Shown piece by piece: positions 1 to 64,000 of a DNA stretch of 64,000 bases. This stretch comes from Oscillatoriales cyanobacterium SM2_2_1. GTDB lineage: Bacteria > Cyanobacteriota > Cyanobacteriia > Pseudanabaenales > Pseudanabaenaceae. Location of the stretch: positions 1 through 64,000 of the forward strand of contig JAAUUH010000003.1 in the NCBI GenBank assembly GCA_012031145.1, given 5' to 3'. Positions within the stretch are counted from its first letter, which is position 1, and each line of letters starts with the position of its first letter. The position numbers and the translations under genes are program-made. The notes below the pieces were generated by a model, which saw only the letters and a list, made by a program, of their open reading frames with translations, did not search any database and was not told where the DNA came from.

Positions 1-337
1 TGTTACGGTCAAGATACTTAGGGTTGCCCTACGGGAAAATAGCTCGATGCCAGACTTACCCTGCTTATATCTTCACTTCTCGGTCTTCTTATGCTGAGAA
101 TGATAAAGAGCATTTTGAATAGCCTGTAGGTAAAGAGAGCTTTGTCTTTTTAATTAAAACAGAGTTACTCTCTTCATTCTTAGATAAGTTTTTTGGTATG
201 AGAAATTGAAAAATGCAAGAAAGTCATCAAACTAAAAGAATTGCATTTCTTATTCATTGAAGTTTATTGCGTGCTCTAGTTGTTGAGAACTATCAGGTAG
301 TGAATGATATCAACCGATCTTACATCCTATTGAGGAA
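1..337. other. Left-edge stretch without a recognisable gene
   Basis: AT-rich sequence with stops in all frames and no family I can recognise. It lies just beyond the C-terminal end of the IS630 relic and may include that element's outer end, but I could not match terminal inverted repeats by eye. Confidence 0.4.
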
Positions 338-1295
338 TTAAGAGGTACAGTAGCAGCACTTGTCAAACCAGCTCTTAAAGAAAGATTTATCCAAAAGCAG
401 CAAGAAAACTCGCAATACTTGTTGAATCGCAAAGGAAGTCTGCGGTTTAAGCCGTCTGATGAAATTCTTGAGAACCGGCCAAAGCGTTTCAATAGGATTA
501 AAATCAGGAGAATATCTGGGTGAGTACAGAGGCTTTGCTCCTGAGTCTACAATCATTTTCTGAACTTTCTCGCTCCTGTGAATCTTCAAATTATCCATGA
601 CTACTACCTTGCCTTTAGAGAGCTTTGGACATAAATCCTCATGTACTAATGCCTCAAAGTCTTCAGCCTTCATTGAATCTTTGATTATCCTGATACAAAC
701 TAACCCATCAACGGAAATTGCACCAATCACAGTATGATGACTGCCCTTTGTAAGATTCGGGGCGGCTGAACGCTCTTCTGCCTTCCAGACTCCTTGCTAT
801 TGATCTTTCCATTCCTTCCCAGATTTCTGCTTCATTAATGCAGATTAAATCTTCTGGTTTGATTTCTTTCGCCTCTTGCCAGTAGTCAAATTTTTCCTGC
901 TGACACTCGGCACTTAAGGCTTTTTCACTGCGATATGTTTTTTTTAAGGTCAATTTTTGTTTCTTCAAATATCGACACATTGCTCCTGTGGTTACATACA
1001 CTCCTGTTTTCTCATCTATCTCTTCACAATATTGTGCCAAAGTCCAATCGGGATAGGCTACTAATATGGCAATGACCAATTCCTTGTGTGCTTCTAACTG
1101 ACTGGGCTTACGACTCCCTATTTTCTTCGGTTCTAAGTTCCCCATCTCTCTTTGTTGATTCACCAACCTCTCAACGGTTTTTGGGTCGACCATAAACTGT
1201 TTAGCTACTTTACGAAGTGATGTTTTTCCTGTTTCGTAGGCGGCTACTTTCTTTTTTTCTTGAATCCGCTGAATATGGCATAGCGTTATCAGCAC
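338..1295 (-). pseudogene. IS630-family transposase relic (frameshifted)
   Basis: Two minus-strand reading frames together make one transposase. The upstream part (708-1295) has a helix-turn-helix-like start (SLRKVAKQFMVDPKTVERLV) and a second DNA-binding stretch ending in TYRSEKALSAECQQEKFDYW. The downstream part (338-730) has the DDE core, with VVVMDNLKIHR (second Asp) and YSPDFNPIETLWPVLK (the DxxPIE box). The frame changes near 708-745, where the upstream frame reads into QSSYCDW while the other frame gives HHTVIGAIS. The first catalytic Asp of the family appears replaced by Asn in ICINEAEIW. The frameshift plus the lost catalytic residue make this a dead copy. I am confident of the family; the outer ends of the element are not resolved. 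Confidence 0.8.
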
Positions 1296-1417
1296 ACCGG
1301 TATTTTCTGATTCTATTTATTGAACCTTGTATTTGCTCAATAGACTGTATTGTTGATGATTGAATTTGATTTTCATGTTGTTTTTGATTCGCGCTTTTAA
1401 CTGAGTTTTTGTCGTGC

Positions 1418-1946
1418 TTAAATCATCGAGAATTCTTGGCTTGCAAACCTTCTATCCATTATTTCAATTTCATTACTCGGAATCATAGTGTTTACTATTC
1501 TAGTAAAGCGAACATCATGACCCTGTCTAAAATAAATTAAGCATTCGTCTGGATTGCCTTGCGTTGAATTTACACCATTCATCAGTTTGACTTGGTGGTA
1601 TCCGTACTGCTGAAATAACTTACTTGTCAAAGTGATTACAGTTGAGCCAATTGAAATCAGCATTTATGTCGTTGCAGGATTCTTCCGTTTTAGTTTCTCT
1701 GTCAGTTCTATTTATAGCTATTTCAGATTTTTTTGAGACAATCTCGCCCTCACCTCCGCCTCTCTCCCATAAAGGGCGAGGGGAGTAATAGTACGTACTC
1801 AAAACAACTATAATTGTGTCGCTCTTAATTAAATTGACTATAAACTCGATGAAAATACTGCTCGTTTCGATTTTTAGAGGCTTTAGAAAAGGTGGAGATA
1901 TCGACTTAATACCTGATTTATTCAGGCGATAGAAGAGATCTCTCAT
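1418..1946 (-). pseudogene. IS4-family transposase relic
   Basis: Reading on the minus strand from 1946, a piece starting MRDLFYRLNKSGI resembles the N-terminal region of cyanobacterial IS4-type transposases. A low-complexity repeat follows. Then, in another frame (1663-1418), TLTSKLFQQYGYHQVKLMNG, a GHD box and EIMDRRFASQEF match the central catalytic region, where intact relatives read IMDRGFAS. The C-terminal third is missing, and the two pieces are in different frames, separated by the hairpin repeat at 1743-1785. The assignment rests on remembered family motifs; exact IS identity is not claimed. Confidence 0.55.
1743..1785. repeat. Hairpin repeat inside IS4 relic
   Basis: CTCGCCCT (1743-1750) and AGGGCGAG (1773-1780) are perfect inverted arms around a pyrimidine-rich loop. 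The composition resembles the common cyanobacterial CCCTCACCC...GGGAGAGGGG intergenic repeat, a relative of which lies at 19058-19142. It interrupts the transposase remnant, so it arrived after, or together with, the decay of that element. Confidence 0.5.
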
Positions 1947-2324
1947 GCCCGTTAAACTCTGGTCTAAAACAAGAGATAACCGGTTTCAAAGAATAAGCGT
2001 GAGTTTAAGACTAGATAATCGTTCGCAGGAAATCGTTTGAGGAGTGATTTGACAAGCGTGAAGAACGATTATAGCGCTGACACATAGTCATTTTAATTAA
2101 GATTGAGACTGCAAAAGACCAACATTAACATTCGAGTTCAGACCGAGTAAGGGTTTGAAGTTGGAAAAAGCTGTATCAAATTCAAGTTAAATGACTATAC
2201 ATTTTTATTTTTCTTGGGGACGGAATACTATATTCTACCCTCATCTTTTCGGTGTTAAGCTATCTTTCAATGCTTCTGGTCAATTGGGTGCAAAAACTAT
2301 CATTAGCAGCAATATTCTCTTATC
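1947..2324. other. Non-coding decayed stretch
   Basis: No reading frame of useful length and no RNA motif that I recognise. It sits between the IS4 and ISKra4 relics and is probably mobile-element debris. Confidence 0.4.
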
Positions 2325-2676
2325 TTGAGGATGGACATGACGAGATCGGAGCTTATTTGCTGCAATAGAGGCATCAGAACAGAAGTTTGAGATACTGGAT
2401 GATTTCATTATGCAAGAATATCTTCATGCTGTAAGTGGTTCTTCACGTCATTTAGCTAGGGCAGAAGATTTATTCTGGCAAGGTGATGTGATGAGGCGAT
2501 TACTCTATTTGAGGGATATAAGTTCAAGGTCGTACTCCTGAGTATGGCATCTCCAAAAACAGGAGCTTACCATTGGCACTGGTGCTATTGCATCAACAAC
2601 TAAACAAATTCGTCGCCGCATCAAAATTATGGGCGCGCAGTGGAACCAGTACCTTGTTTTGTGTAATGTTGCTTAA
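2325..2676 (+). pseudogene. ISKra4-family transposase relic (C-terminal part)
   Basis: The plus strand reads LEDGHDEIG, then FAAIEASEQKFEILDDF (from 2356), followed by HLARAEDLFWQGDV. After a frame change it reads LTIGTGAIASTTKQIRRR and KIMGAQWNQ up to a TAA at 2674-2676. Intact ISKra4-type transposases have DGHDGIW, EILDWYHL, a GSGAIESTVKQIDRRTKISGAQWN block and then the C-terminus, so the order and motifs fit. The N-terminal half is absent, at least one frameshift separates the blocks, and the GSGAIES box is altered to GTGAIAS. This is a short relic rather than a functional gene. Confidence 0.65.
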
Positions 2677-2813
2677 GTTTTGAAGTATCGCTAGGCCTAC
2701 CTCAATAGCTATTTCTATTCTCCCAAGCATAGTTACTCGGCTCCTGATTGAAATGCTCCCGTATCGTTGAAGTAATATGACCTAAATCTATGGCGAAGAA
2801 TCTTCCGTAAAAA

Positions 2814-3611
2814 TTAAAGTTTATCTGCGGTGGGAGAAACAGTCCAATACATCCGATAAATACGACGAAAAGGGAATATGAATTGCTGCCAATAGCCTAG
2901 GGGAACAGGCAAATCAGATCCATATTGGAAGGGCATATCCCCCTCCGGCAGAGACAATGTTCCCCCCAGCAAATCCCACAAAGGAAATAGTACCGCAAAA
3001 TTCTTGTGCTGCTCCTTTGGCTGGTAATGGTGATGCCAGTGGTGATACTCGGGAGTGACTATTAGCCAGCGGAGTATCGGAAATCGCCATGGAACATTGG
3101 CATGAATCCAAAAAGCCATTCCCGCTGAGCAAAGCATAAAGATTGCCAGGACAGCAGGAGGAAAGCCTAAAAGATAGAGAGGTGCCATCTGGGAAATCTT
3201 GATTAGGATTTGCTCCAGAGGATGGATTCGCACGGTTGCCAGCCAATCCAGTTCCACAGAACTATGATGCACCATGTGGAATTGCCACAGCCATGGCGTT
3301 TGATGCATCAGACGATGAAGCAAGTAATACATTAGGTCGCTAACCAAGAGTGCCAATATTACCTGAAAGGCGATCGGACATACATCAAGTCCGATTCTAG
3401 AACTGTTCACTAGGGACATCAGCAACCACTCGCTCACAATCCGCCCTACACCATAGCCAACGCTGTAATGCCCGAGATCCGTGGCAAAGCCGGCACGCCA
3501 AGTCTTCTGGGGACGTCCTGTCATGCGCTCTAGGGGAATAAAAAAAAGGCATAGGATTGCAAATCCCGCTAATCCTCTAGTTGAAAGCTCACGAAAGTCT
3601 AGGCAGGGCAT
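2814..3611 (-). CDS. Sterol desaturase / fatty acid hydroxylase family membrane protein
   Basis: A 265-residue di-iron membrane hydroxylase-type protein. The family's histidine boxes are present: HRLMH (His99, His103), HMVHH (His112, 115, 116) and the C-terminal HHWHHHYQ cluster (about 190-196). Hydrophobic segments lie near 12-26, 80-98 and 145-170, fitting an integral membrane enzyme that holds two irons at the cytoplasmic face. Family members hydroxylate or desaturate lipids, sterols or carotenoids; the substrate cannot be read from the sequence. It is the only intact-looking gene in the first 5.7 kb, flanked by transposon relics, so it may have arrived by transfer. The start at 3611 gives a full-length family protein. 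Confidence 0.8.
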   Translation of the reverse strand: MPCLDFRELSTRGLAGFAILCLFFIPLERMTGRPQKTWRAGFATDLGHYSVGYGVGRIVSEWLLMSLVNSSRIGLDVCPIAFQVILALLVSDLMYYLLHRLMHQTPWLWQFHMVHHSSVELDWLATVRIHPLEQILIKISQMAPLYLLGFPPAVLAIFMLCSAGMAFWIHANVPWRFPILRWLIVTPEYHHWHHHYQPKEQHKNFAVLFPLWDLLGGTLSLPEGDMPFQYGSDLPVPLGYWQQFIFPFRRIYRMYWTVSPTADKL

Positions 3612-3671
3612 AGGTTTTAAGCATGGGTGTTACACAGATTTGCAATGTCAAAAACGGCGAATTTAATATTA

Positions 3672-4049
3672 TCAATTATGAATTGCATATGCATTATAAA
3701 GGTCAATGTCAGAATCAAAACTTAAATATTGATCATTGCTACCACTCGGTAGGAATGAGTTGTAAAAGTAAGCTCCTAAATTAGGATTTTCAACGATTGC
3801 CAGCCATTCCAGCAACTGTCCCAAATGCCAATCTACTGAGATCATCAAAAGGTCATCAAATACTGACATGCCATTACGGTAAACCACGATTCCGGTATCA
3901 AGACAGTGGGCGGCAGTTTGTAGAAATGCAATATAGCTGTAAATAACTTGGTCAGGACGGGGTGCAGGGGTGAAACCCCTGACTGGGGGCGCAGCCCCTA
4001 AACCCCCTTTTCCTTCGATGTCCGAACCTACCCGAATATAGCTATACAT
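3672..4049 (-). CDS. Hypothetical ORF, 5' end inside the MITE-like repeat
   Basis: 125 codons. Roughly the first 40 residues are read from within the repeat at 3932-4047 (MYSYIRVGSDIEGKG onward). The remaining part (CLDTGIVVYRNGMSV, DDLLMISVDWHLGQLLEWL, NPNLGAYFYNSFLPSG) looks like real protein sequence of a family I do not recognise. The simplest reading is that a longer gene lost its 5' part when the repeat inserted, and the repeat now supplies an ATG. It may not be expressed. Confidence 0.3.
   Translation of the reverse strand: MYSYIRVGSDIEGKGGLGAAPPVRGFTPAPRPDQVIYSYIAFLQTAAHCLDTGIVVYRNGMSVFDDLLMISVDWHLGQLLEWLAIVENPNLGAYFYNSFLPSGSNDQYLSFDSDIDLYNAYAIHN
3932..4047 (-). repeat. MITE-like element, copy 1
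   Basis: On the minus strand it begins TATAGCTATATTCGGGTAGG, has a central GGGGCTGCGCCCCC palindrome followed by AGGGGTTTCACCCC, and ends in AAGTTATTTACAGCTATAT. The ends are imperfect terminal inverted repeats (TATAGCTATA against TATAGCTGTA). A second copy of nearly the same sequence lies on the plus strand at 13669-13782, differing by scattered substitutions and a few bases of length. It encodes no transposase, so it would be a non-autonomous element. Confidence 0.7.
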
Positions 4050-4199
4050 CAGCCAATTGATTGATGAATTATTGCTTGAACGCCTTACACGTCCCAGGAG
4101 TGTCTAAGCAGTGCCTACAACGGTACATCAATTAGAAGTTTCACCAGATTCTCAAAGCCGTTGAAGTCACCCCCAAAAACGGGTCGGTTGATCATTTCA

Positions 4200-4515
4200 G
4201 TGGAGTGAGATGGGGTTGTTTATTGGCTCTAGGGAGAATAACCCGTGGATTTGATTGGCGATGGATCGCGATGTACCGCCAGTGGGCGATTTGCTTCGCC
4301 ATTTTGTGGGAGGTGAAGGAGCTGGTGCCACCGAGCGAATGACATCGAGCGGTGGGCAAGGAAACCGGAAAAAACACCTATATTGAGCGCTTTAACCACA
4401 CTTTACGGCAGGCGTCGGGTGCTTGGTTCGTTAAATCTTGTCCTTCTCCAAGAAGTTGAGTAACGACATTGGGGCGATTTGGTATTTTATCTATCATGGC
4501 AATGCTTCTCTGCGT
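4200..4515 (+). pseudogene. IS1-family transposase relic
   Basis: Plus-strand pieces in changing frames read EMGLFIGSRENN, then LAMDRD after a stop. These are followed by MYRQWAICFAILWEV, then AVGKETGKNTYIERFNHTLR and finally NDIGAIWYFIYHGNASL. These correspond in order to the catalytic and C-terminal regions of IS1-type transposases (family consensus VGKxxGxTxYIERFNNTLRQ and IGAIWYFIHHYN). In-frame stops and at least two frameshifts show it is dead. Confidence 0.65.
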
Positions 4516-4542
4516 TCGTGACCATGACTATTCAGCCCACCG

Positions 4543-4977
4543 GCAATTTTATATCGCTCCAAGTTTATGGGTAAGGAAGCATACCACCTACTTAAGATGG
4601 CTAACATTCCTGTTGCTGGCTGAATTAAGGATAGTGATAGTCGCTCCAACGCCCTAGATTTTGATAGTGTCAATCTACTGACTATGCACTCCAGTAAGGG
4701 TTTGGAGTTTCTTGTTGTGTTTAGTATTGGTTTGGGCTTTAGGCCCAACGCTTACTCGCCCCCTGCCGAAGATGCCAGACTGCTGTATGTGGCAATGACG
4801 AGATCGACAGATAGGCTTTTGACCGGTGACCGGGATTCTGAGTTTGTAAAGCAGGTCGGTTCATTACTCCAGGCTCCGCTGGAAACCTTAGGTTCAAATC
4901 CAGACCATAGAAATGCTGAAGGCATGGAACACTACGGAATTCCCCCATCCAGGGAAATCAGGATTACAGACCGCTAA
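4543..4977 (+). pseudogene. UvrD/Rep-like DNA helicase relic (C-terminal part)
   Basis: The frame beginning AILYRSKFMGKEAYHLLK runs through one TGA stop (about 4620) into DSVNLLTMHSSKGLEF, which is superfamily 1 motif V. It continues to DARLLYVAMTRSTDRLL, which is motif VI. The trailing part resembles the segment after motif VI in UvrD-type helicases but diverges near the stop at 4975-4977. The ATPase half is missing and an internal stop interrupts the remainder, so the gene is a fragment. It adjoins the IS1 relic, which fits disruption by transposition. Confidence 0.65.
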
Positions 4978-5096
4978 ACCAAAGAGCAGCATGGGGTGTA
5001 TCGGGAAAGATTGCAGAACTATGGCGATAGAGTCCAGATGCCTAATCTGCTTTGCTAGCCACAAAACTTGCGGGCTTTACACCCTGGCGAAACACC

Positions 5097-5530
5097 TCAA
5101 TATTCACCCATGGCATTCGGGTAAGGATTCCAGCCGTTCCCTCCATAAGCGGCGATCATGCATTGATTGACTCTTTCTCTGCCCGTTTCTTCAGAGGTTG
5201 TGGCATTATGTCCCGCCATTTGATCAAATCTACTGACCGCCCCCAGTCGGGCTAGGGGTGCTTCCTGCAGGAGGGTTTGGACGGCGATCGCACCCGGTAC
5301 ACCACATCCCCATCGCTGTCTGCCCTTGACTTCTGCTGCGCTACCAACCAAAGCTGTCCAATACTTTTAATCGGTAGACTTCACCGAGCTAGGGAACTTC
5401 GTTGCTACATTCACCAGTGCGATCGCGATTTTCGAGGGGGAAGAACGGCAGTAGTCGCAGTCTATAGAGTCTTTTGGCAACTGGACTACCCAGGTTTTCC
5501 CATATTTTCCTGAAGGAACCGTCTTAGCGC
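5097..5530 (-). pseudogene. Unrecognised decayed ORF
   Basis: The minus strand keeps one frame for roughly 145 codons with a single internal TAA: KYGKTWVVQLPKDSIDCDY, then the stop, then WTALVGSAAEVKGRQRW, LARLGAVSRFDQMAGHN and ending GGNGWNPYPNAMGEY. The frame is longer than expected by chance and reads like protein, but I cannot place it in a family. No start or ribosome-binding site stands out. The rest of 4978-5772 holds no gene I can support. Confidence 0.25.
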
Positions 5531-5772
5531 CGATCTAGTAGCCGTACCCTCAAAGCCATTCGAGCCGGACTGACCGCCTCCGAGAGACCTCACCCCTACC
5601 CGACTCCATGGCAATCTAAACCAGTTCAGGTTGAAACGTGGTGAGTTCGGTTCGAGCCCTAACTGGTTCAGTTTAGACCCAGCCGCAGCGTTCTGAGCCT
5701 CAGTACTGTTCCATGGAAATGGGCGGATCTTCTGGTACAGTCAAAAAATGTTGACCTACTAAGCAAAGAGTT

Positions 5773-6891
5773 GTGGTAACCGGAAAAACTATGGGAACCC
5801 CCTTGGGGCATAACCTGGCGATCGCCCTAACCTGTTTAGGGTTATTGCTGAATCTATGGCTAGCCCTGCCTGGGAGCAGCGAGGCGGCCTTACCCAAGCA
5901 AAGCGCGATTAAGGATGCCCGGATTTTATTACGCAATGCCCTGCCCATTGAAGACGCCAATCTTCGCACGGTGCAGGTGCTGCTCGAAAAAATGCCGCGC
6001 CAAGCCAACCTTAAGCGCTGGTCTAGTCTGGCCAAGGACACCACCCAAGTCGAGCAAATGCTGCGGCGTGATCAACAACGCCTCATAAATGCGGTAGCTG
6101 CCGATCGCCAAGAGTTTGTCCGGCAACAGATCACCACGATGCTCGCCGTAGTGCCCACCCTCCAACAGGCGATTACCGACCGCGATCGGGGGCAGATCAA
6201 GCCTCTCAGTGAACAGATTCTGGGTTCTGTGGGGGCAATCGAGGCGGCCCTAGTCCCGGCGTTTCCCTATGTCGTACCCGATGCCTACGCCCACTTGCCC
6301 CAGCTTAAGGGGCGGGCGGAGGTGGAGTTTATGACTAAGGAGGGACGAATTGTGGCGACGATTGATGGCTACAGTGCTCCGGTGAATGCCGGTAATTTTA
6401 TTGATTTAGTGCGGCGCGGCTTCTATGACGGGCTAGACTTTAACCGCGCTGACGATGGCTATTTCCTCCAAATTGGCGATCCCGATGGTGCTGCCGATGG
6501 CTTTATCGACCCGGCCACGGGCATCCTGCGCACGGTGCCCCTAGAAATCCGCATTCCCCAGCAAACAGAGCCGATCTACGAACACACCCTAGAAGAGATG
6601 GGCTACGGACGCACCTTGCCGGTGCTACCCTTTTCCGCCTATGGCACCCTGGCCATGGCCCATGCTGCTGAGGAAGTGAATACCGCCTCATCCCAGTTTT
6701 TCTTTTATCTGTTTGAGTCGGACTTGACTCCGGCGGGGCTAAACCTCATGGATGGTAATTATTCAGTATTTGGCTATGTGACCGAAGGGGAGGAGATGCT
6801 CTACAAATTGCGGCTGGGGGACAAGATCCTGTCGGCTAGGGTGATCAGCGGACTCGAAAATCTGCAATTACCGGCCAGCGAGACGCTCTGA
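5773..6891 (+). CDS. Thylakoid-lumen-type peptidyl-prolyl isomerase (CYP38/TLP40-like cyclophilin)
   Basis: 372 codons from GTG, or 366 from the ATG at 5791. The N-terminus is an export signal (hydrophobic LAIALTCLGLLLNLWLAL, cut near SSEA-AL). Residues ~35-170 are helical and charged, like the PsbQ-like helical domain of CYP38. A cyclophilin fold follows (GRAEVEFMTKEGRIVATIDG, APVNAGNFIDLV, FYDGLDFNRA, SSQFFFYLF, GNYSVFGYVTEGEEML). This architecture is found in plant CYP38/TLP40 and cyanobacterial homologues linked to photosystem II assembly. Active-site residues of canonical cyclophilins are only partly kept, so isomerase activity is uncertain. Its 3' end overlaps the convergent SpoIID-like gene by 91 bp. 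Confidence 0.85.
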   Translation: MVTGKTMGTPLGHNLAIALTCLGLLLNLWLALPGSSEAALPKQSAIKDARILLRNALPIEDANLRTVQVLLEKMPRQANLKRWSSLAKDTTQVEQMLRRDQQRLINAVAADRQEFVRQQITTMLAVVPTLQQAITDRDRGQIKPLSEQILGSVGAIEAALVPAFPYVVPDAYAHLPQLKGRAEVEFMTKEGRIVATIDGYSAPVNAGNFIDLVRRGFYDGLDFNRADDGYFLQIGDPDGAADGFIDPATGILRTVPLEIRIPQQTEPIYEHTLEEMGYGRTLPVLPFSAYGTLAMAHAAEEVNTASSQFFFYLFESDLTPAGLNLMDGNYSVFGYVTEGEEMLYKLRLGDKILSARVISGLENLQLPASETL

Positions 6892-8398
6892 ATGGTTTGC
6901 AGCCGGGCGCTGGTGTAGTAAAAGTCGAGGATTTGGCGATAGTTTAACCCCTGACGGGCCAGGGCATAGGAGCCGGTCTGACTCATGCCGACGCCGTGCC
7001 CGAGTCCGCCGCCAATAAAGGCGTACCCTGTCAGGCGATCGCCTTGGCGCAGGGGTTCAAGGTAAAAGAAGGTGCTGTCCGGTGCATGGAAAGCGTCGAT
7101 AATTTCATCTTTGCGGATAGTGATGGGGCCTAGGTCGGTTTGCGCCTGCAGGGACAATACCCGTCCAGAGGCGGCTCGCTCGGTGACGGTGAGGCTCAGA
7201 ACTTCGCCGATCTTGGTTTGGCGATCGCCCGATAGCCGCAGAAACGCTTGCAGGGTCTGGCGTATTTCACCGAGGGTGCTCTGTCGTCGCCAGCGAAAAG
7301 TGCGCCATCCCACTTCGTTAAATCCTTGCCGCCGCTGGAGAAACGTCCGCACCGTGGACTCGGAAGAGAGGTTCCAAGGGTTTCGCTCCCGGCCACGAGC
7401 CGCCGCATCCCACACCGATTGTAGGTAGGGGCGGGGGGTGCCATCCCAGAGATCGTTAAAGTTAGCGGTGATGCCGCCAGTGGTGGAGGAGTAGAGGGCA
7501 TCAATGGGACGGTTTTGATAGGTCAAAATTTGCCCTCGGGTATTGGCGATCGCCCGGTCGGCCGTTGTTGTTGTGTCCTGTAGACCGCGATAGACCTGGC
7601 ACTGGGTGTCGGCACAGAGTTCGTAGTCATCTACGGCAAATCTCTGGCGACTGGCCAGGGCATAGGTGCGGGCCAAAACCGCCTGGGCCTCCACGGCAGC
7701 AAAAGGGGCATTGTAGCCAATTTCGTGGGGCACTACCCCTCGCAGGTAGGTCTCGATGGGCACGGCATTGACCAGGGTAAAGCTGCCGTAGGCATTGGGC
7801 TGGAACCGCAACCGACCGCCGTAGGGGCGACCGTTAACCCGCAACACACCGCGATCGCTTTCTAACTCAAACTGTCGTCGGTCGTAGCGCACCCCATTGA
7901 GCACCACCGACACCTGGGCTTGACGGGTTTGGGTTTCCGACACCAACTCCACCGCCCGATTGCCATGGGTGCGGGCTAGGGCAAGCACCGCCTGACGGGC
8001 TAGGGGCGAAGTATAGATGCCGCGATGGGCCCATACCTGCCAGCGCCGAGGCTGGGCGATTTCGGTGACAATGCCCCGCTGCTGCCAGTACAGAGCACTG
8101 GCTTCGGCATTTTCATAGCTGCGATGGTGGCTCAAATCACCCGATCCTGAACCACGGGCTGGCGCAGGGGCACCGACTGCACCTCAAATACGGCGCGATC
8201 GGTGGTGATGGTCTGCCATGGCTGGCGTTCATCGGCACCGGGAATCCGGATCCTCAGGCGATCGCCCTGAATGGTCAGCCGTTGATTCCCGCCGCTGCCA
8301 AACCGCTGCACGATCCCAATTTGCAAAACAGGATTGGCCGGCGGCTGTGCCTGAGCCATCTGTACGACCACGAATGCGCCAACCAAACCCAAAATCAT
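6801..8398 (-). CDS. SpoIID/LytB-domain protein (frameshifted)
   Basis: One protein of about 530 residues is split by a single-base indel. The first part (8398-8132) has a signal peptide (MILGLVGAFVVVQMAQA) and ends VVQDRVI. The second (8135-6801) continues SHHRSYENAEASALYWQQRG and carries the SpoIID domain (NAVPIETYLRGVVPHEI, AQAVLARTYALAS, SSTTGGITANF, GGGLGHGVGMSQTGSYALAR). One extra A in the AAA run at 8134-8136 restores VIL-SHHRS continuously. SpoIID-like proteins act on peptidoglycan, either as lytic transglycosylases or as amidase enhancers; the cyanobacterial role is not settled. The C-terminus overlaps the convergent cyclophilin gene by 91 bp and extends beyond the usual ILDFYYTSARLQ ending. 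Confidence 0.85.
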
Positions 8399-8566
8399 AG
8401 AATCGCCAATATCCTGCCAAACCGTGACGCTCTAATATACTGCGAAGTTGCCATACCTCAGCAGCGGCGGTGATTTCCCCTCACATTAAGCCAGCAGGAC
8501 AGGGCAGCCGCGATCAGGGGTATTGGCGTTGCTTTAAGGGGCAAGTTTTCTGGCGACTACTACGTC

Positions 8567-9385
8567 TCAATCGCTGCCTTCGGTGGACGGTTCTGGCGCA
8601 ATCAAAAGCTGTCCCTGGGCGGTGGTGATGGATTGACCGGTAATCAGCACCCGATCGCCCCGGAGCGTGACGGTTAACAGACCCTGCCTCGGGGAGCACT
8701 GTCGGGCACGAAAGCTCTGTTTTTGCAGTCGCGGCTGCCAGTAGGGGGCTAGTCCGCAGTGGGCGGAGCCTGTTACCGGATCTTCAGGAATGCCCGCTTG
8801 GGGGGCAAAAAATCGGCTGACAAAATCGATGCTGTCGGGATCGTGGGCGTCGCCACGGGCCGTGATGATCAGTCCCAAGGTCGGCAGTTGGGCGATCGCC
8901 CCTAAATCGGGCACAAACTGTTGCACAGCGGTGGCATGTTCCAGCTCCACCAGCCAGTAGTCGCCAACTTTGTAGCCCTGGTGGATGCCCGGAACGATTT
9001 CTGTGGTCTGGGTGATGAGGTGGGGGAAGTGGGCAGGAAAATCCAGGGTGATGCCTGCGGGGGTAAAGAACACCGTGAGGCGCTGCCGTTGGGTGTCAAA
9101 GCTTAGGGGCTGCTGGACATCAACTAAACTTCGCTCTCGCAAATAATGGGCCATGGCCAGGGTGGCATGGCCGCAGAGAGGGACTTCCTGGCGTGGCGTA
9201 AACCAGCGTAGGTGGTAGTGGTTGGGGGCCAGGGGCACGGCAAAGGCGGTTTCCGACAGGTTCATCTCGGCGGCAATCGCCTGCATTAAGGAGGAGTCGG
9301 GAAAAGCTTCCAAGACTAGAGTTGCCGCTGGATTTCCGGTAAAGGGGCGATCGCTGAAGGCGTCGATAATGGCAAATTCAAACAC
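8567..9385 (-). CDS. PhzF-family isomerase
   Basis: 272 residues, the family's usual length. Key motifs: FSDRPFTGNPAATLVLE near the N-terminus, MNLSETAFAVP with the catalytic Glu, PLCGHATLAMAHYL, and IPEDPVTGSAHCGLAPYW in the second half-domain. PhzF proteins are diaminopimelate-epimerase-like isomerases. The namesake acts in phenazine synthesis, but most members in bacteria without phenazine genes have unknown substrates. No phenazine genes are nearby, so only the family is assigned. It is transcribed alone, divergent from cobI. Confidence 0.9.
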   Translation of the reverse strand: MFEFAIIDAFSDRPFTGNPAATLVLEAFPDSSLMQAIAAEMNLSETAFAVPLAPNHYHLRWFTPRQEVPLCGHATLAMAHYLRERSLVDVQQPLSFDTQRQRLTVFFTPAGITLDFPAHFPHLITQTTEIVPGIHQGYKVGDYWLVELEHATAVQQFVPDLGAIAQLPTLGLIITARGDAHDPDSIDFVSRFFAPQAGIPEDPVTGSAHCGLAPYWQPRLQKQSFRARQCSPRQGLLTVTLRGDRVLITGQSITTAQGQLLIAPEPSTEGSD

Positions 9386-9515
9386 TTTTGATCGTCCTGG
9401 TATTCCTTGTAATTCCAGCCAATTAGCTTAAGAGATTACCACGGGCACACCCAACGACCCACGAATGGACTTTATATTAGGGGTGTTTGTGCCACAGCCT
9501 GTTTGAGGTGTTTCA

Positions 9516-10280
9516 ATGATGCGATTGGTTGCGCCATCGACCGGTGGGAATCCTCCTGTCACACCCACCCTCGGCAAAGTTTATGGCATCGGTGTAGGCA
9601 ATGGCGATCCAGAGCAATTAACCATTCGCGGCTATCGCGTCCTGCGCCAAGCGGATGTGCTGGCTTTTCCGGCGGGGCCGAAGGGGCAGCCGGGAATCGC
9701 CCAAGCTATGCTGCGCCTCTATGGGCAATCCCACCAAGAACTTTTACCTTTGCAATTGCCCCTGGCGGCGGATCATGGGGTTCTACGGGCGGCTTGGCAA
9801 ACGGCGGTGATCAACATGTTGCCCTACGTGCGGGCGGGCAAAACCTTGGCCTTTATGGCAGAGGGCGACTTGGGGCTATACAGCTCCTTTGCCTTCATCA
9901 TGCATGGGCTGAAGGAACGCCATCCCGATCTGGTGGTGGAGATGGTTCCAGGTGTCAGCTCGGCGATCGCGGCGGCCGCAAGACTGGGTATCCCCCTAAC
10001 GACTGGTGCGGATCGGCTGATCATCCTGCCCCAGTTGCGCTCCTTGGAAGAGTTGGCAGCGGCCCTCGATTGGGCGGAAGTCGTGGTGTTGCTGGATGTG
10101 GCACCCGTCTACCGTGAGGTTTGGGAACTGTTGGCTGAAAAGGGGTTGCTGTCTTTGAGCCAAGTGATTGCTTGGAATGCCGTTGCCCACCACCGCGTCT
10201 GGAGTGACCTGACTTTTTATGCCCAATTGAACCTACCGCGGCAGTCCTTACTTTGGGTGCGGCGATCGCTCACGACCTAG
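9516..10280 (+). CDS. cobI: Precorrin-2 C20-methyltransferase
   Basis: 254 residues with tetrapyrrole methylase landmarks: GKVYGIGVGNGDPEQLTIRG (SAM-binding loop), ADVLAFPAGPKG, GKTLAFMAEGDLGLYSSFAF and MVPGVSSAIAAAARLGIPL. The GVGNGDPEQLT and FPAG blocks are typical of CobI/CbiL, which adds the C20 methyl group in corrin ring formation for cobalamin. It is not in a cob cluster, which is common in cyanobacteria. Two adjacent ATGs (9516, 9519) are possible starts. Its last 33 bp overlap the convergent ABC permease gene. Confidence 0.85.
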   Translation: MMRLVAPSTGGNPPVTPTLGKVYGIGVGNGDPEQLTIRGYRVLRQADVLAFPAGPKGQPGIAQAMLRLYGQSHQELLPLQLPLAADHGVLRAAWQTAVINMLPYVRAGKTLAFMAEGDLGLYSSFAFIMHGLKERHPDLVVEMVPGVSSAIAAAARLGIPLTTGADRLIILPQLRSLEELAAALDWAEVVVLLDVAPVYREVWELLAEKGLLSLSQVIAWNAVAHHRVWSDLTFYAQLNLPRQSLLWVRRSLTT

Positions 10281-11096
10281 TTGGTACAGTCCTAGGGTCA
10301 GCCCTAAAATCACGCCCATCAGCACCACGCCCATGGCTGAGGCGTAGCCCATATCCAGTTCGGTAAAGCCCTTTTCAAAGAGGTAATACACGACCGTTTT
10401 GCTGCTGTTGGCCGGCCCACCCTGGGTGAGCAGGTAAACTTCCTCAAAGATCTTCATACTCGCGATCGCCGAAACTGTGAGCACTAGCACCATGTAGGGT
10501 CGCATCAGGGGTAGGGTAATCCACCAGTGCCGCTCCCAACCGGTCACGCCATCTAGGGCCGCCGCTTCATAGAGCTCCGCAGGAATGGATTGCAACCCCG
10601 CCAGATAGATGGTCATGTAATAGCCCAACCCACGCCAGATCACCACCACGGCGATCGCCGGCAGCACCCATCGCTGATCCGTTAGCCAGGGCAGGGATGT
10701 TCCCAGCAACCGGTTCAGCAGTCCCGACTCGCTATACACCCATTTCCAGGCGATCGCAGCTACCACCACCGACACCAGCACCGGCACGTAATAGATCGCC
10801 CGCCATAGGGTCATCAGTCCCCTAGCCCGATTGACCAAAATCGCTAACCCCAGGGGTAAAAGCACCAAGGGTGGCACGATCCATAATGTCAACTGCATAG
10901 TTGTGCCAAGGGTTTGCCAGAAAGCGCGATCGCCCCAAAGCCGTCCATAATTGCTCCAGCCCCGCCACTGGAGTGGTGAAACCAGATCGTATTCGGCAAA
11001 GCTATAGGCCACCGCCTGGGCAATGGGCAACCCCGTCGTCACCAATAGGAGGGCGATCGAGGGCAATAAAAAAAGATAGGGAACCCAGACCCTCAT
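10248..11096 (-). CDS. ABC sugar-type transporter permease (MalF/UgpA-like)
   Basis: 282 residues with about six membrane segments (first at LFLLPSIALLLVTTGLPIA) and the EAA loop EAAALDGVTGWERHWWITLP, which docks the ATPase. This is one of the two permeases expected of a carbohydrate-type ABC importer. No MalG-type partner or ATPase is adjacent. Its ATG overlaps the stop of the PrxQ gene by 4 bp, so the two are probably co-translated. The solute-binding lipoprotein at 11725 is divergent and could serve the same transporter, but it resembles polyamine-type binding proteins more than sugar ones. The substrate is unknown. Confidence 0.85.
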   Translation of the reverse strand: MRVWVPYLFLLPSIALLLVTTGLPIAQAVAYSFAEYDLVSPLQWRGWSNYGRLWGDRAFWQTLGTTMQLTLWIVPPLVLLPLGLAILVNRARGLMTLWRAIYYVPVLVSVVVAAIAWKWVYSESGLLNRLLGTSLPWLTDQRWVLPAIAVVVIWRGLGYYMTIYLAGLQSIPAELYEAAALDGVTGWERHWWITLPLMRPYMVLVLTVSAIASMKIFEEVYLLTQGGPANSSKTVVYYLFEKGFTELDMGYASAMGVVLMGVILGLTLGLYQLGRERSPHPK

Positions 11097-11623
11097 GCCC
11101 GCTGGAGTGCATCCAATACTTCAAGAACTTCTTGGCTATGGGTCGCAGGCAACACCCGCTGAAAACGCGCCCGAATCAATCCCTGCGGATCGATTACAAA
11201 GGTGTGTCGCTGGGAAATAAACCCCAACCATGAACCATACTGCCGACTCACCGCACCCTCCTCATCAGCCAATAGGGGAAACTGCAGCCCCTCGGCATCA
11301 CAAAACTGGCGATGGGAATCCACTGAATCCACACTCACCCCTAAAATCTGCACATGGCGAGACCGATACTGAGATAAATCCCGTTGAAATCGCTGCGCTT
11401 CCAAAGTGCACCCCGATGTAAAGTCCTGGGGATAGAAATACAGCACCACCCACTGCCCCCGATAATCCTGGAGGGAGACTTTTCCCGATCCCGTATTGGT
11501 CGGCAACGTAAATTCTGGAGCCGCCTGTCCCACTTCCGGCATCAGGGACGCCCCCGCTGAAGCTATGGTTCCACAATTCCAAAACATCGCGACTGCCAAC
11601 ATTACCGCCAACAATTGCTTCAT
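11093..11623 (-). CDS. Peroxiredoxin Q/BCP-type, exported
   Basis: Starting at the ATG at 11623 (MKQLLAVMLAVAMFW) the protein has a clear signal peptide, so it probably acts in the lumen or periplasm. An in-frame ATG at 11638 is the alternative. The thioredoxin-like peroxidase domain follows: APEFTLPTNTGSGKVSLQDY, VLYFYPQDFTSGCTLEAQ with the peroxidatic Cys, and HTFVIDPQGLIRA. Most PrxQ proteins have a resolving Cys five residues after the first (GCTxExC); here that position is Gln-Arg. A further Cys occurs in HRQFCDAEGL. It reduces peroxides using thioredoxin or similar donors. It is translationally coupled to the downstream permease. Confidence 0.85.
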   Translation of the reverse strand: MKQLLAVMLAVAMFWNCGTIASAGASLMPEVGQAAPEFTLPTNTGSGKVSLQDYRGQWVVLYFYPQDFTSGCTLEAQRFQRDLSQYRSRHVQILGVSVDSVDSHRQFCDAEGLQFPLLADEEGAVSRQYGSWLGFISQRHTFVIDPQGLIRARFQRVLPATHSQEVLEVLDALQRA

Positions 11624-11724
11624 GCCCAACGCTCCCATCCTTTGAATTCCAGTGTACCTTCGAGTCTGCCGCTTTCCCAAAATCAGTGTGATAAGCTCAT
11701 GAAGCATACAAGAACTCTAAAGCC

Positions 11725-12771
11725 TTGACCATTACACGGCGAACACTCCTTTGGGGCAGCGCAATCGCTCTTACTGGCTGCCGGGCCTTTGCTCCAGAAA
11801 TAGACTTCCGTATTGCGGGATTATCGGGGGCCTTACCAAATCAGGTGATTGATCGCTTTCGCAACGAATTCCACCGGCCAACCGAACTAAAACCCGCCAA
11901 TACCCCAGTTGAATTATGGCGATGGTTGCAATCCCCACCAGTACCGGCTGCCGATGTAGTGAGCCTCGGTGACGGTTGGTTAGCCTCAGCCCGCACCCAG
12001 GGTCAAATTCAGCCCCTGCCCGATCGCTGGCAGGAGTTAATTCCCCAGTTCGCCGAGTTGCCCATCTTCTGGCAAAATCAAGGGCTTGGCGGTGGCTGGG
12101 GGATACCCTATCGCTGGGGCAGCACGGCGATCGCCTACCGCACGAACCTGATTTCCCCACCGATTCGTAGATGGGAAGACCTGTGGCGACCGGAACTCAA
12201 ACACCGCCTTAGCTTGCCCGACGACCCCCGCGAGGTCATAGGACTGGTTCTCAAGACCTTAGGACAGAGCTACAACCATCCCGATCCTGAACAAGTTCCC
12301 GGATTGATGTCGCGCCTCAAATCCTTACACCAACAGGTGCTGCTTTACAGTTCCGATGCCTACGCCGCTCCATTTTTGTCTGAAAACACTTGGGTGGCCG
12401 TTGGCTGGACTACCGACCTACTCCCCCTCGTAGAGCGATATCCCAATGTAGCTGTGACCATTCCTGAAGAGGGCACAGCACTCTGGTATGACCTATGGGT
12501 GCTCCCCCGGATTCAACGACAATTAGAACTAGCCTGCCGCTGGATGAACTTTTGTCTGACCCCTGCAATTGCCGGACAAATTAGCACCTACACCGCTGCG
12601 ACTAGCCCCCTTTCCCGCGATCGCCTGGGACTTGCCGAACCTACGCTGCGAGAACAGGAAAAGTTCTTCCCCGACGCTATTTTTGAGAACAGTGAAACTC
12701 TCTCTCCTTTGAGCGATCGTCAAACCCTAAAGTATGAAAAGCTGTGGCAGTCCATGCGCCTCTCTCCTTAG
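11725..12771 (+). CDS. ABC transporter substrate-binding lipoprotein (PotD/spermidine-type)
   Basis: 348 residues. The N-terminus RRTLLWGSAIALTGC combines a twin-arginine-like signal with a lipobox Cys. The remainder reads as a periplasmic extracellular solute-binding protein: ADVVSLGDGWLASA, GGWGIPYRWGSTAIAYRTN, RRWEDLWRPELKHRLSLPDD and TWVAVGWTTDLLPL. The WGIPY...WGSTAIAY and WEDLW pattern is typical of PotD-like polyamine or related binding proteins. The start is a TTG at 11725, about 100 bp from the divergent PrxQ start. The ligand is not predictable. Confidence 0.75.
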   Translation: MTITRRTLLWGSAIALTGCRAFAPEIDFRIAGLSGALPNQVIDRFRNEFHRPTELKPANTPVELWRWLQSPPVPAADVVSLGDGWLASARTQGQIQPLPDRWQELIPQFAELPIFWQNQGLGGGWGIPYRWGSTAIAYRTNLISPPIRRWEDLWRPELKHRLSLPDDPREVIGLVLKTLGQSYNHPDPEQVPGLMSRLKSLHQQVLLYSSDAYAAPFLSENTWVAVGWTTDLLPLVERYPNVAVTIPEEGTALWYDLWVLPRIQRQLELACRWMNFCLTPAIAGQISTYTAATSPLSRDRLGLAEPTLREQEKFFPDAIFENSETLSPLSDRQTLKYEKLWQSMRLSP

Positions 12772-12828
12772 TCGGGAATCAATTCCTACCCTTTTTCTGT
12801 CCTTCAAAAGCATGTTATATTACGACTA

Positions 12829-12920
12829 GCTCGGATCTATGCGATCGCAACGCCCGAACCGTGTCAGGGCTGGAAGGCAGCAGCACTAAGGGATGCTTGA
12901 GATAGGCGTAGCCTCCGGGC
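12829..12920 (+). ncRNA. ffs: Signal recognition particle RNA (small bacterial type)
   Basis: Contains the universal SRP helix 8 region: CCGTGTCAGGGCTGGAAGGC followed by AGCAGCACTAAGGG. Flanking arms pair with each other (GCTCGGA at 12829 with TCCGGGC ending 12920). A TATATT box about 10 bp upstream (near 12816) is a plausible -10 element. The RNA binds Ffh and targets nascent membrane proteins. Confidence 0.93.
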
Positions 12921-13115
12921 TTTAATTTTCACGATTTCAAATTGTCCGGTCAATTAATTTGCATTAAATCTCACTTTTTTATCTGAGATGCAAAGCAAGA
13001 AGCAAAATTTTACACAGTTTCATGGTTCATTCCCTCCTCAATGAGACGTTAAATTCTCTGCAGTGATTTGCAGACGTAACCAAACACTCGTCTTTTCACT
13101 AAAGCTAAATGAATC

Positions 13116-13155
13116 GATTCTTTGAGCCAGATATTGATTCTTTGAGCCAGATATA
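13116..13155. repeat. 20-bp direct tandem repeat (two units)
   Basis: GATTCTTTGAGCCAGATATT is followed immediately by GATTCTTTGAGCCAGATATA. Two units only; no wider array is visible. Confidence 0.85.
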
Positions 13156-13668
13156 ATAGAGGATTTACCACCTCCCACATCACTTCCTAGGATTGTAAGA
13201 GATAGCAAGGGTGAGTATTAAGCGTCAGTTACTATTCTGAATGATTGAAGCCGAATACTTTTTTTCGCCCATTTAGATCGTCTTCAGCACATTCAGGCAT
13301 CCCATGGAACTGATCGGAGATGTACCTGAAATTAGACAAACTGATAACTAGAAGCCTGAATAGAGTAGAAGTTTCAATTTCAATAGCATGAATTACGAAT
13401 TTGATTTCATAGCTAATGGCAATCCTAGTCTTTTATGACAATAAATTGTTAGATAAACAGGATGCTTGCACTGTGAATCAAGTCGCTGCTCTTAAAGCCT
13501 CTTGTATGGTCGAGTAAACAGTCTCATGCCTGAATTCAATAGTTCTGGAATGAATCCCGATGATGCCAAGCAGGGAGCTCAACCTTAGAGACCCGCTCAC
13601 AAATTAAAGGCACTGATTGCTCAAACGTTTCGCAGATTGTCTGGGAGTTCAACTCATCAGCTACAACT

Positions 13669-13782
13669 TATAGCTATATTCGGGTAGGTTCGGATATCGA
13701 AAGAAAAGGGGGGTGGGGGCTGCGCCCCCAGCTAGGGGTTTTACCCTGAACCCCGTCCTAACCAAGTTATTTACAGCTATAG
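13669..13782 (+). repeat. MITE-like element, copy 2
   Basis: Same layout as the 3932-4047 copy: TATAGCTATATTCGGGTAGG at the left end, a central GGGGGCTGCGCCCCC palindrome, GGGGTTTTACCCTGAACCCC, and AAGTTATTTACAGCTATAG at the right end. It is opposite in orientation to copy 1 and somewhat shorter. It lies in non-coding DNA. Confidence 0.7.
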
Positions 13783-13887
13783 TATCTTTCCTCGTGTCCT
13801 TCGCCTAATTTCGCCCTAGAGTTTGGGAGCAGGAGTCGGTGCAATGCACTAGGTTTGGTTTTGGGCCATCAAAGCAAGGGAATCTTC

Positions 13888-15230
13888 CTAGGATAGGCAG
13901 GCGAAAAGGCGGGGTAAAAATTTCTGGATCGTGGCTGGGGCATCGCCCCGGAAAATATGGGGATAGTGCCCCTTGGGAACTTTTCGAGCAGGGGGGGGTA
14001 CCTGCTGCCACTCTAGGGCATTGTAAAAACCGAGAAATTGGGGAACAGATTTAGGGGCTAGGTTTCGATAGATTTGCTGTTGTGCAGACCAGCCATATTG
14101 CTGACCACTAGCATCCTGCCACAGGGTATCGAGTGTCCGAACCGTGGCGCAGATTTGGGGATTCCATTGATCGAGGTAGAACATGCGATCTTGGGTGGTG
14201 GGCTGACCCATCCTTTGGAAGAGAATGGCTTGGGTTTCGGCTTCGGCTTTGTCCCATTCTTTTCTATCTAGCAGATGTCGCAGATGGCTTAGGCGATTGG
14301 ATGGTTCCATACCCAAAAGCTGTCGTCCGAACTGATAGGCTGGGTCAATGGCCAGGGCGATACAGGTGAGTAGTCCCAATCCGCCTAGGATGACTGTGGG
14401 GAGTGATCGCCACGTCACTCGCTGACGCAGAGCTTGCTGCACTTGGAGGACATTGGCATAGCGATGGTTTAGGTCGAGGGAGACCATGCGATCTAGAATC
14501 TTTTCCAGATGCGATCGCGTTTTTTGAGATAGTGCTTCCATTGCAGGTGTCCGGCGGAAGTGCGGGTCAGTTGATTGGGGGGCATCCCGGTGAGGGCCTG
14601 AACGATGACCATGCCGAGGGCATAGAGGTCACTGCTGTAGGTGGCGCGACCGACTTCCTGTTCTTTAGCCATATAGCCAACGGTGCCGATCGCCATGGGC
14701 AGTTCCCGAGAGCTGGGGTAGTGCTGCACGGTGCCGAAGTCAATCAACATCACCGCGCCATCGCGATGGCGGCGCATGAGGTTAGCTGGTTTGATATCGC
14801 GGTGGATTAACTGGGCGTTGTGAACGACTTCAAGGGCAATCAGCACATCTTCAAGGAGGGCGATCGCCTTTACATGGGGCATTGGCCGACCGATGGGCAG
14901 TTCCATGAGCAAAGAGTGGCCATCAATCCACTCTTGAACGAGGAATAGCTCCTGATGTTCTTGGAAGTACGCCAAAAGCTGGGGGATACGGTCGTGGGTT
15001 CCCAACTCTTGGAGCGCCTCCGCTTCGGACTGAAACATCTCTTGGGCCGTCAAAGCCGCCCGTTCACTATCCTGAATGGGACAGAGGTGCTTTACCACGC
15101 AGGTGGGCGTGCCAGGGAGGCGAGTGTCGATCGCGAGATAGGTCTGGGAAAAGCCGCCCGCCGCTAATTTGTCCAGAATGAAGTAGCGGCCATCCAGGGT
15201 AGTTCCGATCAGGCTATTCGCGGTTAACAT
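13888..15230 (-). CDS. Serine/threonine protein kinase with C-terminal GUN4-like domain (frameshifted)
   Basis: The upstream frame (15230-14493) is a Hanks-type kinase: DGRYFILDKLAAGGFSQTYL (P-loop), CVVKHL (Lys), HRDIKPANLM (catalytic loop), LIDFGTVQHY (DFG) and GTVGYMAKEQEVGRATYSSD. The downstream frame (14541-13888) continues the kinase C-lobe, a membrane segment (TVILGGLGLLTCIALAI) and a GUN4-like region (HLRHLLDRKEWDKAEAETQ, LDTLWQDASGQQYGWSAQQQ). One extra T in the T6 run at 14520-14525 joins them. GUN4 domains bind porphyrins, and the kinase would sense or signal tetrapyrrole or redox state, which is inference. It is last in the ftrC operon, and its start overlaps the LapA-like stop. 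The GUN4 match is weaker than in the second copy at 25.1 kb. Confidence 0.8.
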
Positions 15231-15540
15231 ACCTCAGCTCAATAATGTCATCTTCATCCTCCTCGCCCTCATCATAGTCCTCATCGTCAGACTCTGGATC
15301 ATCCTCCAGCTCATCATCAAAAGCCCCGGCGAGAGACGTCAGACGGTTCACGACCCCCAGTACCAACGCGCTTACGGCCCATGCCGCCGCACCGCCACTG
15401 ACCGTGGCAGCAATGCAGGCAGCCCCAAGGGGTAATGGCACACTAATCACCCCCAAAAACCTGATCTGCACCACCGGATCGCTGTTCTGCACTATCAGTA
15501 GGGTTCCGAAGGCCAGTAGCGTCGCCCAATAGATGCGCAC
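15214..15540 (-). CDS. Small membrane protein, LapA/DUF1049-like, acidic tail
   Basis: About 109 residues from a GTG at 15540, chosen because translation from there begins directly with VRIYWATLLAFGTLLIVQNS, a LapA-type first membrane helix with the QNS motif. Upstream residues in the frame overlap the NTF2-like gene. A second hydrophobic segment (PLGAACIAATVSGGAAAW) follows. The C-terminus is extremely acidic (DDELEDDPESDDEDYDEGEE), an unusual cytosolic tail. The gene lies between the NTF2-like gene and the kinase, with short or overlapping junctions, so the three are likely one transcript. The function is unknown. Confidence 0.65.
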   Translation of the reverse strand: MRIYWATLLAFGTLLIVQNSDPVVQIRFLGVISVPLPLGAACIAATVSGGAAAWAVSALVLGVVNRLTSLAGAFDDELEDDPESDDEDYDEGEEDEDDIIELRYVNRE

Positions 15541-15547
15541 GTCTGCC

Positions 15548-15982
15548 CTAGGACTTAATCTGGGCAAGCATGGTTTGGGGCTCCCAGTAGGCGCGAATCT
15601 CCTGAATTTTTGGCGTGGCATCGATGACAAATAAATCGATGCCTTCAAACTTCGTGGTTTTCCCCCCATGGGTGTGACCGGTGGCCGACCACTTCACGGC
15701 CACTTCCCCATTGGGGGCGATCGCTACAAAGGTTTCATAGATTTCGAGCTGGGCAAATAATCCTTTCATCGCCGTAAAGGATTCGGCCATGGCGGATTTA
15801 CCCTGGGTGGTTTTTACACCAACGGGGTCATGGTTTACCACATCCTCGGTGAGGGCATTGAGATATTCAGAGTCATCAAGGGCGCGGATGGCAGCAAAAT
15901 AGTTGGCAATCAATTGGGCGATCGCATCAGTTGATGGAGCAATAGATTGCGCATTAGTTAAATCGGTGGATTTAGCTGTCAT
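15548..15982 (-). CDS. NTF2/SnoaL-like fold protein
   Basis: About 144 residues from the ATG at 15982; a TTG six bases upstream is also possible. The ATG lies inside the end of ftrC. The pattern ANYFAAIRALDDSEYLNALT, HDPVGVKTTQGKSAMAES and GHTHGGKTTKFEGIDLF is that of SnoaL-like/NTF2-like proteins, which form a cone-shaped ligand pocket used by isomerases, hydrolases and carriers. Its substrate is unknown. The 11-bp overlap with ftrC suggests translational coupling with thioredoxin-reductase supply. Confidence 0.75.
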   Translation of the reverse strand: MTAKSTDLTNAQSIAPSTDAIAQLIANYFAAIRALDDSEYLNALTEDVVNHDPVGVKTTQGKSAMAESFTAMKGLFAQLEIYETFVAIAPNGEVAVKWSATGHTHGGKTTKFEGIDLFVIDATPKIQEIRAYWEPQTMLAQIKS

Positions 15983-16331
15983 AGTCAACGGCTACCTCTG
16001 CTAGTTCTTGGGCTGTGCCGACAAAGGGATTGTCCGAGGTCAAAAATAATAAACAGTGGCATTCCTTCCGCTCACGCATCGGCACACAGGGACAGTTCCA
16101 ATAAGTGTTTTTAACTTCTGCCTCCTTGTCCTCGTAGAAGCGGCAGGGACACAGGGGCGCACCTAACTCTTCTTTATGTTTAGCCAGCCCTTCAATCACA
16201 GCCGTGGTAATGCTGGGGTCGCTGCAAAAAAAAGTGTCGGTTCGCTTAGCGTAGGTTTCGGCAAATTTACGCATAGCTTCAAAATTCTTTACAGAGGCCT
16301 TATTTTTTCCGCGATTATCGTCTTGATTCAT
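15972..16331 (-). CDS. ftrC: Ferredoxin-thioredoxin reductase, catalytic chain
   Basis: 119 residues, the usual size. The Fe-S/disulfide cysteines are all present: FFCSDPS, LCPCRFYEDKEAEVKN, WNCPCVPMRERKECHCLLFL. The enzyme passes electrons from photosystem-I-reduced ferredoxin to thioredoxin through a 4Fe-4S cluster and an adjacent disulfide. The variable-chain gene (ftrV) is not in the window. It is the first gene of a minus-strand set with an NTF2-like protein, a LapA-like protein and a kinase. Confidence 0.95.
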   Translation of the reverse strand: MNQDDNRGKNKASVKNFEAMRKFAETYAKRTDTFFCSDPSITTAVIEGLAKHKEELGAPLCPCRFYEDKEAEVKNTYWNCPCVPMRERKECHCLLFLTSDNPFVGTAQELAEVAVDYDS

Positions 16332-16445
16332 TGCATTTTGACGTTTTTCCTAATAATGTACACCACTTTAATCGGCATTTTAGGGAACTCTATGGGCCAC
16401 AGTGATTCGGAGAATTTGCTAGGGTGTAAGCAAAACATCAAAAAA

Positions 16446-17124
16446 ATGAATTTGACAAAAATAACGTTATGGACAGGCGTTTTGGGTGTGGTGCTGCTTT
16501 GGACAGGGGACCTCACTGCCCAGGAGGCACCCAAGGTGGGAACGCCCCGATCGCTCCCTTTGCTCCAGACCCGGGCCCGTCCACCGCTGGCTAGTGAAAA
16601 TCTCTACATGGGCATGACCGAGACCGATTTTTTTGCCTATGCTCGCGAGCACAACTGGGCAGCGGTCACCTCGAAATTTGTGTCCACCCATGGATTGCAC
16701 CGATTGCAGCCGGGGGGGGGAGGGGTTGTACACCCTTAACGCAGAGTTGGTCTATGCCAAAGGGTTTGTGGCGGATGTGTATTTTAGTGACCGTCGGTTG
16801 GTGGGACTGCGGTTGGTGGCTGATTCACGCGATCGCCCCCTCAGCCTTCCCAATCTGTTTCGCCTGGCCCAAGCATGGTTTCCCGATCAGATGCTCAGTG
16901 TGATCTATCAAGTTTTGCCCGATGACCCCCAAAGAATTGTGGTGGATTCCCTCATTGGCACCATTCCCGATGTCTTCCGACGGGAATTGGGGCGCGCCGC
17001 TTTACCTTTTTGTCGGGCAGTGGTGTTTTCCCGGGCGATCGCCTCTACACCCCTAACAACCTGCCCCCAGCATCGCTTATCGTCGGTATTTTTCGATAAC
17101 CTAGGTCTTAATAAAAGTTCCTAA
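16446..17124 (+). CDS. Exported protein of unknown function (frameshifted)
   Basis: Starts at the ATG at 16446 with a signal peptide ([20 protein letters not shown], cut near LTAQ-EA). The first frame runs to [20 protein letters not shown] and [11 protein letters not shown], then hits a G9 run at 16712-16720 and terminates at 16739. Removing one G lets it continue as [20 protein letters not shown] and [15 protein letters not shown] second probable indel is a missing G in the G4 run at 16989-16992. The corrected frame would read [20 protein letters not shown] and end at 17099, which reads more naturally than the uncorrected tail to 17124. I do not recognise the family. Confidence 0.6.
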
Positions 17125-17147
17125 ACATTTTTACCCTTCCCCCTGCC

Positions 17148-18159
17148 ATGACCCAAAAGCGTGTTCTCTCTGGGGTGCAGCCCACTGGTAATCTGCACAT
17201 CGGCAATTATTTTGGCTCCATCCGCAACTGGGTCGAACTGCAGAGCACCTATGAGAACTTTTTTTTGTGTGGTGGATCTCCATGCGATCACTATTCCCCA
17301 CGACCCGGCCAACTTGGCCTACCATACCCGCAACACTGCAGCGCTCTATTTGGCCTGTGGCATCGACCCGCAGCGCTCGACGGTCTTTGTCCAATCCCAT
17401 GTATCGGCCCATAGCGAACTGGCGTGGCTCCTTAACTGCATCACCCCCCTCAATTGGCTGGAACGCATGATCCAATTTAAGGAAAAGGCGATCAAGCAAG
17501 GGGAGCAGGTCAGTGCTGGGTTGCTAGACTATCCCGTGTTGATGGCAGCGGATATTTTGCTGTATCAAGCGGATTTGGTTCCCGTGGGCGAAGACCAGAA
17601 GCAGCACCTGGAGCTAACCCGCGACATTGCCATTCGGGTTAATGACCAGTTTGGTTCCCCAGAGCAGCCGGTCTTTCGGATGCCAGAACCATTGATCCGT
17701 ACCCAGGGAGCCCGGGTCATGAGCCTGGCCGATGGGAGTAAGAAAATGTCCAAGTCCGATCCTTCGGAATTGAGCCGGATTGAACTGTTGGATAGCCCGG
17801 AGGAAATTCAGAAAAAAATTAAGCGCTGCAAGACCGATGCCGGGCGTGAACTGGTGTTTGATGATCCCGATCGCCCCGAATGCCACAATTTGATGACCCT
17901 ATACCAATTGTTTAGCGGTCAATCCAAGGAAGCAGTCCAGAAGGAGTGCGCTAACCTGCGGGGCTGGGGCGACTTTAAGAACCTCTTGACCGAAGCTGCG
18001 ATCGCCCATTTGGCCCCCATTCAAGCCAGATATCGGGAAGTCACCGCCGAACCTCGCTATCTGGAGGAACAGTTGCACTCAGGACGGGAGCGAGCCACGG
18101 TGATCGCCGAGAACACCCTCAAACACTGTCAACATGCCCTCGGCTTCCTAGGGCGATAG
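17148..18159 (+). CDS. trpS: Tryptophanyl-tRNA synthetase (frameshifted)
   Basis: The first frame begins [20 protein letters not shown], with the HIGN signature of class I synthetases, and breaks at a T8 run (17259-17266). The second frame continues [16 protein letters not shown], then [34 protein letters not shown] and [16 protein letters not shown] (KMSKS loop) to 18159. With one T removed the protein is complete at about 336 residues, the normal TrpRS length. The enzyme charges tRNA-Trp and is normally essential, which argues that the indel is a sequencing error. It is convergent with nrtD. Confidence 0.93.
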
Positions 18160-18162
18160 CAA

Positions 18163-18192
18163 GAGGAATGATTGCGGTTCATGCTATTCCTC
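18163..18192. terminator. Inverted repeat between convergent trpS and nrtD
   Basis: Arms GAGGAAT (18163-18169) and ATTCCTC (18186-18192) lie just after the trpS stop and across the nrtD stop codon at 18184. The hairpin could end transcription from either side. There is no strong T-run, so the assignment is tentative. Confidence 0.4.
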
Positions 18193-19020
18193 GTGGCTCA
18201 TTCTGCCAAAGAGGTAGTCGAGGATGTAATTCCTGAGGTCGTAATACTGGGGATCTTCGAGGATGTGATCCCGATCGCGGGGATGCTCAAAGGGAATTTT
18301 AATCACTTCACCAATTTTGGCGGCGGGGCCATTAGTCATCAATACGAGGCGATCGCAGAGAAATAGAGCCTCATCGATGTCGTGGGTGATCATCATCACG
18401 GTGCATTTTTGTTCCCACCAGATTTTCAGCAGTTCCTCTTGCAGTTCCTCTTTAGTAATCGCATCCAAAGCCCCAAAGGGTTCATCGAGAATCAACAGTT
18501 CGGGGCGTACCGCCAGAGCCCGGGCGATCGCCACCCGTTGCCGCATCCCTCCAGACACTTGGGGTGGTTTCTTTTCGATGGCTTCCACCAGCCCCACCAT
18601 CGCCAAGTGGTGCATGACGATATCTTTCTTTTTCAGTTCGTCATATGCGGGATGGACGGCATCCACCGCCAGATAGACATTTTCATAGACAGTGAGCCAG
18701 GGGAGCAAGGAATAGTTTTGGAAGACCACCATGCGATCGGGGCCGGGTTTCTTAATCAATTGTCCCTTAAGTCGAACTTCACCGGAGGTAGGTTGATTGA
18801 AGCCCGACACCATATTCAAGAGGGTGGATTTACCACAGCCTGAATGCCCAATCACACAAATAAATTCTCCTGCGGACACAGTCAAATTCACGCCATCGAG
18901 AACGACATTGGGGCCCTTACTGGTGGGATAGATTTTAGTGACATTCTCAATAGTCAGGAGGGGTGTGGGGGGCTGGGGGGCGATCGCATAGCCCGTATCG
19001 TGGAATGTGGCAATATTCAT
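18184..19020 (-). CDS. nrtD: Nitrate ABC transporter ATPase subunit D
   Basis: 278 residues, a stand-alone ABC ATPase. Walker A is VIGHSGCGKST, the Q-loop is VVFQNYSLLPWLTVYENV, the signature is QVSGGMRQRVAIARALA, Walker B is ELLILDEPFGALD and the H-loop is MMITHDIDEA. With NrtC it powers high-affinity nitrate/nitrite uptake. It is the last gene of nrtABCD and lies 137 bp after nrtC, a gap occupied by a repeat. The assignment to D rather than CmpD rests on the adjacent nrtC, nrtB and nrtA. Confidence 0.92.
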   Translation of the reverse strand: MNIATFHDTGYAIAPQPPTPLLTIENVTKIYPTSKGPNVVLDGVNLTVSAGEFICVIGHSGCGKSTLLNMVSGFNQPTSGEVRLKGQLIKKPGPDRMVVFQNYSLLPWLTVYENVYLAVDAVHPAYDELKKKDIVMHHLAMVGLVEAIEKKPPQVSGGMRQRVAIARALAVRPELLILDEPFGALDAITKEELQEELLKIWWEQKCTVMMITHDIDEALFLCDRLVLMTNGPAAKIGEVIKIPFEHPRDRDHILEDPQYYDLRNYILDYLFGRMSHEE

Positions 19021-19057
19021 AAGTTTTCCTTATCTAGATAATTTTAGTCTTCAATCA

Positions 19058-19142
19058 GAGCCCTCACCCTAACCCTGTCCCAGAGCGGGAGAGGGGACAA
19101 GAATAACCTCTCTTACTCCCTTTCTCTGAAGTGTGGGAGAAG
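19058..19142. repeat. CCCTCACCC/GGGAGAGGGG-type intergenic repeat
   Basis: Contains CCCTCACCCTAACCCTGTCC followed by GAGCGGGAGAGGGGAC, then a second CTCTCT...GGGAGAAGGGG segment. This is the style of a common dispersed cyanobacterial intergenic repeat. It fills the nrtC-nrtD gap and could form a hairpin that tunes expression of nrtD. Confidence 0.55.
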
Positions 19143-19157
19143 GGGGTCAACTTCTCC

Positions 19158-21140
19158 TCATCGCACGGCGAGGGGAATTTCGGCGAGGGTGAAATTGCGT
19201 TCGATTTGGAGATTTTGTAGATACTCGATCGGATTATCCGCAGAGAAAGTAGCCCCATCAAATAGATGAATTGCTCCCTTGCCGTAGGTGATTTCCGAAA
19301 GACCGATTTCCCGTGCTGCCGTGCTGAATACGCCCACCTGACACACCCGCTCTGCCACTTCCACCCAATTGCGGGGAAAGGGGACATCGCCCCATCTTGC
19401 CATCTGTGCCGCCTGCCATAGGTGCTCAGTTCGGCTAGGGCGATTGATATTCGTACCATAAAACAGATGGTGGGCATATTCCCGCATCGGGGTTTCCAAG
19501 TTGCAGGCATTGAGGTCGGAGCTACCCAGTTGAATGTACTCGCGCTTTGTGCCGACGAATTCTTTGCGGGCAATCAACTCCGCCACTTCCTGGGCATGGT
19601 TGGGGTCGGCGCAATAGACGCAGGCTTCCAAAATTGCCTTTACCAAAGCGATGTGGGTGTTGGGATAGGCGATCGCCCAATCTTCCCGCACACCGAGCAC
19701 CTTCCCCGGATGTCCATCCCAGATTTCCCGATCAGTGGCGATCGTAAAACCAGCCCCTTCGGAGGCGGCACGGAAGTTCCAGGGTTCACCGACACAGAAG
19801 CCATCAATACTGCCCGCCTTCAAATCCACTACCATTTGGGCAGGAGGAATGATTTTTAGTTCCACATCGCGATCGGGATCAATGCCTCCAGAAGCCAGCC
19901 AATAACGGAGGAGAAGATTGTGCATAGAAGCAGGATGAACTACACCCATGCGGTGCTTTTCCGGCGTTTCCTTAAGATAGCGGGCAAAGTCGGACAGGGA
20001 GTAGACGCCACTGTCGTAGAGCTTCCGTGACAGGGTGATCGCGTTGCCGTTGCGGGTCATGGTCAGGGCAGTAACCGTAGACAGATTTTTACCCAAGCCC
20101 CCTAGGGTCAGCCACATCGGCATTCCCGAAGGCATTTGTGCTCCATCTAAATAGCCGTACTGCAAACCATCGGCAATTCCCCGCCAACTGGTTTCCCTGA
20201 CCAGATTCACTTCATCGAGTCCGTGCTTTTGGAAAAATCCCTTTTCTTGGGCGATCGCCAGGGGAGCGCAAGCGGTGAGCGGCACAAAACCCAGTTCCAG
20301 ATTGACTTTTTCCAGTCCATGGCGGGGCACAACCGCCACTTTTCGGGCGCGCAGTTTCTTCACCCGCTTCTGTTGGTTGAGAAAGTAGAGAATCTCACTG
20401 CGGAGGCTGTAATAGCTGGGATGTTTGATTACTTCCAAGCGATGGCGGGGGCGGGGAATATCCACCGTCAAAATACCGCCGATATTGGAAGCGGGTCCGT
20501 TGGTGAGCATGACGATGCGATCGCTCATAAACACGGCCTCATCCACATCGTGGGTCACCATGACTGCTGTGGTTTGGGTCTCCTCGCAAATGGCAATCAG
20601 CTTCTCTTGGAGGTTCCCTCGAGTGAGGGCATCCAAGGCACCAAAGGGTTCATCAAGCAGGAGCAGTTTGGGTCTGACCGCTAGGGCCCGGGCGATCGCC
20701 ACCCGTTGTTTCATCCCGCCCGAAAGCTGGGTGGGGAGCTTATCGAGGGCATGGTCGAGGCCCACCATATGAATGTAATGTTTGATGACTTCTTCTCGCT
20801 CTTTAGGAGGCAGTTTCCCCAGCACTTCATCCACCGCTAACGCTACATTATCGTGCACCGTCAGCCACGGTAGGAGCGAATAGTTTTGGAAGACCACCAT
20901 CTTCTCTGGGCCTGGTTTGCGAATGTACTGACCCTCCAGGGTCACCACACCCTCCGTCGTCGTATCTAGTCCGGCAATCATGTTCAGCAGAGTGGATTTG
21001 CCACAGCCCGAGTGCCCGATCAGCGATATGTATTCCCCTTTGGCAATCTCTAAATCAATTCCTTTGAGAGCAATATATTCCTTACCACCAGCAAGGGGAA
21101 AAGTCTTGCCCGCCTGCTCTACTACTACGAATGAACTCAT
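19158..21140 (-). CDS. nrtC: Nitrate ABC transporter ATPase-regulatory fusion subunit C
   Basis: 660 residues: an N-terminal ABC ATPase (LIGHSGCGKST, QLSGGMKQRVAIARALAVRP, LLLLDEPFGALD) followed after ~residue 280 by an NrtA-like binding domain (ELGFVPLTACAPLAIAQEKG, GYLDGAQMPSGMPMWLTLGG, DGFCVGEPWNFRAASEGAG). This fusion is diagnostic of NrtC/CmpC. In NrtC the C-terminal domain mediates ammonium inhibition of nitrate uptake. It partners NrtB and NrtD at the inner membrane and lies 22 bp downstream of nrtB. It is intact, unlike nrtA. Confidence 0.95.
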   Translation of the reverse strand: MSSFVVVEQAGKTFPLAGGKEYIALKGIDLEIAKGEYISLIGHSGCGKSTLLNMIAGLDTTTEGVVTLEGQYIRKPGPEKMVVFQNYSLLPWLTVHDNVALAVDEVLGKLPPKEREEVIKHYIHMVGLDHALDKLPTQLSGGMKQRVAIARALAVRPKLLLLDEPFGALDALTRGNLQEKLIAICEETQTTAVMVTHDVDEAVFMSDRIVMLTNGPASNIGGILTVDIPRPRHRLEVIKHPSYYSLRSEILYFLNQQKRVKKLRARKVAVVPRHGLEKVNLELGFVPLTACAPLAIAQEKGFFQKHGLDEVNLVRETSWRGIADGLQYGYLDGAQMPSGMPMWLTLGGLGKNLSTVTALTMTRNGNAITLSRKLYDSGVYSLSDFARYLKETPEKHRMGVVHPASMHNLLLRYWLASGGIDPDRDVELKIIPPAQMVVDLKAGSIDGFCVGEPWNFRAASEGAGFTIATDREIWDGHPGKVLGVREDWAIAYPNTHIALVKAILEACVYCADPNHAQEVAELIARKEFVGTKREYIQLGSSDLNACNLETPMREYAHHLFYGTNINRPSRTEHLWQAAQMARWGDVPFPRNWVEVAERVCQVGVFSTAAREIGLSEITYGKGAIHLFDGATFSADNPIEYLQNLQIERNFTLAEIPLAVR

Positions 21141-21162
21141 TTATGTATCCTCCTAGGATAAA

Positions 21163-21996
21163 TTACTTCTCTGGAACAATCCAGCGTTGCAGTAAAGCCA
21201 TACCGCGATCCAAAAGCAAACCCACAGAACCAATGTAGAAAACAGCTACGATAATTTCACTGACATAGTTTTGTTGGTAGGCATCCCAAATAAAGAAGCC
21301 AATGCCCACAATCCCAGACATGACAATTTCGGCGGCGATAATCGCTAGCCATGCCAGACCGATCGCAATTCTTAAGCCAGTGAAAATGTAGGGCAAGGCG
21401 GAAGGAAATAGGATTTTCGTGAAAAACCTGCGTGTAGATAGCCGCAAAACCCGCCGCACATTGATATAGTCCTGGGGTATTTGCCGCACACCCTCCGCCG
21501 TGTTAATCAGAATTGGCCACACTGATGTAATAAAGATCACAAAAATTGCCGCCGGCTGATTCTGCTGTAGAGCGACAAGGGCAATGGGAACCCAAGCAAG
21601 AGGAGCTACCATCCGCAGGAATTGGAAAATGGGGTCTAGCATCTTATTGGCTAATGGTTGCAAACCCACCAAAATTCCCAAGGCAATGCCCACTACCGCC
21701 GCCAGACCATAGCCCATGGCCACTCGGGTCAAACTGGCAAAGGTTTGCAGAGCTAACCCCTTATCCAAGCCACCCCGATCATAGAAAGGATAGAGAATCA
21801 AATTGCGTGCCCGCTGATCCTCCCAAATCTGATATGGACCAGGAAGACGGATGAGTCCGATCGCCACGATTAACTGCCACACTGCCAAAAAGAGCAATAC
21901 CCCAACCAGCGGCGGCAGAATATCTCCCCTCCGTTCCTGCCAAAACTTCAGAAGTGGATTAGAGTTATTTTTGCCATTGCGATAACTGACTGCCAT
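21163..21996 (-). CDS. nrtB: Nitrate ABC transporter permease
   Basis: 277 residues with about six membrane segments, the first at ILPPLVGVLLFLAVWQLIVA. An EAA-type loop carries VLRLSTRRFFTKILFPSALP, contacting the NrtC/NrtD ATPases. It forms the nitrate channel of the importer. It lies between nrtA (37 bp upstream) and nrtC (22 bp downstream), consistent with one transcript. Confidence 0.93.
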   Translation of the reverse strand: MAVSYRNGKNNSNPLLKFWQERRGDILPPLVGVLLFLAVWQLIVAIGLIRLPGPYQIWEDQRARNLILYPFYDRGGLDKGLALQTFASLTRVAMGYGLAAVVGIALGILVGLQPLANKMLDPIFQFLRMVAPLAWVPIALVALQQNQPAAIFVIFITSVWPILINTAEGVRQIPQDYINVRRVLRLSTRRFFTKILFPSALPYIFTGLRIAIGLAWLAIIAAEIVMSGIVGIGFFIWDAYQQNYVSEIIVAVFYIGSVGLLLDRGMALLQRWIVPEK

Positions 21997-22032
21997 AATT
22001 TCTCCGTTTATTTTCTGTTGAACATGAACTGA

Positions 22033-23390
22033 TTAAACTCGCTTGATCTGGAGGCTCTTCAGATAAGCCTCAGGATTGTCTGGATTGAACTCCTTACCAT
22101 CAAAGAATTTCTCGATCCCCCGCGAAGTAGCAGTGGGAATATCGGAAAAACCCGCTTCCTTTGCCGCCTCTAGCCACAGGTCTTGGCGGTTAACCCGTTC
22201 AATAATTGCCTTCGCTGTGTCGAAATCCTTAATCTTGCCATCATGGAAATTCCAGCGCATGGTCTCTGTCAGAAACCATAGGTCGTGGCTTTTGTAGGGA
22301 TAGGATACACTGCCCAGATCGTCCTTCCAGTAGAGCGGTCCCATCTTGAAGTTATCGATAGCAGGCTGTCCATCCCCCATGGCGTACTTCCCTTCGTAGG
22401 GAGGATTAAGGATGGGTACGGGAATATTGAAATAATTGCGCCCCGACAAAATCTGAATCGCCTCCGAGCGGTTTTCTGGTTTGTCTAGCCACTGCTGAGC
22501 TTCCATCACCCCCTTAAGCAGGGCCTTAGTGGCTATGGGATGGCGGTCTACCCAGTCGGCCCGGATTGCCAGGTATTCTTCGGGGTGAAACTGCCAGATT
22601 TGGGCTGTGAGAGTAGCCATATGCCCGATGTTATCGGCAACAATGCGATAGGGCCAGGGGTCGCCCGTGCTGAAGGCATCCATCGTGCCGTTGCGCATGC
22701 CCTGCACTGTCTCGGCAGGAGGAACCGCCAGCAGGTCGATATCTTGATCGGGGTCGACTCCGCCAGCCGCAAACCAGTAACGAATCCAAAAATCTTGATT
22801 GACATTGGGGAAGGTATGGGCGGCTTTGAACTTCCGTCCCTGACTGGACTGAAAGTCCCTGATGTAGCTTTTTGCTTTGCTCAAATCTTTGTGCAGACCC
22901 TTACCTTTATGAATTCCCGCGATCGCAATGCCGTTGCCGTGGGTGTTCAACTGAGCAAGGACATACATCGGTACTTTGTTGCCATTGGTGATAATGCCTT
23001 CGGTGATCAGGTGTGGCATGGGCATTTGCCATTGACCACCATCAATACCACCGCCTTGGGAGCCGATCACCACATTGTCCCGAGCAGATGCCCAGTTAGC
23101 CTGCTTAGAAACTTCTACCTCTGTCATGCCGTACTTAGCAAAAAAACCCTTTTCCTTGGCAATGACAAGGCCGCCGACTCCACGATCGGGATGTAACCCA
23201 ACTTGGCCTTTGTGGCTTCTGGGGCTTGATCAACCGCAACATCAGCGGGCTGATTGGGCGTTGTTGGTGTATTTGCTGTTGGCTCTGGGGGGTTGCCCAA
23301 GCATCCCTTCAGCAGAATGGAACTGGTGGCTGTAGCGCCAACAATGGACAAAAAATGCCGCCGTGTAGCACGGGTAGGAATGCTCATCAT
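22033..23390 (-). CDS. nrtA: Nitrate-binding lipoprotein (frameshifted)
   Basis: The start is the ATG at 23390 (or the adjacent one at 23387), preceded by a strong AGGAGG site. The N-terminus [20 protein letters not shown] then LKGC is a Tat-like lipoprotein signal; a Pro/Thr linker follows, then [12 protein letters not shown]. The first frame breaks near 23165, and the second continues from [20 protein letters not shown] to 22033, with [20 protein letters not shown] and [17 protein letters not shown]. Restoring one C (plus strand, near 23166) gives [20 protein letters not shown]. NrtA captures nitrate and nitrite outside the membrane for NrtBCD. If the break were real, nitrate import would fail. 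Confidence 0.92.
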
Positions 23391-23434
23391 AAACCTCCTT
23401 TCTGTAGCGATATTTGGAGCAGTCAAATTAGAAG

Positions 23435-23450
23435 ATAGACTAAAGTCTAT
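23435..23450. promoter_or_regulatory. Palindrome upstream of nrtA
   Basis: ATAGACT-AA-AGTCTAT is a perfect 7-bp inverted repeat with a 2-bp centre, 45-60 bp upstream of the nrtA ATG. A related TAGTCTATGCATAG follows about 25 bp further upstream. It could be an operator for a nitrogen or LysR-type regulator. I found no canonical NtcA site (GTA-N8-TAC) here. Confidence 0.35.
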
Positions 23451-23582
23451 GTAAAACAGTTTTTAATATATTTTAGTCTATGCATAGCAGCATACCAGAC
23501 CAGTTCCTAACCTAGGAATAGATTTGCCATCATAATTACTAATGGAAAAGATTAGGAGCCATCCCTCGAAAAAAGAGAAGCC

Positions 23583-23636
23583 CCACCTCATAGGGATAGA
23601 TGTACGCCCTATCTTTTAGAAAAAAGGTGGATTTTT
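23583..23636 (+). ncRNA. Structured hairpin, possible small RNA or terminator
   Basis: Nested inverted repeats: CCACCT (23583-23588) with AGGTGG (23625-23630), and inside them ATAGGG (23590-23595) with CCCTAT (23607-23612). ATTTTTCT follows on the plus strand, a terminator-like end. No plus-strand gene precedes it, so it may end a short RNA transcribed from the nrtA upstream region, or be part of the nrtA leader on the other strand. Confidence 0.3.
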
Positions 23637-23740
23637 CTCGTTCACTACTCTGACTGTCATGACTTTGGCTGTGTCATCCGCGCTGCTGATGAAGCCAGCA
23701 AAAAGCAGATGTTTATGCTAATGTAAATATCGCTTCGATG

Positions 23741-23811
23741 CGGGTGTAGTTTAGTGGTAAAACCACAGTCTTCCAAACTGTCGTTGCGGGTTCGATTCCC
23801 GCCACCCGCTT
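23741..23811 (+). tRNA. tRNA-Gly (anticodon UCC)
   Basis: 71 nt with a full cloverleaf. The acceptor is GCGGGTG paired with CACCCGC, the D-arm region is TAGTTTAGTGGTAAAACCA, the anticodon loop is CTTCCAA (TCC), and the T-arm is GCGGGTTCGATTCCCGC. The CCA end is not encoded. Confidence 0.96.
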
Positions 23812-23949
23812 CCTAAATTTTCTAAGAGCTTTTTGTTCTAAGAGCTTTTGAGCAACCAAGCACCGATTCGTGACAGGTACGATTCGGTCAATGATGCCAC
23901 AGTCCACGTCCAATAAAAAATGCCACTCCATTGGCTAGAGCGGCACTGG

Positions 23950-23993
23950 CAGTAAAAAAATAAACCCCTAGCTCAACCCAGCCTAGGAGGCTG
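23950..23993 (-). terminator. Hairpin and T-run at the end of the beta-helix gene
   Basis: CCAGCCT and AGGCTGG are perfect arms spanning the stop codon of the minus-strand gene at 23983. On that strand they are followed about 25 bases later by a run of seven Ts (23953-23959). This is a plausible but spaced-out rho-independent terminator. Confidence 0.4.
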
Positions 23994-25038
23994 GTTTAGA
24001 TATCCTGGCGCTAGGAACAGCATTAGATTCTGGTGCGGCGGGCAATAAATTGACACTACCGCCGAGTTTAGCTTGATCTAGCTCATTGCCGATCGCCACG
24101 ACCCCAACGGCCGTCGCGTTGTTGATATCTTTCTCGCCATTGGCCCGAAAGACGTTCTTCCCCGGACTTTCGACACTGCCGAGATCGGGAGTGGGTTCGC
24201 CACGACGGTCGGGCAAAATCACCACGCCATTGCGCATGTTATTGGCGATTAGGTTGCCCCGCAATACAGGGCGGGACACATTGGAAATTACAATGCCGTC
24301 GCGGTTATTGACGATGCGATTTTCCAGCACCCGTACCGTTGAGCGCTGCCCAATCGCCAGCCCAAAGCCAGTATTGTCAAACAGATTGCTGCGGATCTCT
24401 CCACTACTGCTACCGACCGCCGAGATGCCATTAGCTCCATTACTGACAAAAAGGTTATCCACCACTACGGCGGCGGCACTGCCAGACATGAACAGCCCTT
24501 CCCGGTTGCTGTCCCGAAAGGTATTGGCAGTGATGACCACGCCCTTGCCGCGTTCAATCCAAACGGCAGTGCCGCGAACCTCACCGTTGGTGAGGGTCAA
24601 CCCCTCAAGCCGTGTGTTGTCTCCTAACACCACTGCCACATTTTGCCCCGCAAAACTAGGACTCAAAAAGCGGCCACTGCCCCGGATCAGGACGCCTTCA
24701 CCGCGATTTTCTGGCGTTCCCCGTAGGACAACACCACGGGGAATTGTCAGCGGAAACACCTCCTGGGTTGTGTCGGCGCTGTAGGTACCTGGTGCAATCT
24801 GAATCACGGTGCCCGGTTGGGGCTTGGTTGTCAGGGCGGCGGTAATAGAGCGGAAGGGATTGTTGGCGGTGCCATCGCCAATGGCAGCATCGGGTCGCGG
24901 CGCAACTACCAACACCGGCACTGCCGTATTTTGGGCCCAACTGATCGGGCTAATAATCATGAGAGTTGTCGCGGTCAGGGCGCTGCTGATCACCCCCAAA
25001 GTCACGGTGCTGCTGCCAATTTGGTTTCGACGTATCAT
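23983..25038 (-). CDS. Exported parallel beta-helix protein (DUF1565-type)
   Basis: The start at 25038 (MIRRNQIGSS) is preferred because GAGGGAATC precedes it as a ribosome-binding site and a signal peptide follows directly (VTLGVISSALTATTLMIISP, cut near SWA-QN). The mature protein opens with a DUF1565 block (DGTANNPFRSITAAL, PGTVIQIAPGTYSADT). It continues with beta-helix repeats rich in Asn turns (NTRLEGLTLTNGEV, NTFRDSNREGLFMSG, NLFDNTGFGLAIG, NRIVNNRDGIVIS, NLIANNMRNGVVIL). Such proteins are envelope-located, and some bind or cut polysaccharides; no catalytic site is evident. It is divergent from the kinase-GUN4 gene with 76 bp between starts. Confidence 0.8.
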   Translation of the reverse strand: MIRRNQIGSSTVTLGVISSALTATTLMIISPISWAQNTAVPVLVVAPRPDAAIGDGTANNPFRSITAALTTKPQPGTVIQIAPGTYSADTTQEVFPLTIPRGVVLRGTPENRGEGVLIRGSGRFLSPSFAGQNVAVVLGDNTRLEGLTLTNGEVRGTAVWIERGKGVVITANTFRDSNREGLFMSGSAAAVVVDNLFVSNGANGISAVGSSSGEIRSNLFDNTGFGLAIGQRSTVRVLENRIVNNRDGIVISNVSRPVLRGNLIANNMRNGVVILPDRRGEPTPDLGSVESPGKNVFRANGEKDINNATAVGVVAIGNELDQAKLGGSVNLLPAAPESNAVPSARISKPAS

Positions 25039-25114
25039 ACGATTCCCTCTGAGTTTGCCCATAACGTCCATAGAAAATAACACATAATGAATTTGACATC
25101 TGCCAGAGAAGGTC

Positions 25115-26415
25115 ATGAGCTACTGCCTGAATCCATCCTGTCCTCAACCAAAGAATGAAGACGGAATGCGGTTTTGTTGCTCGTGCGGTTCGCCTTTGGA
25201 ATTGCATGGACTCTATCGGGCGATCGCCCCCATGGGACAGGGTGGAATGGGGCGAACCTTCCGTGCTCTGCAGTTAGATACTCAGACGCCCTGTGCCATC
25301 AAACAGTTCTATCCTCGAAGCCAAGATCCACGGTTCTATGAAAAGGCTTTGTCTCTGTTTCAACGAGAGGCTTTTCAGCTCAGAGAGCTGGGAGCCCATC
25401 CCCAAATTCCAAAATTCTTGGACTTTTTTTCTGAGTCTAATTATTGGTATTTGGTGCAGGAATTTATCAACGGTGCTGATCTTGAAGTTTTACTGCACAG
25501 TGGGGGGCCTTTTTCGGAATTCCAAATTCGGGAACTGTTGCAGCAAATGCTGCCAGTGCTGTCCTTTTTGGAACAGCACCAAGTGATCCATCGGGATATT
25601 AAGCCAGCTAATATTCTTCTCACTGGTGATGGACGCTATGTTTTGGTCGACTTTGGAGCGTCGAAAACCCATAATTCCCAGCTAACGGGTACCCTGATTG
25701 GCACGGCGGAATACGCAGCACCAGAACAAACCCAGGGGCGAGCTACCTATGCTAGCGATATTTACAGTCTTGGGGTAACCTGCATCCACCTACTGACAAA
25801 GCAATCGCCATTTGATCTATATGATGACTACCGGCAGGAATGGTGTTGGCTAGAGTCCTTACCCCAACCCATTTCCCCACACCTGCAAATGGTGCTGTCC
25901 CGGCGATCGCCCAATCTCCGGCGCATCGTTACACCGACGGTATGACTATGCTGGCCGATCTCACCACTTCAGGAGCCAGTGTGGCGCAGGTGTGCCACCT
26001 CCTGCAAAACCAGCAGTGGCAGTCTGCGGACCAAGTGACCACCGAGCTCCTCAGCGGCGATGTTAGCCAGATCGCCTGCGATCGCCTCTGCGGACTGGAT
26101 CGGGCATGGCGTGAGGCCAGCCAAGAGCGCTTCGGATTCTCAGTCCAGAGAGACATCTGGCTCAACCTTGGCGGGCAGCTTGCCTACGCTCCCAATCGGC
26201 AGTGGGAATTTGCCGCCACCTATCTCAAATTTAGCCGCCGAGTTGGTTGGCTTCGCCAGAACTGGTGGCGTACCAAGTGGCTCCTGCCGACGCAACTTAC
26301 CTTTTCTCTTCAGGCACCCCTCGGACATTTGCCCACGTTCTGCTACCAAAGGGGCGTTGACAGTGCCGATGCCTTCTTCTGGCGGCTTACTATCTGCGGG
26401 GCAATGCCGCCCTAG
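25115..26415 (+). CDS. Zinc-ribbon serine/threonine kinase fused to GUN4 domain (frameshifted)
   Basis: Begins with a four-Cys zinc ribbon (CLNPSCPQ and FCCSCGSPL), then a Hanks kinase: PMGQGGMGRTFRALQ (P-loop), CAIKQFYP (Lys), VIHRDIKPANILL, VLVDFGASK and GTAEYAAPEQTQGRATYASD. The kinase frame ends at 25945, while the continuing C-lobe (AIAQSPAHRYTDGMTMLADL) and the GUN4 domain are in the next frame. The GUN4 blocks are HLLQNQQWQSADQVTTEL, LDRAWREASQERFGFSVQRD and LQAPLGHLPTFCY. One extra G near 25902 (plus strand) gives LSRAIAQSPAHRY in one frame. GUN4 binds porphyrin and stimulates Mg-chelatase; fused to a kinase it would act as a tetrapyrrole-linked sensor, which is inference. The stop overlaps convergent cphA by 4 bp. 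Confidence 0.85.
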
Positions 26416-29057
26416 GGCAGGGGCATCATATTATTTGTCACCGGGTTTGTGACCGGGGCGGCGGTTCCCCCAATCACAGTTTTAGCTTGGCGCGCCTCCA
26501 ATAGGGCGATCGCTGCCTCCACCTTTTCCGGGAAGATCGCCACCAATCCCCCCGGAGCTACCCGTGATAATGCCAACTCCAACGCCGCCAGTTCATCCAA
26601 AATAATGTCGTGTACTGGATACTTCTCAGCAGACACAATACCCCGCTTCAGCAGCTCGGCCACCTCGCCTACGCCACGGCCGCGGCGATCATGATCCTCT
26701 TTGATCAGGATATGGTCAAACATCCCCGCTGCCAATCGCCCCAGCTCAATAATGTCCTGATCGCGGCGATCTCCTGGTGCACCAATAATCCCAATGCGTT
26801 CACCTTGCCAAGTGGTCAAAAAATTGGCGATCGCCCGGTAGCCTGCCGGATTGTGGGCATAATCCACCAAAGCATGGATATCTCCGAGGGCAAATAGATT
26901 CATTCGTCCCGGTGTCTGCTCTGCGGAGGTCACAAAACAAGTCAAGGCATCCCGAATATCCTCAATTCTTACCCCCTGGACAAAAGCCGCCAAACTGGCT
27001 GCCAAGGCATTCTGGATCATAAAATCTGCCTTACCCCCTAGCGTCACAGGCACATGGATCGCCTGTTCAATTCGCAGCGTCCAATCCCCCTTCAAAATCG
27101 AAAGGAACCCATTTTCATAGACCGCAGCCAACCCGCCCTGCTGGGTATGCTCTTGGACGATAGGATTGCTAGGGTTCAGGCTGAAATAGGCCACCTGGGC
27201 CTTAACTACCGATGCCATTGCTGCCACTAGGGGATCATCGGCATTGAGCACCGCATAGCCGCTGGGGAAGGCCATCCGCGCCACCACGCTCTTGACTGCT
27301 GCCATCTCCTCTAGGGAATTGATATCGCCAAGACCAAGGTGGTCGGCTTGCACATTCAGGACAACCCCAACGTCGCAGCCATCAAAGGAAACCCCAGAGC
27401 GTAAAATTCCACCCCGGGCCGTTTCCAATACGGCCACCTCTACCGTGGGGTCACGCAAAATCACTTGGGCACTGTATGGCCCGGTATTGTCTCCCTTTTC
27501 GACCAGCCAATTGCCGATATAAATGCCATCCGTCGTGGTATAGCCCACAATTTGTCCCGCATGTTTAAAGATATGGGCTGTCAGCCGTGTGGTTGTGGTT
27601 TTCCCGTTGGTGCCCGTAATCGCCACAATGGGAATGCGGGTTGGAGTTCCCGGCGGAAACAGCATGTCTATCACTGGCTCTGCCACATTGCGGGGAATCC
27701 CCACACTGGGGGCCGTGTGCATGCGAAAGCCCGGTGCCGCATTGACTTCCACAATCACGCCATCCGTCTGACGTAATGGCTGGGAAATATCGGTGGTTAC
27801 CACATCAATGCCCGCAATGTCTAGCCCAATCACCCGTGCGACCCGCTGGGCCAGCCACACATTTTCCGGATGAATATCATCGGTTCGATCTACGGCAATG
27901 CCACCTGTGCTGATGTTGGCGGTCGCCCGCAAGTAACACACCTGTCCCGAGGCGGGAATGGACTCTAGGGTGAGATTCTGGCGTTGGAGTACTTCTAAAC
28001 TGGGTCGATCTACCACTATTCGGGTTAGCACATTATCATGTCCATCACCCCGGCGAGGATCTCGATTGGTTTCCTCGACAAGTTGGGCAATAGTTTGCCG
28101 CCCATCGCCGATCACATGGGCCGGCACCCGCTCTGCCACCGCCACCACCCGTCCATTCACTACCAAAACCCGATGGTCACGCCCCCGGTGAAAGCGCTCA
28201 ATGATCACCTCTTCAGAAACCTGTTGAGCGAGCTTAAAAGCATCTTCAGCTTCTAGTAGAGATCGCACATCAATGGTAATACCTCGCCCATGGTTGCCAC
28301 TGAGGGGCTTGACCACAATGGGGAATCCGCCTACCTCGGTGATCGCATCTTCAAGGTATTTGGCAGAACGCAGGAGGGTGCCTCGCGGGACTGGTACACC
28401 TGAATCTCCAAGGATTCGCTTAGTGCCCTCCTTATCGCAGGCCAACTCGACTGCCAAAATCCCCGTTTGATTAGAAAGCGTAGCCTGAATGCGGCGCTGA
28501 TGTTGCCCATAGCCCAACTGGATCATGGCACGACTGCCCAAATCAATGACGGGAATCCGCCGCGCCCTTGCTTCAGCTACTATCGACTCAGTACTGGGGC
28601 CCATCTGTCCATCTAGGCGCAACTCTTGGAGATCGGCGACATCCTGTTCTAGCTCGCTGGCACTATAGGTTCCAGTATCGGCAATGGACTGACAAAGCCT
28701 AAGCGCTGCTCGCGCTGCATAGCGGCCCGCTTCTTCAATCTGATATTCAAATACGATTTGATAAATGTGGGGTTCGAGGGTAGGCTTAACCCGGTGGAAG
28801 GTGCCCGTCATTCCCGCTAGACCCTGCAACGCCAATGCTACCTCCGGAATTAGGCTGACAATTACTGGAACTTCTTTGCTACCCTCAGACTCAGGATAGA
28901 GATCAGCAAAGGAAGGTAGGATTCGCCCCAGGTCACGATAAAGCTTCGCCGCTGAAATCCTCAATTCGGGTACCTCAACCCGCATTAATACGAGGCAGGG
29001 GGTCTCAATACTCCAGTAGTTGGGGCCTCGCAAAGCTTGAATCTTAAGCATTTTCAT
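26412..29057 (-). CDS. cphA: Cyanophycin synthetase
   Basis: 881 residues, the normal length. The N-terminal half has the ATP-grasp domain (GDSGVPVPRGTLLRSAKYLE, FPIVVKPLSGNHGRGITIDV, VIIERFHRGRDHRVLVVNGR, GVIVEVNAAPGFRMH). The C-terminal half is Mur-ligase-like (IVAITGTNGKTTTTRLTAHI as P-loop, VLNVQADHLGLGDINSLEEM, HALVDYAHNPAGYRAI, IGAPGDRRD). CphA polymerises Asp and Arg into the nitrogen store cyanophycin, adding each residue at one of the two active sites. The cyanophycinase gene cphB, often adjacent, is not seen. The start may be 29057 or the second ATG at 29051. Confidence 0.97.
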   Translation of the reverse strand: MKMLKIQALRGPNYWSIETPCLVLMRVEVPELRISAAKLYRDLGRILPSFADLYPESEGSKEVPVIVSLIPEVALALQGLAGMTGTFHRVKPTLEPHIYQIVFEYQIEEAGRYAARAALRLCQSIADTGTYSASELEQDVADLQELRLDGQMGPSTESIVAEARARRIPVIDLGSRAMIQLGYGQHQRRIQATLSNQTGILAVELACDKEGTKRILGDSGVPVPRGTLLRSAKYLEDAITEVGGFPIVVKPLSGNHGRGITIDVRSLLEAEDAFKLAQQVSEEVIIERFHRGRDHRVLVVNGRVVAVAERVPAHVIGDGRQTIAQLVEETNRDPRRGDGHDNVLTRIVVDRPSLEVLQRQNLTLESIPASGQVCYLRATANISTGGIAVDRTDDIHPENVWLAQRVARVIGLDIAGIDVVTTDISQPLRQTDGVIVEVNAAPGFRMHTAPSVGIPRNVAEPVIDMLFPPGTPTRIPIVAITGTNGKTTTTRLTAHIFKHAGQIVGYTTTDGIYIGNWLVEKGDNTGPYSAQVILRDPTVEVAVLETARGGILRSGVSFDGCDVGVVLNVQADHLGLGDINSLEEMAAVKSVVARMAFPSGYAVLNADDPLVAAMASVVKAQVAYFSLNPSNPIVQEHTQQGGLAAVYENGFLSILKGDWTLRIEQAIHVPVTLGGKADFMIQNALAASLAAFVQGVRIEDIRDALTCFVTSAEQTPGRMNLFALGDIHALVDYAHNPAGYRAIANFLTTWQGERIGIIGAPGDRRDQDIIELGRLAAGMFDHILIKEDHDRRGRGVGEVAELLKRGIVSAEKYPVHDIILDELAALELALSRVAPGGLVAIFPEKVEAAIALLEARQAKTVIGGTAAPVTNPVTNNMMPLP

Positions 29058-29230
29058 AGGTAGCGATATCCTGATGGCCGGCGGCGATAGAGATTTTTGA
29101 TGTTAAAGGGTGAACGAAGCGCTATTCTGTAACATTGACTGCATTTCTTTCCTGCCGCCAATGACTAACAATTGTTTGCTAAAAGCTTACCAAGAGTTGA
29201 CTCATTGATCCTAGCTCTGGCAGCCTATGG

Positions 29231-30352
29231 CTACAAATTAGGGGTTGGGGGATGGTGATCAATCCTTCCAGGAACTGGGCGCTGGCTGGGTTGCAGCCCC
29301 GTTAGCATTCGCGTTAGGTGGGTCGCATCTAAAACTGGGCGGCTTTCCCGGACTTTGTGCCACACGGAGCGAGCCATGAGTAAACCTCGAGCAATGGGAG
29401 TAGCGCCAATCTGCTCCAAAAAAGCTTCTCGCTCGGGCTGATAGTCTGCGGATCCAAGAACAATGGCTCCTAGGGAACCATGGGCAGAGGCGACGCGCGC
29501 CAATTGGGACATAATTTCGGGGTACAACCAAGTGTAGGCCGGATGAACTGTTACCTGACAGGTGTGATGGGCGGGCTTAGCTTCACGGGAGCGTTGTAGT
29601 ACCAAAGAAAAGTAGGCGATCGCGGCTTTGCGCTGGGGTTCGTACACATATCCCGATACTTCTTGGAGTTGGGACAGCAACAGCCCCGCATGACGCACCA
29701 TTCGAGTGAATAGGTGGGAGCGAAAATCTTGAACCCCCAGGTCATAGACCTGACGAACTTGGGGTGGCATGGCGGCGGTGTCCAGTTGGTAGAGCAACAT
29801 GGCATCGGCATTGCTGACAGGTAAAAGATTGGGAAGATCGGGCGTATGCTCCGCTAAGCGTTGCAGGAGCTCAGCACCCAATTCCCAAGTTGTGAGGTGG
29901 GCAAGGGGCTGGAAGCCATTTTGCCGGTAGAGGGCCACGGCATCTCGAGACAGGGAGTCTACTTGTAAAACCCATGTACGGGCCTCCCAGCAGGATTCCA
30001 AACAGGAGCGAATCAGGTGAGTACCCACGGAAGCCGCTGATACGGAGGTCTGGGTGGGTGCGATAGCAATCCGATCTACCTGCCAAGTGCTGCGACTTGT
30101 ATTGACCGGAGATATTTGAATAACACCCTGCACCTGCCCATCATAGTCGGCAACGTACAACCGAGCTTGAATCCCGCAAAGCTGCTGAACGGTAGCAGGC
30201 ACCCATGGAATGACCCGTTCAAGGGGCTGACCAAGTGGTAGGAAGGAGGCAAAGCCAACATTGGAACCCCGCACTTGCACCTCCCCATGACTATCGGCCA
30301 TGAGGGAGATAATTAATTCACTATCGCGGGGATGGGGGGGACGAACCAGCAT
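29231..30352 (-). CDS. GNAT-family N-acetyltransferase-like protein
   Basis: 373 residues. The middle part carries the GNAT pattern: VADYDGQVQGVIQISPV, VDRIAIAPTQTSVSAASVGT (V/I-x-R-I-A-V-like strand before the acetyl-CoA loop), and VDSLSRDAVALYRQNGFQPL near the end of the domain. The second half (about 190-340) resembles another GNAT-like lobe (TVHPAYTWLYPEIMSQLARV, FLEQIGATPIARGLLMAR), so the protein may be a tandem GNAT. The substrate is unknown. It is divergent from the small basic-protein gene. Confidence 0.75.
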   Translation of the reverse strand: MLVRPPHPRDSELIISLMADSHGEVQVRGSNVGFASFLPLGQPLERVIPWVPATVQQLCGIQARLYVADYDGQVQGVIQISPVNTSRSTWQVDRIAIAPTQTSVSAASVGTHLIRSCLESCWEARTWVLQVDSLSRDAVALYRQNGFQPLAHLTTWELGAELLQRLAEHTPDLPNLLPVSNADAMLLYQLDTAAMPPQVRQVYDLGVQDFRSHLFTRMVRHAGLLLSQLQEVSGYVYEPQRKAAIAYFSLVLQRSREAKPAHHTCQVTVHPAYTWLYPEIMSQLARVASAHGSLGAIVLGSADYQPEREAFLEQIGATPIARGLLMARSVWHKVRESRPVLDATHLTRMLTGLQPSQRPVPGRIDHHPPTPNL

Positions 30353-30435
30353 ATCTATCCCGAAAATTTGACTTAATCATACCAGCTAGTATGTTAAATT
30401 ACCTAAACTGTGTTTATTAAATGGACTAAGCAAAG

Positions 30436-30633
30436 ATGGCGAAGCGCCGCAATCAAAAGAAGGAGAAAGCCTTACGCAACCTTGCCTATGCTCGCAAATT
30501 TCGCAAACGAACGCCCATGGGCCGGTTTGGTCGCCGTCGTTCTTTTGGTGGCTTTAATGATGCTGAGGATGGCGATATGGTTGAGGGCGGCGAAAACTCT
30601 GGGGCGACCGATCTAGGAGATGCTAAATCCTAA
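30436..30633 (+). CDS. Small basic conserved-looking protein
   Basis: 65 residues: a very basic first half (MAKRRNQKKEKALRNLAYAR, FRKRTPMGRFGRRRS) and an acidic, Gly-rich second half (FNDAEDGDMVEGGENSG). The basic part suggests RNA or ribosome binding. The reading frame and spacing before the TsaB-like gene (14-bp overlap) support it being expressed. I recall similar short proteins in other cyanobacteria but cannot name a family. Confidence 0.6.
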   Translation: MAKRRNQKKEKALRNLAYARKFRKRTPMGRFGRRRSFGGFNDAEDGDMVEGGENSGATDLGDAKS

Positions 30634-31057
30634 ATTTGGTCTAGGTCTGTGTACAGGATCGCCGGAGATGACGGTGGCGATCGCCCAAATTTCGGATCCT
30701 GTGACAAGTTCCGCCATTAATTCCGACAGTAAGACAGATAAGACAGAGTTGACCTTGCTGAAGCAGCAGGTTTTTCCCCTTGGGAGAGCGCTATCTTCCC
30801 AAGGGCATTTTTGTTTGCAGGAATTTATGGCTGCCTATCCTTGGGCGCACCTATCTTGGCTGGCGATCGCCACCAGCGGTGACAGTTTGACGGGGGTGCG
30901 GATTGGAGTTGTTACGGCGCGAGTCATTGGGCAGCAATGTGGCATTCCGGTGTATGGCATCTCCGAAGTTGGCGACGTGGAGACACTTCTAGCGATAGGA
31001 TATGCCCGCTGGCAGCAGGGCGATCGGGGGGACTGGGCGGACGTGGTTCCCCATTAG
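30620..31057 (+). CDS. tsaB: TsaB-like protein (short)
   Basis: 145 residues. SWLAIATSGDSLTGVRIGVV then TARVIGQQCGIPVYGISEV corresponds to the TsaB core, where relatives read AVGxGPGSFTGxRIGxxxAxxLA. The N-terminal FGLGLCTGSPEMTVAIAQI fits the start of the ASKHA fold. TsaB supports TsaD and TsaE in making t6A in tRNAs. The protein is shorter than typical TsaB (usually 200 or more residues), lacks the second half, and the GPGSFTG loop is altered to SGDSLTG. It may be truncated or a cyanobacterial short form. The start overlaps the preceding gene by 14 bp. Confidence 0.6.
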   Translation: MLNPKFGLGLCTGSPEMTVAIAQISDPVTSSAINSDSKTDKTELTLLKQQVFPLGRALSSQGHFCLQEFMAAYPWAHLSWLAIATSGDSLTGVRIGVVTARVIGQQCGIPVYGISEVGDVETLLAIGYARWQQGDRGDWADVVPH

Positions 31058-31142
31058 CCTTAGCCTCAACATGGTCGCCTGCTTAAGCTGAATCTGGGCC
31101 ATCTCCGCCCAGGGATGAACCTTGGTGTAGTGTTTTAAGGCC

Positions 31143-31835
31143 CTATGAAGCTACGGGCCAGGCAAAGAACGGCTCTAGGGCTTGGAGGATCACGCCGGCA
31201 GCGCGGCGGGCGTCTTCGGCGTAGGGAAGAGTTTTGGCTGTATCAAAAAGGCGCACTTTCAGCTCAGCGCTGGTCTCGCAGGACAGAAATAATCGCTCAA
31301 GGAGACCGTCTAGGTCACAGGTGCACAGGGCACTCCAATCCCGTTCCATCGGATCAAATGGATACTCCAGAACAGAGAAGATAAGGATCTTGGCATGCAA
31401 TGGGCTGATGTTGCGACAGATGTCGCCGCGTACATCAAAGGGATTGGGAATGTAGCCAAGTTTTTGGGTGATGGGAGTCAGGGGTTCGGCGATCGTGGAG
31501 AACTGGGGATCGGCGGGAAGGACAGGAATAACAGGCATCTCGGCATAGAGCAACCCAATGGTGTCGATAATTGTATCGGCAGCAAGGAGGTAGTCGGACT
31601 GCTTATTGATGCGTTTGAGATAGAGGTTAATGGTTTGCTTGAGTTCAGCGAGGATGGGAAAAGTGCGCAGTGTGTCTTCCACCAGTTGCCTGAGATCGGT
31701 GCGCTTGACTTCTTCGACGTCGTTAGACCAATAGTCATGGCAAATAAAGAGCATCAATCGCTTGATTCTCAAAACATTTTCGTCTTCAGTGAGACTGGTC
31801 ACGATTTCGTCAATGAGTTGGCCTTGAATATCCAT
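31143..31835 (-). CDS. Conserved-looking protein of unknown function
   Basis: 230 residues, soluble and mostly helical, with no signal or membrane segment. The start is MDIQGQLIDEIVTSLTEDEN; mid-regions include RLMLFICHDYWSND and LGYIPNPFDVRGDICRNI; the end is AAGVILQALEPFFAWPV. I do not recognise a domain. It lies 18 bp after the pentapeptide-repeat gene on the same strand, so the two are probably co-transcribed and may act together. Confidence 0.65.
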   Translation of the reverse strand: MDIQGQLIDEIVTSLTEDENVLRIKRLMLFICHDYWSNDVEEVKRTDLRQLVEDTLRTFPILAELKQTINLYLKRINKQSDYLLAADTIIDTIGLLYAEMPVIPVLPADPQFSTIAEPLTPITQKLGYIPNPFDVRGDICRNISPLHAKILIFSVLEYPFDPMERDWSALCTCDLDGLLERLFLSCETSAELKVRLFDTAKTLPYAEDARRAAGVILQALEPFFAWPVAS

Positions 31836-31853
31836 AGTCTTTCTGAGTCCGTT

Positions 31854-32846
31854 CTAGTCCATAACCTTGCCGTCCGGTAGGGTTGCACCATGCATGACAG
31901 TGCCGATCATGCTGGCCCCGCTAAGTTCGGCTCGTGTGAGGAGGGCATCGGAGAGATCAGCACCGTCGAGATTGGCGCGCACCAGATAGGCGTCTACGAG
32001 GTTGCACTGTTGCAGGTTGCAGGTGTCGAGATTAGCACGACTGAGGTCGCATCCCGCTAAAATAGCTTGGTATAGGACAGAGCGACTAAGGTTGGTATTG
32101 GTCAGCTTAGCCTTGGAGAGGTTGCCGCCGGCAATGTCAGTTTCACTGAGGTTGGCACCGCTCAGGTCGGCGCGACTGAAATTTGCTCCTCGCAAGTAGG
32201 AGCCGGCAAGGTTGGTGCCAGTCAGGTTGGCTTCGGCACAAATGGTACCAATCATCAGAACCCCGCCCAAGTTGGCACCGCGAAAGTCTACGCGACTTAG
32301 GGTGGCATCACTGAGATCTGCCCCGGTGAGATCGACTCCGCTCATATCCACACCGCTGAGGTTAGCCCCCCGCAGGTCGGCACGCCGGAGATCGGCTCCC
32401 TGGAAGGTGGTGTTGGGATAGCCACGCTCTTCGCGGATCAAAGCAGAGCGGAGGATGGCCCCTCGCAGGATGGCTCCCCGAAGGTTGACGCTACGAAGAT
32501 CTGCTTCATTGAGGTTGGCATCGATCAGGTTGGCAAGGGATAGGTTAGCGCCAAAGAACACGCAGCGCTGCAGGGATGCTCCATGGAAGTCTACGCTATT
32601 GAGGTTGGCGCTGGTGAAGTTGGCTTGGTTGAGGACGGCTCCGCTCAGCTTTGCCCCAGAAAGATTGGCGTTGTTAAAGGTGGCTTTGTTGAGGTAGGAG
32701 AAAACAAAGCTACTGCGCTTCAGATCAGCTTTGGTAAAGTTAATGCCGATGAGATCGGTGTTGTAGAAATTCACTCCGGTGAGACTGGTTCCCGTAAAGT
32801 CTCTCTGCCCTGAGGTGTAGCTCTTGAGGAGTTGTTCGGCATTCAT
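31854..32846 (-). CDS. Pentapeptide-repeat protein
   Basis: 330 residues from the ATG at 32846. This start is preferred because MNAEQLLKSYTSGQRDFTG is the usual cyanobacterial opening of this family; the longer frame adds 14 unlikely residues. Nearly the whole protein is A(N/D)LXX repeats (for example LSGANLSETDIAGGNLSKAK, DLSRANLDTCNLQQCN), which build a right-handed quadrilateral beta-helix. The function of most such proteins is unknown; some mimic DNA. A short spacer (IREERGYPNTTFQ) interrupts the repeats near residue 140. It lies between a histidine kinase gene and an unknown gene. Confidence 0.92.
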   Translation of the reverse strand: MNAEQLLKSYTSGQRDFTGTSLTGVNFYNTDLIGINFTKADLKRSSFVFSYLNKATFNNANLSGAKLSGAVLNQANFTSANLNSVDFHGASLQRCVFFGANLSLANLIDANLNEADLRSVNLRGAILRGAILRSALIREERGYPNTTFQGADLRRADLRGANLSGVDMSGVDLTGADLSDATLSRVDFRGANLGGVLMIGTICAEANLTGTNLAGSYLRGANFSRADLSGANLSETDIAGGNLSKAKLTNTNLSRSVLYQAILAGCDLSRANLDTCNLQQCNLVDAYLVRANLDGADLSDALLTRAELSGASMIGTVMHGATLPDGKVMD

Positions 32847-32896
32847 GGAGTGCTTTTCGGCCTGCTCAGTTCGTTCCCATTGAACCACCTTTTGCC

Positions 32897-33976
32897 TTAT
32901 TTGTGGCAGTCCTTGTTAGGGTTTGCCTTGGGAAGGGTAACAGTGAGCCAGCCGCCACCCGTCTGGGGATGGTTTTGGGCGGTGATGGTGCCGTGGTGTT
33001 GCTGACAAATTTGTTGGGCGATCGCCAATCCCAGTCCACTGCCGCTGTTGGTGTGGTGACTGCGGGCGGGGTCACTCCGATAGAACCGTTCAAAGACGTG
33101 GGGCAGGTCAGTTTCGGCAAAGCCGGTGCCATGGTCTATGACCTCAAGAAGGACGCGATCGCCCGTGCAGGAGAGGGTCACATCGATGGTGGTGTGGGGT
33201 CGGGTGTGCTTGATGCCGTTATCAAAAAGATTGAGTAGGAGGCGATGGAACCGATGACGATGGACAAAAAGGGTACAGGGGTCGAGGCGATGGGATTGAA
33301 GGGTAACTTGTTTTTCGAGGGCAAGGGGCTCGACACTTTGCCACGCCTGGTGGATCAGGTCAGTGAGGTCGGTGGGTTCCAGGTCGTGGGGCACTGCCCC
33401 ATCCATCCGGCTGAGGTCAAGGAGATCCCGGACGAGCCCACTGAGGCGATCAACTTCCTTGAGGAGGCGTTCTAACCAGTTAAGGGCAAAGTCATCGGCG
33501 CGACGCTGGAGGGTTTCGGCGATGAGATGAATAGCGGTAAGAGGGGTTTTGAGTTCGTGGGCGATGTCGGCGGTGAGGCGATCACAGGCCTGGCTGAGGC
33601 TATCGTATTCCTGGCGATCCTCCAGAAAAATACCAACATGTCCACTGGGCAAGGGAAGGCTATGCCCACGGAGGGATCGCCCGATGGCGGTGACGGGGTG
33701 CTCGGGATCGGGAACGACGGCCCGGAAGATCCATTCCCTGCGCCGAGGCTGTTGCTCAAGTCGGGTCAGCTGGATCAGCTGATCGAGTTCGTAGGAACGA
33801 ACCACTTTGAGTAGGATCGGTTTGCGCTTTTGGGTGGAAGGCAGATCGGGAATTTGAAGTAGGGCGGCAGCCACAGCATTGCAGAACTCTAGGCGGTTTT
33901 CTTCGTCGACCTGAAGGTAGCCAATGGGGGCCGCCTCTAGGAGATAGTAGGAAGGGGATGGGGTGGCGATCGCCAT
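32897..33976 (-). CDS. PAS-domain sensor histidine kinase (SphS/PhoR-like)
   Basis: 359 residues with no membrane segment. A PAS-like N-terminus (LLEAAPIGYLQVDEENRLEF) precedes the HisKA box (TADIAHELKTPLTAIHLIAE, phospho-acceptor His) and the ATPase with N-box LNLFDNGIKHT, G1 VIDHGTGFAE, F-box VFERFYRSDP and G2 SGSGLGLAIAQQI. The architecture fits the cyanobacterial phosphate-sensing kinase SphS, but the response regulator SphR is not adjacent (murE is upstream and a pentapeptide gene downstream), so the symbol is withheld. It lies 44 bp after murE and may be read through from it. Confidence 0.85.
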   Translation of the reverse strand: MAIATPSPSYYLLEAAPIGYLQVDEENRLEFCNAVAAALLQIPDLPSTQKRKPILLKVVRSYELDQLIQLTRLEQQPRRREWIFRAVVPDPEHPVTAIGRSLRGHSLPLPSGHVGIFLEDRQEYDSLSQACDRLTADIAHELKTPLTAIHLIAETLQRRADDFALNWLERLLKEVDRLSGLVRDLLDLSRMDGAVPHDLEPTDLTDLIHQAWQSVEPLALEKQVTLQSHRLDPCTLFVHRHRFHRLLLNLFDNGIKHTRPHTTIDVTLSCTGDRVLLEVIDHGTGFAETDLPHVFERFYRSDPARSHHTNSGSGLGLAIAQQICQQHHGTITAQNHPQTGGGWLTVTLPKANPNKDCHK

Positions 33977-34020
33977 TTATTGAACCAGTCCACGGGGATG
34001 GGGGAGCTAGGGCACCTTCA

Positions 34021-35535
34021 TTATTTCACATCTATTTCATCCCTCTTTGAATATTGCCCATAGCGCTGTTGCAGGGCAACACGGGCTTCTTGACGATCAT
34101 CAAAGTGGATTTTTTGATGTCCAAGGATTTGATAATCTTCGTGACCCTTACCAGCAATGACAACCACATCGCCGGGCGCAGCGTTGAGAATGGCCTGCCG
34201 AATTGCGGCGCGCCGATCGCCCTGAACCACTGGAGAAGTTTGGGGTGGTATTCCTGCCAAAATGTCCTGCAAAATTTGCTGGGGATCTTCGGTGCGCGGA
34301 TTATCGGACGTGACATAGGTGTGATCGGAAAGCCGGGCCGCAATACTGCCCATGAGGGGACGTTTACGGCGATCGCGATCGCCGCCGCAACCAAAAACGC
34401 AGATCAGCTTTTGCCGGGTAAAGGGACGCAGGGATCTCAGGACATTTTCCAGCCCATCGGGGGTATGGGCATAGTCGACCACCACGGTAAGGTCCTGCTG
34501 CCCGTCGACCACAACTTGCTCCATGCGCCCAGGAACATTGGGAAACAGGGGCAACCGGGTGGCAATGGTTTCCCGGTCTAAACCGAGGGCCATGGCTGCG
34601 GCGATCGCCGCCAAGACATTCTGCACATTAAATTGCCCCACAAGGGGAGAGCAAAGGGCAAGGGGACCCGCTGGAGTATGGACGGTGCCGGTTACACCTG
34701 AGGGTGTGAGGGTAAGATCTTCGACAAAAAAATCCGCCCGTTCGTCATAGAGCTGGTAGCACCAAACGGATTGATCGCCGATCTGGTCCCTTAACTTTTG
34801 TCCGTAGGGATCATCCCCATTAAGAATCGCCCGTCCCTTGAGATACTCCGGCATGAACAGCTTGGCTTTAGCAGCAAAATAGTGCTCCATTGTGCCGTGG
34901 AAATCCAGATGGTCTTGGGTCAGGTTGCTAAAAACCGCCACCTCAAAGCGGCACCCCCGCACCCGCTCCTGGCTAAGTCCGTGGGAACTCACCTCCATAA
35001 CCGCCACCTTAACTCCGGCGGCGACCGCCGCCGCTAAGTGGGATTGCAAGCTGACTGCAAAGGGGGTGGTGTGGCTTGCCGAAACACAATAGCCGGGCCA
35101 GCGCGTGTAGAGGGTTCCCAATAGGGCCGTGGATATCGCCTCTTGCATTAAAAATTCAATCAGGTGGGTAATAGTAGTCTTACCATTGGTGCCGGTTACG
35201 CCCACCATCCGCAGATGCTGTGCCGGGTAGTCGTAAAATGCGGTTGCTAAGTCACCGCAGGCGATCAAAATGTCATCCGCTGCCAATACCCTGGGAGCAT
35301 CGGCTCCGGAGGCCGCCCGCACCGCCGCAACCATTGACTGATCCACCACAGCGGCGATCGCCCCCCGGGTTAGGGCCACGGGTACAAAATCTGCCCCATT
35401 CACCTGGGTACCCGGCAGTCCAATAAATAGATCCCCAGCCGTCACTTCCCGGGAATCGGTAACCAACCGCGCCACCGCACCAGAGCACTGGGGCGTACCC
35501 AATCCCGCCCGCTGCCAAAGTTCATGGAGCTCCAT
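34021..35535 (-). CDS. murE: UDP-N-acetylmuramoyl-tripeptide synthetase
   Basis: About 504 residues from the ATG at 35535; the longer frame would run back into ispH. Mur-ligase landmarks are RMVGVTGTNGKTTITHLIEF (P-loop), VMEVSSHGLSQERV, FSNLTQDHLDFHGTMEHYFA, VVVDYAHTPDGLENVLRSLR, FGCGGDRDRRKRPLMGSIA and TSDNPRTEDPQ. The DNPR motif is typical of ligases that add meso-diaminopimelate to UDP-MurNAc-Ala-Glu. The ATG lies 1 bp after the ispH stop, so translation is probably coupled. Confidence 0.95.
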   Translation of the reverse strand: MELHELWQRAGLGTPQCSGAVARLVTDSREVTAGDLFIGLPGTQVNGADFVPVALTRGAIAAVVDQSMVAAVRAASGADAPRVLAADDILIACGDLATAFYDYPAQHLRMVGVTGTNGKTTITHLIEFLMQEAISTALLGTLYTRWPGYCVSASHTTPFAVSLQSHLAAAVAAGVKVAVMEVSSHGLSQERVRGCRFEVAVFSNLTQDHLDFHGTMEHYFAAKAKLFMPEYLKGRAILNGDDPYGQKLRDQIGDQSVWCYQLYDERADFFVEDLTLTPSGVTGTVHTPAGPLALCSPLVGQFNVQNVLAAIAAAMALGLDRETIATRLPLFPNVPGRMEQVVVDGQQDLTVVVDYAHTPDGLENVLRSLRPFTRQKLICVFGCGGDRDRRKRPLMGSIAARLSDHTYVTSDNPRTEDPQQILQDILAGIPPQTSPVVQGDRRAAIRQAILNAAPGDVVVIAGKGHEDYQILGHQKIHFDDRQEARVALQQRYGQYSKRDEIDVK

Positions 35536-35536
35536 C

Positions 35537-36757
35537 CTAGGCTGCCTCAGCAAGGAGTAATAGGCGACGGATGACCTCCTCCACCACCCGATCGGGAGTT
35601 GAGGCCCCTGAGGTGATCCCCGCCCGAATCTCACCCTCGGGGAGCCAGTTTTGGGCCGTCGTTAGGGATGCGCCGAGGGGTTTATGAACCAGTTCTGTGG
35701 CCGATGATAGGCGATCGCACCCGTCGATGTGGAAGGAATTTAAGCCCCGCTCTAGGGCAATTTCTTGGAGGTGGGTGGTGTTAGATGAATTAAACCCGCC
35801 GATTACCAACATGAGGTTCAGGGGTAAATTCACAATGTTTAGCATGGCATCCTGGCGCTCTTGGGTAGCGTCACAAATGGTGTTGAAGGCCAAAAAATGT
35901 TCATTGAGATTGGCTACGCCGTACTTTTGCATCACGGTTCGTTCAAACAATTTGCCGATCTCCTCTGTCTCCCCCTTAAGCATCGTGGTTTGGTTAGCGA
36001 TGCCAATCTTGATTAAATGGCGGTCTGGATCAAAGCCGGGGGACATGGCCTTGGCGAATCTCGCTAAAAACTCAGCGCGATCCCCCCCGTGAAGCATGTA
36101 CTGAGCGACGTACTCCGCCTCTAGGTAGTTGAGTACGATCAAATAGTTGTGGGCATAGGAACTGGTGGCGATCGTCTCTTCATGGTTGTACTTGCCATGG
36201 ATGATCGAAGTGAAATCGGATTTTTTATGCTTCTCCACCCGACTCCATACCTTTGATACCCAGGGACAGGTGGTATCCACCATCGTGCACCCCAACCCAT
36301 TAAGCAACTGGGTTTCATGGACGCTTGCGCCGAAAGCCGGCAAAATCACCACATCTCCCCGCTGCACCCCCGAAAAGTCCTTATGTCCCTGTTCATCGAC
36401 GGGAATGAATTCCACCGCCATTTCCTTGAGCCGCGCATTCACCAGAGGGTTGTGGATGATTTCGTTGGTGATCCAAATCCGCTCGGTGGGGAACTGGGTG
36501 CGGGTTTCATAGGCCATGGCTACCGCCCGCTCCACACCCCAGCAAAAACCAAAGGACTCCGCCAAATGGATCGTCACCCGCCCGGAAGAATAGGTATGGT
36601 TTTGGCTGCGAATCAGTTGGATCAAGTCACTGTGGTATTCCGTTTTCATTGTGGCCTCGGCCGCCTCTTCGTGGCCAAAACCGCGGCGGAAATACTGGGG
36701 CGACTGGTGCAGCGATCGCCGCATCGCTTGGGTATCCAAAGGGGCGGGAGTATCCAT
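35537..36757 (-). CDS. ispH: 4-hydroxy-3-methylbut-2-enyl diphosphate reductase
   Basis: About 406 residues from the ATG at 36757 ([19 protein letters not shown]), the start used by cyanobacterial IspH proteins, which carry this N-terminal extension. Iron-sulfur and substrate motifs: [19 protein letters not shown] (Cys ligand), [30 protein letters not shown] (second Cys), [15 protein letters not shown] and [16 protein letters not shown] (third Cys). It makes IPP and DMAPP in the last step of the MEP pathway, supplying carotenoid, phytyl and quinone chains. It is immediately upstream of murE. Confidence 0.96.
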
Positions 36758-37197
36758 AGGGTAATAACTAAGCAAATAAACTCAATCTTACCCCCAGTGG
36801 TGAGGTGTCTAGGCGACTGGAGGTGATTATTTTTACTAGAGACGAGGCTTGGGGCAAAACATTGAACCCATGGGATAGGTTCGGTTTCTATGAATCGGAC
36901 TCAACTGATAGAACTCAATAGATCTGGATGGAGATCTAGATGGTTCTGGGGCGACAGGTATTCTAGAGAAATCAAGACACTAGCAAGTACGACCAAACCT
37001 TCCTTGGGGCTTATGAGCAGACCGGAGATCCGCCCCCTTTCTGAAATCAATGACTAAAATCAATTACCGAAACCAGGAAATAGAACCCTGCAGGACTTTA
37101 GGAGGGAACGTTTCAGATGCGTCGTTTCGATGATTCTGGATGGTTAATCCCCCTCCCAAAGTAGGAAAGGGAGATTAACTTCACCGCCTCCCTAGGA
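36758..37197. other. Intergenic region between chlH and ispH
   Basis: 440 bp without a gene. It holds an inverted repeat TAGATCT...AGATCTA (36919-36938) and a larger hairpin at 37143-37179 (GTTAAT...CCTCCC pairing with GGGAG-ATTAAC). The latter lies just after the chlH stop and may terminate or process the chlH transcript, although no T-run follows. Confidence 0.5.
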
Positions 37198-40100
37198 CTA
37201 CTCCACTCCCTCAATGCGATCTTCGAGTTCTTGATAGAGATCCCGCAATAGTTGGAGGTTGTACTCACTGGTTTCCCAGTAGCCGCGCCCATTCACTTCC
37301 AGCAGGGTGCCCACCATTTTGCGGAAGGAGTGGGGGTTGAGGTTTTTTAGGCGATCGCGCATGGCGGCATCCTTGACATAGACCTCATTGACATCCTCAT
37401 AGACCCAGTTATCTACGGCTCCGGCGGTTGCTGACCAGCCCGTGGTATTCACCAAACGCTTGGAAATCTCCCGCACCCCCTCGTAGCCGCTGTTGAGCAT
37501 TCCCTCATACCACTTGGGGTTAAGAATTTTGGTGCGGGCGTCGAGGCGCACGGTTTCGCTCAGGGTGCGCACTTGGGCGTTGGCGGTGGTGGTGTCGGCG
37601 ATGAAGGCCTTGGGCTGTTTGCCATCACTACGGAGGCTAGCGACCAATTTGGTGGGGTCGGAGTCGAAGTAATGGGTGACATCGGTGAGGCTGATCTCGG
37701 AGGAATCGAGATTTTGGAAGGTGACATCTACCGATTTGAGGGAGGACTCATAGAGTTCCCGTTGCTGGGTGTTGCTGATGTCGGAGCCAAAAGCAAAGGA
37801 TTTCCGAGAGAGGTACATTTGCTGGAGTTCGGCTTCGCTCTCCCATGTGCTGTTTTCTACCGCCAAGTTGATGTTAGAGGAGTAGGAGCCAGAGGCATTA
37901 CTGAATACCCGCGTGGCAGCTTGGTTGATGGTAATGCCAAAGGCTTCGGCCTGGGCGATCGCGTGTTTGCGAATGAAGTTCATCTCTGGGGGCTCCTCGG
38001 CATCGGCGGCCAAGCGAACTGCCCGGTCAATAAGATCCATTTGGTTGACAAACAAATCACGGAACACCCCGGAGCAATTGACCACCACATCGACCCGGGG
38101 ACGCCCCAGTTCCCCTAGGGAGATCAATTCCAACCGATTCACCCGACCAAGGGCATCGGGTAAGGGACGAACGCCAATCATCCATAGCACTTGGGCCAGG
38201 GATTCACCATAGGTTTTGATGTTATCGGTACCCCAAAGCACTACGGCAATGGTTTCGGGATAGACGCCGCCGTTGTCTTGCCGCTGCCGCTCTAGAAGGC
38301 GATCCACCACGATTTTGGCGGCTTGAACTGCTGCCGAGGTGGGAATGGACTGCGGATCAAGGGCATGCATGTTTTTACCGGTGGGCAGCACGAGGGGATT
38401 GCGAATGGGATCGCCGCCGGGGCTGGGCTCAATGTAATTCCCTTCGAGGGCGCGGATCAGTCCCCCCAATTCGTTTTCGGCAATTACCTGTTGTAGGCAA
38501 AATTCGGCGTACTCAAAGATGGGTTTGGCGGCTTCAGCATCGACGTGGTCGAATCCGGCTTCCCTAAGGGCATCAAACCAGGGTTCGGACTTGCCCATCT
38601 GCCAAAAGTTAAGAATCGTGACCTTGGAAACCCGTCCTTCCGCATCGGCTTGGGCTTTCACCAGAGCGGCGATCGCCATCTTGGTGGCATGACGGATTTG
38701 GGTGAGGAGTTCCACATCGGGCAGAAACCCGCGATCGCTCTGGGCATAGAGGTCGTCAAGATCGCGCCCAATGCTTTCAGCTAGGAGGCGGGGGAGGGCC
38801 TTAATCCTATCTTCGGGGCGATCAAAACTGACAATGCTGGTCAGCACATCGGTGACTTCTAGGATCTCAGGGGCTACCCCAACGGTGTGAAGTCCACAGG
38901 GCAAAATTCGGGATTCCACCTCCATCAGCTTGCCGTAGACCAGTCCCACGAGCTGATCGCGTTCGTCAAGGTCAAGATTTTTGGCATCCAACTCAAGATC
39001 TTGCAGGAGGGGCACATCCTGCTCTAGGTGCACCATGCGGCTTTTTTCAATGATCGTGTTGGTGATTTGAATCCCTCGGCCTCCCTGGCGTAATTCCTTA
39101 TAGGAGCCAATTAATTCGCTCAATTCCTGCAATCCCCGGCTGAGTCCGGCGTTTTCCGGTGCGGGAGTGAGGTAGCTAATAATCGTGGCGTAGCCACGAC
39201 GCTTGGCGATGGTTCCCTCCGAGGGATTGTTTACGGCATAGTAGTAGATGTTGGGTAAAGCTCCAATGAGGCTGTCGGGGTAGCATTCCCCAGACATCCC
39301 CGCCTGCTTGCCGGGCATAAATTCTAGGGAGCCATGGGTGCCAAAGTGGAGTACGGCGTCGGCCTGCCAGATGTGATTGAGGTAGGTGTAGTAGGCGGCA
39401 AAGCCGTGGTGAGGTGAGGCGGACTTACTAAATAAGAGCCGCATGGGGTCGCCTTCATAGCCAAAAGTAGGCTGCACACCGACAAATACGTTGCCAAAGT
39501 GTTTGCCAAAGATCAGGAGGTTCTGTCCGTCGCTGTTGAGTTCTCCGGGAGGATTGCCCCACTGCTCGGTGATGCGATCACTATAGGGGGTGTGGGACTC
39601 GTATTCCCGTACCGACATCCGATGGGCAATGTTGAGTTCGGGGCTGCCAGCGAGGGCATTGGGGTTGTGGAGAATTTCGGACATTAACTGATCGGCAGTT
39701 TCTGGCAGCGCGGCAACGTCGTAGCCGTTTTGGGCCAAGGACTGCAACACCCGATGGATTGAGGCAAACACATTCAAGTAGGCCGCCGTGCCCACATTAC
39801 CCTTGTCCGGCGGAAAGCTGAAGACCGTAATCGCAATTTTCTTTTCGTGACGGGGCTTGCGGCGCAGATTCGCCCATTTGATCGCCCGCTTGGCAATGAT
39901 CTCAATGCGATCGCCCAAGGCAATGGACTTGCCTGTCAATCCATCCCGTCCTGACAGCACAATGGGGTCAGTTGCGCCATCCAGTTCCGGCAGAGCCACT
40001 TGCAGCGCTACCTGCACCGGGTTCAGCCCCAAGTCGCTATCCTGCCATTCTTCCGTGGTCTGGAACACCAGGGGCAACGCCACCATGTAGGGACGGTTCA

Positions 40101-41193
40101 GTTGCTTGAGGGACTCAATTGCCTTGGGGTGATCCTGCCGCGCCGGGCCACCGACGAGGGCAAATCCTGTCAGGGAAACTACGGCATCCACCAGCACCTG
40201 ACCAGTTTTGGGTGCCAGGAAAAACTCCTGCACGGGCTTCGAAAAGTCCAGCCCACTGGCGAAAATTGGAATTACCCGAGCGCCAAGGGACTCTAACTCC
40301 TGCACCATGGCCACGTAGTGGGCGTGATCTCCCGTGACCAAGTGGGTGCGGGCCAGCACCAAGCCAATGCAGGGGGCCAGGGGATCTTTGAGGTCAGCGG
40401 CAATATCGCGGCGGCTATTGAACCAGTTGAGGTATGCAGTAATCTCCTCGAACATCTTGGGAGCCAGAGGATGCCAGACCCCCATGTCGGGATAGGTGAT
40501 CGGCTCTTGAAAGCGAATGTTAGACCCCGAGGGAGTAAGGTACTTTTCTGCCAGCATCAGCAAGAAATTCTCAAGATTTTCCTGGGATCCGCCGAGCCAG
40601 TACTGGAAACTGAGCATGAAATTGCGTGCGTCTTGGGCCCGCTCCATGGGCATGTATTTGAGCACCTTGGGCAGGGTTTGGAGCAGTTTCAGCATGTTGT
40701 CTTGGAAGGAACTGCCGGCTTTCTCCTTGCGCTTACGCATAAACTGGGCGATCGCCGACTTGGACTGGCCCAGATTTTCCATACTGAAGCTACCCATTTT
40801 ATTCAGGCGCATCACTTGGGGCATGGAGGGAAATACCACACAGGCAGAGAGGCGATCACGGTGGGGCTGCACCGCCGCAACTACCTTATTGGCCAAGTCC
40901 TCAATAAAGATTAGCGAACCGATGAAGACATTGGCCTCAGCCAAATCCTGCTGAAAGAGGGCATAGGTATCTGGATTCCGCAGTTCCTCGATCAAATAGC
41001 CGCTCACAGCCACTGCCAAGTGAGGATTACAGGAATTAATGGCGGTAATGGCAGCCGATAGGGCGCTTTGGTACTGAGGCTCGAGGACTACATAGACCAA
41101 CTTCATTAGGATGCGATCGCCCACCGCCGATGGATCAATGCGGCGCTGATTAACGGTTCCCGTGGTCGAGGTTGGCTTGGCTGGGGCAAACAT
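37198..41193 (-). CDS. chlH: Magnesium chelatase subunit H
   Basis: 1331 residues, the full cyanobacterial length. It opens with [12 protein letters not shown] and the N-terminal module, and contains [53 protein letters not shown] and [20 protein letters not shown], which are typical of the CobN/ChlH superfamily. ChlH binds protoporphyrin IX and, with ChlD and ChlI and stimulated by GUN4, inserts Mg2+ in the first committed step to chlorophyll. It is uninterrupted over 4 kb. It is transcribed alone, divergent from the SH3 protein; chlI and chlD are not in the window. Confidence 0.98.
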
Positions 41194-41451
41194 GAAGTCT
41201 CCTGATGTAACAAAACTTTACTAAGTTAATAGCAGAACTCTCAAATTGACTCAGGGCTAATGGTGGGACATTTCAAGAGCAAAAAGCTATGTATCTCTTT
41301 TAGCAAAGGCCAATTCCTAAATTCTGCTGCGATGGGCTTCCGCAATAAATCGCAATATTCAATCAGGTTAATATAAAGAAATGTTGCAAATAGCTTCCTG
41401 ATTTCGCTATTGCTAGTAAGTTCTGCCTAGTTTTGGCTTTTAGTTTTAGAA

Positions 41452-41892
41452 ATGAGATTTACCGAAGTTGCAAAGGCCAACGTTAGCCTGTTGTTTGTCT
41501 TTGGTGTCATCGGCGGTGTGATTGCCGCGGGATATTTCTACGTCTGGATTCCCTACCAAACCTATCCTCCGCGTCCGCGCTTTGCCAATGATGACCGGAT
41601 CCTGCCAGCGCCGCCGCCCGTAATCCAGCCCCTCAAGGCGCGATCACTGCCCAAGCCCAAGGCTAAGCCTACGCCCCAAGTTAATGCCCTGTACTGGGGA
41701 ACGGTTAATGCCAGTATCGGGTTGGTGCTGCGGGCGGAACCCGAAGCAGGGGCAGCAGGTTCGGGGGGCGTTGATTTCAACAGCCGGGTTGCCGTTCTCA
41801 AAGAAACACCCGATAAAGAGTGGATCTTCATCCGCCACATGGAAACTAAGGAGCAAGGTTGGGTCCGCGCCGGTAACTTGGATCGGGAGTAA
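41452..41892 (+). CDS. Membrane-anchored SH3-like domain protein
   Basis: 146 residues: one N-terminal membrane helix (VSLLFVFGVIGGVIAAGYFY), a Pro/Lys-rich linker (LKARSLPKPKAKPTPQ) and a bacterial SH3-type fold (WGTVNASIGLVLRAEPEAGA, FNSRVAVLKETPDKEWIFIR, EQGWVRAGNLDRE). Such domains bind cell-wall peptides or act as adaptors. It is about 100 bp upstream of a tyrosine autokinase gene and may share its transcript. Confidence 0.75.
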   Translation: MRFTEVAKANVSLLFVFGVIGGVIAAGYFYVWIPYQTYPPRPRFANDDRILPAPPPVIQPLKARSLPKPKAKPTPQVNALYWGTVNASIGLVLRAEPEAGAAGSGGVDFNSRVAVLKETPDKEWIFIRHMETKEQGWVRAGNLDRE

Positions 41893-41992
41893 TTGGGGTT
41901 TGGGCCCAGAAATAGCACAGTTGTTCCGCCGGATTGCGGTTGCCTCTCCAGCCTAGTCCTCCTAGGATGGCCTCAAGACCCTGAGCGCTCCT

Positions 41993-44113
41993 ATGGAAGA
42001 ATTATTCAGATATTTTTTTATTCTCAGGCGACGGAAATGGCTCCTTATGGGAAGTTTCGTCCTGCTGGCGGCCCTACTGGGGGGGCCGGCCTTTACGGCC
42101 AAGCCAATTTATCGCGCTCAGGGACAGTTGCTCTTCCGCCGAGCGGGGGCCAGCAAGGTGACTGACACCCTTTCCACACTCCGGGACGATGACGCTAACC
42201 TCAATACGGAAGCCGAACTGATCACTTCTGTCCCAATTGCCGAAAAAGTGATCGTGGCAGCCGGCTTGAAGAGCATTATGCCGCCAGCGGCTCTGATAAA
42301 TAGTCTGGATGTGCGAATTGTGCGCGGTACTAGCATTTTAGCTGTGGGGTACCGGGATATTGATCCCCTGCGCGCTGCCCAAGTGGTCAATGCTTTGCTG
42401 GCAGTCTATATCGCCCAAGATATCCAAAGCAATCGTGCTGAAGCCCAAGCGGCACGGATCTTTATTGAGCAGCAGTTGCCCAAGGTGGAAGGGGAAGTTC
42501 GAAAGGCGGAGCAGTCCATGCGGGCGTTCCAAGAATCAAATCGCATCTTCAATGTTGATGGAGAGTCGGCCTCGGCGATCGCCATGACTAAGGGGTTGGA
42601 GCAACAACTGGCGATGTCCCAAGTAGAGCTGTCCACCCTAGAAACTAAGCGGCTTCGCCTGCAGGAAACCCTGGGGTTACGGGGTACGGAGGGAATTATT
42701 CTCACCTCGCCTTCGTTGCAGCAGCTAATTGGTGAGTTGCAACAGGTAGAACAAAAAATCTCCCTCGAGCGCACCCGTTATCGGGAGGATCATCCTGCGA
42801 TCGCCGATTTGCGATTGAAGCGGTTGTCACTCCAAACCCTGCTACGGGAGCAAATGGGATCAGCCGCCCTCGCCCAAGTGCAGCAGCGCTATGGCAGCTT
42901 GCAACTTTCAGCAGCCCAGCAGTCCTTAATTCAGGATCTAGCCAGCGCCGAGATTGAGCGGCTTTCGACTCGGGAGCGCATCCAGTCCCTTGGAGACCTG
43001 CTGATTCTTCACCGGGAAAAAAATGCCCGTTTGCCCCTCCTGGGACAACAGCAGCGGGAGCTAGAGCGGCAACTGAAGGCCGCCCAAGCCACCTACGAGA
43101 CCCTACTGGCTAAGTTGCAGGAGGTGCGGGTGGCAGAAAATCAAACCACGGGAAATGCCCGGGTGGTGTCTCCGGCTGTGACTCCCGTATTGCCCGTGTC
43201 TCCCAGTTTGTTCCAAAGTTTGCTCCAGGCCGTGACCCTAGCGCTTGGTGGGGCTACGGGTATCACCCTGTTAGTGGAAGTGGCGGATAAGTCCCTTAAA
43301 ACCATCGAAGAGGTGCGATCGCTTACGGATTATCCAGTGTTGGGAATTATCCCCGTGCTGGATCAGACGGGGCATCGGTTACTTGGGGGAACGGCCCAAA
43401 GTCCGATCAATTTGGGAACTTTTGTGCACCATGTGCCCAGCTCCGCACCCAGTGATGCTTTTCGGATGTTGGTGGCCAATCTACGTTTTTTGAATGCCGA
43501 TCGCCCCCGTCAGGTGATCATGGTCACCAGTTCGATTGCTGGTGAGGGGAAATCCACCCTGGCCGCCAACTTGGCGACGGCCCTTGGTCAAATGGGCAAC
43601 CGCGTGCTGCTGATCGATGGCGATATGCGGCGATCGCGGCAACATAAAATTTGGGGCTGTAGTAACGGCAGTGGGTTGAGCCATATCCTAGTCAAGCAGT
43701 CCAACTTCAATGCCGCCCATCACCTAATTACGGCAAATTTGCACCTATTAACCGCCGGTAGTCCGCCCCCTAATCCCGCCCTACTGCTTAATTCCCAGAG
43801 CCTTGAGGATCTGGTGCGAGAACTGCGGCAACGCTATGATTCGATCATCATCGACGCTCCACCCTTGACCATTGGAGCCGATGCCCTCCTTCTAGGCAAC
43901 TTGGCTGATGGCACCCTTTTCACCCTCCGACCCAAGGTGTCCGATCGCAGTAGTTTTGGCTTTGCCCGCCAGCTTCTAGAGCAAAACCATCAGGAGGTGC
44001 TAGGGCTGGTAATCAATGGTGTTTCCGTCAAGGACGATGCCCACTTTGGCTACTATTACTATGTTAATGAGTACTACCAAAAGCAGGCGATCGCCCCTAA
44101 TCCTTCGGAATGA
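41993..44113 (+). CDS. Wzz-domain tyrosine autokinase (BY-kinase, polysaccharide export)
   Basis: 706 residues. The N-terminal Wzz region has a membrane helix (KWLLMGSFVLLAALLGGPAF) and a long coiled-coil stretch (about 170-380), then a second membrane segment (LFQSLLQAVTLALGGATGIT). The cytoplasmic kinase has Walker A VTSSIAGEGKSTLAANLA, Walker A' LLIDGDMRRSR and Walker B SIIIDAPPLTIG. It ends in a Tyr cluster (YYYYVNEYYQ), the usual autophosphorylation site. Such proteins set chain length and export of exopolysaccharide. The stop overlaps the ATG of the alkyltransferase-like gene. A paralogue lies at 48831-51107. Confidence 0.9.
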   Translation: MEELFRYFFILRRRKWLLMGSFVLLAALLGGPAFTAKPIYRAQGQLLFRRAGASKVTDTLSTLRDDDANLNTEAELITSVPIAEKVIVAAGLKSIMPPAALINSLDVRIVRGTSILAVGYRDIDPLRAAQVVNALLAVYIAQDIQSNRAEAQAARIFIEQQLPKVEGEVRKAEQSMRAFQESNRIFNVDGESASAIAMTKGLEQQLAMSQVELSTLETKRLRLQETLGLRGTEGIILTSPSLQQLIGELQQVEQKISLERTRYREDHPAIADLRLKRLSLQTLLREQMGSAALAQVQQRYGSLQLSAAQQSLIQDLASAEIERLSTRERIQSLGDLLILHREKNARLPLLGQQQRELERQLKAAQATYETLLAKLQEVRVAENQTTGNARVVSPAVTPVLPVSPSLFQSLLQAVTLALGGATGITLLVEVADKSLKTIEEVRSLTDYPVLGIIPVLDQTGHRLLGGTAQSPINLGTFVHHVPSSAPSDAFRMLVANLRFLNADRPRQVIMVTSSIAGEGKSTLAANLATALGQMGNRVLLIDGDMRRSRQHKIWGCSNGSGLSHILVKQSNFNAAHHLITANLHLLTAGSPPPNPALLLNSQSLEDLVRELRQRYDSIIIDAPPLTIGADALLLGNLADGTLFTLRPKVSDRSSFGFARQLLEQNHQEVLGLVINGVSVKDDAHFGYYYYVNEYYQKQAIAPNPSE

Positions 44114-44484
44114 CCGTCTATACCCATATCTATGATCTAGTGCGGCAGATCCCCCATGGTCAGGTTGCTACCTATGGTCAGATTGCCGAACTGGCCGGTC
44201 TGCCCGGTCGGGCCCGTCTGGTGGGCTACGCGCTTTACCAAGTTGATATGGTCACCAGTGACATTCCCTGGCATCGGGTTGTCAATGCCCTAGGCAAGGT
44301 CTCCCTTTCTCCCCTGCGCCGAGGCAGTGACTATTGGCAGCGGTCGCTCCTAGAGCAGGAGGGCATTGCTTTTGAGCAGGATCGCATTAATCTGGGGCAT
44401 TACCGCTGGCGACCGAATCGTTCCCCGGCGTCCCCTAACCAGCCAGATGCATCAGCCGTACACTTCCCTCCAGCCAGCGACTGA
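44110..44484 (+). CDS. Alkyltransferase-like protein (MGMT fold, Trp in place of Cys)
   Basis: 124 residues: VYTHIYDLVRQIPHGQVATY, then GQIAELAGLPGRARLVGYAL (the Arg-finger helix region) and DIPWHRVVNALGKVSLSPL. Where MGMT has the acceptor PCHRV, this has PWHRV, which is typical of ATL proteins that bind O6-alkylguanine and hand it to nucleotide excision repair rather than repair it themselves. It starts in an ATGA overlap with the tyrosine autokinase gene, an unexpected partner. The 3' end overlaps the convergent ndhD by 50 bp, and the C-terminal tail is low-complexity. Confidence 0.85.
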   Translation: MTVYTHIYDLVRQIPHGQVATYGQIAELAGLPGRARLVGYALYQVDMVTSDIPWHRVVNALGKVSLSPLRRGSDYWQRSLLEQEGIAFEQDRINLGHYRWRPNRSPASPNQPDASAVHFPPASD

Positions 44485-45886
44485 GCCAATGGGGCTGGAG
44501 ACCAAAGGTCAGTACTAGCAGCGCTAGGGACAACGCTGGCAGCTTTTCCTGCCACTGCACGGCTGCGGTGATCATCCGGTCACTAACAATTTCTAGGCGA
44601 CCGAAAAATGCCCGATCCAGCAAGATTAAAAAGTACACCGCCGTCAGTGCTGTTCCCAACATACACAGCAATGTCTGCACCGGAAACACCACAAAGCTAC
44701 CGCGAAAGATTAGAAACTCGGCAATAAACCCCACCATCCCAGGAATTCCCGCACTGGCCATGGCTGCTAAGATCATCAACCCTCCAGTCACAGGTAGCCC
44801 CCGTTCCGGATTCAGTAGCCCCTGAACCTCCGTCAACATGCGGGTGCCAGTTTTACGGTAGACCAAACCGACCAGCAAAAATAACAGGGCCGAAATCAGC
44901 CCATGGCTGACCATTTGGAGCATTGCCCCCATTAGCGACAGGGGGGTGTTCGCGGCGATCGCCAGCAGAATGTAGCCCATGTGCCCAATGGAACTGTAGG
45001 CCACCATTTTTTTCATGTCGATTTGGGTAATGGCTGTCAAGCAACCGTAGAGAACACTCACCACTGCCAAGGTCGCCAGATAGGGTGCCAGTACCTGCCA
45101 TGCCTGGGGAAACAACCCCAAACCAAACCGCAGCAACCCATAGGTGCCCAGCTTTAGCAGCACTCCCGCCAGCAGCGCCGAAATCGCCGTCGATGCCTCC
45201 ACATGGGCATCGGGGAGCCAGGTGTGCAGCGGCACTAGGGGGATTTTGATGCCAAACCCCAATACCACCAGCAGCAGTAGGATGATCTGGGTCGTTAGCC
45301 CCAGTGGGTGCGATCGCAAGGCCATCCAATTAAAGGTTAGGGTTCCGTCCCCCCCGGCCAGTGCCCCCAAGCTCAGGAACGCCACCAAAAGAATCACCCC
45401 GGACACAGCTGTATACAACAGAAATTTTGTTGCCGCGTAGCTGCGCTGGGCTCCCCCCCAAATTGCAATCAGCAGATAAAGCGGAATTAACTCCACTTCA
45501 TAGAACAGAAAAAACAACAGCAAATTCTGGGTCAAAAAAGCGCCATTCACCCCGCCCCCCAAAATCAAAATCAGGGCATAGTAGAGCCGGGGGCGGTGGG
45601 GTTCCGTCGAAGCCATGATCGCCAAGAGCGTCAAAAACTGGTTGAGGGCCACTAACACCAAAGCCAAACCATCGGCCCCTAGTTCATAACCTAGCCCCAG
45701 GGCCGGTAACCACGCCCAAGACTCCTGCAACTGTATTCCCCCGTCGGGAGCCAACTGCCCCGCCGCCACTACCACTCCAGCCAAAGTCGCCACCGTCGAG
45801 GCGAGGGCCGCCGTCCTGTAGCCCCCAGTCAGCAAAAACAACAGCAATCCGCCAATCAGTGGCAGCCAAATTAAGACACTGAGCAT
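44435..45886 (-). CDS. ndhD: NAD(P)H dehydrogenase-type NdhD subunit (D3/D4 CO2-uptake-like)
   Basis: 483 residues with about 13-14 membrane segments. Proton-channel motifs: FLFYEVELIPLYLLIAIWGG (key Glu), RSYAATKFLLYTAVSG and IPLVPLHTWLPDAHVEASTA, then SALLAGVLLKLGTYGLLRFG and QIDMKKMVAYSSIGHMGYIL. The RLYYALILIL and HVEAST...LLKLGTYGLLRFGL wording is closer to NdhD3/D4 than to NdhD1/D2. D3/D4 serve the CO2-hydrating NDH-1 complexes. The usual companions ndhF3/F4 and cupA/B are not adjacent, so which complex it joins is uncertain. Confidence 0.85.
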   Translation of the reverse strand: MLSVLIWLPLIGGLLLFLLTGGYRTAALASTVATLAGVVVAAGQLAPDGGIQLQESWAWLPALGLGYELGADGLALVLVALNQFLTLLAIMASTEPHRPRLYYALILILGGGVNGAFLTQNLLLFFLFYEVELIPLYLLIAIWGGAQRSYAATKFLLYTAVSGVILLVAFLSLGALAGGDGTLTFNWMALRSHPLGLTTQIILLLLVVLGFGIKIPLVPLHTWLPDAHVEASTAISALLAGVLLKLGTYGLLRFGLGLFPQAWQVLAPYLATLAVVSVLYGCLTAITQIDMKKMVAYSSIGHMGYILLAIAANTPLSLMGAMLQMVSHGLISALLFLLVGLVYRKTGTRMLTEVQGLLNPERGLPVTGGLMILAAMASAGIPGMVGFIAEFLIFRGSFVVFPVQTLLCMLGTALTAVYFLILLDRAFFGRLEIVSDRMITAAVQWQEKLPALSLALLVLTFGLQPHWLSRWLEGSVRLMHLAG

Positions 45887-46010
45887 GAACCTCGGCGTAT
45901 AGACAACCTTGGTGCACCTTAGCAGAAATTAGCTGCATAATCTCTGGCAATTCCCGTTAATCTGTGGTATCACTGAGCCAACAAATGGGTAGCTCAGTGC
46001 AGCGGTTTCT

Positions 46011-47032
46011 ATGACCAATCTTACCGATGGAACCCCCCATCCCAGCGGGGAGATCTCACAAAGTCCAGAGCATGTTGAAGGATTAGCTGATCACGCTGAC
46101 GAGTTTATGGATGACCTCTTCGGTGAGGTGGAGTATAGCCTTAAGCTGGAGGCTAAGCAGACTAAACCCCGTGCTCTTTCCCCCCGCAGCCATTCCCAAG
46201 CCGGACGGGCCCTCGTGCCCTCAGCCAGCGATCAGGGGCAAAATAGCAACCTACGCTTCACCAGGGTTGACCCCAGTCAAATTGAATTACCCCCCATTTC
46301 CAGCCAAGATGTGCTGTGGCTTGCACCCTACGTCCATCGTGACCCTAGCCAAAATGGGGCGATTCCCCAGGAAGTTATCCACCGCACCAGTTTCATTGAT
46401 CGGATTCTACTGATCGCTGCCTGCTCCTCGGTTCTAGCGGCTGGGATTCTCTGGTCATTGCAGTACCGTCAGTTTGAAAGTCGTCTGGCTGTAATTCTGC
46501 GCGATCGCCCCGAGTCCGGCGGTGAAGCGCCTACCACCGCTGTCCAGCAACGTCAATTCACTGAAGACATTCGTCGTTTGTTGGCCGCGCCCCGGGAGAC
46601 CAGTCCCGTTGCCACTGCCCCTGTGCCCACGTTATCCAATGTGCCGACCCCTGTGCCCGGCAGCAATTTGCAGTATCTGCCGCTGTATCAGCCGCCCCAA
46701 GTGCCCCCCTAACCCTGCCAAATGTGCAGGAAGCTACTGTCGCCGCCCCTCCCGTCGTCGCCCTGCCCAATCCTCCCGCTGCACCCGTTACTGTGACCGC
46801 TCCGCCTCCGGTCGTGGCAGCCGCTCCCACTCCTCAGCACACCTTGGTGGGAATTTTAGACCTGGGCGATCGCTCCGCAGCCATGTTTGAGGTTGCGGGG
46901 GCGGTGCAGTCCATCGCCCTCGGTAAGCCTATCGGTAGCTCTGGCTGGCTAATCGCGAAGATCAAACAGCAAGAAGTTACCCTCAAGCGGGGAGCAGAAA
47001 CTAAAGTAGTTCTCGTTGGGCAAAAGTTTTAG
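46011..47032 (+). CDS. Membrane protein with PilP-like C-terminal domain (frameshifted)
   Basis: The first frame (46011-46712) is a charged, disordered N-terminus, a membrane helix (RILLIAACSSVLAAGILWSL) and a Pro-rich stretch ending QPPQVPP. The second frame continues LPNVQEATVAAPPVVALPNP and ends with HTLVGILDLGDRSAAMFEVA, GAVQSIALGKPIGSSGWLIA and ETKVVLVGQKF. The latter resembles the PilP/GspC-type beta domain in which LVGxLxxGDRxAAxF and GxxIGxxGWxL recur. One extra C in the C6 run at 46704-46709 makes one protein of about 340 residues. Similar cyanobacterial proteins occur near tyrosine kinases; the role is unknown. It is followed 17 bp later by a TIGR04376-type gene. Confidence 0.65.
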
Positions 47033-47049
47033 GGTACGGAAGCGGCAGC

Positions 47050-47610
47050 ATGGGACTCATTGATGGCTTTGTCAATTTTTTAGAAACCCAGCTTGATGAG
47101 TACATTCGCAGCAACCCCCACATGGAGTTAACCTTCCTTGAGGAGGAGCTTCAGAGGCAGATGCAGGAAGTAGATTTGCTCATTGCCCAGTCCCAAAGGC
47201 AAGAGCAAGCGGATCGGGAAAAAATCTTGGCGATCGCCGAAGACATTCGCCTCTGGCATCAGCGGGCAGGAAAGGCTGAGGTTGCCCAGCGTGGCGATTT
47301 GGCAGCGGCGGCTAGGGAACGGGAAGCGCAACTCCTACACCAAGGCAATCAGGTATGGGCAGCTATGGAGCTAAATAAAAAACGGTTGGCCCAGACTCAA
47401 GAACTGCGGGAACAGATCCATTTGCGGCGACAGGAGGTGCAGCAACGACTAGCCGCGATGCCCCCTAAACCGACCCCATCCCCTGCCCCGGCATCATCCC
47501 CCTCTGTCGGAATGGGTACGGCAAAATCTAGTGACGACCTAGATGCCGTATTTCAGCGCTGGGAAACGGAAGAAGAATTACGGGCGCTTAAACGCAAAAT
47601 GGGGATGTGA
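47050..47610 (+). CDS. TIGR04376-type coiled-coil protein
   Basis: 186 residues, highly helical: FVNFLETQLDEYIRSNPHME, long Gln/Glu-rich heptads through residue ~135 (AAAREREAQLLHQGNQVWAA), a Pro-rich linker (PPKPTPSPAPASSPS) and a short conserved-looking end (AVFQRWETEEELRALKRKM). The opening and the QLL.QGNQVW segment match the cyanobacteria-specific TIGR04376 family, of unknown function. The stop overlaps the GTG of the FGGY kinase by 4 bp. Confidence 0.7.
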   Translation: MGLIDGFVNFLETQLDEYIRSNPHMELTFLEEELQRQMQEVDLLIAQSQRQEQADREKILAIAEDIRLWHQRAGKAEVAQRGDLAAAAREREAQLLHQGNQVWAAMELNKKRLAQTQELREQIHLRRQEVQQRLAAMPPKPTPSPAPASSPSVGMGTAKSSDDLDAVFQRWETEEELRALKRKMGM

Positions 47611-48857
47611 CGGTCACCCTTGGCATTGACTTTGGAACCTCTGGAGTACGGGCGATCGCCCTTGACGGCACAGGACAGGTCCTAGCCCAGTCTCGCGCTC
47701 CCTATCAAATTGAGGTGATTGCCACGTGGCAGCCTGCCCTGTGGCATGTCCTGTCTCAGATCTCCCCTGGCATTTGCGCCCAAGTGGAGGCGATCGCCCT
47801 CGATGCTACCTCAGCCACCGTTCTGCTCACCGATCAGCATGGCCACCCCTTTGGCAAACCACTCCTTTACCGAGATGCCTGTCCCCCAGAACTGACAACC
47901 CATCTGACGGCGATCGCCCCCCCGGGGCATATAGCCGCCACGGCTACCTCAAGCTTTAGTAAATACCTGCAACTGAGCCAAGCGGGTGTCCAAGGTGATT
48001 TTTGGCATCAGGCAGATTGGTTGGGCTTTTTACTCCATGGTCAACGGGGGATCAGCGATTGGCACAATACTCTCAAACTCGGCTTTGACCCAGAAACCCT
48101 CGCCTATGGCGACTGGGTAGCCCAAAACACTGCCCTACACCTACCCGCCACGGTCTTGCCCCCCGGTGCGGCCATTGCCCCCCTGCAGCCGAAGGTGCGG
48201 GAGCAATTTGGCTTTGCCCCAGACTGCTGGGTTTGTGCTGGCACCACCGATAGCACTGCTGCCTTTCTTGCGGCCACGGGCACCCCTACCATCGGGACGG
48301 CAGTCACCTCCCTCGGCTCGACTATGGTGCTAAAGATTTTGGGCGATCGTCGCTTAGATGACAGCCGCTACGGACTTTACAGCCATCGCTTGGATCTGGA
48401 GGGTCAAACCCACTGGCTAATCGGCGGCGGTTCCAACACGGGCGGGATCATTTTGCATCACCTATTTGGCGATCGCCTTCCTACCCTCACTGCCCAGATT
48501 GATCCTACTGTCCCCTGTCCGGAGCTCTACTGTAACTATTATCCCCTTGCCAGCCCCGGGGAGCGGTTCCCCATCTGTGACCCGCAAAAAGCAACCCAGC
48601 TCACCCCCCGTCCTGCACAGGACGAACTGTTTCTCTACGGAATTTTGACTAGCCTTGCCCGTATTGAGCGCCGAGGCTACGATCTTCTCCAAAATCTTGG
48701 CGCTCCCGTACCCCATAGCCTCTTCACTGTCGGTGGAGGGGCGCAAAATTTTATTTGGACCTATCTGCGGGCCCAGTTGATGCCTTTCCTACGATCGCCC
48801 ATTCACCCTGAAGCCGCCTATGGCGCGGCCTTACTCGCTCGTAGCTTCCACAAATAA
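47607..48857 (+). CDS. FGGY-family carbohydrate kinase (D-ribulose kinase-like)
   Basis: 416 residues starting at GTG 47607, coupled to the preceding stop. FGGY/ASKHA motifs: TLGIDFGTSGVRAIALDGTG (phosphate-1), VEAIALDATSATVLLTDQHG, CAGTTDSTAAFLATG (phosphate-2), HWLIGGGSNTGGIILHHL and FTVGGGAQNFIWTYLRAQLM (adenosine). Its length and motifs resemble the cyanobacterial/plant XK-1 group, whose Synechococcus elongatus member was characterised as a D-ribulose kinase; the sugar assignment here is by family. The last 27 bp overlap the convergent tyrosine autokinase. Confidence 0.8.
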   Translation: MTVTLGIDFGTSGVRAIALDGTGQVLAQSRAPYQIEVIATWQPALWHVLSQISPGICAQVEAIALDATSATVLLTDQHGHPFGKPLLYRDACPPELTTHLTAIAPPGHIAATATSSFSKYLQLSQAGVQGDFWHQADWLGFLLHGQRGISDWHNTLKLGFDPETLAYGDWVAQNTALHLPATVLPPGAAIAPLQPKVREQFGFAPDCWVCAGTTDSTAAFLAATGTPTIGTAVTSLGSTMVLKILGDRRLDDSRYGLYSHRLDLEGQTHWLIGGGSNTGGIILHHLFGDRLPTLTAQIDPTVPCPELYCNYYPLASPGERFPICDPQKATQLTPRPAQDELFLYGILTSLARIERRGYDLLQNLGAPVPHSLFTVGGGAQNFIWTYLRAQLMPFLRSPIHPEAAYGAALLARSFHK

Positions 48858-51107
48858 CTCATCGCCTTCGGAATCATCACCGTCTTCCTCTGACTCCGCC
48901 GCCGGGAGTTGGGATTGATAGTAATAGGAACTGTAATGGCTGTATTGGTAAGAACTGTCATCACTGTTGATCATATTCACCAGTAACCCCGCCACCTTAC
49001 CGCGACAGGATTGAATGATCTCCAATGCCCGGGCCACTGCGGATCGAGTAGATCGATCAATTGCTGCTACCAATACCGTCGCATCCACCCGCGGAGCCAA
49101 ACTTTGGGCATCGGAAATTCCCACTACCGGTGGCGTATCGACCAATACGTAGTCGTAGGTCTGGTGCCAAACTTCCAGCAATTTGGACATTTTGGTTGAC
49201 TCCAATAACACCATTGGATTGGGTGGAATCGGTCCAGCAGTCATGACGTGGAGATAGCCCTTGGCATCCACGGTCTGGATCAACTGCCGCCAAGAACGGG
49301 TCGTGGCGATCGCTGTGGAGAGCCCAAACTTATTGTGCACACGAGCTAATTTATGAATCATTGGCTTACGCATGTCAGCATCCACGACCAGCACCCGATG
49401 CCCCAGTTCTGCCAAGATCTTAGCCAAGTTAAAAATCAGGGTGCTCTTGCCCTCCGACGGCAGCGCCGAAGTAAAGGCAATTAACTTCACACTTTGATCG
49501 GATCCCAAATACCGCAAGTTCAGGGCCAATGAAGCCAAGGACTCGCGGAAGGCATACTGGGTAAAGTCGGGCAGAGTTGCTGTTCCCGTAGCCGCCGGCA
49601 TCGTTACCTCCGTGCGGGGAATCGTCGCCAAAACCGGCACATCGAAGATAATCTCGCGGACTTCTTCCACTTCATGGATCCGCTCGTCTAGGCGATCCAG
49701 TAGGAAGGCCAAGCCCAACCCCAAGGCTGTACCCAATATGCCGCCATAGAGGAGGTTCTGGTACACATTGGGACTAATGGGTAATACCGGTAATACTGCC
49801 GGCTCAATCACCCGCCACAGGGAGCTTTCCTGGGCCTCAGAAATTCGTAGCTCTTCGAGTTTTTGGTTGAGATTGGTATGGACTTGGGTGTCCAAGGCCA
49901 GTTGACGCTGCAACTCTGTAAAGCGCTGCTGTAACTGGGGGACTTGGGCAAATTGGGTGCGGACTTCGTCCTGAGCAGAGCGAATGCTTTGGAGTTGAAC
50001 CTGCTGTACTGAGAGGCTAGTCTGCACCTCAAACAGCTGGGTAGCCAGAGTACTGCGAATTGAATTGGAACTGGTGGAGGAATTGCCGACCAGACTGGAC
50101 GCTTGGGCACCGACCACGGTCTCCGCTTGGGCTTGGAGCAAACGGTATAGTTCCTCACGGCGATCGCGCAGGGCCTGCACCGTAGGGTGATCGTCCTGGA
50201 ACCGAGTGCGCTCTAGGACGAAATTGGTTTCCACCTGTTTGAACTGGGCTAACAGATTCTGATAAGTAATGTCTTGGGACAAAATCGCTGTATTGAGAGC
50301 GACATCGGTGGGCTCCCCAATCTGCTGCCGCAGCAACTCAAACTGCCGTTGGGTCTGCTCTAGCTTGATCTGAGACTGCTGGGCTTGCAACTCCAACTGC
50401 TCCCGCGCCTGGAATACGGAAGCCGCATAGGCATCGGGATCAACAATGTTGTACTTTTTGCGAAACTCCGTCACTGCCAGCGCCGACTTGTCCAACTGCC
50501 GTCGCACTTCGGGCAACTTGTCTTGAATGAACTTGATTGCACTCGTGGATCGGGTACGGCGCTCCGTCAGGCTGTATTCCGTGTAGGTGTCCGCTAGGGC
50601 ATCGAGCACCGCCTTAGCCCGCTGGGGATCGGGGTCGCGGTAGGACAGACGCAGCACCATCGCATCCCGCTCCGGGCGAATCACAAAGTTGCCTAGCACT
50701 TGGTACACAAACCCCTCGTCTGGGGACTGCCCGGTAATGGGATCCTTCATCCGGCTGACCGCCTGTTGGATCAGGGGGCGACTACGAAGAATGGCGATTT
50801 CTGTGCCCATATCCACATCACGGTTACCGATTCCGGGAACGGCTAGGGGAGAGACCGAAATTTTTGAGTTATCAATCAACAGGGATGCCGTGGACTGATA
50901 CTGGGGAGTCTGGGTGAATGTCTGAAAGGCGCTCCCAACAAAAACGGTCGCCGCAGTGCCCACAATCACCAACCATCGCTTACGCAGCATTCGTAGGACA
51001 CGGGCAAAACGGAAGGGGCGCTCCCGGTAGTAGGTATAGCCCGGACTATTACCAGGAATAGCGGCCGGTGCAACAGCCGCAGCAGGAGCGATGGGAAACT
51101 CTGTCAT
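48831..51107 (-). CDS. Wzz-domain tyrosine autokinase (BY-kinase), second copy
   Basis: 758 residues. An N-terminal membrane segment (WLVIVGTAATVFVGSAF) leads to a long coiled coil (about 200-430), a second helix (VYQNLLYGGILGTALGLGLA) and the kinase with Walker A FTSALPSEGKSTLIFNLAKI, Walker A' VLVVDADMRKPM and Walker B YVLVDTPPVVGIS. It ends in a Tyr cluster (YQYSHYSSYYYQ) followed by an acidic tail (AESEEDGDDSEGDE). It probably controls surface-polysaccharide length together with, or as an alternative to, the 41993 copy. It is divergent from mutS across 480 bp. Confidence 0.9.
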   Translation of the reverse strand: MTEFPIAPAAAVAPAAIPGNSPGYTYYRERPFRFARVLRMLRKRWLVIVGTAATVFVGSAFQTFTQTPQYQSTASLLIDNSKISVSPLAVPGIGNRDVDMGTEIAILRSRPLIQQAVSRMKDPITGQSPDEGFVYQVLGNFVIRPERDAMVLRLSYRDPDPQRAKAVLDALADTYTEYSLTERRTRSTSAIKFIQDKLPEVRRQLDKSALAVTEFRKKYNIVDPDAYAASVFQAREQLELQAQQSQIKLEQTQRQFELLRQQIGEPTDVALNTAILSQDITYQNLLAQFKQVETNFVLERTRFQDDHPTVQALRDRREELYRLLQAQAETVVGAQASSLVGNSSTSSNSIRSTLATQLFEVQTSLSVQQVQLQSIRSAQDEVRTQFAQVPQLQQRFTELQRQLALDTQVHTNLNQKLEELRISEAQESSLWRVIEPAVLPVLPISPNVYQNLLYGGILGTALGLGLAFLLDRLDERIHEVEEVREIIFDVPVLATIPRTEVTMPAATGTATLPDFTQYAFRESLASLALNLRYLGSDQSVKLIAFTSALPSEGKSTLIFNLAKILAELGHRVLVVDADMRKPMIHKLARVHNKFGLSTAIATTRSWRQLIQTVDAKGYLHVMTAGPIPPNPMVLLESTKMSKLLEVWHQTYDYVLVDTPPVVGISDAQSLAPRVDATVLVAAIDRSTRSAVARALEIIQSCRGKVAGLLVNMINSDDSSYQYSHYSSYYYQSQLPAAESEEDGDDSEGDELFVEATSE

Positions 51108-51587
51108 GCTTACTTACCTAGGGATGCAATGAGAACTTAACCGATAGTAGATCAATCCCACCTTCGGGGGCACATACAAAGCGTTGAACTGAACCTTCTC
51201 CGAAACCATTTCCGAAACCTTAAAGTACCAAGTATTGGCGGGCAGCGAAGGACAAGTGAAGGACAATTGATAACCAATAACACCCAGCGCGGCCAGATTA
51301 GTTTGCGGAGTGCCTGAAACCCTAGAATACTACAAATAATGGTTCCCTGTGACAGGATGGGACACCCTGACTAGGGGTTGTCATCATTGAGCGGTCAAAT
51401 AGCAGTCAAAGGCTTTCACGGCGAGAGCTTCAGCCCCTAGCCTGTAAAATTGACAGGCGCGGCAACGTTGATCCCGCAAGGCTGCTAGCTCGAAAGGCTG
51501 CTAGCTTGAATTAAAGGCTTCTAGCTTGAATTGATGACGCGCCCTAAATAACCCCGTGCTTATCCACCCTGGAGACTGCCCTCAGCC
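51108..51587. other. Divergent upstream region of the autokinase and mutS genes
   Basis: 480 bp without a gene. It carries the three-unit tandem repeat at 51478-51533 and a short direct repeat CCGAAACC around 51198-51215. Promoters for both flanking genes must lie here, but none is convincing by eye. Confidence 0.5.
51478..51533. repeat. Imperfect tandem repeat, three units
   Basis: AAGGCTGCTAGCTCGA, AAGGCTGCTAGCTTGAATTA and AAGGCTTCTAGCTTGAATT follow one another. Each has a CTAG core. They lie 55-110 bp upstream of the mutS start. Confidence 0.8.
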
Positions 51588-54110
51588 ATGACTGTAACGC
51601 CCCTTGCCCTCACCTCCCTCACTGATCAGCAGCGGGCTGCCCTGACGCCAATGATGCAGCACTATGCCGCCATCAAGGACGCCCATCCCCAGGCGATCGT
51701 GCTGTACCGTCTCGGGGATTTTTATGAGGCTTTTTTGGCGGATGCAGCGCTCATTTCTCGGGAACTGGAGCTGGTGCTGACGGGGCGGGATGGCGGCAAG
51801 GATGTGGGGAGAATCGCCATGGCCGGCATTCCCCACCATGCTCTGGAGCGCTATGCCCGGCAGTTGGTTGCCAAGGGCTACGCGATCGCCATTTGTGAGC
51901 AGATGGAAGATCCGGCTGCGGCCCAAGGTTTAGTGCGCCGTGAGGTCACGCGGATTATTACTCCAGGGACGGTGCTAGAGGAGGGACTACTGTCTGCCAA
52001 GCACAATAATTTTCTTGCCGCGATCGCCCTAGGGGAGCAGCAGTGGGGGTTAGCCTATGCGGATGTTTCTACGGGAGAGTGTTGGACGACCCAATGGCAT
52101 TCCCTCGGCGATCTAACGCCAGAACTCCATCGCCTGCAACCGGCGGAGGTACTCGTTGCCGAAGTGATTGATCCCGGGGATCTGTTTGCGGTGGCCGATC
52201 AACTTCCCCTTCCTGAAGGATTTCGCTATACCCAGCGATCGCCCCAAAATTTTGCCCTCCAAGCCGCCCGTGATCGCATTTTAGAAACCTTTGGTGTGCG
52301 CTCCCTCGAACCCTTCGGCTGCCAGTCCCTGCCCTATGCCATCCGCGCTGTCGGAGCCATTCTGTGCTACTTGCAGGAAACCCAAAAACAGATGCCCGTG
52401 GCGATCGCCCGCCTAGTCACCTACAGCCTCAGCGAATATGTCCAAATTGATCCCCAAACCCGCCGCAACCTAGAACTCACCCAGACCGTTCGCGATGGGC
52501 AGTTTTCCGGTTCGCTTCTCTGGGCATTGGATCGCACGACCACCGGGATGGGCAGCCGTTTACTGCGGCGCTGGCTCCTCCAACCCCTGCGAGACTGTGC
52601 CGCTATTGAGCAGCGCTACGACACCATCGCCGAAATCAGTCAGCAGCATCACCTGCGGCAACAACTGCGCCGTCACCTCCACGACATCTACGACCTAGAA
52701 CGCCTCTGCGGTCGGGTGCGAACCCAAACCGCCAATGCCCGCGACCTCCTGGCGATCGCCCTTTCCATCCAGCACCTACAGGATCTCACCCATGTCGTTG
52801 CCCCTGCCCATTCCCCCTATCTCGTGGCACTGCAAACCCTGCCCCCGGCGATCCTGCACTTGGCCCAAGAGCTCCAGCGCACCCTCACCGATGACCCGCC
52901 CATTGCCCTCACGGAAGGCAACCTGATCCGCGTCGGAGCCTGCCCAGAATTAGAAGCCCTTCGCCAACAGGTTAACGATGACAAAAATTGGATCATCCAC
53001 TTGGAAAAAACCGAGCGGGAACGCACCGGCATCGGCACCCTCAAAGTTGGTTTTAACAAAGCCTTTGGCTACTTTATCAGCATCTCTAGGGGCAAGAGTG
53101 ACCAAGCCCCCACCGACTACATCCGCAAACAAACCCTGACCAACGAAGAACGCTACATCACCCCCCAACTCAAGGAACGGGAATTGCGGATTTTAACGGC
53201 CGAAAGTAGCCTGCACCAACTGGAATATGAAATCTTCCTCACCCTGCGATCGCGCGTGTACGATCACCTGTCCCCCCTCACCACCCTTGCCCAACACCTT
53301 GCCGCCGCCGATGCCCTCTGTGGGCTGGCCGAAGTTGCCACCCAGTACACCTACTGCCGTCCCCAGCTCATAGACGGCGATCGCATTCTTAACATCCACC
53401 AAGGTCGACATCCAGTCGTCGAGCAAACCCTCCCTGCGGGCTTCTTTGTCCCCAACTCCGTTAGTCTGGGGCAAGGCACCGATCTCATCATTCTCACCGG
53501 CCCCAATATGAGTGGCAAAAGTATCTATCTCCGCCAAATTGGACTGATCCAACTCATGGCCCAGATAGGAAGCTTTGTCCCTGCCACCGCCGCCCGCCTT
53601 GGCATCGCCGATCGCATCTTCACCCGGGTAGGAGCCGTCGATGACCTTGCCACTGGTCAATCCACCTTCATGGTGGAAATGAACGAAACCGCCAATATTC
53701 TTAACCATGCCTGCCCCCAATCCCTAGTGCTGCTCGATGAAATTGGGCGGGGTACCTCCACCTTCGATGGCATGGCGATCGCCTGGTCGGTCGCCGAACA
53801 TCTAGCCCAGCATGTCGGTGCCCGCAGCATCTTTGCCACCCACTACCACGAGCTAAACGAGTTGGCTAACCTCTTGGCCAATGTGGCTAATTTTCAGGTC
53901 ACCGTTAAGGAACTCACCAACGAAATTGTGTTCTTGCACCAAGTCCAGCCCGGAGGCGCTGACCGCTCCTACGGTATTGAGGTCGGGCGCATCGCCGGGC
54001 TCCCCCCCACGGTGATTCAGCGAGCCCAGGAACTCCTCGACCACATCGCCGCCCACAGCTACATCGCCATTGGGTTGCACCCTAGCGACCTATCCCCGCC
54101 AGTGCCGTAA
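51588..54110 (+). CDS. mutS: DNA mismatch repair protein MutS
   Basis: 840 residues. The N-terminal mismatch-recognition motif is present ([11 protein letters not shown], Phe45-Tyr-Glu47). Later come the connector and lever regions ([16 protein letters not shown]), the clamp, and the ATPase with Walker [21 protein letters not shown] and [20 protein letters not shown]. Walker B is [20 protein letters not shown], and [17 protein letters not shown] follows. It recognises mismatches and recruits MutL. The length is within the usual range. The end overlaps the convergent radical SAM gene by 29 bp. Confidence 0.97.
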
Positions 54111-55647
54111 TCGGAGCCGACAATGACTCCTCCAAGGGCGCACAGCCCAGACGTTCCTCCAGAATATCCATGACTGACCGTCCGAAATCCTCCCCATTGC
54201 GCTGCCAGGCTTGGAGGCAAATTTCACCAAAAAATGACCCCAGGGGCTCTGGGTTCCACAGCAGCTTCTTAGCGGTCCACGGCATCATACTCATCGGGTC
54301 ATAGTTGGGGGCTAGATAGCCCTGCTTAACCGCGTAGTCTTCCAAATGGGTGTGGGGCTGTAAACCAATGAAGAAAATTGCTGGCTCCACCTTGTCGCGC
54401 CCAAAGATTCGCTCCAATTCCCGGTGATAGGCAATAGTTTGGCGGATGGTTTCTCGGGTTTCATCGATCACGTTAAATGAATAATTCACCGATACTAAAT
54501 CGTTAAACCCTGCGGCCTTCAAGTCGCGGCAATTTTGCAGAACTACCCGGAGGTTATAGCCCATTCTCATCTTCCGTACCAGCTCTTGGGAACCGCTGGT
54601 GATGCCGATCTCGAGATAGCTCATCCCGGTCTTAACCATCAACTCACAGAGATGGGGGGTGAGATTATCCGCCCGGATGTAGGCTGCCCAGCGAATATCT
54701 GTCATCCCGGCGGCAATGATTTTTTCTAGCAATTCCTCAGCATCGGCGATAAACCGTTTGGCAGGAATAAACTGGGCATCGGTGAACCAAAAATTACGCA
54801 CACCCCGTTCGTAGAGTTGCCGGATTTCTTTGATTACTTCATCCGCCGGATTAATCCGTACCTGTTTGCCCTCGATCACCGTATAGATGCAATAGCAACA
54901 GTTATGGGGGCAGCCGCGTTTAGTTTGCACCCCCAAAAAGAAATCGCGATCGCGCAGATAGTAATCAAACTCTTGCCAAATTGACTCAATGTAGTCGTAA
55001 TCACAGGCGGATTTCTCCAGCGGAGCGGGCTGTTCATGGATCAGCCGCTGCCGGGGTTTGGTCTCCTTAGCGACATAGCAGCGCTCCGCCGAAATATCTT
55101 CACCGCGCACCAACCGCTCCAGCAAGGACTCCCCTTCCCCCACCGAGACAATCGTCCCCTTGGGCAATAGTCCCCCCAACTGCTCATAGAACACACTGAC
55201 TGCGCCGCCGCCAACCATGGCCCGCGCTTGGGGTTGATAGCGCCGCGCCCGGTTTAGCCCGCGATGCACCAAGCGGGTGTTACGCCACAGCTCGTTGTAG
55301 TAGGACGTAAACAGCCTCATGCCATAGAATGCCCCCCGGGCCCTGATTAGAGGATTTTTGGCGTAATAGAACTCGAAGGCATTTTGTAGTGGATTGCCGC
55401 CTCGTCCGCCCACCGGGGCATAGATTTGAATATCCCGCCACGAAAACACCAGCAAATCCGGTTGAAATCCGTCGATGCGTCGGTCTAGTTCTCGCCCGTA
55501 ATCTACTGGGGGCACAGTGCCCATGTCGAAGATCTCTTGGCCTACTTCGGGGGCTACCTTGTGGATGTGATCCGATAGATAAACCACGCCAATGGGAAAA
55601 ATGGGATTGCAGGGCAGCCGCACATAGAGAATTCGGGAAGCATTCAT
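54082..55647 (-). CDS. B12-binding-domain radical SAM protein
   Basis: About 521 residues from the ATG at 55647; the longer frame adds 52 unlikely residues. The N-terminal part ([36 protein letters not shown]) is the cobalamin-binding-like domain. The radical SAM cluster is [20 protein letters not shown] (CxxxCxxC). [20 protein letters not shown] and [20 protein letters not shown] follow, typical of the Elp3/MiaB-like barrel. The order resembles BchE-like enzymes, but the reaction is unknown. It is convergent with mutS. Confidence 0.85.
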
Positions 55648-55883
55648 CGGCGAATTATTAAATTTGATAACGATTACTCCTATGTTAGCAAGTCGGCGAT
55701 CGCCACTTCCTGGGAAATCTGGCATCACGGCTGGCCGAGGAGTTGGACGGCAAAAAGCCGCAAAAATGCCGCTCAGCCCTGGTTTAGGGGGTGCGATCGC
55801 CACTAAGTGGGGCTAAACCGTAACTTCGGGCACGTTCGATTTGGTTTTTTGTGTCACAATCTGTGCCATGTTGTTGACGGGTG

Positions 55884-56309
55884 ATGCCGAGCATGAATGC
55901 GGCGGAACAGGTAACCAGTTTTGAAGTGGCCAATAAGCTGGCGGCGATCGCGGCTCTGTTTAAAAGTAAGTTTCCGGCGGCGCGGGTAGATCTCAAGCCC
56001 TGGTGCGACTCTCCGGAATCCCAACGGTTTCTCGATCCGGAGTCCTTTGATTTAGGTTTGCACTTTCCGGGTGTGAGTCGGCTCCTGCGGGCCCGAAGTA
56101 TTTTGTTGCAGATTCGCTGCCACACCGATCCAGTGCTGCTCGAACGACGGGCGATCGGCATTGAGGCATCGGGCCACAGCTACCGCGGCCAGTGCTGGCG
56201 ATTTTCTACGATTGAGTGCTGGCAGTTTGATGGGGAGCAGCCCCCCATGCCGGAGGGAGCGGAGGAGCTACGGCAGTTTTTCCGGCAAATTTTGGAAGTA
56301 TTTTCCTAG
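55884..56309 (+). CDS. Conserved-looking hypothetical protein
   Basis: About 141 residues from the ATG at 55884 (a GTG at 55881 and an ATG at 55893 are alternatives). A compact soluble protein: VANKLAAIAALFKSKFPAAR, DPESFDLGLHFPGVSRLLRA, ILLQIRCHTDPVLLERRAIG and GAEELRQFFRQILEVFS. Clean alternation of hydrophobic strands and no stop argue that it is real. I do not recognise the family. It overlaps the convergent pgeF by 4 bp. Confidence 0.65.
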   Translation: MPSMNAAEQVTSFEVANKLAAIAALFKSKFPAARVDLKPWCDSPESQRFLDPESFDLGLHFPGVSRLLRARSILLQIRCHTDPVLLERRAIGIEASGHSYRGQCWRFSTIECWQFDGEQPPMPEGAEELRQFFRQILEVFS

Positions 56310-57043
56310 ATTGGTGGTTGGGGCGGGTGCTGAATCCCCGACCATTGAATGGCGGGCGCTTTGGCGGGAGGGGTGCTGGATTCGAGACAGACCCGGCGAT
56401 AGGAAAAAAAGCGCTCCGGCTCACGCAGGGTGCAATGGGGGGCGGTGGCGATTTGATGCTTGCCAATCCCCCATTCCTGGAGCTGCTGGTGTTGCACTTG
56501 GCGCAGGTCGAGGCGCACCCGTTCAGGGTCAGGATCCACCAGGATCCCGACGGTGTGCTCGATGGTGGCAAGAACGGCTTCGGCGACGGAGGTTTTGACT
56601 TGATAGACCATGCCAGAAATGGCGGGGCCAAGGGCGATCATCAAGTGCTCGGGCTGGGAACCCGTGGCGCAAAGGTGGGTAAGGGTCTGGGGAATAATAT
56701 TGGCAGCGGTGCCGCGCCAGCCAGCATGGATCGCGGCCACCCGTCCCGACTGGCGATCGCCAATTAGGATGGGGACGCAATCGGCGCTGCAGATCCAAGT
56801 GGAGGCAAGGGGTTCGTCGGTGAAGAGGGCATCAGCCTCAGGGAGCGGGTCCCGGGGTTGGGTATCCCAAAGCCTGTCGCCATGGACTTGTTTAACGCTG
56901 TAGGCGGTGCCAGCGCCAAAATATTGGCGGTGGAGTTGCTCGGGGACTTGGGGGGCTTGGGCACGGGTAAAGAAGCCGTGGGAAAAGCCGTCTAGTAGGG
57001 AGCAGGTAAGGACGTGGTCATGCCAGTACCATTGCGCGTTCAT
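56306..57043 (-). CDS. pgeF: Peptidoglycan editing factor PgeF (polyphenol-oxidase/laccase-domain family)
   Basis: 245 residues with family signatures SVKQVHGDRLWD, STWICSADCVPILIGD (SADC zinc/Cys site), GRVAAIHAGWRGTAANIIPQ (HAGWRG) and MIALGPAISGMVYQV. PgeF removes L-Ser wrongly incorporated at the first stem position of UDP-MurNAc precursors. Family proteins were earlier called multicopper polyphenol oxidases or laccase-domain YfiH. It is the last gene of a minus-strand run with trmB and aroA. Confidence 0.88.
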   Translation of the reverse strand: MNAQWYWHDHVLTCSLLDGFSHGFFTRAQAPQVPEQLHRQYFGAGTAYSVKQVHGDRLWDTQPRDPLPEADALFTDEPLASTWICSADCVPILIGDRQSGRVAAIHAGWRGTAANIIPQTLTHLCATGSQPEHLMIALGPAISGMVYQVKTSVAEAVLATIEHTVGILVDPDPERVRLDLRQVQHQQLQEWGIGKHQIATAPHCTLREPERFFSYRRVCLESSTPPAKAPAIQWSGIQHPPQPPI

Positions 57044-57138
57044 GGGTTAGCCAGATGGATTGAGTAGAAATGGAGCGTTAACGGTGCAACCTAGGAACGG
57101 CGATTATCGGGGTGAATTGGGGAATCCATAGGATTTAT

Positions 57139-57834
57139 TTAAGCATCAAGGCGGCGATTGAAATATCCGCGATAGATCGGGGAGCCATTGTGTAGCGTCC
57201 AGCGCTCGCGCTCCGTGGGGATATGTTGGGGGTAGAGGTCATCGGGGGCAAATTGTCCGGAACCAGCGAGGTTGAGGAACCGCCCATCGGCATCGAAGCA
57301 TCGGATCATGGCGATCGCCACGGGCTTGACATCCGATTGCAGCCGCACTTCACCGCCGGGGATCAGCAACTGGGCTAAGGTAGCCACCAACTCGGGCTGA
57401 ACGGTGCGGCGCTTTTGTTGGCGACGCTTAAACCACGGGTCGGGGAACTGAATTGTAACTTGGTGAATAGATCGGGGGGGCAACAGTCCGGGCAGGGTAG
57501 GGTTGACATTACAAAAGAGGTAGTGCAAATTGGGCAGCCCCAGGATGTCACGGGCAGTGTTGGCGGACTGCACTAGGGGCTCGCGAATCTCAAGACCTAG
57601 AAAGTTGCGATCGCCATGGCGTTGGGCCATCTGCAGGAGGTACTCTCCCCGCCCACAACCAATGTCAAGACTCAGGGGCAATTTCCAGTCACCATAGATT
57701 CGAGTCCAGTCAGGGGGTGGGGTGGGCTGTTGGTATTGGATTCCAAGGGGATTGACATGCTCTCGCACCCGCACCCGGCGAATGGGGCTAGGGAGCACCG
57801 GGGCATCGGGAAGCGAATCAAACACGGAGGTCAC
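57139..57834 (-). CDS. trmB: tRNA (guanine-N7)-methyltransferase
   Basis: 231 residues from the GTG at 57834, which overlaps the aroA TGA (GTGA) and is preferred over the longer frame inside aroA. Rossmann SAM motif [20 protein letters not shown], then [28 protein letters not shown] and the catalytic [20 protein letters not shown]. TrmB methylates G46 in the tRNA variable loop. Confidence 0.93.
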
Positions 57835-59120
57835 TGGAGTTGGTGCAGGGTGGCGATAAAACTGGGGTAGGAGATGGCAATGCACTCCGCGCCGTGGAGG
57901 GTGATGGGCTGTTGCACTCCGAGGGCGGCGATCGCCAAACTCATGGCAATGCGATGATCCCCATAGCTCTCAAGATCGGTGCCCCGCAGTTGCCCCCCGC
58001 CGTGGATATCCATGCCATCGGGCTGTTCGGTGACCTCTGCGCCCATGGCGGCGAGGGCATTAACCATAGCGGTAATGCGATCACATTCCTTGACCCGCAG
58101 CTCTGCCGCGTCGCGAATTCGGGTAAAACCCCGGGCATAGGCAGCGGCGATCGCCAGAATCGGCAATTCATCGATCAGTCGGGGAATGATCGCACCCGTA
58201 ATATCGGTACCTCGGAGTGTGGCCGTACGGACCCGCAAATCGGCCACGGGTTCGCCCGTGATCAGCCGCTCCTGCACTATGGTGATGTCCGCACCCATAG
58301 ACTGTAAGATTTCCAGTACCCCTGTCCGAGTGGGGTTAATACCGACATTCTCAATCACCAGATCGGAATCGGGTATGATGCTGGCGGCCACTAACCAGAA
58401 CGCCGCCGAGCTAATATCCCCAGGCACCGTGATCTCTTGCCCGTGGAGGGAACGCCCACCGCGCACGGTCACGCTCAGATGGTCAGTGGTCACATCGGCC
58501 CCAAAGGCAGCCATCATCCGCTCGCTGTGATCCCGGGATTGTTCAGGCTCGGTGATCGTAACGGCTCCATCAATCGTCAGGGCGGCCAGCATTAAACAGG
58601 ATTTTACCTGGGCCGAAGCCACGGGAGAGGCAAAGGTGATTGGTCGCAGCATTTGACCCCGCACCGCCAAGGGCGCATACCCCCCTGCCCGGCACCAGAT
58701 CTCGGCTCCCATTTCTTGCAAGGGATGGATCACACGCTTCATGGGGCGCGATCGCAGCGACCCATCGCCGGTAATAGTAAAAAATCGCCGGGGTTGGGCG
58801 GCCAACAGACCCAACATTAGTCGGAGGGTGGTGCCCGAATTGCCAGCATTCAAGACATCAACCGGTTCCTGTAGTGCACCTAAGCCAATACCCTCCACCG
58901 TCACCAAGGAGTCATTAAGGGGGGAGATGGTGGCACCAAGGGCAGCAAAACAGGCAGCCGTACTGCGGGGATCTTCACCTAGCAACAATCCGCGAATGGT
59001 GGTGGTGCCCGTGGCGATCGCCCCCAACATCAGGGCACGGTGGGAGATGGATTTGTCGCCTGGCACCGTGATGCGGCCGCGCAGTCCTTGGGTTGCAGGG
59101 GAGAGGGTGAGGGCAGTCAT
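57831..59120 (-). CDS. aroA: 3-phosphoshikimate 1-carboxyvinyltransferase (EPSP synthase)
   Basis: 429 residues. Motifs: [20 protein letters not shown] (shikimate/PEP binding), [57 protein letters not shown] and [20 protein letters not shown], then [16 protein letters not shown] and [20 protein letters not shown]. It makes EPSP in the shikimate pathway toward aromatic amino acids, quinones and tocopherol. The NAGNSGT loop and Gly/Pro residues suggest a class I enzyme, as in most cyanobacteria. The start overlaps the DUF389 stop by 4 bp. Confidence 0.96.
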
Positions 59121-60884
59121 GGGTCGGTGATCACCAATTGAAGGGCAGATTGGTTTGCTAGGCTACCAGATTGCAGCACCCCAAGACGAGTTGGAGCAAT
59201 TTGAGCAACCTGTTGAAAGCGCTCTGTAAGCAGCTGTTGCCGCTGCTGCCGCAGGGTAGGGGGATCATTCTTGTCTCCGACAAGGGAAATAAACACAGTC
59301 AGCCGGGGATAGCGGGACAGGGTTTGCGCTAGGGTATCGACCAGCCGCTGCCCGGCGGGGGTAAGGGTCGCCTGTTTGGGCACAAAAGCAATCCCCTGCG
59401 GCTGACTGCTGAGGTGCTCGAGTGTCAGGGCTAGGGTGTCGATGGCGAGACGCTCCTGCAGGATCTGGGTCAGTACCCCTTGGGTGTCGGCGCTCAGGGG
59501 GCTGGGGCCAAGATGGGTCAGGATAATAGCCAGGGGGCGATCGCCCCAAAGGTTATGCGTCCTTCTACCATCTGATGCCCTCCTGGCAAGGGCAAGGAGC
59601 GGATCTGGCGGTCAAAGCGACTAAGCACTTCTGCCTGTTGCTCTGCCGCTGACTTGGGCTGCTCTGGGACAAAAAGATCTGCGGTGGGGCTGGTGAGATT
59701 TTGCGGGACGGTTGGGATCTCGATTAGGTCGAGACGTAAGCTGTCGCGGGATCGCCCCAGTGCTGCTGCTAGGGACGCGGCATATTTTTCCTGCTCGTCG
59801 AGACTCAAAGACTGCGTAGTGATCACCGTCAGCTCAACCACCAACTGCTCGCCTTGGAGGGTGGCATTCAAACGGTTGATCACACTGCGGGGCTGGCCAT
59901 CACCGGAGCGGATCAAACGCTCCTGCCACAACTGGCGGGCCAGGCGCAGAGTTTCGCTTTGTTGCTGCTTTCGCCCCAGTTCTAGGCGCAAGCGCTCAAA
60001 GGAGGTTCCTAGGGGAATCAGTAACGCCCCAATAATGGCAGCCATTGCTAAAATTCGTCCCTGTGCACCCCCCACTCGCCGCAGACGCCGTCCCCAGGGG
60101 TAGCGATCAAAAAAACGTTGGCACCAGGCCGTTTCCTGATCGGTGGCATCCCAGATTTCCATCGCCGCCAACACCGCCGCTGTATCGAGATGGATCGACA
60201 GAAACACCAGCATGGAGGTAAAGGTGATGGCCACCAAGTTGGTGAGAAACAGTAACCCCCACCCCCCGCCGTTGCTAAGCCCACGGCGCTACTAAAAGTT
60301 ACGGACAGTCCCAATCCATAGCCCACCACACATAGGGGTGGCATGAGGGCCACGGCGATCGCCACCCCCGGAATTGAGGTCACCACCCCGGTCATCGGAC
60401 GACAGGTAGACAGGGTGCCAATAGCTCCCGACACCAGGGCTACCACCAAGTCCAAAATATTCGGCTGGGTGCGGCTGGCAATTTCTGGGGTTAGTTCACG
60501 AAAGGGCAGCAGGGCAGAAGACACCATAGAAAGGGCGATCGCCACTAAGCAACTTAGGGCCAAATTTGCCACCGCCCGGACGATCAAAATCAAATTCCCC
60601 GCCGCCAGTCCCATGCCGAGGGACAGAATGGGCCCCATGAGCGGGGAGATGAGCATGGCACCAATGATTACCGCCGGACTGTTGAGAATTAATCCCAAGG
60701 TGCCAATCCCCGCCGCTGCCAGTACCTGCATCCAATAGCTCAAATCACGCAGCGTGGCTGCCTCAGAGAGATCTCGATACACCTCAAACTTGCGTTGGTG
60801 CCCTACACCTAAACATTCGGCCAGCCGTTCACGGTTAAACCTGCCTAGGAGTTTGGGTTGGGGGGAAGGGTTCGGTGGGATCAT
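59117..60884 (-). CDS. DUF389 membrane protein (two frameshifts)
   Basis: Starting at the ATG at 60884 ([17 protein letters not shown]), the first frame gives a DUF389 membrane core ([68 protein letters not shown]). It breaks at the CCCCC-A-CCCCCC tract (60256-60267). The second frame continues [20 protein letters not shown] and then a soluble domain to 59518, with a second break at CCCC (59544-59547). The third frame reads [20 protein letters not shown] to [19 protein letters not shown] and ends at 59117. One extra base at each site restores one protein of about 590 residues. DUF389 proteins resemble transporters; the function is unknown. It lies 19 bp after the TPR gene. Confidence 0.8.
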
Positions 60885-60903
60885 AGGGAGCCTACGGGGA
60901 GCG

Positions 60904-62007
60904 TTAGGGACGAGGTGGCGGAAACTGCTGTAGGAGTTGCTGCACCCGCCCAATGCCCTCAGCGTTATTGCGTTGCCTAAAAAGCACCGCTGCCCGCTCT
61001 AGGCTCTGGCGAGCCTCCGCCCAGCGCTGCTGCTGCCGGAGGGCATCTCCTAGGGCCAAATGGGCGTCGGCATCGTTGGGGTCAATGCTCAGAATCTGGC
61101 GGAAGGAAACGATCGCCCCGGCAAGGGAATTTTGCTCTAGATATAGGCGGGCAATCAGCCAGTGCACTTGGGAATCATCCCGGCGGACTGCCGCCGCCCT
61201 CCGGTAGGCAGAGATAGCCTCACTGAAGTTTCCCTGTTGCTGCAAAATTTCGCCGATACCCTGGTTGGCCTCCGCATGGCGAGGGTTGAGGCTTACGGCC
61301 CGCTGATACTTTTCTAGGGCTTCATCGGTTTTGCCTTCCGCGGCAAGGGCACTGGCGATCGCAAACCAAACATCGGCATTGAGGGGTGCAATCCGGTCTG
61401 CCTTCAGTAGCACTTCCGAAGCCTCACGCAACTTGTCCTGTTGTTGCAAAACATAACTGAGGTGCAAATAGGCCCGCACATCCCGGGGGGCGATACCCAT
61501 AATCTGGCGGTAGACCCGCTGGGCTTGGGGAATTCTTTCCGCCTTGGTCAGGGCGTAGGCCAAGCCATAGTAAGCATCCAGGTTTCTTCGATCCAACTGA
61601 ATCGCCCGCTCATAACTCTGAATCGCTAGGGGGAACTGCTGCAACTTCGCCGCCGTAAATCCCCGGGCCATGTGGGCCCGCACATTCCGCCCATCGAGGC
61701 TCAGGGCCTGCTCAAAATGGCGCAATGCTTCCCCATAGCTTTCCTGCTGGGTTAGCAAAAAACCTAGACTCACCAAGAGACTGGCATTTTTTGGCTCCAA
61801 GGTCACCGCTTGACGGTAGGCCGCGATCGCCCCTGCCAGATCATTATTTTGCCAGCGTTCCCGTCCCTGGCGAATAAGATCGCTGACCTGCGATCGGGGC
61901 AACCGTTGAGCCCCAACCCCACCCGGCAATAGTAGGGTGCCCAGCAGTAAGCCCGCAATCGTAACCCTTCCTAAGCTTTTTAACCGCAGCACTTGGGTTC
62001 CAAACAT
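60904..62007 (-). CDS. Exported TPR-repeat protein
   Basis: 367 residues: a signal peptide (VTIAGLLLGTLLLPGGVGA), then about eight TPR units (for example NNDLAGAIAAYRQAVTLEPK, YGEALRHFEQALSLDGRNV, FPLAIQSYERAIQLDRRNLD, TDEALEKYQRAVSLNPRHA, LAGAIVSFRQILSIDPNDAD) and a Pro-rich end. TPR helices make protein-binding superhelices. A lumenal or periplasmic scaffold role is likely, but the partner is unknown. It is the first gene of the DUF389-aroA-trmB-pgeF set. Confidence 0.88.
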   Translation of the reverse strand: MFGTQVLRLKSLGRVTIAGLLLGTLLLPGGVGAQRLPRSQVSDLIRQGRERWQNNDLAGAIAAYRQAVTLEPKNASLLVSLGFLLTQQESYGEALRHFEQALSLDGRNVRAHMARGFTAAKLQQFPLAIQSYERAIQLDRRNLDAYYGLAYALTKAERIPQAQRVYRQIMGIAPRDVRAYLHLSYVLQQQDKLREASEVLLKADRIAPLNADVWFAIASALAAEGKTDEALEKYQRAVSLNPRHAEANQGIGEILQQQGNFSEAISAYRRAAAVRRDDSQVHWLIARLYLEQNSLAGAIVSFRQILSIDPNDADAHLALGDALRQQQRWAEARQSLERAAVLFRQRNNAEGIGRVQQLLQQFPPPRP

Positions 62008-62123
62008 AAAAAAGCCAGTGTATCATACAAAACCTCATGCCCCGCTGCAACCATGTTCTATGGGGCCAGCCCTAGGAACTACAGAATATCTTCCTGCCCT
62101 AGGAACCCAAACCCACCCCTACA

Positions 62124-63491
62124 ATGGCGGCATTTCAATGCATATCAGGGTTTATGGTCGATACGTGGCAGAGCGGCTTTGCAATTGCGGTATTTGTCAC
62201 TACGGTTTTTTTGCTGATGACCGAATGGCTCCACATGGCGATCATTGCCCTGCTTGGGGCCATGATATTGGTCTTTGCCAACATTATGAGCCTGCCGGAA
62301 GCAATCTCTTACATTGGCAACAGTCATGGCACCCTGGCCCTGTTCTTTGGCGTCATGGTCATGGTGCGCGCCTTTGAACCCACCCGCATCTTTGAATATC
62401 TGGCCACCCAGATGGTGATTTTGGCTGATGGACGGGGCGATCGCCTAGTCATTGGTGTTGCGTTGTTAACGACATTTTTTTCCGCTGTTTTGCCCAATGC
62501 CACTACGGTCGTCCTACTGGCCCCGTTGCTGCCGCCCCTATCCCTTGAGTTGGGAATTGACTTCGCCCCCCTGATCATCCTGATGGTTCTCACCGCCAAC
62601 AGTGCTGGGCTGCTGACCCTGATTGGTGACCCGGTGACCTACATTTTGGGGGAATCCCTGCGGATTAATTTTTTAGACTATTTGCTGCGCTGCGGCTTTA
62701 GTGGTGTCCTGGCGGTGGGAATTGTCCTGATCACAGCGCCGTGGCTCTTCCGCAACACCTGGCAAATTCGGATGCCCAACCTTGAGAAATTACCCCTACC
62801 CCGCCTTAACCATCCCCGTATTTTGTTGGTTGGCGGTTTAATCACGCTCTTTGTGTTGGTTTTTTTTGTGATTGGCGAAAATCTCCCCTACCCCGTCTCG
62901 CCCGCCAGTGTTGCCCTCATGGGAGCCACCCTAGCACTGCTGCTTTCTCACCACAGCAAGGTCGATACGGTGCCGCATATTCTCAGCGATGTCGATTGGA
63001 GCACCCTAATCTTTTTTATGAGCTTTTTTGTAATTACCGGCAGTTTGGAGCGCACCGGGGTGATTACTAGTCTTTCTAATATCCTCGCTCAACTGCTCGG
63101 ACAAAACATTCTTGCTGGCAGTGTGCTCCTGCTGTGGGTTTCCGGTTCTTTGTCGGCGCTAGTACCCAACATTCCTCTGATGGTCGCGATGGTGCCGCTG
63201 TTGCGGGACTATGCCGTGGCAGCCAACCTCATGACGGCTGCGGCACCCACAGTACCCGTGGCAGTGCTGCCCCTATTTTATGGGCTCCTCTATGGGGTGT
63301 CCCTGGGGGGAAATGGCAGCCTGATTGGGGCATCGGCAAATATCGTAGCCGCGGGGATTTCGGAGCAGCACGGAAGACGGATTAGCTTTAATACTTTTTT
63401 GCGGTACGGCTTGCCGCTGACGATACTCCAGTTGGTGGCAACCTCCATTTACCTGCTTTTTCAGTTCTGGCTGAGCCAGACCCCAACATAG
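62124..63491 (+). CDS. ArsB/NhaD-superfamily anion or Na+/H+ permease
   Basis: 455 residues from ATG 62124 (or 445 from ATG 62154), with about 11-12 membrane segments. ArsB/NhaD (ion transporter superfamily) features: LHMAIIALLGAMILVFANIM, FFSAVLPNATTVVLLAPLLP, LTANSAGLLTLIGDPVTYIL (paired re-entrant motif) and VSLGGNGSLIGASANIVAAG (second copy). The family exports arsenite or exchanges Na+/H+; substrates vary and cannot be set here. It is divergent from the TPR gene. Confidence 0.85.
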   Translation: MAAFQCISGFMVDTWQSGFAIAVFVTTVFLLMTEWLHMAIIALLGAMILVFANIMSLPEAISYIGNSHGTLALFFGVMVMVRAFEPTRIFEYLATQMVILADGRGDRLVIGVALLTTFFSAVLPNATTVVLLAPLLPPLSLELGIDFAPLIILMVLTANSAGLLTLIGDPVTYILGESLRINFLDYLLRCGFSGVLAVGIVLITAPWLFRNTWQIRMPNLEKLPLPRLNHPRILLVGGLITLFVLVFFVIGENLPYPVSPASVALMGATLALLLSHHSKVDTVPHILSDVDWSTLIFFMSFFVITGSLERTGVITSLSNILAQLLGQNILAGSVLLLWVSGSLSALVPNIPLMVAMVPLLRDYAVAANLMTAAAPTVPVAVLPLFYGLLYGVSLGGNGSLIGASANIVAAGISEQHGRRISFNTFLRYGLPLTILQLVATSIYLLFQFWLSQTPT

Positions 63492-63792
63492 ACCTTGACC
63501 TTGCTTCAGCAAGCACCGGTTGCTTTGGGGTGGGAGGTGTACCGGTGCACTAATGATTCCAAGGGTATCGGCTCACCGCTGGGCAAAGGCGGCGGGATCT
63601 TGGTCACGGCGGTGCTGGGTGGGGATGGGTACGCCTTGGTGCTCTCTTTGTCAAAGCCGCCGAATATTCCAGGGATAGGGAATCGCGGGGCAACCTAAAA
63701 AAGCTCGAAGGGGAGGGTGAAATGTTTGACCTCAAAGCTCAACGCAACCAAACGCAACCCCAGCGCCAACAGTGCCGCAGCAGAGAAACGAC
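63492..63792. other. Intergenic stretch without a supported gene
   Basis: A 67-codon plus-strand frame at 63495-63698 contains plain, repeat-like Gly/Leu sequence and no recognised family. I do not support it as a gene. Confidence 0.4.
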
Positions 63793-64000
63793 CTAACTCA
63801 CGCCGCGGGGGTCGGAAGCCTTGACTACTTTTTTCCGGCGGATGGTCAGCCACCCCAGACCCCCTAGGGCAACTAAACTTAAACCGCCATCAAAGGCAAA
63901 GGGAACAACCCGGATCCTAAGACCGAGGCGGTTAGAGTTACTAGAGTAGGATGTGCCGTTATCATTGCTAAAAGCACCTCCGAAGGGAGTCACACCAATA
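63793..64000 (-). CDS. Exported protein with PFE-CTERM-like C-terminal sorting signal (partial)
   Basis: Only the C-terminus is in the window; the frame runs open past the right edge (the apparent start at 63993 is a GTG within it). The end VVPFAFDGGLSLVALGGLG, then WLTIRRKKVVKAS, is a short P-F-x-x-D/E motif, a membrane helix and a basic tail, the layout of exosortase-processed sorting signals such as PEP-CTERM or PFE-CTERM. The upstream SNDNGTSYSSNSNRLG is low-complexity. The protein would be an exported surface or envelope protein. Confidence 0.6.
   Translation of the reverse strand, partial: IGVTPFGGAFSNDNGTSYSSNSNRLGLRIRVVPFAFDGGLSLVALGGLGWLTIRRKKVVKASDPRGVS

Follow-up and report, generated by a model that had tools for sequence, protein, structure and literature searches.

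Four genes on the minus strand of Oscillatoriales cyanobacterium SM2_2_1 are likely to form a real, compact and genus-specific cluster that is probably expressed as one unit. We also consider it likely, as part of the same reading, that the last of them encodes a membrane-anchored kinase with an outward-facing GUN4-like domain and that the frame break found in this gene is an error. The genes lie in a 64,000-nucleotide stretch of contig JAAUUH010000003.1, referred to here as the window, and run from 16331 to 13888 in the order ftrC, NTF2/SnoaL-like gene, LapA-like gene and kinase-GUN4 gene. The junctions were read directly and consist of an 11 bp overlap between the ftrC stop and the NTF2 ATG, a 7 bp gap between the NTF2 stop and the LapA GTG, and a 17 bp overlap between the LapA stop and the kinase ATG. 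The single strand and the spacing given in the first-pass annotation are thereby confirmed.

The product of ftrC (15972..16331, minus strand; 119 aa) is the catalytic chain of ferredoxin:thioredoxin reductase (FTR), a redox enzyme driven by light, and the genome holds a single ftrC match. The protein matched PF02943 (FeThRed_B; 2e-39, 134 bits), and a script found the pattern CPC-x16-CPC-x8-CHC, whose spacing we take to be the signature of the FTR catalytic chain. The NTF2/SnoaL-like gene (15548..15982, minus strand) starts with ATG and matched SnoaL_2 at 3.6e-10, its score of 40.8 bits lying above the cut-off of 27. The third gene (15214..15540, minus strand, GTG start) is listed, as it was previously, as encoding a small LapA-like membrane protein with an acidic tail. 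The label "LapA-like" is nevertheless weak, since the LapA_dom match (0.008) scored 16.5 bits against a PF06305 cut-off of 28 bits, which a score of 19.2 bits likewise did not reach. The fourth gene had been described as a kinase-GUN4 gene; both domains are present, but they are split here over two frames. The first half (14493..15230, minus strand) matched Pkinase (5.6e-31, 108 bits) and carries VVKH, HRDIKPAN and DFG, which correspond to the catalytic Lys, the HRDxKPxN and the DFG of Hanks-type Ser/Thr kinases. The second half (13888..14541, minus strand, -1 frame) comprises the end of the kinase domain, a hydrophobic segment and the GUN4-like domain, which matched the GUN4 profile at 1.4e-14 with 54.8 bits against a curated cut-off of 29.2. 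Elsewhere in the window, Rfam identified a small SRP RNA (12828-12924, plus strand) and a tRNA (23740-23810, plus strand).

The cluster was compared with that of UBA999, the sole genome of the same genus that was included. All four genes, their order, overlaps and frames recur there. The NTF2-like protein is 76% identical to its UBA999 counterpart over 134 aligned codons (dN 0.18), and identities are 58% for the LapA-like protein, 83% for the kinase half and 54% for the GUN4 half after the shift. The dN/dS ratios, calculated by the Nei-Gojobori method with Jukes-Cantor correction, were ~0.01 for ftrC, 0.14 for NTF2, 0.16 for LapA, 0.08 for the kinase part and 0.28 for the portion behind the break; these are rough values, as dS (~1.3 to 1.9) is near saturation. 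On these estimates, purifying selection acts on every gene of the cluster. Since the arrangement recurs although silent sites are heavily diverged, the shared order, overlaps and frames point to more than chance. The retention of a four-gene stretch by itself proves little, because the two genomes have gene blocks of some 2 to 9 kb in common in any case: a 20-kb stretch splits into about five blocks, one of which is the ftrC cluster, and the flanks of this block differ in arrangement from one species to the other.

The kinase frame closes at a stop at 14493-14495, and GUN4 is encoded in the -1 frame (ORF 14541-13888), so that the two frames overlap at 14493..14541. In UBA999, the kinase-GUN4 gene is whole, a single frame of 449 codons whose kinase reads on without a stop at the break position. 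Past the break, comparison with UBA999 gave a dN of 0.36 and a dS of 1.29, in-frame stops are absent as they are in the kinase part, and alignment gaps span whole codons, suggesting that the GUN4 half was translated until very recently. Three more genes of the window are each split over two frames here and whole in UBA999. These are trpS (17148-18159, plus strand), which has no second match in the genome; its neighbour NlpX (16176-17124, plus strand), a label coined here for a gene that is divergent to ftrC and has no Pfam match; and a second kinase-GUN4 gene (25115-26415, plus strand) with a cysteine-rich start and HRDIKPAN, which is a single 438-codon frame in UBA999. The source assembly of 3.1 Mb consists of 185 contigs and is 90% complete. 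As the halves before and behind the break both show codon-level constraint and three other genes are split as well, the simplest and most likely explanation is an error in the sequence or its assembly. A real break, whether it marks a recent pseudogene, a pair of separate proteins or programmed frameshifting, is unlikely. It is present in the assembled sequence, and the second kinase-GUN4 gene is likewise split near its kinase/GUN4 junction; against this, both genes are single frames in the sister genome, the unrelated trpS and NlpX are also split, and selection persists past the break. Old pseudogene decay was rejected on the dN and dS values behind the break, and programmed frameshifting or slippage at an A-run was rejected because the difference aligns after the A-run and unrelated genes are split too. 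Four split genes in one window call for caution, as such most likely assembly errors may mimic biology.

With the break read as an error, the last gene would encode a membrane-anchored Hanks-type Ser/Thr kinase with a cytosolic kinase domain, one transmembrane helix, and a GUN4-like domain directed toward the periplasm or thylakoid lumen. A hydrophobic, nearly uncharged segment of 19 residues separates kinase and GUN4 in 11/11 members of the family. Its mean hydropathy is 1.84-2.48 in these members (KD 2.23 in the window protein), a measure that is unspecific when taken alone, as a value of 2.15 was obtained for a stretch inside the kinase of another protein. Summed over the 11 members, K+R number 33 among the 15 residues flanking the segment toward the kinase and 13 among those toward GUN4; the corresponding D+E sums are 22 and 14. 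Hydropathy together with this modest charge bias suggests that the likelier topology has the kinase inside and the GUN4-like domain outside (periplasm or lumen). The latter domain is GUN4 by profile, by sequence matches to solved GUN4 chains (4ykb, 4.5e-6; 7e2r, 0.014) and, weakly, by fold. The structure model of the GUN4 half was poor (mean pLDDT 53), too weak for judging a pocket or the distance between cysteines, and its two best PDB matches were GUN4 (E 0.045 and 0.10). Receptor-type bacterial Ser/Thr kinases of the PknB/PASTA type are built from a kinase, a TM segment and an outer domain. By analogy, we infer that kinase-GUN4 may act as a receptor kinase.

The synteny check that the first-pass annotation had called for was run on ftrC neighbourhoods in other cyanobacteria. 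ftrC was matched in 37 of 39 genomes (own included), and 35 of the 36 loci outside SM2_2_1 and UBA999 were compared, the G020 locus being left out and some stretches stopping at contig ends. Queries with NTF2, LapA and GUN4 gave 0 matches in those 35 loci, and kinase-like matches were found in four (28-41% identity). Among 80 named ftrC loci (L093-L172), NTF2, LapA and GUN4 occurred together at one, which is UBA999; kinase matches were present at six, namely UBA999 and five others with 30-40% identity. On these counts, the idea that the four-gene order is widely conserved was rejected, and within the loci compared the cluster is restricted to the genus. Separation of the genes in most relatives, which the first-pass annotation had named as one half of a refutation, is what the loci outside the genus show. 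A search with the NTF2-like protein gave matches in 31 of 291 genomes of the class (own and sister included; loci of ~1.5 kb each side). As ftrC was present only in the own and the sister locus of the 30 returned, the NTF2-like gene was also rejected as a regular ftrC partner. At 46 of the 80 named loci, the same-strand gene downstream of ftrC falls in one homology cluster (DUF309 in the one member scanned); this gene has about 130 codons and often a 4 bp overlap. At 11 loci the next gene is convergent and belongs to another homology cluster. The table of downstream genes behind these counts is approximate, as the simple gene caller chose a longer antisense frame over the NTF2 gene in UBA999. 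Matches to both TrpS and NlpX occur close to ftrC at 13/80 loci, UBA999 among them.

The kinase-GUN4 protein is an old family protein that is tied to ftrC only in this genus, since the best kinase and best GUN4-half matches co-locate in UBA999 and in 14 family genomes (G004, G005, G008, G011, G014-G023). In a FastTree phylogeny of 103 GUN4 domains, the 11 sampled members of this family are adjacent in tip order. In 18 of the 22 loci inspected, the gene immediately after ubiX is LapA-like. The LapA-like gene is found directly 5' of kinase-GUN4 in G008 and G020, with ubiX ahead of it, and in SM2_2_1 and UBA999, where the locus has no ubiX, the latter lying on another contig. LapA and kinase-GUN4 are apart in 12 other genomes that have both. 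The LapA and kinase pair may be older, with ftrC-NTF2 as a newer neighbour, and the cluster would have been assembled when the NTF2-like gene and the older pair came to lie behind ftrC, a housekeeping gene. The ubiX-LapA order holds in most of the Pseudanabaenaceae loci examined (L203, L206-L221, L020), and several of these carry a Ser/Thr kinase gene divergent to ubiX, with a DUF4189 C-terminus in the one scanned.

The proposal that the four genes share one probable transcript gains indirect support from the overlapping genes, the same order in one sister genome and the lack of intergenic space. Co-transcription is plausible on this layout and would start at a promoter immediately ahead of ftrC, where a block conserved with UBA999 in the alignment (16332..16380, minus strand) is the candidate promoter or leader. 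A sigma-70 consensus scan found no site in this block, and in a consensus promoter and terminator scan of the cluster, sites were no commoner than in shuffles. Alternatively, the adjacency may be a neutral accident of rearrangement, with a transcript perhaps in common and a function not; we give this almost an even chance. It fits with the rearranged flanks, with the swapped upstream partners of LapA and with the different gene that follows ftrC in other cyanobacteria, whereas overlaps kept despite near-saturated silent sites speak against it. The cluster is ordinary in its parts and matters little beyond its genus.

The first-pass annotation had gone further and suggested that the cluster could connect FTR/thioredoxin redox state to tetrapyrrole-type signalling and pigment control through kinase-GUN4. 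Such a link would accord with the adjacency and overlap with ftrC, with the GUN4-like domain itself, and with a passage in PMC7159879 that proposes enzyme-fused GUN4 domains as tetrapyrrole sensors. According to passages of PMC10156173, the motif LxNxLR marks bilin-binding GUN4, paralogs are without the Asn, and substitution of this Asn abolished bilin but not porphyrin binding. LxNxLR is absent from the GUN4-like domain of the window, where GHYP is followed by HIFRGD (HVFRGD in UBA999), and no Asn was found even when a two-residue gap was allowed. The best GUN4 match of the genome, on contig C149, has the motif (LTNQLR). Given this difference, bilin sensing by the window domain is unlikely. 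The existence of this separate motif-bearing GUN4, the predicted membrane segment that precedes the GUN4-like domain, and the genus-only linkage to ftrC all count against the pigment-control model as well, which we regard as very improbable. Further GUN4 domains of the genome (C68, C124, C6) include one with a kinase-like domain in which HRH replaces HRD, another with a complete kinase domain, and a third that is split over two frames.

A pair of cysteines was found in non-canonical GUN4 domains. The set comprised 103 domains with a GHxP-type anchor from the collected loci (L001-L336), anchorless or identical-sequence profile matches having been dropped. LxNxLR, with conservative changes allowed, is present in 25 and absent in 78, one of which (L275, LSDQKR) resembles an altered canonical GUN4. 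At two alignment columns, Cys is frequent in the 78 and missing from the 25 canonical domains. The first column precedes the DxLW helix and the second is at the domain's C-terminal end, where the canonical set has no residues and the absence of Cys may reflect only a shorter tail. Both cysteines are present in 55 of the 78 domains, the first only in 3, the second only in 4, and neither in 16 (Fisher 2e-10, ignoring relatedness). Parsimony on a weak tree of 133 columns gave 14 changes for the first, 12 for the second and 18 jointly, about 8 of them coinciding; with labels shuffled, joint changes averaged 22.2 and never fell below 18, which indicates only modest clustering of the labels on the tree. 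Both cysteines occur in the window protein, within QICATV and RLFACLS. The natural guess is that they may form a disulfide or thiol pair, and in the membrane-type kinase-GUN4 the pair could be merely structural, beyond the reach of thioredoxin. The GUN4 passages of PMC3778395 contain nothing on such a pair. GUN4-like domains on cyanobacterial kinases, and on at least one caspase-type protein, might be thiol-switch sensors in which the bilin motif has been lost and a covarying pair of cysteines acquired, the disulfide state of the pair setting enzyme activity; the membrane-bound version of the UBA999 genus would then be made with ftrC so that FTR/thioredoxin, directly or via a trans-membrane thiol relay, sets this state. 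We rate this idea as a long shot. Kinase-linked GUN4 is usually read as a tetrapyrrole sensor by analogy with chlorophyll-making GUN4, and the covarying pair offers a concrete, cheaply testable alternative in a disulfide or thiol switch. It matters more than the ftrC cluster and is the part worth a bench test.

Compared with canonical GUN4, the Mg-chelatase regulator, the window domain is alike in its PF05419 match and in the weak-model fold match to 7e2r, and it differs in having no LxNxLR, in being fused to a kinase and in carrying two cysteines missing from the 25 canonical domains. GUN4 is also joined to caspases and TIR, as passages of PMC7159879 and PMC2853523 describe. The Pseudanabaenaceae kinase-DUF4189 gene beside ubiX-LapA (L207) likewise places a Ser/Thr kinase of the same group near a LapA-like gene, but has DUF4189 in place of GUN4 and a divergent orientation. 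With PknB/PASTA-type kinases, the window protein shares the predicted succession of kinase, TM and outer domain, the outer domain being GUN4-like rather than PASTA. Kinase and GUN4 fusions of cyanobacteria have been in print since 2005, in passages of PMC1262709 (2005) and PMC2176072 (2007). The cbSTKII-GUN4 proteins described there (alr4949, Tery_1722, CYB_0637) combine, like the window gene, a Ser/Thr kinase with a C-terminal GUN4. The one open frame that defines cbSTKII-GUN4 is found in UBA999 and is interrupted in the window. The family of the window protein has a predicted membrane segment between the two domains, which may set it apart from the named cbSTKII-GUN4 proteins, and a further difference is that in this genus kinase-GUN4 sits behind ftrC-NTF2.
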